NCBI GenBank assembly: GCA_016939365.1
Contig: JAFGHD010000012.1
Coordinates: 1-33,490 of the forward strand
Reading direction: 5' to 3'
Source: Bacteroidales bacterium
GTDB lineage: Bacteria > Bacteroidota > Bacteroidia > Bacteroidales > JAFGHD01
Length of the DNA stretch: 33,490 nt
Within the stretch, counting starts at the first letter, position 1. Each line of letters starts with the position of its first letter. Positions 1 to 33,490 of this stretch are shown here, in pieces. The notes below the pieces were generated by a model. It searched no databases. It was not told where the DNA came from and saw nothing but the letters and a program-made list of their open reading frames with translations. The translations under genes were made by a program, and so were the position numbers.

Positions 1-32
1 TCAGGATTGTTCACAACAAAAAACGACATAAC

Positions 33-251
33 ATGAAAAAAGTAATGAAGAAACTGATGGTGGCAGGTCTGATCCTCGCGCTGCCCGTCATCACCCTGGC
101 CCAGACACCTCCCCACCCGAACGGCGGCAACGCCCCCGGTGGCGGCAACATTCCGGTCGGCGGCGGCGCTCCCATCGACGGGGGGATCGTCATGCTCATG
201 ATCATGGGTGCCGCTTACGGCTCCCGCAAAATCTACCAGCTGAAAAAGTAA
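33..251 (+). CDS. PID-CTERM sorting-domain mini-protein
   Basis: 72-residue secreted mini-protein. Residues 1-23 form a signal peptide (two KK/K-rich starts, hydrophobic core, end near TLAQ). The mature part is only a short Pro/Gly/Asn-rich linker of about 22 residues. It is followed by the C-terminal block seen in PID-CTERM proteins of Bacteroidota: the GGAPIDGG motif, a short hydrophobic segment (IVMLMIMGAAYG) and a basic tail (SRKIYQLKK). By analogy with other tripartite C-terminal signals (motif, membrane segment, basic cluster) it is probably recognised by a membrane sorting enzyme, but none is encoded in this window. Almost nothing remains between the two signals, so the linker itself must be the functional part. 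The ORF is directly followed by a strong terminator and is probably a single-gene unit; its promoter lies outside the window. Confidence 0.85.
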   Translation: MKKVMKKLMVAGLILALPVITLAQTPPHPNGGNAPGGGNIPVGGGAPIDGGIVMLMIMGAAYGSRKIYQLKK

Positions 252-273
252 GTTTTTTTCAACTTTAATATTT

Positions 274-310
274 ATAAAGGCTACCCCCCGCAACAAGGGG
301 TAGCCTTTAT
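274..310 (+). terminator. Rho-independent terminator after the PID-CTERM gene
   Basis: Perfect 14-bp inverted repeat (274-287 and 297-310, arms ATAAAGGCTACCCC / GGGGTAGCCTTTAT) around a 9-nt loop, 22 nt after the stop codon. The AT-rich outer arm plus TGTTT supplies the U-rich end. It is symmetric enough to work in both directions. Confidence 0.85.
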
Positions 311-537
311 TGTTTAAGAGAGAAACCAGTACAAAATTTCAGTATCCGCTTTCCGGGCTTCCCTGAGAGATTTTGCCGGCTGTTTTTTTATGAATATTCG
401 CGTTACTCCTTGTAAAATAATAACTTAACTGTGATTTTCCAGATTGTAAACAGTCTCAAGGTCATGCCGGATTACAGAAAAAAAAACCGGTTGATCCTGC
501 AAATCTCTCACCCATATCGTGTTTTCAGGATATTTCC
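311..537. other. Intergenic stretch without a recognised gene
   Basis: AT-rich spacer between the terminator and the DUF4492-cydAB promoter. I see no convincing ORF, RNA or repeat in it. It may hold regulatory sites for the cytochrome bd operon, but I recognise none. Confidence 0.5.
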
Positions 538-545
538 TATTTTTG
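538..545 (+). promoter_or_regulatory. -7 promoter box for the DUF4492-cydAB operon
   Basis: TATTTTTG matches the Bacteroidota -7 consensus TAnnTTTG. No clear TTTG/TTG -33 element lies about 20 nt upstream, so this is a half-match. It would start transcription near 550 and give a leader of roughly 30 nt before the GTG at 580. Confidence 0.45.
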
Positions 546-579
546 ATTGCATTTCACAATATGACATAAAGGCTCAGTT

Positions 580-792
580 GTGTTCATCGTCAGGTTGATC
601 CGCTTCTACCTCGAAGGATTCCGAAACCTGTCCCCACTGGGAAGAAGGCTGTGGCTGATCATACTGCTCAAGATCCTGATCCTCTTCGGAGTTTTCCGGA
701 TATTTTTTTTCAGGGATTTTCTGGGTTCGGGGTTCGATACCGATCCAGAACGGAGCGATTATGTGATCGAACGGTTGACAGATGGGCCATGA
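580..792 (+). CDS. DUF4492 small membrane protein
   Basis: 70-residue protein with an amphipathic, basic N-terminus (residues 1-23, several Arg), one transmembrane segment (about 24-44, rich in Leu/Ile/Phe) and an acidic C-terminal tail. This is the DUF4492 pattern, a short Bacteroidota family regularly encoded directly before cydA. The start is GTG at 580: an AAAGG ribosome-binding sequence lies 7 nt upstream and the only nearby upstream ATG (561) is followed at once by a stop. The stop is 20 nt before the cydA ATG, so the gene is co-transcribed with cydAB. Its molecular role is not known to me. Position and topology suggest an assembly or accessory subunit of cytochrome bd. Confidence 0.85.
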   Translation: MFIVRLIRFYLEGFRNLSPLGRRLWLIILLKILILFGVFRIFFFRDFLGSGFDTDPERSDYVIERLTDGP

Positions 793-812
793 ACAGATAA
801 TAACACCATATC

Positions 813-2408
813 ATGGAGCACTTTGATTTTGCGTTGGTCGACTGGTCACGGGCACAATTCGCCCTTACGGCGATGTTTCACTGGATTTTCGTTCCCCTTA
901 CCCTGGGGATCACTTTTATCATCGCCATTATGGAGACCATCTATGTCAGGACAGGAGATCCGGAATGGAAGAGGATCACGCAGTTCTGGATGAAGTTGTT
1001 CGGTATCAATTTCGCTGTAGGAGTCGCCACAGGGATCATCCTGGAATTCGAGTTTGGCACCAACTGGTCGAATTATTCATGGTTTGTGGGTGATATTTTC
1101 GGGGCGCCTCTGGCAGTGGAAGGCATCATGGCCTTTTTTCTGGAGTCGACCTTTATCGCTGTAATGTTTTTCGGCTGGAACAAGGTAAGCAAACGATTTC
1201 ACCTGACGGCTACGTGGCTGACAGCCATTGGGGCTAATTTATCCGCTTTGTGGATACTGGTGGCCAACGGGTGGATGCAGAATCCGGTGGGGATGCGCTT
1301 CAATCCAGACACCGCCCGGAATGAGATGGTGGATTTCTGGGCAGTGCTTTTTTCCCCGACAGCCATCAACAAATTTTTGCACACGGTCTCATCGGGATAT
1401 CTTCTTGCAGCCATTTTCGTCATCGGTATCAGTTCCTGGTTCCTGCTGAAAAGGAGGGAGATGTTGTTTGCCAAGCGCAGTATCATTGTGGCATCGGTTT
1501 TCGGGCTGGTGATGACACTCTTTACCATTGTCACAGGCGATGAATCGGCGCGCGAGATCGCCCGGACCCAGCCTATGAAATTCGCATCCATGGAGGGCAT
1601 GTATATCGGCAGCGACAATGCCCCCCTGGTGGCCGTCGGCATCCTGCAGGATTCGGATATCCCGCATCAGCCCAGCATGAAAGATTTCGTCTTCAGCATT
1701 GAAATCCCGAATATGCTGTCATATATGGCCTACCTCAAACCGGGCATTTTTATCCCGGGGATTCGCGACCTGGTTCATGGCAACGAAGAGGAAGGAATTC
1801 TATCCTATTTCGAAAAGATCAAACGGGGAAGGGTGGCCATCCAGACACTCAGGGAGTATAAAGATGCCCAAAACTCCGGTGACGAAACCCTGGCGGCATC
1901 GCTGGCGCTGAAATTCCAGGACCCGGTCTTCCTCGAAGAATATTTCAGATATTTCGGATATGGGTATTATTATGATGAAGATCAGGACGTTCTGGCAAGG
2001 AATGCCCATATGCTCATTCCACACGTCCCTGTATCCTTTTACAGCTTTCACCTGATGGTCATTCTGGGCGGCCATTTCCTGGCACTGATCATCGTATTCA
2101 TGATCCTCGCCATTAAAAACCGGCTGGAAGGAAAGAAATGGCTGTTTTGGACCGCCATACTTTCCATCCCGCTGGCTTATCTTGCTTCCCAGGCCGGATG
2201 GATACTGGCGGAAATGGGAAGGCAACCCTGGGTGATCCAGGATGTGATGCCGACCCTGGCTGCCGTTACCAGGATTGAGACCTCATCCGTCCAGCTTACA
2301 TTCTGGCTCTTTGCCGTAACGTTCACCGTGCTCCTGGTCGCCGAGATCAGGATCATGGCCACTCAGATCAAAAAGGGACCCAAAGAAGGAGGAAACAAAG
2401 ATGTTTGA
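813..2408 (+). CDS. cydA: Cytochrome bd ubiquinol oxidase subunit I
   Basis: 531 residues, close to the usual length of about 520. The subunit oxidises quinol on the periplasmic face and carries hemes b558, b595 and d, reducing O2 to water with high affinity. Visible key residues sit at a constant +4 offset from the E. coli numbering: His23 (heme ligand), Glu103 and Glu111 of the proton path, His190 (b558 ligand). Met415 in FHLMVILG corresponds to the second b558 ligand, and the GRQPW signature is at 469-473. The Q-loop is of the long type and keeps the Lys and Glu of QPMKFASMEG that bind quinol. It overlaps cydB by 8 nt, indicating translational coupling. It suggests a micro-aerobic or oxygen-scavenging lifestyle. 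Confidence 0.97.
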   Translation: MEHFDFALVDWSRAQFALTAMFHWIFVPLTLGITFIIAIMETIYVRTGDPEWKRITQFWMKLFGINFAVGVATGIILEFEFGTNWSNYSWFVGDIFGAPLAVEGIMAFFLESTFIAVMFFGWNKVSKRFHLTATWLTAIGANLSALWILVANGWMQNPVGMRFNPDTARNEMVDFWAVLFSPTAINKFLHTVSSGYLLAAIFVIGISSWFLLKRREMLFAKRSIIVASVFGLVMTLFTIVTGDESAREIARTQPMKFASMEGMYIGSDNAPLVAVGILQDSDIPHQPSMKDFVFSIEIPNMLSYMAYLKPGIFIPGIRDLVHGNEEEGILSYFEKIKRGRVAIQTLREYKDAQNSGDETLAASLALKFQDPVFLEEYFRYFGYGYYYDEDQDVLARNAHMLIPHVPVSFYSFHLMVILGGHFLALIIVFMILAIKNRLEGKKWLFWTAILSIPLAYLASQAGWILAEMGRQPWVIQDVMPTLAAVTRIETSSVQLTFWLFAVTFTVLLVAEIRIMATQIKKGPKEGGNKDV

Positions 2409-3531
2409 GCAACTATCACATACCGCACTCCAGCACTACTGGTGGATCATCATTTCCCTGCTGGCCGGAATCCTGGTCTTCCTGATGTTCGTGCAGGGTG
2501 GCCAGACACTGATCTACGCCCTGGGCAGGAATGAAACCCATCGCAGGATGATCGTCAACTCCCTGGGCAGAAAATGGGAATTCACCTTCACCACCCTGGT
2601 AACCTTCGGCGGTGCTTTCTTCGCATCATTCCCGCTTTTCTATTCCACCAGCTTCGGCGGAGCCTACTGGGTCTGGATGGCCATCCTGTTCGCTTTCGTG
2701 ATCCAGGCGGTGTCCTATGAGTTCAGATCAAAACGGGGTAATTTCCTCGGTAAAAAAACCTATGAGACATTTCTCTGGATCAACGGAGCATTGGGAACAA
2801 TCCTTTTGGGCACGGCAGTCGGCACGTTCTTCACAGGATCCCAATTCTATGTGAGCGATCTGAACTTCTCGGAATGGATGGGCCCCGCCCATGGTCTGGA
2901 AGCCGTGCTGAATCCCCACAATGTGCTTCTGGGGCTGGCCGTTTTTTTCCTGGCCCGCACCTTAGGAACACTCTACCTTCAAAACAATATTGAGGATGAA
3001 CCCTTACAGGACCGGATCGCCCAAAAGTTGCCTTTTCAGGCTATACCTTTCCTTTTGTTTTTCCTGGCCTGGTTGATCTGGCTGATGCTGATCAGAGGTT
3101 TCGCCTTTGACCCGGCCACAGGTGAAGTATTCCGGGAACCTTTCAAATACTTCCACAACCTGATCCAGATGCCTGTGAATACCCTGATCCTGCTGGCCGG
3201 TATAGCAGGCGTTCTGGCAGGAATTTACCTTGGTATTTTCAAACGCAGCCGGAAAGGCATCTGGTTCTCAGGCGCCGGCACCATACTTACCGTCTTTGCC
3301 CTTTTCATTCTGGCAGGATTCAATCATACTGCCTTTTACCCCTCCACATATGACCTGCAAAGTTCACTGACGATCAGAAATGCTTCGTCAAGCCACTATA
3401 CCCTCACTGCCATGAGCTATGTTTCACTGCTGGTACCCTTCGTGCTCGCATACATCTGGTACGCATGGCGCTCAATCAACAAAAAGAGGATCAATGCCTC
3501 GGAAATGGAACAGGAATTTCACAGTTACTGA
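2401..3531 (+). CDS. cydB: Cytochrome bd ubiquinol oxidase subunit II
   Basis: 376 residues with about eight to nine hydrophobic segments, the normal size for CydB, which structurally supports CydA and completes the oxidase in the inner membrane. The N-terminal region (WWIIISLLAGILVFLMFVQG) and the internal motifs GPAHGLEAVLNP and NASSSHYTLTAMSY are typical of Bacteroidota CydB. The ATG at 2401 lies inside the end of cydA and is preceded by a strong GGAGG ribosome-binding site embedded in the cydA coding sequence, so the start is secure. It is the third gene of the operon; a further small membrane ORF follows 15 nt after its stop. Confidence 0.97.
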   Translation: MFEQLSHTALQHYWWIIISLLAGILVFLMFVQGGQTLIYALGRNETHRRMIVNSLGRKWEFTFTTLVTFGGAFFASFPLFYSTSFGGAYWVWMAILFAFVIQAVSYEFRSKRGNFLGKKTYETFLWINGALGTILLGTAVGTFFTGSQFYVSDLNFSEWMGPAHGLEAVLNPHNVLLGLAVFFLARTLGTLYLQNNIEDEPLQDRIAQKLPFQAIPFLLFFLAWLIWLMLIRGFAFDPATGEVFREPFKYFHNLIQMPVNTLILLAGIAGVLAGIYLGIFKRSRKGIWFSGAGTILTVFALFILAGFNHTAFYPSTYDLQSSLTIRNASSSHYTLTAMSYVSLLVPFVLAYIWYAWRSINKKRINASEMEQEFHSY

Positions 3532-3546
3532 CAAATCCGGACACAT

Positions 3547-3687
3547 ATGCTGACACAGATCATCTGGTTTTTCATCCTGCCGGTGCTTATATATTTTACC
3601 TACCGGCTGGTGCTGATCGCCCTGAAGAAGTTTGAAAGGCACTACTCCGGGAATCCGCAGGACACACGGGGCGACACTGCGCCTTAG
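3547..3687 (+). CDS. Possible CydX-like small membrane subunit
   Basis: 46-codon ORF beginning 15 nt after cydB stops, in the same direction. The product starts MLTQIIWFFILPVLIYFTYR. It has one N-terminal transmembrane helix (about residues 4-26, with an early Trp), then a basic KKFERH stretch and a hydrophilic tail. Short single-helix subunits (CydX, CydS, CydH) are established parts of cytochrome bd in other bacteria and are usually encoded just after cydB. That fits here by position and topology, but I see no sequence similarity strong enough to assign CydX. There is no obvious Shine-Dalgarno sequence. It could also be a fortuitous ORF; conservation of the frame in relatives would decide. 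Confidence 0.55.
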   Translation: MLTQIIWFFILPVLIYFTYRLVLIALKKFERHYSGNPQDTRGDTAP

Positions 3688-3884
3688 CCATATCAGGCAT
3701 CCAACGAAAGCCAAAAGCCATGAATCCGGCTAAAACCAAGGCACTGAGCAATGCAGACCATGTATTCCGGTTTAAAGTCTGTATTGCCCATCCCTTCAGG
3801 CAACCGGACATATACGTTGTGTGTCTTCTCATAAAGTGAGTTGAATCGACAAATTATTACACAGTCTTAAATACCCAATCAGGA

Positions 3885-6800
3885 ATGAAAAGAATTACCG
3901 GACTCGCCATTTTCATGGCACTAGCCTGGTCGCTGACGGGACAGCAGGTTACCGGCATCATGCAGCAGCCGGATACCGCTGATTACCCTTACTGGATCGG
4001 GATGATGCAGGATCATGATGTCAATTTCTTTGCTGTTCAGAAGGCATTCAATGCCTACTGGAAGGATCGTGAGATCACAAGGGGTTCCGGGTGGAAGCCT
4101 TTCAAAAGATGGGAATGGTGGATGGAGAGCCGTGTCACTCCGGAAGGTAAACGACCTTCACCGGACCAAACCTGGAATGAATATTTCCGATATCTCCGGT
4201 CGCATCCGGGTGCCCGGGACAGTCAGGGGGACTGGGAGAACCTGGGACCCTTCCACATCCCTTTTGGAAAAGGGTACAAAGGTCTGGGAAGGATAAATGC
4301 CGTGGCATTTCACCCCACGGATCCCGATGTGGTTTTTATCGGGGCACCGGCCGGAGGGCTGTGGCGGACAAATGACGGCGGTTCCAACTGGGAAAGCTTC
4401 ACGGACGACCTGCCCACCCTGGGGGTTTCTTCCATCATCGTAGACTACTCCAACCCGGATGTCATTTATATGGGCACGGGCGACCGGGATGCCGGTGACG
4501 CCAGCGGCCTCGGCGTGATGAAAAGCACCGACGGAGGAGTGTCCTGGGTCCCTGCCGGCAATGGCATGGGCAATGTCACGGTGGGAAAAATGATCCAGCA
4601 TCCCTCCCAGTCCCAGAGGATATATGCCGCCACTACCGGCGGGATATTTCTCACCACTGACGGCGGACAGCAATGGATTTCGAAGAAACCTGGCGGGTTC
4701 AAGGAGATCGTTTTCAAACCCGGCCAGCCTTCCGTCATCTATGCCGCTGCCGGCGCCAACTTCTTCAGATCAACGGATGCCGGGGAGACCTGGGAGCAGA
4801 TCACATCAGGACTCGTTTCCGGTAGCCGTGGAGTGATCGCTGTAACACCCTCAGCACCGGAATATGTCTATTTCCTGATCACCAACAATGATTCCTTTAA
4901 GGGGCTTTACCGTTCCACCGACGGCGGCAGCACCTTTACGGAACGATCCACCACTCCCAATATCATGAGCTGGGGTTGCGAAGGCGGTGATGGCGGACAG
5001 GCGTGGTATGATCTGGATATGGCGGCCGACCCGCTGAACAAGGAAGTGATCTACGCCGGAGGAGTCAACTGCTTCAAGTCCACTGACGGAGGCATCACCT
5101 GGGAGATCAGCTCCCACTGGTGGGGCGACTGCGGTATGCCCGCTGTACACGCCGACCTGCATGCACTGGAGTACAACCCCGCTGACGGCAGGCTCTATGC
5201 AGCCAATGACGGCGGAATCTACTGGACCGATGACGGCGGCTCCACCTGGGCCGAGATCACGGATGGATTGCCCATCAGCCAGGTTTACCGCATCGGCCAG
5301 TGTAAAATTGACAAGAACAAGGTGATCAACGGTTATCAGGATAACGGCACCTCAACCTATTACGGACCCGATCTGTGGCAGTTCACTTACGGAGGTGATG
5401 GTATGGAGTGCGCCTTCGATCACACTGACCCCGCCTTTTCATATGCTACCCTCTATTACGGAAGCATTTTCAGGTTGTACAACAACGGCAACTCTTACCA
5501 GATTGCAGGGGAAGGCATCCACGGTATCACGGAAAGCGGAAACTGGATCACACCCTTCTGTCTTCATGAAACAGATGCCAACACCATGTTCGTGGGATAC
5601 AAGAACCTCTGGAGGGCAACGGGCATCAAAACCAACAGCTTTACCTGGGAACAGATCACTACCGGAGGTTCCAGCAATATAGACGTGACGGAACACTCTC
5701 CGGCCGATAATGATCTTTTCTACTATTCATGGAACAATCATCTTTACCGGAGCAACAATGTCATGGAGACCCATCCCGGTTGGACTGATCTCAGCTCCTT
5801 CCTTCCCGGATCGGGTGATATCCGGGACATCGAAGCACATCCGTCCGATGAGGACGTCGTATTTATGACACAGGGAAGCAAGGTGTTCCGTTCAGCAGAT
5901 CAGGGATTCACCTGGACTGACATCACCGGATCATTGCCGGACATATTCATGAACACCCTGGCCTATTATGAGAACAGCATCGAGGGCTTGTATGTGGGTT
6001 CGGATGCCGGAGTCTTTTACCGCGATGCCTCCATGAACGACTGGGTCATGTTCAGCAACGGCCTACCCGTTGATGCCTCCGTGAACGAGGTGGAGGTCTA
6101 CCACAACCCCTCCGATCCATCTGACGATGTGGTGAGGGCCGGGACCTACGGAAGGGGAATGTGGTCATCACCTGTTTGGCATGGGATTCCGGAAGCGGAT
6201 TTCGAGGCCGACCAGACCAATATCCCCGTGGGATGTGCCATCAGCTTCAGGGATCTCTCACTGGGCGTTCCGGAATCGTGGCAATGGACCTTCCAGGGCG
6301 CCACCCCCTCATCCTCCAACGAAAAAAATCCTTCCGGCATCCTTTACCTTGACGAGGGAACATTCGATGTGACACTGACGGTGACCAATACCGAAGGCAC
6401 CGACACCAAAACCATTGCAGGCTACATCACCGTAAATGCTACCACCCTGCCCGATGTCTGGTTCGTGGCCGACGACTCAGTCACCTGTGCCGGGAAAGTG
6501 GTGCATTTCACGGATATGAGCACCAACTGCCCGACCCTTTGGACTTGGTCATTCAATCCACCTTCGGTGACCTTCGTCAACGGCACCAGTCAGAACAGCC
6601 GGCATCCTGACGTGGTATTCAATGAAACGGCATCATATACAGTAACGCTTATGGTAGGAAACAATGCCGGAAGCAACTTCCTGACCAGGGAGGATTACAT
6701 CCTTGTCGGCGGACTGTCCCTGCCTTTCTCCGACGATTTCGAATCGGGAGACCTTTCATCCAAGGGATGGACAATTGAAAATCCGGATTACAACATCACA

Positions 6801-7541
6801 TGGGACATCACGACAGTCGGCGGAACGGCCTCCGGAGAAAAGGCCGCATGGATGAATTTCTTTGATTACGTTGTCCCTGCGGGACGACGGGACCGCCTGA
6901 TCAGCCCCGTGCTGAGCTTCAAGGGTTCCTCCGGTGTCTACCTCTCGTTCGAGCATGCTTACGCCAAAAGGCATGTAGCAGCTACAGATTCGTTGATCGT
7001 TTATATCTCCGACGATTGCGGCGATAGCTGGAACCGCCTCTTCGCCGGCGGAGAGGATGGAAATGGCAGTTTCGCCACCCATCCCCTCATCACCACACCT
7101 TTTCTGCCTGAAACACCGGAAGACTGGTGTGGTCTGGGCTTCGGGCCCGATTGTATCGTGATCGATCTCAATGACTGGTCCGGCCAGGATAACATCCGGA
7201 TCATGTTCGAATCATACAACCATTTCAGCAACAACCTCTATATCGACAATGTAACGGTCACCACCTTGACCGGAATCGGATGGGAAAATGAAAGCAGGCA
7301 TATACACCTTTTTCCGAATCCCACGGGAGGATTGCTGGAAGCACTGATACCTGCAGGTTTCGGATCGGGCACCATCGATCTGATCTCTTCCCAGGGAATG
7401 CTGTTATTCACCGGAACGTGGAGAGCGAACATGAAACCGGCACTCCTTGAAATGGATCTCTCAGGTCGTCCGGGAGGGATCTATTTCGTGCGAATCTCCG
7501 GCCAGGGCATTCATGAAGTCAGAAAGGTGATCCTCAGATAG
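3885..7541 (+). CDS. T9SS-secreted beta-propeller/PKD protein
   Basis: 1218-residue cell-surface or secreted protein. Order: signal peptide (1-20); a sortilin/VPS10-like, BNR-type propeller region (about 110-765) with eight Asp-box motifs such as RTNDGGSNW, KSTDGGVSW and RSTDGGSTF near residues 162, 214, 258, 297, 344, 399, 449 and 671; PKD domain 1 (about 770-853) and PKD domain 2 (about 855-940); a jelly-roll module starting LPFSDDFESGD (about 944-1130, choice-of-anchor type); and a T9SS type A sorting domain (about 1137-1218, LFPNPTGG ... GGIYFVRI ... RKVILR). The last domain is normally cleaved after outer-membrane export. Propellers of this type occur in glycan-degrading enzymes, but I see no assignable catalytic residues, so substrate and activity are unknown. 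It stands alone between the cyd operon and a convergent mscS gene. Confidence 0.9.
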   Translation: MKRITGLAIFMALAWSLTGQQVTGIMQQPDTADYPYWIGMMQDHDVNFFAVQKAFNAYWKDREITRGSGWKPFKRWEWWMESRVTPEGKRPSPDQTWNEYFRYLRSHPGARDSQGDWENLGPFHIPFGKGYKGLGRINAVAFHPTDPDVVFIGAPAGGLWRTNDGGSNWESFTDDLPTLGVSSIIVDYSNPDVIYMGTGDRDAGDASGLGVMKSTDGGVSWVPAGNGMGNVTVGKMIQHPSQSQRIYAATTGGIFLTTDGGQQWISKKPGGFKEIVFKPGQPSVIYAAAGANFFRSTDAGETWEQITSGLVSGSRGVIAVTPSAPEYVYFLITNNDSFKGLYRSTDGGSTFTERSTTPNIMSWGCEGGDGGQAWYDLDMAADPLNKEVIYAGGVNCFKSTDGGITWEISSHWWGDCGMPAVHADLHALEYNPADGRLYAANDGGIYWTDDGGSTWAEITDGLPISQVYRIGQCKIDKNKVINGYQDNGTSTYYGPDLWQFTYGGDGMECAFDHTDPAFSYATLYYGSIFRLYNNGNSYQIAGEGIHGITESGNWITPFCLHETDANTMFVGYKNLWRATGIKTNSFTWEQITTGGSSNIDVTEHSPADNDLFYYSWNNHLYRSNNVMETHPGWTDLSSFLPGSGDIRDIEAHPSDEDVVFMTQGSKVFRSADQGFTWTDITGSLPDIFMNTLAYYENSIEGLYVGSDAGVFYRDASMNDWVMFSNGLPVDASVNEVEVYHNPSDPSDDVVRAGTYGRGMWSSPVWHGIPEADFEADQTNIPVGCAISFRDLSLGVPESWQWTFQGATPSSSNEKNPSGILYLDEGTFDVTLTVTNTEGTDTKTIAGYITVNATTLPDVWFVADDSVTCAGKVVHFTDMSTNCPTLWTWSFNPPSVTFVNGTSQNSRHPDVVFNETASYTVTLMVGNNAGSNFLTREDYILVGGLSLPFSDDFESGDLSSKGWTIENPDYNITWDITTVGGTASGEKAAWMNFFDYVVPAGRRDRLISPVLSFKGSSGVYLSFEHAYAKRHVAATDSLIVYISDDCGDSWNRLFAGGEDGNGSFATHPLITTPFLPETPEDWCGLGFGPDCIVIDLNDWSGQDNIRIMFESYNHFSNNLYIDNVTVTTLTGIGWENESRHIHLFPNPTGGLLEALIPAGFGSGTIDLISSQGMLLFTGTWRANMKPALLEMDLSGRPGGIYFVRISGQGIHEVRKVILR

Positions 7542-7610
7542 GATTGCCGGGGATCAAGAGGCTGGGCCAGGCATCGTCCCGGTATCTTCTGTGATCGAAA
7601 TGGCCCCGGA

Positions 7611-8441
7611 TTATTCCTGCCCGATGTGAACATCCATCTGCGGGAAGGGGATTTGTATGCCCTTGTGCCTGAATGCGTCATCAATAAAAAACCTCAGGTC
7701 ACTTTTGATGTTTTCGACAAGGAAAGAGTGCTCCACCCAGAAATAGAGTTGAAAATCCAGTGAAGAATCACCGAAGTTTGAGAATCTCACGAAAGGAGCC
7801 GGATGACTGGCCACATCGGGATGTCTTGAAGCACAATCCAGAAGCACTTCCTTGACTTTAGGCACATCAGATCCATAGGCCACCCCGACATCCACATGAA
7901 AACGTGACTTTTGTTCAATATGGGTCCAGTTGATGATGACATCATTTACAAACTTCGAGTTGGGGATGATGAGGGCAATGTCGTCACGTGAGCGGATTTT
8001 TGATGTACGCAGCCCCACGCTGATCACCTTCCCAACGGTACCGTCCTCCAGCTGAACCACATCGTTGATCTTCACGTTCCTTTCAAACAGGATGATAATC
8101 CCGCAGGCGATATCGTTGAAAAGCTGCTGGAGGCCCAGGCCCACACCCACCAGAAGGGCTGCGGTACTGGCAATGAGAATGGAAACGTTGATACCGATGG
8201 TATCCAGTACGAGGACGAAGGTGATCACCCAGACAAAGTATTTGATGATCAGGAAAAAGGCATTACTGCTGCCTGCATCAAGCCGTCCCCCCTTCTGCAG
8301 CTTGCGGAAGAGATAACGGATCAACCTGACCAGAAGGATTACCGCAATGATGATCAGCGCTGCCGTGATGGCACTCCAAAGCGTCATGGTGACCTTATCC
8401 GACTCAAAAAGTTTTAATTTGGTCAGATCTTCCAGGTTCAT
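7611..8441 (-). CDS. MscS-family mechanosensitive channel
   Basis: 276 residues, the compact MscS size. Three membrane helices: about 20-45, 62-85 and the pore helix 88-120, with the small-residue pattern ASTAALLVGVGLGLQQLFND. This is followed by the beta domain (NDVVQLEDGTVGKVISVGLRT, then IPNSKFVNDVIINWT) and the alpha/beta C-terminal domain. It forms a homo-heptameric inner-membrane channel that opens under membrane tension and releases solutes on osmotic down-shock. It is convergent with the T9SS protein gene and divergent from rpsA. TATATTTA on the minus strand just upstream is one base from the Bacteroidota -7 box. The number of paralogues in the genome cannot be judged here. Confidence 0.93.
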   Translation of the reverse strand: MNLEDLTKLKLFESDKVTMTLWSAITAALIIIAVILLVRLIRYLFRKLQKGGRLDAGSSNAFFLIIKYFVWVITFVLVLDTIGINVSILIASTAALLVGVGLGLQQLFNDIACGIIILFERNVKINDVVQLEDGTVGKVISVGLRTSKIRSRDDIALIIPNSKFVNDVIINWTHIEQKSRFHVDVGVAYGSDVPKVKEVLLDCASRHPDVASHPAPFVRFSNFGDSSLDFQLYFWVEHSFLVENIKSDLRFFIDDAFRHKGIQIPFPQMDVHIGQE

Positions 8442-8806
8442 CAGCCAAAAATTTTCCGTAAATATAATTATTTACATCAGAGGACGGAAATCCGGTTCAT
8501 CCGAAAGAGAATTATGTTCAGAAAAACAATGTTGAGCCCGCTCCGAAAACAAAGAATTAGTGATAATGCCACTACTAAAGCTCGAAAACCTGCCTGCCTG
8601 GCCCGCTGAAATAATTTTGCATGGGATCATTCTGAGTAACCGGCCAACAGAATCTTGATTTTCATTGAATGTCATTAGGGTGCTTATAAAATAAATACTA
8701 CCTTTGCACCCCCCGAATAAAAGAGTGTTTCACCCATTCCTCAGCGGAGGATTGATCCTGAAACGGGGGCGGGAGCATCATTCCGGAGGAATACAAAGCA
8801 TTTCGA
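8442..8806. other. Divergent mscS/rpsA regulatory region
   Basis: 365-nt gap without a convincing gene. It holds the probable rpsA promoter at 8699-8706, a second perfect TAnnTTTG match (TAATTTTG, 8612-8619), and the structured rpsA leader (hairpin 8738-8751 and a GGAGGA at 8785-8790). The mscS promoter must lie at its left edge. Confidence 0.6.
8699..8706 (+). promoter_or_regulatory. -7 promoter box for rpsA
   Basis: TACCTTTG is a perfect TAnnTTTG match. The -33 element is weak (TTAG about 20 nt upstream). Transcription from about 8713 would give a leader of some 95 nt, enough for a regulatory structure. Confidence 0.6.
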
Positions 8807-11035
8807 ATGTCAGAAGAAACCAGGGAGCAAAACTCCCCTGAACAGGAACCAGGGTCTGCAGGTTTGCAGGTAAGCCTGGAAAACAAAACGGAGATGGCCG
8901 AGGGTGCTGATACCGCCCGGCCTGACGTAAAGGAAGCCATTCAAGAGTTTTCCGAAGAGGAAATCAAAGCAGAAGCTGAGGTTGATGCGGATGCCGAAAC
9001 CCCGGCTGCTGAAGAAGCCGAAGCGGACAAAGGTGCGGAAGCAACTGCCGAACCAGGTGAACAGCCCTCAGAAGAGGTTGGGCAAACCACCGAAGTTGCT
9101 GCGGGACAGAAGGATGCCGGTATGACAGCCGGCGAGGAATCAGGGGAAACCCGAAGCGTTGAACCCTCCGTACTGCCGATATCCAGGACACCCCCGGAAT
9201 TCGACTGGGGTTCCGTAGGTAAGAAACAGGATCAGTATACTGCCGCTGAGAAAAAGAAGCTGGAGGAGATATACGATAACACGCTGAAATCCATTGCAGA
9301 GCATGAAGTGATCGATGGTACGGTAGTGGCTATGAACAACCGCGAGGTTGTGGTAAACATCGGATATAAATCCGAAGGAGTACTTCCTCTGAATGAGCTG
9401 AGGTACAACCCGAATCTGAAGGTAGGCGACAAGATCGAAGTATACGTTGAGAACCAGGAAGATGCCACGGGACAGCTTGTGCTGTCGCATAAAAAGGCCC
9501 GGATCCTTCGTTCATGGGAACGGATCAATGATGCCTATGCCAAGGATGAGATTATCAATGGCTATGTAAAAAGCCGTACCAAGGGCGGTTTGATCGTTGA
9601 TGTGTTCGGGATCGAAGCCTTCCTTCCCGGATCACAGATCGATGTCAAACCCATCCGTGACTACGACATCTACGTTGGCAAGACAATGGAATTCAAGGTG
9701 GTGAAGATCAACCAGGAGTACAAAAACGTGGTGGTCTCCCACAAGGCATTGATTGAGGATGAGCTGGAAGCCCAGAAAGCGGAGATCATATCCAAGCTGG
9801 AAAAGGGACAGGTGCTGGAAGGTACTGCCAAGAACATCACCTCCTATGGTGTATTTGTCGACCTGGGAGGTGTAGATGGCCTCATCCATATCACAGACCT
9901 CTCGTGGGGCCGGATCAACCATCCTGAAGAGGTGGTCGAACTCGACCAGAAACTCAAGGTCGTCATCCTGGACTTTGATGACAGCAAGAAAAGGATTGCC
10001 CTGGGTCTTAAGCAACTGACCCCGCATCCGTGGGATTCTCTTGATCCCAACACGAAGGTTGGCGACAAGGTAAAAGGAAAGGTGGTAGTGATCGCTGATT
10101 ACGGTGCATTTGTAGAGATTACAACAGGCGTGGAAGGACTGATCCATGTCTCCGAAATGTCGTGGTCACAACACCTCCGTACTGCCCAGGATTTTCTCAA
10201 GGTGGGGGACGAAGTGGAGGCTGTGATCCTTACACTCGACCGCGAGGAGAGGAAGATGTCGCTGGGGATCAAACAGCTGATGCCCGATCCCTGGATCAAT
10301 ATCAAGGAAAGATATCCGGTCAACTCACGCCACACAGCCATCGTCCGCAATTTCACCAACTTCGGCATCTTTGTCGAGTTGGAGGAGGGTGTTGACGGGC
10401 TGATCCACATCTCAGACCTCTCCTGGTCCAAGAAGATCAAGCATCCGGCTGAGTTCACCAAAATCGGTGAAAAAATCAATGTGGTGGTTCTGGATGTGGA
10501 CGAGGAGAACCGCAGACTCAGCCTCGGACACAAACAGCTGGAAGAGAATCCATGGGATGTCTTTGAATCGGTCTTCACAGTGGGTTCGGTGCATAAGGGA
10601 ACCATCATTTCCGGAAATGACAAGGGCATGGTAGTAGCGCTTCCATACGGTGTGGAAGGCTTTGCACCAAACAGGCACCTCCAGAAAGAGGACAATACCA
10701 CACCCAAGGTGGACGAACGGATTGATTTCAAGGTGATCGAGTTCTCAAAAGAAAACAAAAAGATCATCCTTTCGCACTCACGTATCTGGCAGGATTCCCA
10801 GGCGGAACATAAAGCCAAGGAAGTCTCCCAGGCCAGGAAGGAGGAGCGGACCACAAAACGTACCGTCAAGAAGATCAAGGACAATATTGAAAAAACCACC
10901 CTGGGGGACATTGAAGCACTGGCCGCGTTGAAGGAAGACATGGAACAGGAAGCCCGGGCCAAGCTGGAGAAAATGTCCAAAGAGAAAAAGGGCAAGGAAA
11001 AGAAAAAGGAAGAAGAGGAGCCCGCTGAAGAATAA
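8807..11035 (+). CDS. rpsA: 30S ribosomal protein S1, with extended charged termini
   Basis: 742 residues. S1 binds mRNA on the 30S subunit and assists initiation. Six S1 RNA-binding repeats are visible at about residues 165-232, 245-315, 333-405, 418-492, 503-580 and 592-665. Repeats 3-5 carry the best motifs (YGVFVDLGGVDGLIHITDLSW, then YGAFVEITTGVEGLIHVSEMSW-type cores). The protein is longer than the roughly 560-600 residues usual for six-repeat S1. About 130 N-terminal residues are Glu/Ala-rich and look disordered, and the last 75 residues are Lys/Glu-rich (KEKKGKEKKKEEEE). The ATG at 8807 has no Shine-Dalgarno at normal spacing; a GGAGGA lies 16 nt upstream. SD-poor starts are common in this phylum and for rpsA. 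A terminator follows, then RNase Z. Confidence 0.96.
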   Translation: MSEETREQNSPEQEPGSAGLQVSLENKTEMAEGADTARPDVKEAIQEFSEEEIKAEAEVDADAETPAAEEAEADKGAEATAEPGEQPSEEVGQTTEVAAGQKDAGMTAGEESGETRSVEPSVLPISRTPPEFDWGSVGKKQDQYTAAEKKKLEEIYDNTLKSIAEHEVIDGTVVAMNNREVVVNIGYKSEGVLPLNELRYNPNLKVGDKIEVYVENQEDATGQLVLSHKKARILRSWERINDAYAKDEIINGYVKSRTKGGLIVDVFGIEAFLPGSQIDVKPIRDYDIYVGKTMEFKVVKINQEYKNVVVSHKALIEDELEAQKAEIISKLEKGQVLEGTAKNITSYGVFVDLGGVDGLIHITDLSWGRINHPEEVVELDQKLKVVILDFDDSKKRIALGLKQLTPHPWDSLDPNTKVGDKVKGKVVVIADYGAFVEITTGVEGLIHVSEMSWSQHLRTAQDFLKVGDEVEAVILTLDREERKMSLGIKQLMPDPWINIKERYPVNSRHTAIVRNFTNFGIFVELEEGVDGLIHISDLSWSKKIKHPAEFTKIGEKINVVVLDVDEENRRLSLGHKQLEENPWDVFESVFTVGSVHKGTIISGNDKGMVVALPYGVEGFAPNRHLQKEDNTTPKVDERIDFKVIEFSKENKKIILSHSRIWQDSQAEHKAKEVSQARKEERTTKRTVKKIKDNIEKTTLGDIEALAALKEDMEQEARAKLEKMSKEKKGKEKKKEEEEPAEE

Positions 11036-11050
11036 GGAGTATTTGAGAAG

Positions 11051-11119
11051 CTGCCAGATGCATCCGGGCTGCAAGGTCATCCTTGGAAAATGAGGACCGG
11101 ATATGTCTGGCAGTTTTTT
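11051..11119 (+). terminator. Terminator after rpsA
   Basis: Arms 11051-11067 (CTGCCAGATGCATCCGG) and 11097-11113 (CCGGATATGTCTGGCAG) pair over 17 positions with G-U/mismatch interruptions in the middle. A small internal hairpin (CAAGG/CCTTG) sits in the loop, and TTTTTT follows at 11114-11119. It begins 15 nt after the rpsA stop. Confidence 0.7.
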
Positions 11120-11176
11120 ATTTACCACAACCGGGTGATCAATACCGTCCCCTGGCACAAATAGCCATGATGGATC

Positions 11177-12118
11177 ATGACCTTCAATGTCACCATACTG
11201 GGAAGCAACTCCGCCATTCCCACCATCAGGAGGAATCCTACCGCCCAGCTGATCAATTATAATGAGCAGCTTTTCCTGATGGATTGTGCAGAGGGCACCC
11301 AGCTCCAGCTGATGCGTTACAGGATCCGGTATCAGCGCATCCGGCACATCCTGATCAGCCATCTGCATGGTGACCATTACTTCGGGCTCGTCGGTCTTCT
11401 TTCCACTTTCCATCTGCTGGGCAGAAAGGAGGGGGTAACTGTTTACGGGCCCGGCGGACTTGAAGAGATCATCCGCATGCAACTGGAGGCATCCCAGACG
11501 GCATTATGTTATACACTGGATTTCATCACGACGGATGACAGAGATTCCGGAGCCATTTACGAGGATGACAGGCTGATGATCCGCACCCTGCCGATGGACC
11601 ACCGGATTGCATGCCATGGATTCCTCTTCAGGGAAAAGAAGGGGGTGCGGCGTCTTCGAAAGGGCCATCCTGTCATCGATCAGATCCCGGTTGGTGAACA
11701 CGCCCGAATCCAGCGGGGTGCAGGTTTTACCACACCTGACGGCATCCGGCATTCAAATTCCGAGATAACGATCGATCCTGAGCCGTTAAGAACTTATGCC
11801 TGCTGTTCCGATACACGCTACAACGAATCCATCATTCCATTGCTGCAGGGTGCAGATCTGTTATATCATGAAGCTACATTTGACCATACTCTGGCGGCCG
11901 TGGCCAGGGAAAAGTATCATTCCACAGCTTCTGAAGCGGCCACCATTGCAGCAAAGGCCCGTGTCGGGAAACTGATCATCGGCCATTTCTCCAACAGGTA
12001 CGACGATCCCGCCATCCTGCTGCAGGAAGCGCAGGAAATTTTTCCCAATACCGAAACGGCTGAAGAGGGTAGGGTATTCAACGTGGAGCATTCTGCTGCT
12101 GCTCCATCTGCTCCCTGA
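11177..12118 (+). CDS. rnz: Ribonuclease Z
   Basis: 313 residues, the standard length of the short RNase Z form, a metallo-beta-lactamase-fold endonuclease that matures the 3' ends of tRNA precursors. The zinc site is clear: SHLHGDH at residues 61-67 (His62, His64, Asp66, His67), a later CCSDTRYNE aspartate and the C-terminal GHFSNRY histidine. The opening TILGSNSAIPT matches the family start (FLGTSSAVPT-like). ATG 11177 is used because earlier nearby ATGs (11167, 11170) are in another frame. It lies downstream of rpsA beyond a terminator-like hairpin, so it may have its own weak promoter or depend on read-through. Its last 41 nt overlap the convergent lipoprotein gene. Confidence 0.95.
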   Translation: MTFNVTILGSNSAIPTIRRNPTAQLINYNEQLFLMDCAEGTQLQLMRYRIRYQRIRHILISHLHGDHYFGLVGLLSTFHLLGRKEGVTVYGPGGLEEIIRMQLEASQTALCYTLDFITTDDRDSGAIYEDDRLMIRTLPMDHRIACHGFLFREKKGVRRLRKGHPVIDQIPVGEHARIQRGAGFTTPDGIRHSNSEITIDPEPLRTYACCSDTRYNESIIPLLQGADLLYHEATFDHTLAAVAREKYHSTASEAATIAAKARVGKLIIGHFSNRYDDPAILLQEAQEIFPNTETAEEGRVFNVEHSAAAPSAP

Positions 12119-12626
12119 CATCATCGGGCATCTCTCCACGGGACTTCCAGGCCTCGATCTCCCCAGAGGTCAGTATGCCTTTGGCAATCAGGAAATTCTC
12201 ATACCTGACGTTAAAGGCCCCGGCAAAACGGAGAGAATCCCTTACAGGATCTGTGTTGCTCAGGACAATGTCAGGATGGGGGATGCGCTCCAGTGTATCA
12301 CGGGTAAACTCTGTAATGAGGATCACCTTGCCGTCGCCCAGCCATTCCACCTTTGCAATGGGATACAGACCGTTTCTTCTCCGGTCAATATCCGACTGGA
12401 GGCTGTCGCCGGCAAGCCGGTAGCGGTACTCCGGCATCATTCCTTGGACCCGGTTGTAGGTCAGATAGGTGGAGTCGTGAAAGCATGCCTCAATATAAGT
12501 CCCGGACTTGTCGAGAAAAGCCCAGTCACCTGCTAACGGATTTACCTGGTCCACGCCAGAAGCGTTGTCCTGCCGGTGGCATCCGGCCAGGATCATGATC
12601 AGTAAAAGGGAAATGATATATTTCAT
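12078..12626 (-). CDS. Lipoprotein of unknown function
   Basis: 182 residues with a lipoprotein signal (MKYIISLLLIMILAGC; lipobox LAGC, Cys16), so it is a lipid-anchored envelope protein. The body begins with NPLAGDWAFLDKSGTYIEACF and continues with several beta-like stretches (TYLTYNRVQGMMPEYRYRL, KVEWLGDGKVILITEF). This resembles small lipocalin/META-type lipoproteins that start with a GxW motif, but I cannot assign a family. The C-terminal 50 residues are helical and Glu/Gln-rich. It is downstream of the FAD/Fe-S dehydrogenase gene on the same strand with a 168-nt gap, so it is probably a separate transcript. Its 3' end is antisense to the end of rnz. Confidence 0.8.
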   Translation of the reverse strand: MKYIISLLLIMILAGCHRQDNASGVDQVNPLAGDWAFLDKSGTYIEACFHDSTYLTYNRVQGMMPEYRYRLAGDSLQSDIDRRRNGLYPIAKVEWLGDGKVILITEFTRDTLERIPHPDIVLSNTDPVRDSLRFAGAFNVRYENFLIAKGILTSGEIEAWKSRGEMPDDVREQMEQQQNAPR

Positions 12627-12794
12627 GACAACGGTAAATTTACATTTGGGTTGATGATCTGTACGGAAATTATGATTAGTGATTGCAGAAAGTTACTGAG
12701 GGTATATTTCTGCAAGCCATTGGTATTCTTGTCATTTAGGCGACTTTCATTTATCGGATACTTTTCAATCATCACCATTCAATAATCCCTGTTC

Positions 12795-15740
12795 TTAATT
12801 CTCTTTTTTCAGTGCCTGATACAGTATTTCAATTGGGTGCAGGGCCTTTCGGCCCGTACCTTCCAGTATCTGGTGTCTGCAGCTGGTTCCAGGTGCTGCG
12901 ATCATCACCTCCTCCGGGGTTTTGCGCACCTCCGGGAAGAGTACCAGCTCACCCACTTTCTGGGATAGATCGTAATGCTCCTTTTCGAAGCCGAAGGAGC
13001 CCGCCATGCCGCAACATCCCGAGGGTATCTCCTCAACGGAATAGTTCTCGGGGATGGAGAGCATGGTCCGGGTGGATGCCGTCGATGCCACAGCTTTCTG
13101 CTGGCAGTGTCCGTGAAGCCTGATCTTTGCCGCATCCTGCGTGAAGGAAGCAGATGTGATGCTACCGGAAGCGTATTCCCTGGCAATGAATTCGTCAACC
13201 ATAAGGGCATTGGCGGCAAGCTTACGTGCCGGCTCCCTGAGTTCAGGCTTTACCAGTTCCGGGTATTCATCGCGAAAGGTCAAAATGGCAGAGGGTTCGA
13301 TCCCAAGCAAAGGCGTCTGTTCCGATACAATGTCCCGGAGCAGAATGACATTCTTCTCTGCAAGACGTTTGGCCTTTCTGATCAGGCCTTTGGAGATAAA
13401 GCTTCTGCCGCTGAAGGTATGTCTGGGCACCTCCACCACATAGCCCAGGCGCTGCAACAACTTTACAGCTGTAATGCCGATGGAGGTGTCGTTGTAATCG
13501 GTAAATTCATCGGCGAACAGATACACTTTCCTTCCGGAGCCATTCCTTACCGCCTTTCTTCTCACCCATGATTTCAGTGTGATATGATAAAGCCGTGGGA
13601 TGCTCCTGCAGGGCGCAAAACCCAGAGCCCGTTTGATCAGAGGGGCCGTGAGGAATCCGGAGATCACCAGATTGGTCAGCACCGGAAAGAGGGTGCCGAT
13701 CCGGTTGATATGCCCGATATAGGCAACGGCAAGAGCACGGAGGGGAACGCCATTGGCGTCATAATAGTGCTGAAGGAACTCGGCCTTGAGCTTGGCCATG
13801 TCTATACTGGAGGGGCACTCCGATTTGCAGCCCTTACAGGACAGACAGAGGTCGAGTATGTCGTAAATCTCCCGCTGATCATAGGGATTCTTTTTCGTGG
13901 AATGGGTCAGGAACTCCCTTAGGGTATTGGCGCGGGCGCGTGTGGTATTGCGCTCATCGCGCGTGGCCATATAACTGGGACACATCGTTCCACCGGCCTT
14001 TTCGGTCTTGCGGCAGTCACCCGAACCGTTGCATTTCTCCACGCTTCTGAGTATACCCATATCCTCGGAGAAGTCGAAGATCGTAGGCAAATCCCTGGTC
14101 TCCGCCCCCGGCTGATACCTCAGAAAGGTATTCATCGGAGGGGTGTCGGTGATCTTCCCGGGATTAAATATATGAAGAGGATCCCATGCCTGCTTGATCT
14201 CACGCAGGAGAATATAGTTCCTTTCGCCGATCATCAGCGGGATGAATTCACCGCGCAGTCTGCCGTCCCCGTGCTCACCGCTGAGCGATCCCCGGTATTT
14301 CTTCACCAGCCGGGCGGTCTCGAGGGCCACGGTGTGGAAAAGTTCCACATCCTTCGGATCCTTCAGGTTGAGCACCGGTCTCAGGTGCAGCTCGCCCGTA
14401 GCGATATGCGCATAATACACGCAACTCAGGCCCAGACGCTCCATCATCCCGGAAAACTCCGCAAGATATCCAGGGAGCAGTTCAGGATTGACTGCAGTAT
14501 CCTCGACAACAGCCACCGGCTTGGCATCCCCCGGAATGTTGGACAGCACTCCCAGGCCGGCTTTTCTCAAATCCCATACCCTGCCGATATCCTTGCCGAA
14601 TAATAAAGGGAAGTAATACCCGTATCCTGCAGACCGCATCTCCTCCTCCATCCCGGCGGCTTTCTCCAGTATCTCTTCCCTTGAATCAGCTGCAAATTCC
14701 ACCAGCAGCATGGCTTCCGGATCGCCCTGAATAAAGAACCGGTTTTTTCGCTGTTCGATATTGTGACGTGTCTGCTCCATGACGACGCGGTCCATCATCT
14801 CAACAGCGCCGGGTCCGTACTTCAGGGCGATGAGGTTGGCCCGGAAGGAGTCTTTCATGGAATGACAATGAACGCATACCAATCCCTTGACCGCTGGCGG
14901 AAGTGGCACGAGGTTGAGTTTGATGGCTGTGGTGAAAGCCAATGTGCCCTCAGAGCCTGCCAGCAGCTTGCAGAAGTTAAATGGCTCTTTCCCTGGAGAA
15001 AACGGTGAGGTTTCCAGGAGCAGGTCAATGGAATAACCTGTATTTCTGCGCTTCAAGGATGGATCGGGATACTCCTTTCTTATGGATGCCTGATTTTCAG
15101 GATCTGAAAGGATCATCCGGATATTACGATATATGTGGCTTTCCAGGCTGTCGCCCTGACATTTCCTTTCAAATTCTGCATCAGGCAGCGGGCCGAAAGT
15201 GGCCTCCGTGCCATCACTGAGCAGCACCTCCAGGGATATGAGGTGGTCGCGGGTGCTGCCATAGATCAATGAATGGGCACCGCAGGCATTGTTGCCCACC
15301 ATCCCGGCAATCATACACCGGTTGGAGGTGGAAGTTTCCGGGCCGAAAAAGAGACCGAACGGCTGCAGCTGCTGGTTCAGCTCATCGAGGATCACTCCGG
15401 GCTCCACAAGAGCCCAATATTCATCAGGATTGATCTCCAGTATGCGGTTCATATAGCGGGAGACATCTACCACGATCCCACCGCCGACCACCTGTCCGGC
15501 CAGTGAGGTGCCCGCCGTTCGGGGAATCAGGGATGTGCCCTCCTCCCGTGCAAAAAGGATAAGCTTTCTGATGTCCTCCCTGTTTCGTGGAAGAGCAATG
15601 GCTACCGGCACTTCCCGGTATGCCGAGGCATCCGTGGAATACAGCAGGCGGGTAGGGTAATCCGTATGAATCTCACCTGAAAACTGTCGCTCCAGTATCC
15701 TGAATTTGTCTGTCCTATCCCGAACCTGTTCCCGAGACAT
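12795..15740 (-). CDS. FAD/Fe-S 2-hydroxyacid dehydrogenase, YdiJ-like
   Basis: 981 residues, a natural GlcD-GlcF type fusion. The N-terminal half is a VAO-type FAD-binding domain (about 20-250; TAGTSLAGQVVGGGIVVDVS, then TSNRCMIAGMVGNNACGAHS) with the FAD-oxidase C-terminal domain (to about 540; YYAHIATGELHLRP and SGEHGDGRLRGEF). The C-terminal half has two ferredoxin-type clusters (CNGSGDC near 568; CLSCKGCKSECP near 630) and cysteine-rich CCG-type motifs (GHCQQKAV; GCCGMAGSFG near 907; TSCRHQ). Length and order match E. coli/Pseudomonas YdiJ, a D-2-hydroxyglutarate dehydrogenase. D-lactate or glycolate remain possible substrates. It is 36 nt downstream of a DUF1338 gene whose family makes D-2-hydroxyglutarate, which favours 2-hydroxyglutarate oxidation to 2-oxoglutarate with electrons passed to a membrane or soluble carrier. 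Confidence 0.88.
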   Translation of the reverse strand: MSREQVRDRTDKFRILERQFSGEIHTDYPTRLLYSTDASAYREVPVAIALPRNREDIRKLILFAREEGTSLIPRTAGTSLAGQVVGGGIVVDVSRYMNRILEINPDEYWALVEPGVILDELNQQLQPFGLFFGPETSTSNRCMIAGMVGNNACGAHSLIYGSTRDHLISLEVLLSDGTEATFGPLPDAEFERKCQGDSLESHIYRNIRMILSDPENQASIRKEYPDPSLKRRNTGYSIDLLLETSPFSPGKEPFNFCKLLAGSEGTLAFTTAIKLNLVPLPPAVKGLVCVHCHSMKDSFRANLIALKYGPGAVEMMDRVVMEQTRHNIEQRKNRFFIQGDPEAMLLVEFAADSREEILEKAAGMEEEMRSAGYGYYFPLLFGKDIGRVWDLRKAGLGVLSNIPGDAKPVAVVEDTAVNPELLPGYLAEFSGMMERLGLSCVYYAHIATGELHLRPVLNLKDPKDVELFHTVALETARLVKKYRGSLSGEHGDGRLRGEFIPLMIGERNYILLREIKQAWDPLHIFNPGKITDTPPMNTFLRYQPGAETRDLPTIFDFSEDMGILRSVEKCNGSGDCRKTEKAGGTMCPSYMATRDERNTTRARANTLREFLTHSTKKNPYDQREIYDILDLCLSCKGCKSECPSSIDMAKLKAEFLQHYYDANGVPLRALAVAYIGHINRIGTLFPVLTNLVISGFLTAPLIKRALGFAPCRSIPRLYHITLKSWVRRKAVRNGSGRKVYLFADEFTDYNDTSIGITAVKLLQRLGYVVEVPRHTFSGRSFISKGLIRKAKRLAEKNVILLRDIVSEQTPLLGIEPSAILTFRDEYPELVKPELREPARKLAANALMVDEFIAREYASGSITSASFTQDAAKIRLHGHCQQKAVASTASTRTMLSIPENYSVEEIPSGCCGMAGSFGFEKEHYDLSQKVGELVLFPEVRKTPEEVMIAAPGTSCRHQILEGTGRKALHPIEILYQALKKEN

Positions 15741-15776
15741 AAAAAGAGGCTGAATAATAGGTGTATAATCGCTCCG

Positions 15777-16601
15777 TCAGGAGCTTTTTCCCTTCCTGTA
15801 GAAATCGGTGCTCTCGAATATCCTGTCCGCCGATTTGGCGATGAATCCCGAATAGAGCTTCCCGTCCCTGGCGGGGTAACGCATGGCGAATTCATAATAA
15901 CAGGATGGTATCTCAAAAGTCCCTTCGGCAAATTCCATAGGGATGATCCCGGCCCGGATGCTGGACTGCTCAAGAAGCTCCTCCGGGCTGCCTTTCACCT
16001 CCCCTCCTGAATCGTTGAGCATAAACCCGTTGTCCTTCAGGAACTGATTGACTTTCCGGATGGTGCCAAACTTCTTCAGACTGTTGATGCTCACGGTAAA
16101 GTGGTTTGCCCTGAAACCGTAGACATAAACCCAGGCGGCATACTCCGATTCCTTCCTCAGCCTTTCATAGGCTTCAAAGGATGGAATGCCCCAGCTCCTT
16201 CCTGAATGAATCAGTTCAGGCGAGCCAAGGATATCCGGAGGTATCTGGTCAATGATATCCCCGACGGTTGTTTTCAGAAAACCGCTGAACTCTTCAGTGA
16301 TCAGCTGGCTGATAAAGACACGGGGGGCAGTGGGATCACCGTCAAGCTCGAAATGCTTTGCAAAGAGGTGCTTATCCGGAAAACGGTAGGAGCCTTTTTC
16401 GGAATAACCCGCTCCGGTGAAAGGCCTGGAAAGCACATCGATTCCGACACGGGGATCATCGAAGGTACGGAATGCGATATGATCGTTCAGCACCTGTTCC
16501 CCTTCGGCAACGAAAAGATCATACAACCGTCTGGCATCCGGATTCTGACCGGTATAATCCTGCCACAGCCTGTCAAAAATCTCATCGGCATGACTCACCA
16601 T
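15777..16601 (-). CDS. DUF1338 protein, 2-oxoadipate dioxygenase/decarboxylase family
   Basis: 274 residues of the DUF1338 family. Characterised members (HglS of Pseudomonas putida and plant homologues) are Fe(II) oxygenases converting 2-oxoadipate to D-2-hydroxyglutarate with CO2 release, the last special step of lysine breakdown. The metal ligands are visible: His41 (NDHIAFRTF), His167 (RANHFTVS) and Glu237 (SCYYEFAMRYP). Arg45, four residues after the first His, matches the spacing of the substrate-binding Arg in HglS (from memory, His70/Arg74). The protein is much shorter than HglS (about 460), so it is the compact form and its substrate range could differ. The gene lies between lplA (45 nt) and the YdiJ-like dehydrogenase (36 nt), probably one operon. 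Confidence 0.88.
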   Translation of the reverse strand: MVSHADEIFDRLWQDYTGQNPDARRLYDLFVAEGEQVLNDHIAFRTFDDPRVGIDVLSRPFTGAGYSEKGSYRFPDKHLFAKHFELDGDPTAPRVFISQLITEEFSGFLKTTVGDIIDQIPPDILGSPELIHSGRSWGIPSFEAYERLRKESEYAAWVYVYGFRANHFTVSINSLKKFGTIRKVNQFLKDNGFMLNDSGGEVKGSPEELLEQSSIRAGIIPMEFAEGTFEIPSCYYEFAMRYPARDGKLYSGFIAKSADRIFESTDFYRKGKSS

Positions 16602-16646
16602 ACAAAACAGATTTATTAGGCCGGCAAAGTTATGAAACCTTTGAAA

Positions 16647-17624
16647 TCAAAAGAGGGCTGAGACCAGTCCTTCCAGAGTCTCGCCGCCCGGGCCGGATGC
16701 AAATCCGGTCTGAATGAGTGCCCTTTTCACATCGTAATAATAATGCCGGATACCGGTAAGGAGCCTGTCCAGCGACCTGATTTCAGGTGGTAGGTCATCC
16801 CCGGTCACCTGCATCTTCCGGATCACACCCTGCTCCACCTCAATGGAGATACCCACAGTCCACTTTTCAATGCGATGAGTGGTGTTCATCCTGTAAGGAG
16901 GCCCATAACCAAAGTTCCACTCCCACGTGGTATATTTCCTTTCAGCGAGCCGGCTGATGGCGCCGCTCTCCTCTGTGGTCAGGGTGCCGGCAACAGGATT
17001 GGAAAGGCGTTTCATCACAACATCCCTGATACTTCCGATGAAGGTATCGATGTCCGGCGGGCGGGCCAGGAATCCGCTGATATTCGCCACCGGGCTCCTA
17101 ACCGAGGGGATGGCACGTCCCGTATATTTTGCAGGATCGTTTTCGAGTACCGCATGCAGAAGGGTCAGGTCGGAATCAAAAAGCAGCGTCCCGTGATGGA
17201 GCACCCTGTTCCGGAATACATGCTCTGCATTGCCGGATATTTTCAGTCCATGGCATCTCAGGTCGTTCTTCCCTTCGAAGCGGGCCGGAATACCCATCTC
17301 ATTCAGGGCTTCCAGAACAGGACGGGAATGACCTTCAAAATCCACCAGTTTTCCTGCCTCACCCGTGATGATGAAGGAGAAGTTCACATTGCCGATATCG
17401 TGATATACCGTTCCGCCTCCTGAGATGCGCCGGATTACGGGAATGTCCCTTTTAGACACGAGAGGATGGTTCGTCTCCGCCATGGGATTCTGATGCTTTC
17501 CCACGACCACGCTGGATGTGCTCCTCCAAAGCAGGAAACAGTCCTCCCGGGAGTGTTTCAGCAGATACTCCTCGGCAGCCAGGTTGATAAAAGGATCCGT
17601 GGTATCCGGAAGGATGACCCGCAT
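16647..17624 (-). CDS. lplA: Lipoate-protein ligase A
   Basis: 325 residues from ATG 17624; a GTG two codons earlier in register (17627) is less likely. The enzyme activates lipoate with ATP and attaches it to the lysine of lipoyl domains in 2-oxoacid dehydrogenases and the glycine cleavage H protein. The family motif RRISGGGTVYHDIGNVNFSF (residues 66-85) and the active-site lysine in HGLKISGNA (Lys129) are present, followed by HHGTLLFDSDL. The C-terminal accessory region (about 250-325) is present, so this is the complete two-domain type. It is the first gene of the minus-strand group lplA-DUF1338-dehydrogenase and divergent from the PLP enzyme gene. A TACATTTA sequence on the minus strand upstream is one base off the -7 consensus. 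Confidence 0.92.
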   Translation of the reverse strand: MRVILPDTTDPFINLAAEEYLLKHSREDCFLLWRSTSSVVVGKHQNPMAETNHPLVSKRDIPVIRRISGGGTVYHDIGNVNFSFIITGEAGKLVDFEGHSRPVLEALNEMGIPARFEGKNDLRCHGLKISGNAEHVFRNRVLHHGTLLFDSDLTLLHAVLENDPAKYTGRAIPSVRSPVANISGFLARPPDIDTFIGSIRDVVMKRLSNPVAGTLTTEESGAISRLAERKYTTWEWNFGYGPPYRMNTTHRIEKWTVGISIEVEQGVIRKMQVTGDDLPPEIRSLDRLLTGIRHYYYDVKRALIQTGFASGPGGETLEGLVSALF

Positions 17625-17670
17625 CACATTCGATTTGACGTGTAAATGTAGCTCATTTGGTGCTTCTGCC

Positions 17671-17678
17671 TACCTTTG
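17671..17678 (+). promoter_or_regulatory. -7 promoter box that decides the PLP enzyme start
   Basis: TACCTTTG is a perfect TAnnTTTG box. Transcription near 17685 excludes the TTG at 17657 as start and supports ATG 17702 with a leader of about 17 nt. No good -33 element is seen at the usual spacing. Confidence 0.55.
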
Positions 17679-17701
17679 GGTCTTCACAGAATCAGGGTCA
17701 G

Positions 17702-18877
17702 ATGGAACCTACAGAGATCATCAACAGCCTTGCAGAAGACCGGGAAGCGTATTTCGGCGCAGTGGCGCCCCCCATCATCCAGACCAGCAATTTTGCCTTC
17801 CGGACGGTTCGGGAGATGCGGGAGGCCATCGGCGGAGAATTCATAAAACATGTCTACAGCCGCGGCAACAATCCCACGGTCGAGATACTCCGCAAAAAAA
17901 TGGCGGCACTGGAGCATGCAGGGGATTGCCTGATCACCTCTAGCGGATGCACGGCGATCACCCTGGCGGTAATGGCCAACCTCAGGGCGGGCGACCATGC
18001 TGTCTGCGTAGAACGATGCTATAGCTGGACCCGACATCTCTTCACGGAGATACTGCCCGGATTCGGCATCACTGCTGATTTTGTTGACGGGTACGATACA
18101 ATGGCACTGAAAAAGGCCATCCTTCCCAACACACGGTTGATCTATCTTGAGTCCCCCACTTCGTGGACTTTCGGCATCCAGGATATGAGGGCTGTGGCGG
18201 CACTGGCCAGGAAGCAGGGGATCATCACGGTGACCGACAACAGCTATTGCACACCCCTGAACCAGAACCCTCTGGACATGGGGATCGATATCGTAGTGCA
18301 CTCGGCATCGAAGTATCTCTCCGGACACAGCGATGTGGTGGCCGGGGTACTGTGCGGATCGGAGGAGATGGTGGCCAGGATCTTCCGTTCGGAGTATATG
18401 ACTTTTGGCGGCATCCCCTCCCCCTTCGATGCCTGGCTGATGCTCCGCGGGTTGCGCACACTGGAAGTCCGACTGGAGCGAAGCACATCCTCGGCAAAAC
18501 AGTTGATTGCATTCCTCGAGCAGCACCCCGCAGTGGAACGCATTATCTACCCGTTTCACGAATCACATCCGGGACATTCACTGGCCCGCAGGCAGATGCG
18601 GGACGGCTCCGGGCTCTTCTCCGTCATACTGAGAACGGATGATCCCCTGGCCGTGGAACGGTTCTGCGAACGACTCAGACATTTCCTGCTGGCCGTATCA
18701 TGGGGCGGACATGAATCCCTGGTGTTGCCGGCGGTGGGACTGCCCGCCACACACTCCGACAGCGGTCATGGCTTGCCACTGAATATGGTACGTATTTATG
18801 CAGGTCTGGAAGATCCCGCCCTGCTCCGCGCCGACCTGGAACAGGCGCTGGAGGAGATAGGGATGAAGTATGTATGA
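17702..18877 (+). CDS. Cys/Met-metabolism PLP-dependent enzyme
   Basis: 391 residues from ATG 17702. Fold-type I PLP enzyme of the trans-sulfuration family (cystathionine beta- and gamma-lyases, cystathionine gamma-synthase, methionine gamma-lyase). Seen: YSRGNNPTVEILRKKMAALE (phosphate-binding subunit contact), the SSGCTAITLAV turn, ESPTSW, the cofactor-binding VTDNSYCTPLNQNP, and the Schiff-base lysine Lys204 in HSASKYLSGHSD. The usual LYGGT motif is replaced by CYSWT, and the usual DNTF/W(A)TP by DNSYCTP, so substrate specificity cannot be read off and I leave the symbol blank. Cystathionine beta-lyase or a related C-S lyase is the best guess. It is monocistronic, divergent from lplA, and its stop codon falls inside the first unit of a tandem repeat. 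Confidence 0.88.
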   Translation: MEPTEIINSLAEDREAYFGAVAPPIIQTSNFAFRTVREMREAIGGEFIKHVYSRGNNPTVEILRKKMAALEHAGDCLITSSGCTAITLAVMANLRAGDHAVCVERCYSWTRHLFTEILPGFGITADFVDGYDTMALKKAILPNTRLIYLESPTSWTFGIQDMRAVAALARKQGIITVTDNSYCTPLNQNPLDMGIDIVVHSASKYLSGHSDVVAGVLCGSEEMVARIFRSEYMTFGGIPSPFDAWLMLRGLRTLEVRLERSTSSAKQLIAFLEQHPAVERIIYPFHESHPGHSLARRQMRDGSGLFSVILRTDDPLAVERFCERLRHFLLAVSWGGHESLVLPAVGLPATHSDSGHGLPLNMVRIYAGLEDPALLRADLEQALEEIGMKYV

Positions 18878-18921
18878 TGTATGATGTATGATGTATGATG
18901 TATGATGTATGATGTATGATG
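18873..18921. repeat. 7-bp tandem repeat, seven units
   Basis: Seven perfect head-to-tail copies of TATGATG. The first copy contains the TGA stop of the PLP enzyme gene (18875-18877). A unit length of 7 is not a multiple of three, so expansion or contraction would change any reading frame. It could move by replication slippage and acts as the left edge of the repeat-rich spacer. Confidence 0.95.
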
Positions 18922-19151
18922 CCTGCCCGCCGTGCCCGACAGTCAGGCGGGTATGATGCATTAAGGATGATGCAACACGAGTAAATTCGTCTTCAATTGG
19001 TGCATTCGTGGCGTATTTCATTTTGATAATCAGGCACTTAGCCGGATGGCGGGAATATGATGCTGTGACACATCTTTGAATAATATGCAAAAGTTCGTTT
19101 TCCATACTTCTGTCTGTTGAAATAAACATAAGCAGAATTGTATCTATTATT
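18878..19151. other. Repeat-rich spacer left of the ATPase gene
   Basis: No gene seen. From left to right it holds the rest of the 7-bp tandem repeat, a GC-rich hairpin (18926-18951), the left copy of the ATTCGT element (18982-19012) and an AT-rich stretch leading into the ATPase promoter. A long minus-strand reading frame here just translates these repeats. Confidence 0.6.
18926..19012 (-). repeat. Left copy of a composite inverted repeat
   Basis: Read on the minus strand this is a 31-nt element at 18982-19012 (GCCACGAATGCACCAATTGA... ending in GACGAATTTA), then a spacer, then CCCGCCTGAC (18942-18951) that forms a hairpin with the opposite arm 18926-18931. The 31-nt element matches the copy at 20571-20601 at 28 of 31 positions in opposite orientation. 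Confidence 0.85.
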
Positions 19152-19183
19152 TTTGACAGAAATGAAATTTTACTGTAAATTTG
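19152..19183 (+). promoter_or_regulatory. Consensus promoter of the AAA/DUF4143 ATPase gene
   Basis: TTTG (19152-19155), a 20-nt spacer and TAAATTTG (19176-19183) together match the Bacteroidota housekeeping promoter (TTTG ... TAnnTTTG), the best match in the window. The expected start site, a few nt after the box, coincides with the ATG at 19190, implying a leaderless or almost leaderless mRNA. Confidence 0.8.
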
Positions 19184-19189
19184 CACACC

Positions 19190-20449
19190 ATGTGGGAAAA
19201 TTTACAGATAAAAAGGAAGATCAGCCAGTTTCTTCCAGAGGAATCCAGACGAACATTGGTGATGGTCACTGGTGCCCGTCAAACCGGAAAGACGACCCTT
19301 GTCAGGGGGCATTACCACGAATTGCCATACTACAATCTCGATGCGGTTGAATACCGGGAACAACTAGGCAACATCAGCACTTTTTCGTGGTTTAATGTTG
19401 TGGGACATGCTGTACTGGATGAAGTCCAGAAGGAGCCGACCCTGTTCGATAAAATCAAATATGCCTTTGACGAAGGATCGATCAGTTTCTCAGTGCTGAC
19501 GGGTTCTTCACAGTTATTACTTCTCGGTAAGGTACGCGAAACCCTGGCAGGCAGGATCATGCTGTTTGAGCTTTTTCCCTTTATGTTGTCGGAACTAATG
19601 TATCCGGAAGGAGGGCATCCTGATGGAATTACACTGGAGAAGCTTCTGAGTGGTGATCCGGTTGATGGACTTTTAAGATCTATCCCGGAGGTAGTCTTAG
19701 GTGATCAATGGGACCTGCTGCAGAGGGCAGAAAACCGACTCATTACCTGGGGAGGGATGCCGCCGCTCATACATATTTCCGATGAAAAGGAAAGGATATT
19801 CTGGTTGAATGACTACTCAACTGCATATCTGGAGAGAGACCTGAGTGACCTGGTCAGACTAAACGACCTCAAACCGTTCAGGCGTTTTCAACGTCTGGCA
19901 TCACTCAGAACCTCGAATATGCTTCATTATTCTGAACTTGCAAAAGACGCTGGAACATCCACTGAGACTGCAAGGCGTTATATTGAATACCTCGGCATAT
20001 CATATCAGGCATTCCTGTTGCAGCCCTACCACATAAACCTGACAAGCACAGTAGTCAAAACGCCGAAGTTGTATTGGTATGACAATGGGTTGCTTCGGCA
20101 TCTGTCAGGTATTGGTTACGATCTGGACAATGGACAGCTCTTTGAAAATTACGTGGCATCTGAACTGATGAAATATCTCAAAACCACCCGGTCTAATGCA
20201 CGCTTGTATTACTACCGCACCCGTTCCGGCATGGAGGTGGATTTCATCCTTGATACCCCGTCCGGTATCATCGCCATCGAAGTTAAAAACAGAGAGAACA
20301 TATCCGAATCTGATTGTTCATCCCTGCGCAGGTTGGCATCCAATTCGAAAAAATCCATTCGTTTAGCAATGGTAGTCTACAAGGGAAACAAGCTCATTAA
20401 TTTTGGCGCAGGCCTCTGGGCCGTCCCATCTTCCAGGCTGTTTTCATGA
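19190..20449 (+). CDS. AAA ATPase with DUF4143 C-terminal domain
   Basis: 419 residues from ATG 19190 (a TTG at 19181 lies inside the -7 box and is rejected). N-terminal AAA_14 ATPase domain: Walker A GARQTGKTT (28-36), Walker B AVLDEVQ (Asp77-Glu78), and TGSSQ as sensor-like motif. A winged-helix-like middle follows (HYSELAKDAGTSTETARRYIEYL). The DUF4143 C-terminus has a nuclease-like core, GMEVDFIL ... IAIEVKN, with the E-D-EVK order of PD-(D/E)XK folds. The family is common and patchily distributed, often in many copies per genome. Its function is not established; roles in DNA transactions or defence have been suggested by its domain content. The gene is more AT-rich than its neighbours, is flanked by inverted repeats and sits beside tRNA genes, all consistent with horizontal acquisition. 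Confidence 0.9.
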   Translation: MWENLQIKRKISQFLPEESRRTLVMVTGARQTGKTTLVRGHYHELPYYNLDAVEYREQLGNISTFSWFNVVGHAVLDEVQKEPTLFDKIKYAFDEGSISFSVLTGSSQLLLLGKVRETLAGRIMLFELFPFMLSELMYPEGGHPDGITLEKLLSGDPVDGLLRSIPEVVLGDQWDLLQRAENRLITWGGMPPLIHISDEKERIFWLNDYSTAYLERDLSDLVRLNDLKPFRRFQRLASLRTSNMLHYSELAKDAGTSTETARRYIEYLGISYQAFLLQPYHINLTSTVVKTPKLYWYDNGLLRHLSGIGYDLDNGQLFENYVASELMKYLKTTRSNARLYYYRTRSGMEVDFILDTPSGIIAIEVKNRENISESDCSSLRRLASNSKKSIRLAMVVYKGNKLINFGAGLWAVPSSRLFS

Positions 20450-20485
20450 TCATCATATTGCGTGTGCCGCTTGAGTGATTCAATC

Positions 20486-20504
20486 CCTGCCTAAAAGTGG
20501 CAGG
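20486..20504. repeat. Short GC-rich palindrome CCTGCC/GGCAGG
   Basis: CCTGCC (20486-20491) and GGCAGG (20499-20504) around a 7-nt loop, 36 nt after the ATPase stop. It lacks a T-run, so it is more likely part of the interspersed repeat than a terminator. Confidence 0.6.
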
Positions 20505-20570
20505 CAGGCCTCCGGGATTACTTGGGATTACATATGTACGAAACCCAGCCTGGAGTGTCAATGTATAATA

Positions 20571-20621
20571 GCCACGAATGCGCGAATTGAAGACGAATAT
20601 AAACATTCGTGCCCGCCTGAC
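20571..20621 (+). repeat. Right copy of the composite inverted repeat
   Basis: 31-nt element GCCACGAATGCGCGAATTGA... (20571-20601), then CATTCGTG (20604-20611), which pairs with CACGAATG (20573-20580) to form an 8-bp stem, then CCCGCCTGAC (20612-20621). Element and CCCGCCTGAC occur in the same order, inverted, at 19012-18942. Confidence 0.85.
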
Positions 20622-20641
20622 CGCCTGGTTGAGCTCATTAC

Positions 20642-20677
20642 GCGAAAAAAGAACGCCCGGCGGATCATGGCCGGGCG
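20642..20677 (-). terminator. Terminator of the tRNA-Pro/tRNA-Thr transcript
   Basis: On the minus strand CGCCCGGC (20677-20670) pairs perfectly with GCCGGGCG (20661-20654) around an 8-nt loop, followed by TTCTTTTTT. It lies 19 nt past the 3' end of tRNA-Thr. Strong rho-independent signal. Confidence 0.88.
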
Positions 20678-20695
20678 GTATATCTTTCAAGGTTG

Positions 20696-20768
20696 AGCCT
20701 CTCATGGGACTCGAACCCACGACCTGCTCATTACGAGTGAGCTGCTCTACCAGCTGAGCTAAAGAGGC
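20696..20768 (-). tRNA. tRNA-Thr(CGT)
   Basis: 73 nt including a T discriminator. Acceptor GCCTCTT/GAGAGGC, D arm GCTC/GAGC, anticodon stem GCTCA/TGAGC with loop CTCGTAA (anticodon CGT at 20733-20735 on the complementary strand, reading ACG), T arm GTGGG/CCCAT with TTCGAGT. CCA is not encoded. Second gene of a two-tRNA transcript. Confidence 0.95.
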
Positions 20769-20773
20769 AGGGC

Positions 20774-20851
20774 TGGTCGGGATGGTGAGATTCGAACTCA
20801 CGACCTCTTCGTCCCGAACGAAGCACGCTAACCAGGCTGCGCTACATCCCG
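20774..20851 (-). tRNA. tRNA-Pro(CGG), CCA apparently encoded
   Basis: 75 nt to the A discriminator (20777), followed by CCA (20776-20774). Acceptor CGGGATG/CATCCCG, anticodon stem CTTCG/CGAAG with loop TTCGGGA (anticodon CGG at 20814-20816, reading CCG), T arm GTGAG/CTCAC. It is 5 nt upstream of tRNA-Thr on the same strand, so they are processed from one precursor. Confidence 0.95.
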
Positions 20852-20862
20852 AAACAAGGCTG

Positions 20863-20870
20863 CAAAGTTA
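20863..20870 (-). promoter_or_regulatory. -7 promoter box for the tRNA pair
   Basis: Minus-strand TAACTTTG matches TAnnTTTG and lies 12 nt before the tRNA-Pro 5' end. A TTG at 20887-20885 is only 14 nt further upstream, closer than the usual spacing. Confidence 0.55.
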
Positions 20871-20904
20871 ATAAATTTCCTGATCAATGATCCCGAAAAT
20901 TTTA

Positions 20905-21807
20905 TCATTTCTTTGCCTGGTCGACATCCTCCCAGCCATAATCCACGTACTCCCATCGGATGTCATCCCCGTTCACATGGATCAGCATGAAACCCTCCTC
21001 CATTCCGTTTCTGGGGCCATGCCACCAGCGGGCACAAACGGCACCGCCGGTAATGAAACGGATCCCGTCCACATGGATATCCTCCACATAATGAAGGTGT
21101 CCCTGCAGCACGAGCCTGAGGGAATGGCCCTTGAAAAGATCGAGCACCTCCTTTGAATTGATGATCACCAGACCGGAGTCATTGGCTGCAAGTGCACCAT
21201 AATTATACTGCATAAAGCTGGATATGAACGGGATATGGACAGTAATGGCGATGGATGTGGAGGTGTCGACCTGTTTCAGATCCTCGCGGATCCATTCCAT
21301 CTGCAGGGAGTCGATCAGGCCGATATATCTTCTTGACGGTGTACCTTCCACCGCATCCAGTATCATAAAGTGCCAGCCTTTGTGATCAAAGGAATAGTAA
21401 CGCTTACCCAGCCTCCGTTCATACATCTTCTCTCCGAAATCCGGGTCGGAGGGATCGACCCCGCTCCCTGCATAGAGACCGAATACTTCATGGTTACCCA
21501 TGGTGTTATATACCGGGATATTAAATCGTTTCAGGGCGGATTCATACATGTCAAACAGGGTATCTGCCCTGCTGTGACCCACCTCCAGCACATCCATCAC
21601 CAGGTCGCCGCCCGTGATCACGAAATCGGGACGAAGGGCATTCACGCAGTCGATGGCCTGCTCAAAGCCTTGTGCTGCCATCCTTTCAGGCTGCAAATGA
21701 ATATCTGTCATGAAGGCGAATGTGAACCCCCCATCCTTTATTGCCTGAGGTCGGTGGCATGATACCAGCAACATGATCACACTGAGAATGGTAAGAACCT
21801 GTTTCAT
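20905..21807 (-). CDS. Calcineurin-like metallophosphoesterase lipoprotein
   Basis: 300 residues from ATG 21807; an upstream in-frame ATG (21837) would destroy the signal peptide context. The lipoprotein signal MKQVLTILSVIMLLVSC ends in the lipobox LVSC. The metallophosphoesterase motifs follow in order: TDIHLQP (D-x-H), GGDLVMD (GD), GNHEVFG (GNHE), TVHIPF (His), GHLHYVED (GHxH). All dimetal-site ligands are therefore present. It belongs to the Icc/3',5'-cyclic nucleotide phosphodiesterase-like class, but as a periplasmic or surface lipoprotein its substrate is unknown. It starts 125 nt after (on the minus strand, upstream of) the tRNA-Pro gene and is divergent from the pseudopilin-like gene. 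Confidence 0.88.
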   Translation of the reverse strand: MKQVLTILSVIMLLVSCHRPQAIKDGGFTFAFMTDIHLQPERMAAQGFEQAIDCVNALRPDFVITGGDLVMDVLEVGHSRADTLFDMYESALKRFNIPVYNTMGNHEVFGLYAGSGVDPSDPDFGEKMYERRLGKRYYSFDHKGWHFMILDAVEGTPSRRYIGLIDSLQMEWIREDLKQVDTSTSIAITVHIPFISSFMQYNYGALAANDSGLVIINSKEVLDLFKGHSLRLVLQGHLHYVEDIHVDGIRFITGGAVCARWWHGPRNGMEEGFMLIHVNGDDIRWEYVDYGWEDVDQAKK

Positions 21808-21886
21808 CGGATTGTTTTTGTTGCCAAAATACAACAATTCCCGGCTGATGAAACGGCAGACACATCCGCCGAGAAAAAATATTTTT

Positions 21887-21894
21887 TACATTTG
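21887..21894 (+). promoter_or_regulatory. -7 promoter box that decides the start of the pseudopilin-like gene
   Basis: TACATTTG is a perfect TAnnTTTG match. An in-frame TTG at 21892 lies inside it and cannot be the start; ATG 21919 follows with a leader of about 20 nt. The -33 element is not recognisable. Confidence 0.55.
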
Positions 21895-21918
21895 CAGCTG
21901 TCCCAAACAAGTAAACCG

Positions 21919-22515
21919 ATGGTAAAGAATATTATCAAGATCCTGTTGCTTGCCGTCATCGTGGTGCTGGCATATCTGGTCATTGAAAGCGTCCTGAGAC
22001 CTGTAAGGTTTAACAGCGAAGTTAACAAGAGAAGCGAGGCGGTTATTGCGAGCCTCAAGGACATTCGTGCTGCACAGATGACCTACAAGACCATTCACGG
22101 AAAGTATACACCCAGCTTTGACACCCTGGTGGAGTTCCTGAAATCGGGCGAGATTCCCGTTGTCAAGATGATACCGGATCCGGAAGACACCACCTTTTCG
22201 AGGACGATCCGCGACACCATCGGATACATTCCTGTTGCCGACTCGTTGTTCCGGGGGCGCGCGGAAGCCATCGACAAACTCAGGTTCATTCCTTTCTCAG
22301 ACAAAACGTTGTTTCAGATGGACGCAGGAGCGATTGAGAAAGGAGGTGTTCAGGTCAATGTTTTCGAAGCCAGTGCCCATTTCAACACGTTCCTGAAGGA
22401 CCTTGACAAGCAGAGTGTAGTCAACCTGATCGCAGGCAGGGAGCAGATCGAACGGTTCCCCGGAATCCGGGTCGGCTCTATGACGGAAGCCTCCACCGAC
22501 GGGAACTGGGAATAA
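21919..22515 (+). CDS. Membrane-anchored pseudopilin-like protein
   Basis: 198 residues. One N-terminal membrane helix (about 5-27, IIKILLLAVIVVLAYLVIE), then an amphipathic helix and the stretch KRSEAVIASLKDIRAAQMTY followed by KTIHGKYTPSFDTLVEFLKS. A membrane helix continuing into an A-x-x-x-L-x-x-I-R-x-A-Q-x-x-Y helix, with G-K-Y-T and a later beta-rich part, resembles type II secretion/type IV pilus pseudopilins. However, the prepilin peptidase site (GF-T-x-x-E) is absent, so I infer only a similar fold. It is 14 nt upstream of DUF3822, whose product looks actin-like (PilM/GspL-type), and the pair precedes rsmD. Function unknown; conserved hypothetical in Bacteroidota as far as I recognise. 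Confidence 0.75.
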   Translation: MVKNIIKILLLAVIVVLAYLVIESVLRPVRFNSEVNKRSEAVIASLKDIRAAQMTYKTIHGKYTPSFDTLVEFLKSGEIPVVKMIPDPEDTTFSRTIRDTIGYIPVADSLFRGRAEAIDKLRFIPFSDKTLFQMDAGAIEKGGVQVNVFEASAHFNTFLKDLDKQSVVNLIAGREQIERFPGIRVGSMTEASTDGNWE

Positions 22516-22529
22516 TCATAAGCTCCTGA

Positions 22530-23399
22530 ATGGCTGAATACTTCGTCCCCTTCATCCACAGATCCGACGAATCCTTCAGCAGGGAATCCTCAGAAAATTA
22601 CCGGCTGACATTGCAATTGTCCACGTCAGGTCTTTATTACTGCCTGATGGACATTAGCCTTTCACGGTATATTCACCTTGAAGCATATCATTCGGGGGAA
22701 ACGGATTCTGAAGGCCGGATATCCCAGTTGCTGGGCTGGATCGGGGAACACCCTCTTCTGACGAAGCCCTTCGGGCAGGTCACGGTGCTTTATGAACCAC
22801 AGGCAAGCACGCTGGTACCCTCCGCTTTTCTGGATGAGTCATCCCTTGCCCTGCATGCAGACTTCAACTTCAGATACCCGGCCGGCTCTGTAATCCGGCA
22901 CGATTCGATGAGTCATCTGGAAGCCTCGCTGATATACCCCGCTCCTGCCGATCTCATGGAAGGGCTGGAGCGGATTTATCCCGGAATGTCTTTCAGATGT
23001 CATTCCTCAGTTCTGATTGACGGGATCATTCTGGCCTGCAAATCAGCTACACCCCAAAAAAGGGTCTTTGCCCACGTCCGTTCCCAGAGGGTGGACCTGA
23101 TGATACTTGAAGGAAGTAAGCTGATCTTCTTCAACACATTCAGGTTCACAACACGTGAAGACCTGACCTATTTTTTGGCCTATTCACTGGAACAATTGAA
23201 AATGACGCCGGGGAGCAGCCATCTCACGCTTCTGGGCCTGATTGACAAGGATTCGGGGTTGTTTGAGATGATCCGCCAGTATTTCCCGGACCCCGGATTC
23301 ATCGGGTACCCTGAGGGGTTCGGTTACAGCCGGATTTTTACTGATATACCGGCGCATTATTTTTATAACCTGCTGATCGCCCCCTTATGCGTATCATAG
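22530..23399 (+). CDS. DUF3822 family protein
   Basis: 289 residues of the DUF3822 family, a Bacteroidota protein usually next to rsmD. It has no signal peptide or membrane segment. The C-terminal half contains RVFAHVRSQRVDLMILEGSK and LIFFNTFRFTTREDLTYFLA, then a helix (YSLEQLKM). This strand-strand-helix layout, with a self-reported value followed by a dimer helix, is reminiscent of the actin-like (ASKHA) proteins PilM and GspL, which sit at the cytoplasmic base of pilus and type II secretion machines. That similarity is my inference from pattern, not a confirmed homology. The last 13 nt overlap rsmD, so translation is coupled. Confidence 0.8.
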   Translation: MAEYFVPFIHRSDESFSRESSENYRLTLQLSTSGLYYCLMDISLSRYIHLEAYHSGETDSEGRISQLLGWIGEHPLLTKPFGQVTVLYEPQASTLVPSAFLDESSLALHADFNFRYPAGSVIRHDSMSHLEASLIYPAPADLMEGLERIYPGMSFRCHSSVLIDGIILACKSATPQKRVFAHVRSQRVDLMILEGSKLIFFNTFRFTTREDLTYFLAYSLEQLKMTPGSSHLTLLGLIDKDSGLFEMIRQYFPDPGFIGYPEGFGYSRIFTDIPAHYFYNLLIAPLCVS

Positions 23400-23920
23400 G
23401 TGGGAAAAACAGGGGCAGAAGGATCCAGGCTCCTCCGGGACTACCCGTCAGACCTACTACAGATATGGCCAAGGAGGCTCTTTTCAACATCCTCAGGTTC
23501 AATGTTCACTTCGAGGAGGTGGATACCCTTGACCTCTTTTCAGGTATTGGAAGCATCTCCTACGAATTTGCCTCACGGGGAGCCAGGAGCGTCACCTCGG
23601 TGGACAACCATCCGGGATGTGTGCATTTCATCAGTCAGACCGCACAACAACTGGATTACCGGAATCTGTTCGTCATCCGGGCTCATGTCATTCCCTTTCT
23701 GCGATCCTCCGGCAGGTCATGGGATATCATTTTTGCTGATCCACCCTACGACTACCCTGACACCCCCCTGATACCCGGTATCATTTTCGAGCGGATGCTG
23801 CTGAGGGAAGAAGGCTGGCTTATCATTGAACATGACAAGGCCACCCGATTCGAAGATTCACACGTTCCCGCCCAAACACGCCACTACGGAAAAGCCTATT
23901 TCAGCTTTTTCCGGAGATGA
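23387..23920 (+). CDS. rsmD: 16S rRNA (guanine(966)-N(2))-methyltransferase
   Basis: 177 residues, the family's usual length. It methylates N2 of G966 in 16S rRNA using S-adenosylmethionine. Seen: N-terminal MRIIGGKNRGRRIQAP and RPTTDMAKEALFNIL (RsmD hallmark RPT..rvrEalFnil), SAM-binding LDLFSGIGSISYEFASRGA, acidic SVDNHP, and the catalytic DPPYDYP. It overlaps the DUF3822 gene by 13 nt and ends the operon started at 21919. Confidence 0.94.
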   Translation: MRIIGGKNRGRRIQAPPGLPVRPTTDMAKEALFNILRFNVHFEEVDTLDLFSGIGSISYEFASRGARSVTSVDNHPGCVHFISQTAQQLDYRNLFVIRAHVIPFLRSSGRSWDIIFADPPYDYPDTPLIPGIIFERMLLREEGWLIIEHDKATRFEDSHVPAQTRHYGKAYFSFFRR

Positions 23921-24080
23921 TCGCAGGGATACTGTATCACCCTGCCCCTCCTGGCAAGTGTGATCATCATGTGCCGGCAAAGCCCGATAATTTCCAACCC
24001 CTCCGTGAAATGACCGGGTATTAACATCCGGATGTTGAATACAATATACAAGACACAATGATCCTGCAGTCCCGACAGAT

Positions 24081-24088
24081 TATTTTTG
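24081..24088 (+). promoter_or_regulatory. -7 promoter box for the DUF3352-like gene
   Basis: TATTTTTG matches TAnnTTTG, 45 nt before the ATG at 24133. No -33 element at normal spacing was found. Confidence 0.45.
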
Positions 24089-24132
24089 CATAAGGGCATT
24101 CCCCTTTCTCTGCAACAGAACCGGGATATGGG

Positions 24133-26853
24133 ATGAAAAGAATACGGACCTATATCATCACGGGTGCAGCGGTCATTCTGTCCGGAGTGCTGGTTCTTGA
24201 AGGGATCAGGTACTACCGGCATTTCAAGGAAAGGACCTCACTCGCCACCGAGGCTCTGCCTCCGGGATTCGGTATGCTGGCCGAGATACATCAGCCTTCT
24301 GCTGTCTGGCAGAAGATAACCGGGCGAAGCGATCTGTGGAAATCCCTGAGGGGCATCCCTCCGGTGAATAGATTGGATGAACTGGTCTGTGCTATGGACT
24401 CAGCATTCATCTCACAGAACGGCCGTATACGTGAACTGGTATCAGAGGGGGAAATATGGCTGGCCTTTTATCCGGTTGAAGGGTCCCGCATCGCCGACCT
24501 GCTTTTTCTGGCACAGCTTCCACAATCAGCGGATGTCAGTCATATTGAAGGCTTTATCCGGAAGACACTGGGAGACCAGAGCATCGTGCTGCAAAAAAAA
24601 CAGGGGAGAGATCTGATCCATCTGGTCAACATACCCGGAGCAGATACGCTTTTTTCATGGATGGTGAAGAACCACCTGTTCATTGGAAGCTTTAAAAGCA
24701 CGCTGGTAGTAAAGGCGGCCAGCCAACTGGATTCCGGGAAGGCTTTTGACGATGATCCTGCCTTTTCCCGGGCTGAGGCCACGAAGGGGCACAATGTCGA
24801 TGCTAACATATACCTGAATCATGGATCATTTGACCTTTGGATGGGCAAACTTGTCGACCAGAGGGTTCGCCCGGTCATTGCTGCACTGGACAGGCTTTCC
24901 AGGTGGACTGAGTTAGACCTGATCGTTAAAAACGACGAAATACTGCTCAACGGATACAGCGTTCCGGACGATACGGCAGGAAACCTGCTGAACTGCTTCC
25001 ATCAGGAGCCGCAGGCCATGGAATTTCAGACAGTCCTTCCCTATAACACAGGGATGCTGATCGCTTTCGGATTTGAAGATTTCGGACAATTCCTGGATGA
25101 CTACAGGATATACCTGCAGAGGCACGGGATACTGGCCGGTTTCAACGAGGACCTGACATCATTCCAAAATGAATATGGCTATGATGCAGAAAGACAATTT
25201 TATCCTTTCATGGGCAACGAACTGGTTCTGGCATATACCGGAGACCAAACCATCGCTCCCCTGGTGCTGGTCCATTCGAAGGAACCGCTGAAAGCCGCCG
25301 GTTACATTGAGCAGGTATCCTCCCCTGCTGAAAGTGAGTTGAACGATGCAGGAGATTTTATGATCAGAAAAGTCGATTTCCCCGGGTTTCTTGAGGGTCT
25401 GTTCGGCCCTATCCTTTCCGGATTCAACAGCGACTATTGGGTGGTGCTGAAAAACTACCTGATCTTTTCCGGTGACCCGGCACAGCTGAATGAACTGATC
25501 GGAACATTCTACCTTCAGAAAACCCTGTCTGAGGAATTCAATTACCAGGCCTTCTCCGACAATATTTCGGACAGGTCGAACATCTATCTGTACTGCAATA
25601 TCAGAAATACGACGGATCAATGGGTCGGGTGGATGAATGAGGAGCTGAAGCGCTTGCTGACCAGCCAAACAGAAACGCTGCGGAAGTTCGAAGGCCTTGG
25701 CATCCAGTTCAGTTATACTCACGGGATCTTTTACACAAACATGTACCTGAAATACAACCCTGCATACCAGGAAACCCATCCATCAGAATGGACAGCTGAC
25801 CTTGACGCCCCGGTCCTGGGAAAGCCACACCTGGTCAGGGATCATAAAACCGGCAAGCTGAAAATCATTGTCTTTGATGAGATGAACACCATGTATCTGA
25901 TCGATCATACAGGTCAGATCAAATGGAAGATACCCCTGATGGAGGCTCCTGTAAGTGATGTTCACGAAGTGGACTACTACAAGAACAGAAAGACCCAGTA
26001 CCTTTTCAATACCACAAAATACATATACCTGGTGGACCTGAACGGGAGTTTTGTGGCCGATTACCCCATCCAGCTCAAATCACCCGCAACACATGGACTC
26101 GCACTGTTCGATTATGACCGGACCAAGGAGTATCGTCTTGTAGTGGCCGGTGCGGACAACAAGCTTTACAATTATGATATTGCCGGCGAACCTGTATCGG
26201 GATGGGAAAAATTCCAGGCCAATGGCATCGTGACTGAAACGCCAGAGCATCTGGTTTCAGGACAAAAGGATTTCATCCTGATCACAGATCACAACGGGCA
26301 TGTCACCGCGCTGAACCGAAGAGGTGAAGTGCGCTTCCGGTGCGATGAAAATTTCCGCAAGGCTGCAAATTCACGGTTCTATATCAATAAGACCAACAGC
26401 AAGGGCATTTTCCTCACCACGGATGTGAACGGGAATCTGGCCTATATATCCGAAAGCGGAAATGTGGAGACCACGGCATTCGGAGAATTTTCACCCGGAC
26501 ACTGGTTTCTTTACGAGGATCTGGGAGGTGATCCCTCGAACGATTTCATTTTTATTGATGCTGACCGGATTCGGGTTTTCGACCGGATGAAAAAACCGGT
26601 TTTGGAATGGCAGTTTCCCGCCACTGTCCGTTTTGCCCCTTCCATCGTGGAAGGTCAGAAAGGGCACACACTTTTAGGGGTGATAGCAGGTGAATCCGGA
26701 AGGGTTTATCTGTTTGACGGTTCGGGGCCCCTACCTTCCAGCCGCCTGATGGATGGAGATACTCCCTTTGTTACAGGGAGCCTGAACAATGACGATCAGA
26801 TCAACCTCATCATCTGTTCTGGTTCCCGGATATACAACTACCTGACAGACTGA
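24133..26853 (+). CDS. Anchored DUF3352-like/beta-propeller protein
   Basis: 906 residues. An N-terminal membrane anchor or uncleaved signal (about 7-27, YIITGAAVILSGVLVLEGI) exposes the rest to the periplasm. Residues about 40-545 resemble DUF3352-type proteins: repeated alpha/beta modules with phrases such as LPPGFGMLAEIH, ADTLFSWMVKNHLFIG, YPFMGNELVLAY and YWVVLKNYLIFSGDP. Residues about 550-906 look like a PQQ/WD-type beta-propeller with recurring blades (GKLKIIVFDEMNTMYLID, DFILITDHNGHVTALN, GHTLLGVIAGESGRVYLFD). I know of no assigned function; a periplasmic scaffold or sensor is conceivable. It is probably monocistronic, and its last 16 nt overlap the convergent DUF4249 gene. Confidence 0.75.
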   Translation: MKRIRTYIITGAAVILSGVLVLEGIRYYRHFKERTSLATEALPPGFGMLAEIHQPSAVWQKITGRSDLWKSLRGIPPVNRLDELVCAMDSAFISQNGRIRELVSEGEIWLAFYPVEGSRIADLLFLAQLPQSADVSHIEGFIRKTLGDQSIVLQKKQGRDLIHLVNIPGADTLFSWMVKNHLFIGSFKSTLVVKAASQLDSGKAFDDDPAFSRAEATKGHNVDANIYLNHGSFDLWMGKLVDQRVRPVIAALDRLSRWTELDLIVKNDEILLNGYSVPDDTAGNLLNCFHQEPQAMEFQTVLPYNTGMLIAFGFEDFGQFLDDYRIYLQRHGILAGFNEDLTSFQNEYGYDAERQFYPFMGNELVLAYTGDQTIAPLVLVHSKEPLKAAGYIEQVSSPAESELNDAGDFMIRKVDFPGFLEGLFGPILSGFNSDYWVVLKNYLIFSGDPAQLNELIGTFYLQKTLSEEFNYQAFSDNISDRSNIYLYCNIRNTTDQWVGWMNEELKRLLTSQTETLRKFEGLGIQFSYTHGIFYTNMYLKYNPAYQETHPSEWTADLDAPVLGKPHLVRDHKTGKLKIIVFDEMNTMYLIDHTGQIKWKIPLMEAPVSDVHEVDYYKNRKTQYLFNTTKYIYLVDLNGSFVADYPIQLKSPATHGLALFDYDRTKEYRLVVAGADNKLYNYDIAGEPVSGWEKFQANGIVTETPEHLVSGQKDFILITDHNGHVTALNRRGEVRFRCDENFRKAANSRFYINKTNSKGIFLTTDVNGNLAYISESGNVETTAFGEFSPGHWFLYEDLGGDPSNDFIFIDADRIRVFDRMKKPVLEWQFPATVRFAPSIVEGQKGHTLLGVIAGESGRVYLFDGSGPLPSSRLMDGDTPFVTGSLNNDDQINLIICSGSRIYNYLTD

Positions 26854-27740
26854 CCGGCAGCGGCTGACACTTTTTTTCTCAGAATGGCATCTTTGGTTTC
26901 CGGATTGTAAATGGTTGAGGCATATGTAGCGGCATAGGCAGCAAAGAAACCTATAGCACCGTTGCTTATGTTTCCCTTGATATTGGCAGGAGGGCCGCTG
27001 AACAGGGGATTCTTGTATCCCGATTCAATCTGTACGGTATACAGGAAGTAAAGGTATTCATAAGTAACGTTTCCCATCCGGAGGGTGATGGTATCCCCCG
27101 GATAGACGAATTCATCCTCATATTCCGCCTGCAGGTATCCCACGCCTATACCATTGGTGTAGTTACCGTTGTATAAGCGGTCATCCACCGCAAAAATCTC
27201 GTCAATGGTATCGGTGATCAGTATTCCGTTCTTGTAGATGAAGAAGATATAATAATCCACCGAAGGGGGATCGAGGGCATAACATTGAACCTCCCAGGCC
27301 TCCCAGCGATCCTTGTACTCCACCCTGATCGAATCCAGGGGGGCTACCGGACGAAGCTCCGATGAAGCCTCATAGGTACTGAACCCGTTGATTTCTTCAT
27401 CCAGTTCAATGGTGAGACGGTAGGTCCGGCCGGGCACTCCGGCATAATCCTCCGGTGTCAGATATAACCCGGGCCGCCCCGGACTCTCCTGAAGATCGAA
27501 GGAAGGTTCAACACCGTCATCAAGGATCACCCGGGCACCGGTTACAGGGGGTGGGGTTTGATTGTGATAGTAGCTTGTGGTTTTTGTCAACCGTACCTCA
27601 TGAGCCATTGTATCGGTTGTGATACAGCCTTCCACCACCAGGCGTACAAATGTGTCTTCCAGGTCGATATCGATCTTCTCTGTACAGCTTCCCAAAAGGG
27701 CACCGGTTACGGCCAGGTATATCAGATGAGCTTTTCTCAT
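26838..27740 (-). CDS. DUF4249 lipoprotein
   Basis: 300 residues with a lipoprotein signal (MRKAHLIYLAVTGALLGSC; lipobox LGSC, Cys19) followed by TEKIDIDLEDTFVRLVVEG, the typical DUF4249 start (two-stranded opening ending in VVEG). The rest is beta-rich with FSTYEASSELRPVAPLDSIR and a Tyr-rich C-terminus. DUF4249 lipoproteins accompany TonB-dependent receptors in Bacteroidota and probably act as outer-membrane partner or substrate-binding subunits. That fits its place 12 nt downstream of the receptor gene. Substrate unknown. Last gene of the operon read from 30821 leftwards. Confidence 0.88.
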   Translation of the reverse strand: MRKAHLIYLAVTGALLGSCTEKIDIDLEDTFVRLVVEGCITTDTMAHEVRLTKTTSYYHNQTPPPVTGARVILDDGVEPSFDLQESPGRPGLYLTPEDYAGVPGRTYRLTIELDEEINGFSTYEASSELRPVAPLDSIRVEYKDRWEAWEVQCYALDPPSVDYYIFFIYKNGILITDTIDEIFAVDDRLYNGNYTNGIGVGYLQAEYEDEFVYPGDTITLRMGNVTYEYLYFLYTVQIESGYKNPLFSGPPANIKGNISNGAIGFFAAYAATYASTIYNPETKDAILRKKVSAAAGQSVR

Positions 27741-27752
27741 GGTTTGTCCGGA

Positions 27753-30107
27753 TTAAAATTTGAAGTTATATGTGATTGAGGGGATGATACTGAACAAATA
27801 GGTCATTTCAGCATAGGTGACATCGGGATTGTCGGGATCCTGCTTGAAATTGATCACCCAGGGGTTCTTCCGGGCATAGGCATTATAGGCTGAAAAGTTC
27901 CACTCGCCGTGCCATTTTCTGTCCGGCCGTTCTTTCCCCCGCAATGTCACCGAGAGGTCAAGCCTGTGATAATCCTTCATACGGTAGGCATTTCTGTCAG
28001 AGTACACCGGGGCGACTTTATTGAAATAGACGAACCTGCCTGTGGGAAAAGTCACTGCGGAGCCGGTCTGGTAGACCCATGTCGCACCGAGGGATATCCT
28101 CGGGCTCAGCTCATAGTTCAGCACGATGGAGAAATTATGAGGCCGGTCATATGTGGGGGGATATTTCTTACCAGTATTGATCTCCGGTATCTTTCTTTCT
28201 GTCTTTGAGAGGGTATAACTCACCCATCCGTTCATCCTTTTCCAGTTGACCCGTGCATATAGTTCCAGTCCGTATGACCAGGCCTTTCCGAATCGCAACT
28301 CGCCTTCGAACTCCCTGTTTAACAGGAGCTCCGCATGATCCTTGAAGTCGATGGCATGATCGTTGAACTTGTAGTAGGCTTCAACGGATGTCTCAATGGT
28401 GTTTTTCATGAAATTCCTGAAATAGCCGAGTGTAAACTGGTCGGCGGTCTGGGGTTTGACATTGGGTGATGAGGGGAACCACACATCCAAGGGGGTTCCT
28501 GCCGTCGAGTTTTGCGCCAGATGCACATATTGTACCGTCCTCGTGTAGCTCGCCTTGACGGATGAGGACTCGTTGAGAACATAATTCACTCCCGCCCGGG
28601 GCTCAAGACCGTGATAGAAATTAAAGAAATCTCCCTTGCTGTAGACGGTGGAATCGGCCTTTTCATAGGCATTATCGAAGTTATATATCGTGCCGGGACC
28701 CACGTTGTGGAAAAGAGAGTATCTCAGGCCATATTCCAGTGTCATCCTACCGCCCACCTTCTGTTCGTTGCTGATATAAACACCGCTTTCAAGTGCATGG
28801 TTATTCTGGACCTCATACACATCGAAGAAGGTTTCATTCCCGATGCCGCGGGCGCTTCCCGGTTCAAACCGGTGATAGATGGAGCTCATTCCGAAGCGCA
28901 GGGTATTGTGGGTGTTGATAAACCAGCTCATATCGGCTTTTGCTCCCCAATCCTGAAGCTCGGCGATCCATGTGAAGGAGCTGGCCTGACCTTCGGGAAC
29001 ACCCAGGTGATAGTCGAATGTGCTGTGGATCAGTGTAAAGTTCGAAAACAATTTTTTTGAAAAAAGGTGGTTCCAGCGGGCGGTAAAGGTCCGGTTACCC
29101 CACCCCATCTTGAATTCGGGATTCTTGAAAATATCCTGACCGTAGTAGGCAGAAATGAAGAACCGGTTGTTTTCATCGTGCTCATAATTCACCTTGGCGT
29201 TGAAGTCATAAAAAAACAGCTGGTTTTCACGAAGATCCGGATCGCTGGAGAGCTTCAGGAAAAGGTCTGCATAGGTCCTTCTGCCGGAAACGATGAAAGA
29301 TGCCTTGTCTTTCTGCAGGGGGCCTTCCAGGGTCAGCCTGCTGGAGATCGTGCCGACTCCGCCGGTACCCGAAAATTTCTTGGAGTTCCCATCCTTCATC
29401 CGTACATCAAGGACGGAAGACAGCCTGCCTCCATATGCCGCAGGTATGTCTCCCTTGTACAGCTTCACATCCTTGATGGCATCGTTATTGAACACAGAGA
29501 AGAAGCCCATCAGGTGGGATGCATTGTACACGGTGGCTTCATCCAGCAGGATCAGGTTCTGGTCAGGGCTTCCGCCCCTGACGGTGAAACCCGAGCCTCC
29601 TTCGCTGACGGCCTGCACACCGGGCAGCAGCTGTATGGCCTTCAGGATATCCACCTCCCCCATCAGGGCTGGGATGGCACGGATCTGCTTGACATCCATC
29701 CGGATGGTGCTCATCTCATTGGCCACTACGTTCTCATTCAGAGCACTTCCCTCCACCACAACCTCACTGAGCATCTGCTCCTTTAATTTCAACTCCATAT
29801 CAATGGTAAGGTCCTTCTCCAGGCTTACCGGCCTCTCCACCGTTTCATAACCGACATACGAAAACACGAGCGTATATGCTCCGGGTTCCAGTGAGAGTGA
29901 GTAAAAACCGTAGAAATTGGTGACTGTGCCTGTTTCAAGTTCTCTCACGTAGACCGTTGCCCCGATGAGGTCTTCTCCGGTTCCAGCATCCCGGACATGA
30001 CCACTCACTGTCAGTTTTTTGCCCAAATCGGGATCATTATCGGTGAAAGCCACGGAAGAAAGAACCATGAAGTGGCATAACAATAGCAGGATTAAAAAAT
30101 TTTTCAT
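27753..30107 (-). CDS. TonB-dependent receptor with CarboxypepD-reg domain
   Basis: 784 residues. Signal peptide (1-20); carboxypeptidase-like regulatory domain (about 33-112; VSGHVRDAGTGEDLIGATVY, then YTLVFSYVGYETVE); plug domain (about 130-245; GEVDILKAIQLLPGVQAVSE, GFTVRGGSPDQNLILLDEAT, AAYGGRLSSVLDVRMKDGN); then a 22-strand-type outer-membrane barrel ending in an aromatic residue (ITYNFKF). It imports a ligand energised by TonB-ExbBD, which is encoded elsewhere. There is no SusD gene next to it, so it is not a classic starch-type SusC/D pair; the DUF4249 lipoprotein takes the partner position. The ligand cannot be told from sequence. Confidence 0.93.
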   Translation of the reverse strand: MKNFLILLLLCHFMVLSSVAFTDNDPDLGKKLTVSGHVRDAGTGEDLIGATVYVRELETGTVTNFYGFYSLSLEPGAYTLVFSYVGYETVERPVSLEKDLTIDMELKLKEQMLSEVVVEGSALNENVVANEMSTIRMDVKQIRAIPALMGEVDILKAIQLLPGVQAVSEGGSGFTVRGGSPDQNLILLDEATVYNASHLMGFFSVFNNDAIKDVKLYKGDIPAAYGGRLSSVLDVRMKDGNSKKFSGTGGVGTISSRLTLEGPLQKDKASFIVSGRRTYADLFLKLSSDPDLRENQLFFYDFNAKVNYEHDENNRFFISAYYGQDIFKNPEFKMGWGNRTFTARWNHLFSKKLFSNFTLIHSTFDYHLGVPEGQASSFTWIAELQDWGAKADMSWFINTHNTLRFGMSSIYHRFEPGSARGIGNETFFDVYEVQNNHALESGVYISNEQKVGGRMTLEYGLRYSLFHNVGPGTIYNFDNAYEKADSTVYSKGDFFNFYHGLEPRAGVNYVLNESSSVKASYTRTVQYVHLAQNSTAGTPLDVWFPSSPNVKPQTADQFTLGYFRNFMKNTIETSVEAYYKFNDHAIDFKDHAELLLNREFEGELRFGKAWSYGLELYARVNWKRMNGWVSYTLSKTERKIPEINTGKKYPPTYDRPHNFSIVLNYELSPRISLGATWVYQTGSAVTFPTGRFVYFNKVAPVYSDRNAYRMKDYHRLDLSVTLRGKERPDRKWHGEWNFSAYNAYARKNPWVINFKQDPDNPDVTYAEMTYLFSIIPSITYNFKF

Positions 30108-30134
30108 GGATGGTGATATGTATCTGGTTGGTTA

Positions 30135-30821
30135 TTAATAACTTCCGAATCCCCCGAACAGGAGGCTGAGAGATACTTCCGGTTGATTGAAGTCATTGCT
30201 TTCATGGAAGTTCTTTCTGATCCCGTCGGCAGTGGTATAGGTTTTATCTACTCCGGTCACAAACCGGTATCCCGCTCCCAGGTTGATCTTGAACCACCTG
30301 AAGAGATTGAACTCGACTTCCAGTTGCGGATTGACAACGAAGACATTGTCCAGGCCATAGGAATCATATTCATCAACACCGTATTCATCCCGGGAAAGGC
30401 TGATGGCACCCCATCCCAGCCGGGTGCTGATCCCAAGGTGGACGGGTTTGTAGGCCTGGTGGATGTAGCCTACCCAGAATCCTCCGTGCCCGAAATCGGT
30501 TCTCAGGTCGTAAAAATTCCTCACATTTCCACGACCATCATCCCAGTTTAAAATATCCCTTCTGTAGGTGGTGGTCAGTCCCATCCCGTAACCTCCGAAA
30601 AAGACCGTCTGGTTCAGCAGTACTGCTCCACCTCCTCCTGTAAGGACTCCAATGGAACCACCCATCCCGGTGAATTCTACAATAGGTCCGCCGAAACCCG
30701 ACACCTTGACCTTGCCGTCCCCCTCAAGAAGGTATGACATCTCCTTCGTCTCCTGTGCGCAAAGAAGTGTCACATATAACAGCAACATTCCTGCAATTCC
30801 CAATTTACCTTTCATTTTCAT
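30135..30821 (-). CDS. Predicted outer-membrane protein
   Basis: 228 residues with a signal peptide (MKMKGKLGIAGMLLLYVTLLCAQ, cleavage after about residue 22; a second Met at codon 3 is an alternative start). The N-terminal mature part is Gly-rich (GPIVEFTGMGGSIGVLTGGG). The remainder has alternating aromatic/polar strands (FWVGYIHQAYKPVHLGISTR, FKINLGAGYRFVTG) and ends LLFGGFGSY, consistent with a small eight-stranded beta-barrel. I do not recognise a named family. It is the first gene of the OMP-receptor-lipoprotein operon (27 nt before the receptor). Confidence 0.8.
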   Translation of the reverse strand: MKMKGKLGIAGMLLLYVTLLCAQETKEMSYLLEGDGKVKVSGFGGPIVEFTGMGGSIGVLTGGGGAVLLNQTVFFGGYGMGLTTTYRRDILNWDDGRGNVRNFYDLRTDFGHGGFWVGYIHQAYKPVHLGISTRLGWGAISLSRDEYGVDEYDSYGLDNVFVVNPQLEVEFNLFRWFKINLGAGYRFVTGVDKTYTTADGIRKNFHESNDFNQPEVSLSLLFGGFGSY

Positions 30822-30893
30822 AAGACATGGTTTTTCAATTATTTGACTCCGTTCCTCTGACCGACCACCTCGTCATCCCTGACGGCGGACCGG

Positions 30894-30901
30894 CAAAAAT
30901 A
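30894..30901 (-). promoter_or_regulatory. -7 promoter box for the OMP-receptor operon
   Basis: Minus-strand TATTTTTG matches TAnnTTTG and would give a leader of about 65 nt before ATG 30821. The -33 element is unclear. Confidence 0.45.
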
Positions 30902-31010
30902 TTCCATAGGAACACTGATCCAGTTAATTTTTAATTAATTTTATTTCTCTTCCCATTCAACCAAAACCTCCGGTGCGAAACACAGACAGGATGCATCCGG
31001 GTTATTTTTT

Positions 31011-33152
31011 ATGAATGTACTGAAGCCATATCCCTTTGTAAGGCTTCTCCTGCCCTTCATTGCCGGTATTGTGGCAGCCTTTTTCACGGGTGCCTCACCG
31101 CAGATGCCGGCTCTCTTTCTTTCCGGTCTGGTGCTGACCGTCTTGTATGTCGTATTCCTGCAACCTTCATACCGGAAAAGATGGATGCCCGGAATGATCG
31201 CATATCTTGCCCTGGCGGTTCTGGGTTATCTGGTCACCTCCATCCGTATTTATCAGTATGTAAAGAACCCTGTATCCGACTCGCAGGAACCTTTCGTCAT
31301 GCTTGTCAGGCTGATTGAACCTGTTGTTGAAAGACAAAACAATTACCGGACAGTTGCAAAAATGATCCTGAAAAAAGACGGGGATGACCATCAAATGTTA
31401 CAGGGCCGGGTTCTGCTCTATTTCCGGAAAGATTCCCTGAGCAGTCAGCTTTTTTACGGTGATGAGATTCTGGTGAAGGGCTGGATTAAAGGGATTGCCC
31501 CACCCGGTAATCCGCATGAGTTCGATTACCGGAGGTATATGGCCGACCGGGGTGTGCTTTATACTTCCTATATCGGCAGAGATCAATGGAAGTTAGTGAC
31601 CAGGGGAATGGGCTCTCCGGTGAGGGAGCTGGGTTACAGGATCAGGGGCATGCTGGCCGGCATACTGAAAGACAACCATGTGCATGGGCATGAATTTGCA
31701 GTGGCATCGGCCATCATGCTCGGAATGGATGAATACCTTGACAGTGAACAGATCCGGGAATATTCAGGTGCCGGGGCCATGCACATACTGTGTGTTTCAG
31801 GCCTTCATGTAGGGATCATTGCATGGGTGCTTCATGTCATGCTTGGATTTCTCCGCCATAGCAGGTGTGGAAGGATCCTGAAGCCGGTTCTGCTTATTGG
31901 TGCCATATGGTGTTATGCCCTGATCACAGGTTTTTCCCCTTCGGTGATGAGGGCATCGGTCATGTTCAGCTTCGTATCGGTGGGCATGTCGCTGAAAAGA
32001 AGGCCGGAGATCTTCAATACCCTTGCAGCTTCGGCTTTATTGCTCCTGTTATATAATCCGTTTTTTTTGCGCAGCACGGGGTTCCAGCTGTCCTATCTGG
32101 CCGTGGCGGGAATCCTTGCGGGCTATCCCCTGCTTCAGCCACTCTGGGAAGCTCCGAACCGCCTGCTGGACAAAATATGGAAGATTACGGTCGTGTCTGT
32201 CTGTGCGCAGATCGCCACCGCCCCGCTGGCCGTTTACTATTTCCACCAGTTCCCGAACTATTTCCTGCTCACCAACCTGATCGCCATTCCCATGGCCGGT
32301 GTGATCCTGTACGCGGGCATCCTCTTTTTCCTGGTGTCGCCGGTACCGCTCGTCTCCACCCTGAGCGGTACCGGGCTCTCATACCTGATCAGGTTCCTGA
32401 ATGTCTCGATCGAAACTATTGAAAACCTGCCGGGCTCTGTTACACAATCCCTGTATCTTCAGCAGGGTGTGGTTGTCATGGTCTACCTTGCAATTATTTT
32501 CCTTGGAGCTTCGCTGATCATCAGGGAACGGAAATATCTGTGGCCCGGTCTCGGTATCATATGCCTGGTGCTGATGACGATCACCCGGAACAAAAACCTG
32601 CAATTGCAACAGCAAGCCGTGATCGTTTACAACGTCCCAAAGGGAAGGGCGATCGATTTCATCCTGGGACGTCAACACGTGTTGCTGGCCGATTCCATTG
32701 TCACATCAGACCCCAGGACAATCGACTACCACATACGGGGCAACTGGCTGGCAAGAGGCATCAGGTCTGACTGTATTCACGATTTCAGGGATCAGGTCTT
32801 TCAGAACGATATCCTCATCAGGAGGGGCCCATTTATTGAATTCGCGGGTTTCCGTGCAGTCCTGGTGGATGAGGTGTTACCCGATTTGCCTGAATCAAGA
32901 CAATTTCCGGCCGATCTCCTGGTTCTGTTTGAGGACCCGGGCAGGGAACCTGCAGATCTCATTCGTACTTTCCCCGCCGGATCGGTAGTTCTTTCCATGC
33001 CGCACAGGAAACGGGATGCCGAACGGCTGGATTCTGCCTTCCTGAGCATGGGTATCACATGCTGGAACACTTCACGATCGGGCGCAAGGGTCGTCAGGGT
33101 TTCCAGGGGAAAAGGTGCTGACCCATTCTCCGGGACAGGCCCAACCTTTTGA
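31011..33152 (+). CDS. comEC: ComEC/Rec2 DNA-uptake channel
   Basis: 713-residue inner-membrane protein. N-terminal helices (about 8-75), a DUF4131 OB-fold-like region (about 90-200; GDEILVKGWIKGIAPPGNPHEFDYRRYM), then the Competence domain (about 225-500) with the signature SGAGAMHILCVSGLHVGII near residue 252 and many membrane helices. The C-terminal region (about 530-713) is where a metallo-beta-lactamase-like domain occurs in Bacillus ComEC. Here it shows no HxHxDH metal motif, so it is degenerate, a state also known in other Bacteroidota. Family role: transport of single-stranded DNA across the inner membrane during transformation. No other com genes are in the window. Confidence 0.92.
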   Translation: MNVLKPYPFVRLLLPFIAGIVAAFFTGASPQMPALFLSGLVLTVLYVVFLQPSYRKRWMPGMIAYLALAVLGYLVTSIRIYQYVKNPVSDSQEPFVMLVRLIEPVVERQNNYRTVAKMILKKDGDDHQMLQGRVLLYFRKDSLSSQLFYGDEILVKGWIKGIAPPGNPHEFDYRRYMADRGVLYTSYIGRDQWKLVTRGMGSPVRELGYRIRGMLAGILKDNHVHGHEFAVASAIMLGMDEYLDSEQIREYSGAGAMHILCVSGLHVGIIAWVLHVMLGFLRHSRCGRILKPVLLIGAIWCYALITGFSPSVMRASVMFSFVSVGMSLKRRPEIFNTLAASALLLLLYNPFFLRSTGFQLSYLAVAGILAGYPLLQPLWEAPNRLLDKIWKITVVSVCAQIATAPLAVYYFHQFPNYFLLTNLIAIPMAGVILYAGILFFLVSPVPLVSTLSGTGLSYLIRFLNVSIETIENLPGSVTQSLYLQQGVVVMVYLAIIFLGASLIIRERKYLWPGLGIICLVLMTITRNKNLQLQQQAVIVYNVPKGRAIDFILGRQHVLLADSIVTSDPRTIDYHIRGNWLARGIRSDCIHDFRDQVFQNDILIRRGPFIEFAGFRAVLVDEVLPDLPESRQFPADLLVLFEDPGREPADLIRTFPAGSVVLSMPHRKRDAERLDSAFLSMGITCWNTSRSGARVVRVSRGKGADPFSGTGPTF

Positions 33153-33211
33153 AATCAAAGCAACTTACAAATATACTATTTGAAATAAATATAATTACAG
33201 GCCGGGCAGGG

Positions 33212-33265
33212 CCATTCCGGAATGGAAGAGGTTACAGCATGCGGATCATCCATCGGGAATTCCCG
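33212..33265. repeat. Two perfect palindromes between comEC and tRNA-Asp
   Basis: CCATTCCGGAATGG (33212-33225, 14 bp) and CGGGAATTCCCG (33254-33265, 12 bp), 28 nt apart. Neither is followed by a T-run. They could be protein-binding sites, but none is recognised. Confidence 0.55.
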
Positions 33266-33320
33266 GTAAGGGCTTTATGCAAAATTTTTCCATACGGTTC
33301 ATTCGGATTCAAAAAAAGAG

Positions 33321-33328
33321 TATCTTTG
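33321..33328 (+). promoter_or_regulatory. -7 promoter box for tRNA-Asp
   Basis: TATCTTTG matches TAnnTTTG, 21 nt before the mature tRNA 5' end, the expected place for a tRNA promoter. The -33 element is weak. Confidence 0.65.
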
Positions 33329-33349
33329 CACTCTTGGAATCAGGAAAAC

Positions 33350-33423
33350 GGTCTGGTAGTTCAGTTGGTTAGAATGCCGGCCTGTCACGCCGGAGGTCGC
33401 GGGTTCGAGCCCCGTCCAGACCG
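33350..33423 (+). tRNA. tRNA-Asp(GTC)
   Basis: 74 nt with G discriminator. Acceptor GGTCTGG/CCAGACC, anticodon stem CCGGC/GCCGG with loop CTGTCAC (anticodon GTC at 33384-33386), T arm GCGGG/CCCGT with TTCGAGC. CCA is not encoded. A terminator follows directly. Confidence 0.96.
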
Positions 33424-33424
33424 C

Positions 33425-33452
33425 AAGCCACTTCAAACGAGTGGCTTTTTTT
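33425..33452 (+). terminator. Terminator after tRNA-Asp
   Basis: AAGCCACT (33425-33432) pairs with AGTGGCTT (33440-33447) around a 7-nt loop and continues into a run of T. Strong rho-independent signal starting 2 nt after the tRNA. Confidence 0.88.
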
Positions 33453-33490
33453 ATGAGTTATTTCGTCTATGTTATTTACTCCCCATCCAA
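33453..33490 (+). CDS. Probable GIY-YIG protein, 5' end only
   Basis: ATG at 33453 just after the terminator opens a frame cut off by the window edge; the 12 visible residues read MSYFVYVIYSPS. This matches the beginning of small GIY-YIG (UvrC/Intron-type URI domain) proteins, where the first strand is of the form YVYILYS and supplies the GIY motif tyrosines. Such ORFs are frequent next to tRNA genes in Bacteroidota. Only the start can be seen, so the call is tentative. Confidence 0.5.
   Translation, partial: MSYFVYVIYSPS

Follow-up and report, generated by a model that had tools for sequence, protein, structure and literature searches.

In a 33,490-nt stretch of DNA from an uncultured Bacteroidales bacterium (hereafter the window), three adjoining genes, lplA, HGLS and a ydiJ-like dehydrogenase gene, likely serve the final steps in the breakdown of L-lysine. 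There is good support for the core of this reading, in which an O2-dependent lysine route of the saccharopine type ends with these genes. All three proteins are members of known families, and their genes are intact ORFs arranged head to tail on the minus strand. The gene for the lipoate-protein ligase LplA (326 aa from GTG, 16647..17627) is followed after 45 nt by the gene for the HGLS protein (274 aa, 15777..16601), a FLO7-like DUF1338 protein and predicted 2-oxoadipate dioxygenase/decarboxylase (hydroxyglutarate synthase), and this one after 36 nt by the gene for a YdiJ-like FAD/Fe-S enzyme (981 aa, 12795..15740), a predicted D-2-hydroxyglutarate dehydrogenase. These coordinates agree with the first-pass annotation, which had placed the DUF1338 and YdiJ-type genes 36 nt apart on one strand and directly after a lipoate ligase gene; its lplA end at 17624 corresponds to the next ATG, an alternative start. 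The high-affinity oxidase that it had mentioned was also found, as cytochrome bd subunits I and II (813..2408 and 2401..3531, plus strand), which provide an O2-respiration context. A gene for a small predicted lipoprotein with no Pfam match (12078..12626, minus strand), located 3′ of the dehydrogenase gene, is a possible operon member.

The HGLS protein matches PF07063 with 98.5 bits (cut-off 25). Its closest biochemically proven relative is rice FLO7 (6w1k, E 3e-34), to which it is nearer than to Pseudomonas HglS. The AF2 model (pLDDT 88.5) has the VOC-type fold of the solved DUF1338 structures, with 3lho and 6w1k as best PDB matches (TM 0.87). The first-pass annotation had proposed that His41, His167 and Glu237, together with Arg45, fit an HglS-type site, and this was borne out: in the alignment with FLO7 the four residues fall on those that bind metal and substrate there, and they are invariant among 108 non-redundant relatives. 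On the minus strand, the codons of the predicted Fe(II) ligands lie at 16479..16481 (His41), 16101..16103 (His167) and 15891..15893 (Glu237), and that of Arg45, the predicted ligand of the distal carboxylate of 2-oxoadipate, at 16467..16469, the position of FLO7 Arg64 and HglS Arg74. The DUF1338 enzymes of E. coli, plants and Pseudomonas all catalyze the conversion of 2-oxoadipate to D-2-hydroxyglutarate (PMC7286885). From homology and active-site residues, the HGLS protein is predicted to carry out the same reaction with Fe(II) and O2.

The window's own genome was searched for other genes of the route. It encodes a lysine-ketoglutarate reductase (LKR; G000:C153:2206-3510), 59% identical to that of an order relative and belonging to a family that matches the LKR of human AASS at 1e-73, an L-glutamate-forming saccharopine dehydrogenase (G000:C65, E 2e-88 to saccharopine reductase) and SucAB, all on contigs other than the window's. 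Sacchrp_dh_C matches with low scores (about 142-177 bits; most of these proteins have 380-420 aa) are probably carboxynorspermidine synthases and were kept apart from the high-scoring class. For the aminoadipate semialdehyde (AASA)/piperideine-6-carboxylate dehydrogenase (P6CDH), there was no NF050084 match over the cut-off in the own genome or in the genus mate; the own genome has four other aldehyde dehydrogenases, none of them an NF050084 equivalog. Candidates for the semialdehyde step are its PruA and the C7/C184 aldehyde dehydrogenases. The 2-aminoadipate aminotransferase family is too broad for an unambiguous gene call, and the LAT-type lysine aminotransferase TIGR03251 had no match in 80 genomes, and none in the controls either, so that this null result does not imply absence. 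Because LKR and saccharopine dehydrogenase occur in the same genome, the objection that an upstream 2-oxoadipate pathway is missing is largely answered. The earlier proposal that the linkage supports an O2-dependent lysine route is partly upheld: the HglS-type site, the conserved pairing, LKR and saccharopine dehydrogenase, and SucAB downstream speak for it, but for the step from AASA to aminoadipate no gene was found.

We compared 40 sampled genomes of the order carrying HGLS with 40 genomes of the order devoid of it; the raw counts given here ignore kinship. LKR was present in all 40 HGLS-positive genomes and in 18/40 HGLS-negative ones, the YdiJ-like protein in 40/40 and 23/40, and P6CDH in 27/40 and 6/40, respectively, the P6CDH equivalog thus being absent from 13 of the HGLS-positive genomes. 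In the LKR-positive, HGLS-negative genomes no PF07063 was found, and therefore HGLS is not replaced there by a longer DUF1338 protein. Outside the order, LKR occurred in 10/22 HGLS-positive versus 18/54 HGLS-negative genomes, and within the same class but outside the order the LKR–HGLS association was absent (9/13 versus 14/15). An unlikely alternative is that the 2-oxoadipate derives from pipecolate, D-lysine, aminoadipate or the environment, and not via LKR and saccharopine dehydrogenase. The lack of a P6CDH equivalog in the own genome, the frequent occurrence of HGLS without LKR outside the order and an FAD amine oxidoreductase gene next to HGLS in Deinococcus speak for such a source, whereas the presence of LKR in every HGLS-positive genome of the order, and of both LKR and saccharopine dehydrogenase in the own genome, argues for the saccharopine route.

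The dehydrogenase combines in a single chain, as YdiJ does, a FAD_binding_4 domain (residues 46-180, 15201..15605), a FAD-oxidase_C domain (residues 306-530, 14151..14825) and a Fer4_17/Fer4_8 region for two 4Fe-4S clusters (Fer4_17, residues 569-647, 13800..14036) followed by a GlpC-like C-terminus, all on the minus strand. It aligns with E. coli YdiJ over the full length (31% identity, 434 bits). Its best family match by far is NF049975, D-2-hydroxyglutarate dehydrogenase YdiJ, at 611.7 bits; as this is far below the equivalog cut-off of 1350, we call the protein YdiJ-like. Its plasmid matches gave no informative linkage. YdiJ has a strict specificity for D-2-hydroxyglutarate (PMC9504171).

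It is rather improbable that, with the HGLS step as proposed, the YdiJ-like enzyme mainly recycles the D-2-hydroxyglutarate formed as a by-product of SerA in serine synthesis, lysine being a secondary source. Such recycling has been shown for D-2-hydroxyglutarate dehydrogenases and proposed for E. coli YdiJ (PMC9504171). The presence of YdiJ in 23/40 HGLS-negative genomes also speaks for this explanation and means that the protein has another use as well. Yet this explanation predicts neither the tight linkage to HGLS in many families nor the distribution of YdiJ with LKR, in 57/58 LKR-positive versus 6/22 LKR-negative genomes. Even less probable is that this FAD/Fe-S fusion protein acts as a dehydrogenase on D-lactate or glycolate and lies beside HGLS by accident: the FAD half is indeed related to D-lactate and glycolate oxidases and the identity to E. 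coli YdiJ is a mere 31%, but the NF049975 match, the presence of the protein in all sampled HGLS-positive genomes of the order and its adjacency to HGLS in Bacteroidales and other Bacteroidota point the other way. The dehydrogenase is predicted to prefer D-2-hydroxyglutarate over D-lactate.

Conservation of the gene pair, a check called for by the first-pass annotation, was surveyed in 67 non-redundant loci. In 43 of them, covering many families of the order, the distance between HGLS and YdiJ is at most 5 kb, and in 40 of these 43 YdiJ is on the same strand and downstream; LplA is found within 5 kb in 32/67. According to these counts, the linkage of HGLS with YdiJ and LplA is beyond chance. 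YdiJ adjoins HGLS both within the Bacteroidales and in Bacteroidota outside them (L294, L137, L142, L145, L146 and L304, the last with only 7 nt between the genes). Elsewhere, including other Bacteroidota, P6CDH adjoins HGLS (L147, L291, L295, L306, L300 and L303), a lysine-dehydrogenase-like gene does so in L301 and L303, and an LKR-SDH gene is near HGLS in L288. The P6CDH neighborhoods within the order showed no further recognizable lysine gene as a recurrent neighbor. A passive relic of ancestral synteny without functional meaning, suggested by the recurrence of lplA, rnz and rpsA in the HGLS neighborhood, is highly improbable given the genome-level co-occurrence and the fact that the HGLS–YdiJ pair appears in differing arrangements (adjacent, separated by a 409-500 aa gene, or in divergent orientation together with an Lrp regulator) and recurs in other families and orders, where the flanking genes are quite unlike those seen here. 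A homolog of the small lipoprotein adjoins YdiJ in loci L037, L038, L083 and L085.

LplA carries both LplA domains, LplA-B_cat (E 2e-57) and Lip_prot_lig_C, scores over the TIGR00545 lipoate-protein ligase cut-off (307.8 versus 280 bits) and is matched by PDB 1vqz (E 2e-58). As lplA is a conserved neighbor and SucAB needs lipoate, a service to the 2-oxoglutarate dehydrogenase is plausible.

In the proposed route, LKR would condense lysine and 2-oxoglutarate to saccharopine, which saccharopine dehydrogenase would split to release AASA, both functions being assigned from homology. A putative aldehyde dehydrogenase and an aminotransferase would lead from AASA to 2-oxoadipate, which the FLO7-like HGLS protein, with Fe(II) and O2, is expected to decarboxylate and hydroxylate to D-2-hydroxyglutarate. 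The YdiJ-like FAD/Fe-S enzyme would then oxidize this product to 2-oxoglutarate, which may re-enter the LKR step or the SucAB complex, whose lipoyl group LplA could plausibly attach.

Among known systems, the plant hydroxyglutarate synthases (rice FLO7 and Arabidopsis AT1G07040) are the closest: they have the same metal triad and arginine, and in plants the enzyme follows the saccharopine (LKR/SDH) route, as proposed here. Unlike FLO7, the HGLS protein is bacterial and shorter, and its gene adjoins that of a FAD/Fe-S dehydrogenase. P. putida HglS (PP_5260) and E. coli YdcJ share with it the Pfam family, the HHE+Arg site and the predicted reaction, but they are distant (no phmmer match at E≤1, TM about 0.5-0.6), and in P. 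putida 2-oxoadipate is reached in D-lysine catabolism. The YdiJ proteins of E. coli and Pantoea ananatis have in common with our dehydrogenase (31% identity to E. coli YdiJ) the full-length fusion of a GlcD-like FAD part and a GlpC-like Fe-S part; in contrast to them, it falls under the equivalog cut-off and its gene is linked to HGLS. For the first steps the counterpart is the saccharopine pathway of human AASS and plant LKR-SDH: the LKR and saccharopine dehydrogenase of the own genome are full-length homologs of the two halves of AASS, but are encoded by two separate genes on different contigs.

Both gene order and genome content tie a FLO7-like DUF1338 protein to the breakdown of lysine in this large order of bacteria; a limited literature search found no paper making this link in the order. 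It is possible, although on balance doubtful, that free-living Bacteroidales break down lysine by a plant-type pathway made up of LKR, saccharopine dehydrogenase, FLO7-like HglS and D-2-hydroxyglutarate dehydrogenase, that about one third of them, including this genus, replace P6CDH by an unrecognized AASA enzyme, and that lplA is a functional cluster member. The semialdehyde dehydrogenase is the definite remaining gap in the route. The cluster also bears on the general claim that every arginine-bearing DUF1338 protein acts on 2-oxoadipate. With the proposed route, the branch of lysine catabolism that runs via D-2-hydroxyglutarate would reach into the Bacteroidota, and a lineage often regarded as anaerobic would possess an amino-acid route that requires O2.

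The lplA gene (16647-17627), the DUF1338 gene (15777-16601; HGLS, a predicted 2-oxoadipate to D-2-hydroxyglutarate enzyme) and the gene of a 981-aa FAD/Fe-S dehydrogenase (12795-15740) are transcribed in this order from the minus strand, with gaps of 45 and 36 nt, respectively, which suggest a putative single transcript. The names assigned in the first-pass annotation agree with Pfam and NCBIfam, except that the dehydrogenase is better described as YdiJ-like, as it scores 612 bits to the YdiJ equivalog family (NCBIfam cut-off 1350) and is 31% identical to E. coli YdiJ across its length. Directly downstream lies a small lipoprotein gene (12078-12626, minus), which had no match in a Pfam search and adjoins the dehydrogenase in a few relatives too.

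The solved structure closest to HGLS is 3lho from Shewanella (E = 1e-82) and the closest biochemically tested enzyme is rice FLO7 (E = 3e-34). The AlphaFold2 model of HGLS (mean pLDDT 88.5) superposed on both with a TM of 0.87, and matched Pseudomonas HglS and YdcJ much more poorly. The three metal ligands (H41, H167, E237) and R45, the specificity arginine, line up with their FLO7 counterparts and are identical in all 108 non-redundant relatives. Thompson et al. (PMC7286885) demonstrated 2-hydroxyglutarate formation from 2-oxoadipate for the DUF1338 enzymes of P. putida, E. coli, rice and Arabidopsis alike, and predicted this activity for every member with the specificity arginine.

HGLS neighborhoods were collected from 40 other, evenly drawn Bacteroidales genomes and 80 named contigs; the contigs are those that matched the query best and are therefore biased to near relatives. 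Among 67 loci with at least 5 kb on each side, near-identical copies removed, YdiJ was found within 5 kb of HGLS in 43 (same strand and downstream in 40), LplA in 32 and both in 27. Since a span of 5 kb to either side covers far less than 1% of such a genome, linkage by chance is excluded. In the evenly drawn sample, window included, YdiJ was linked in 20 of 40. The gap to YdiJ is 7 nt in L304, a locus from a different family. In four Flavobacteriaceae loci (L137, L142, L145, L146) HGLS and YdiJ are divergent, with an Lrp/AsnC regulator between them; such a gene, assigned by Pfam in L142 and by eye elsewhere, is also divergent from HGLS in L291, L295 and L306, and is a possible lysine-responsive regulator. 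A lipoprotein-like protein of 409-500 aa with weak esterase/PHB-depolymerase resemblance lies between HGLS and YdiJ, often with zero gap, at L095:9811-11217 and 13 other loci. In four genomes (L055, L064, L069, L070) a cluster with kinases resembling, by eye, acetate/butyrate kinases is divergent from HGLS.

Within the order LplA neighbors HGLS almost as often as YdiJ does, and the window's genome encodes two lipoate-requiring systems, SucAB and a second E2; activation of 2-oxoglutarate dehydrogenase by lplA, as first proposed, is therefore possible, with no lysine-specific tie in this analysis.

Comparing 40 HGLS-positive with 40 HGLS-negative genomes of the order, by Fisher tests that ignore shared ancestry and genome size, we found YdiJ in 40 versus 23 (p = 2e-6), lysine-ketoglutarate reductase (LKR) in 40, two as fragments only, versus 18 (p = 8e-9), piperideine-6-carboxylate dehydrogenase (P6CDH) in 27 versus 6 (p = 3e-6) and a high-scoring saccharopine dehydrogenase in 37 versus 20 (p = 4e-5). 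YdiJ occurred in 57 of 58 LKR-positive and 6 of 22 LKR-negative genomes. An LKR-type protein from the order matches human AASS over its LKR half, and at one locus of the order, L147, P6CDH (765 bits, cut-off 730) adjoins HGLS. The window's own genome carries LKR (contig C153), SucAB (C142) and a saccharopine dehydrogenase (C65) matching saccharopine reductase and the non-LKR half of human AASS. Its four aldehyde dehydrogenases are PruA, a lactaldehyde-dehydrogenase-like enzyme, one of the methylmalonate-semialdehyde type and an unplaced fourth. No P6CDH equivalog is among them, and the genome from the same genus has none either; because the window's assembly is 97.5% complete and in 197 contigs, this absence is not certain. 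At a guess, PruA may act on aminoadipate semialdehyde.

Outside the order, HGLS was present in 22 of about 390 other Bacteroidota sampled, with no LKR association (10/22 HGLS-positive versus 18/54 HGLS-negative genomes); its neighbors nonetheless point to lysine. P6CDH, called by 54-62% BLAST identity to the L147 protein, directly follows HGLS in L291, L295 and L306 (one genus), L300 and L303. In L303 the HGLS-P6CDH gap is 6 nt and a lysine-dehydrogenase-like gene, shared with L301, overlaps HGLS; the closest structure to its product is 3abi (PH1688), labelled uncharacterized in the PDB, which we take to be L-lysine dehydrogenase. In L288, LKR and saccharopine dehydrogenase lie near HGLS.

A Na+-symporter-like gene (NSS-type by eye) follows HGLS at L133:5117-6766 and LKR-SDH at L288:12429-13982; the two proteins are 46% identical and are candidate lysine importers. 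On two Pseudoalteromonas second replicons (L259, L262) a short HGLS directly follows the ast (arginine succinyltransferase) genes, suggesting a link of this operon to lysine or aminoadipate. On Deinococcus plasmids (L260, L261) HGLS is flanked by FAD oxidoreductase and aldehyde dehydrogenase genes; the L260 copies, the ones scored, did not pass a curated cut-off.

A literature search of incomplete coverage found no paper that connects DUF1338 with lysine breakdown by a saccharopine-type route in Bacteroidota. All parts of the cluster belong to known families, and plants and Pseudomonas provide precedents for the chemistry. The predicted two-enzyme end module, formed by HGLS and the YdiJ-like dehydrogenase, has good support from three sides: homology, linkage and genome content.
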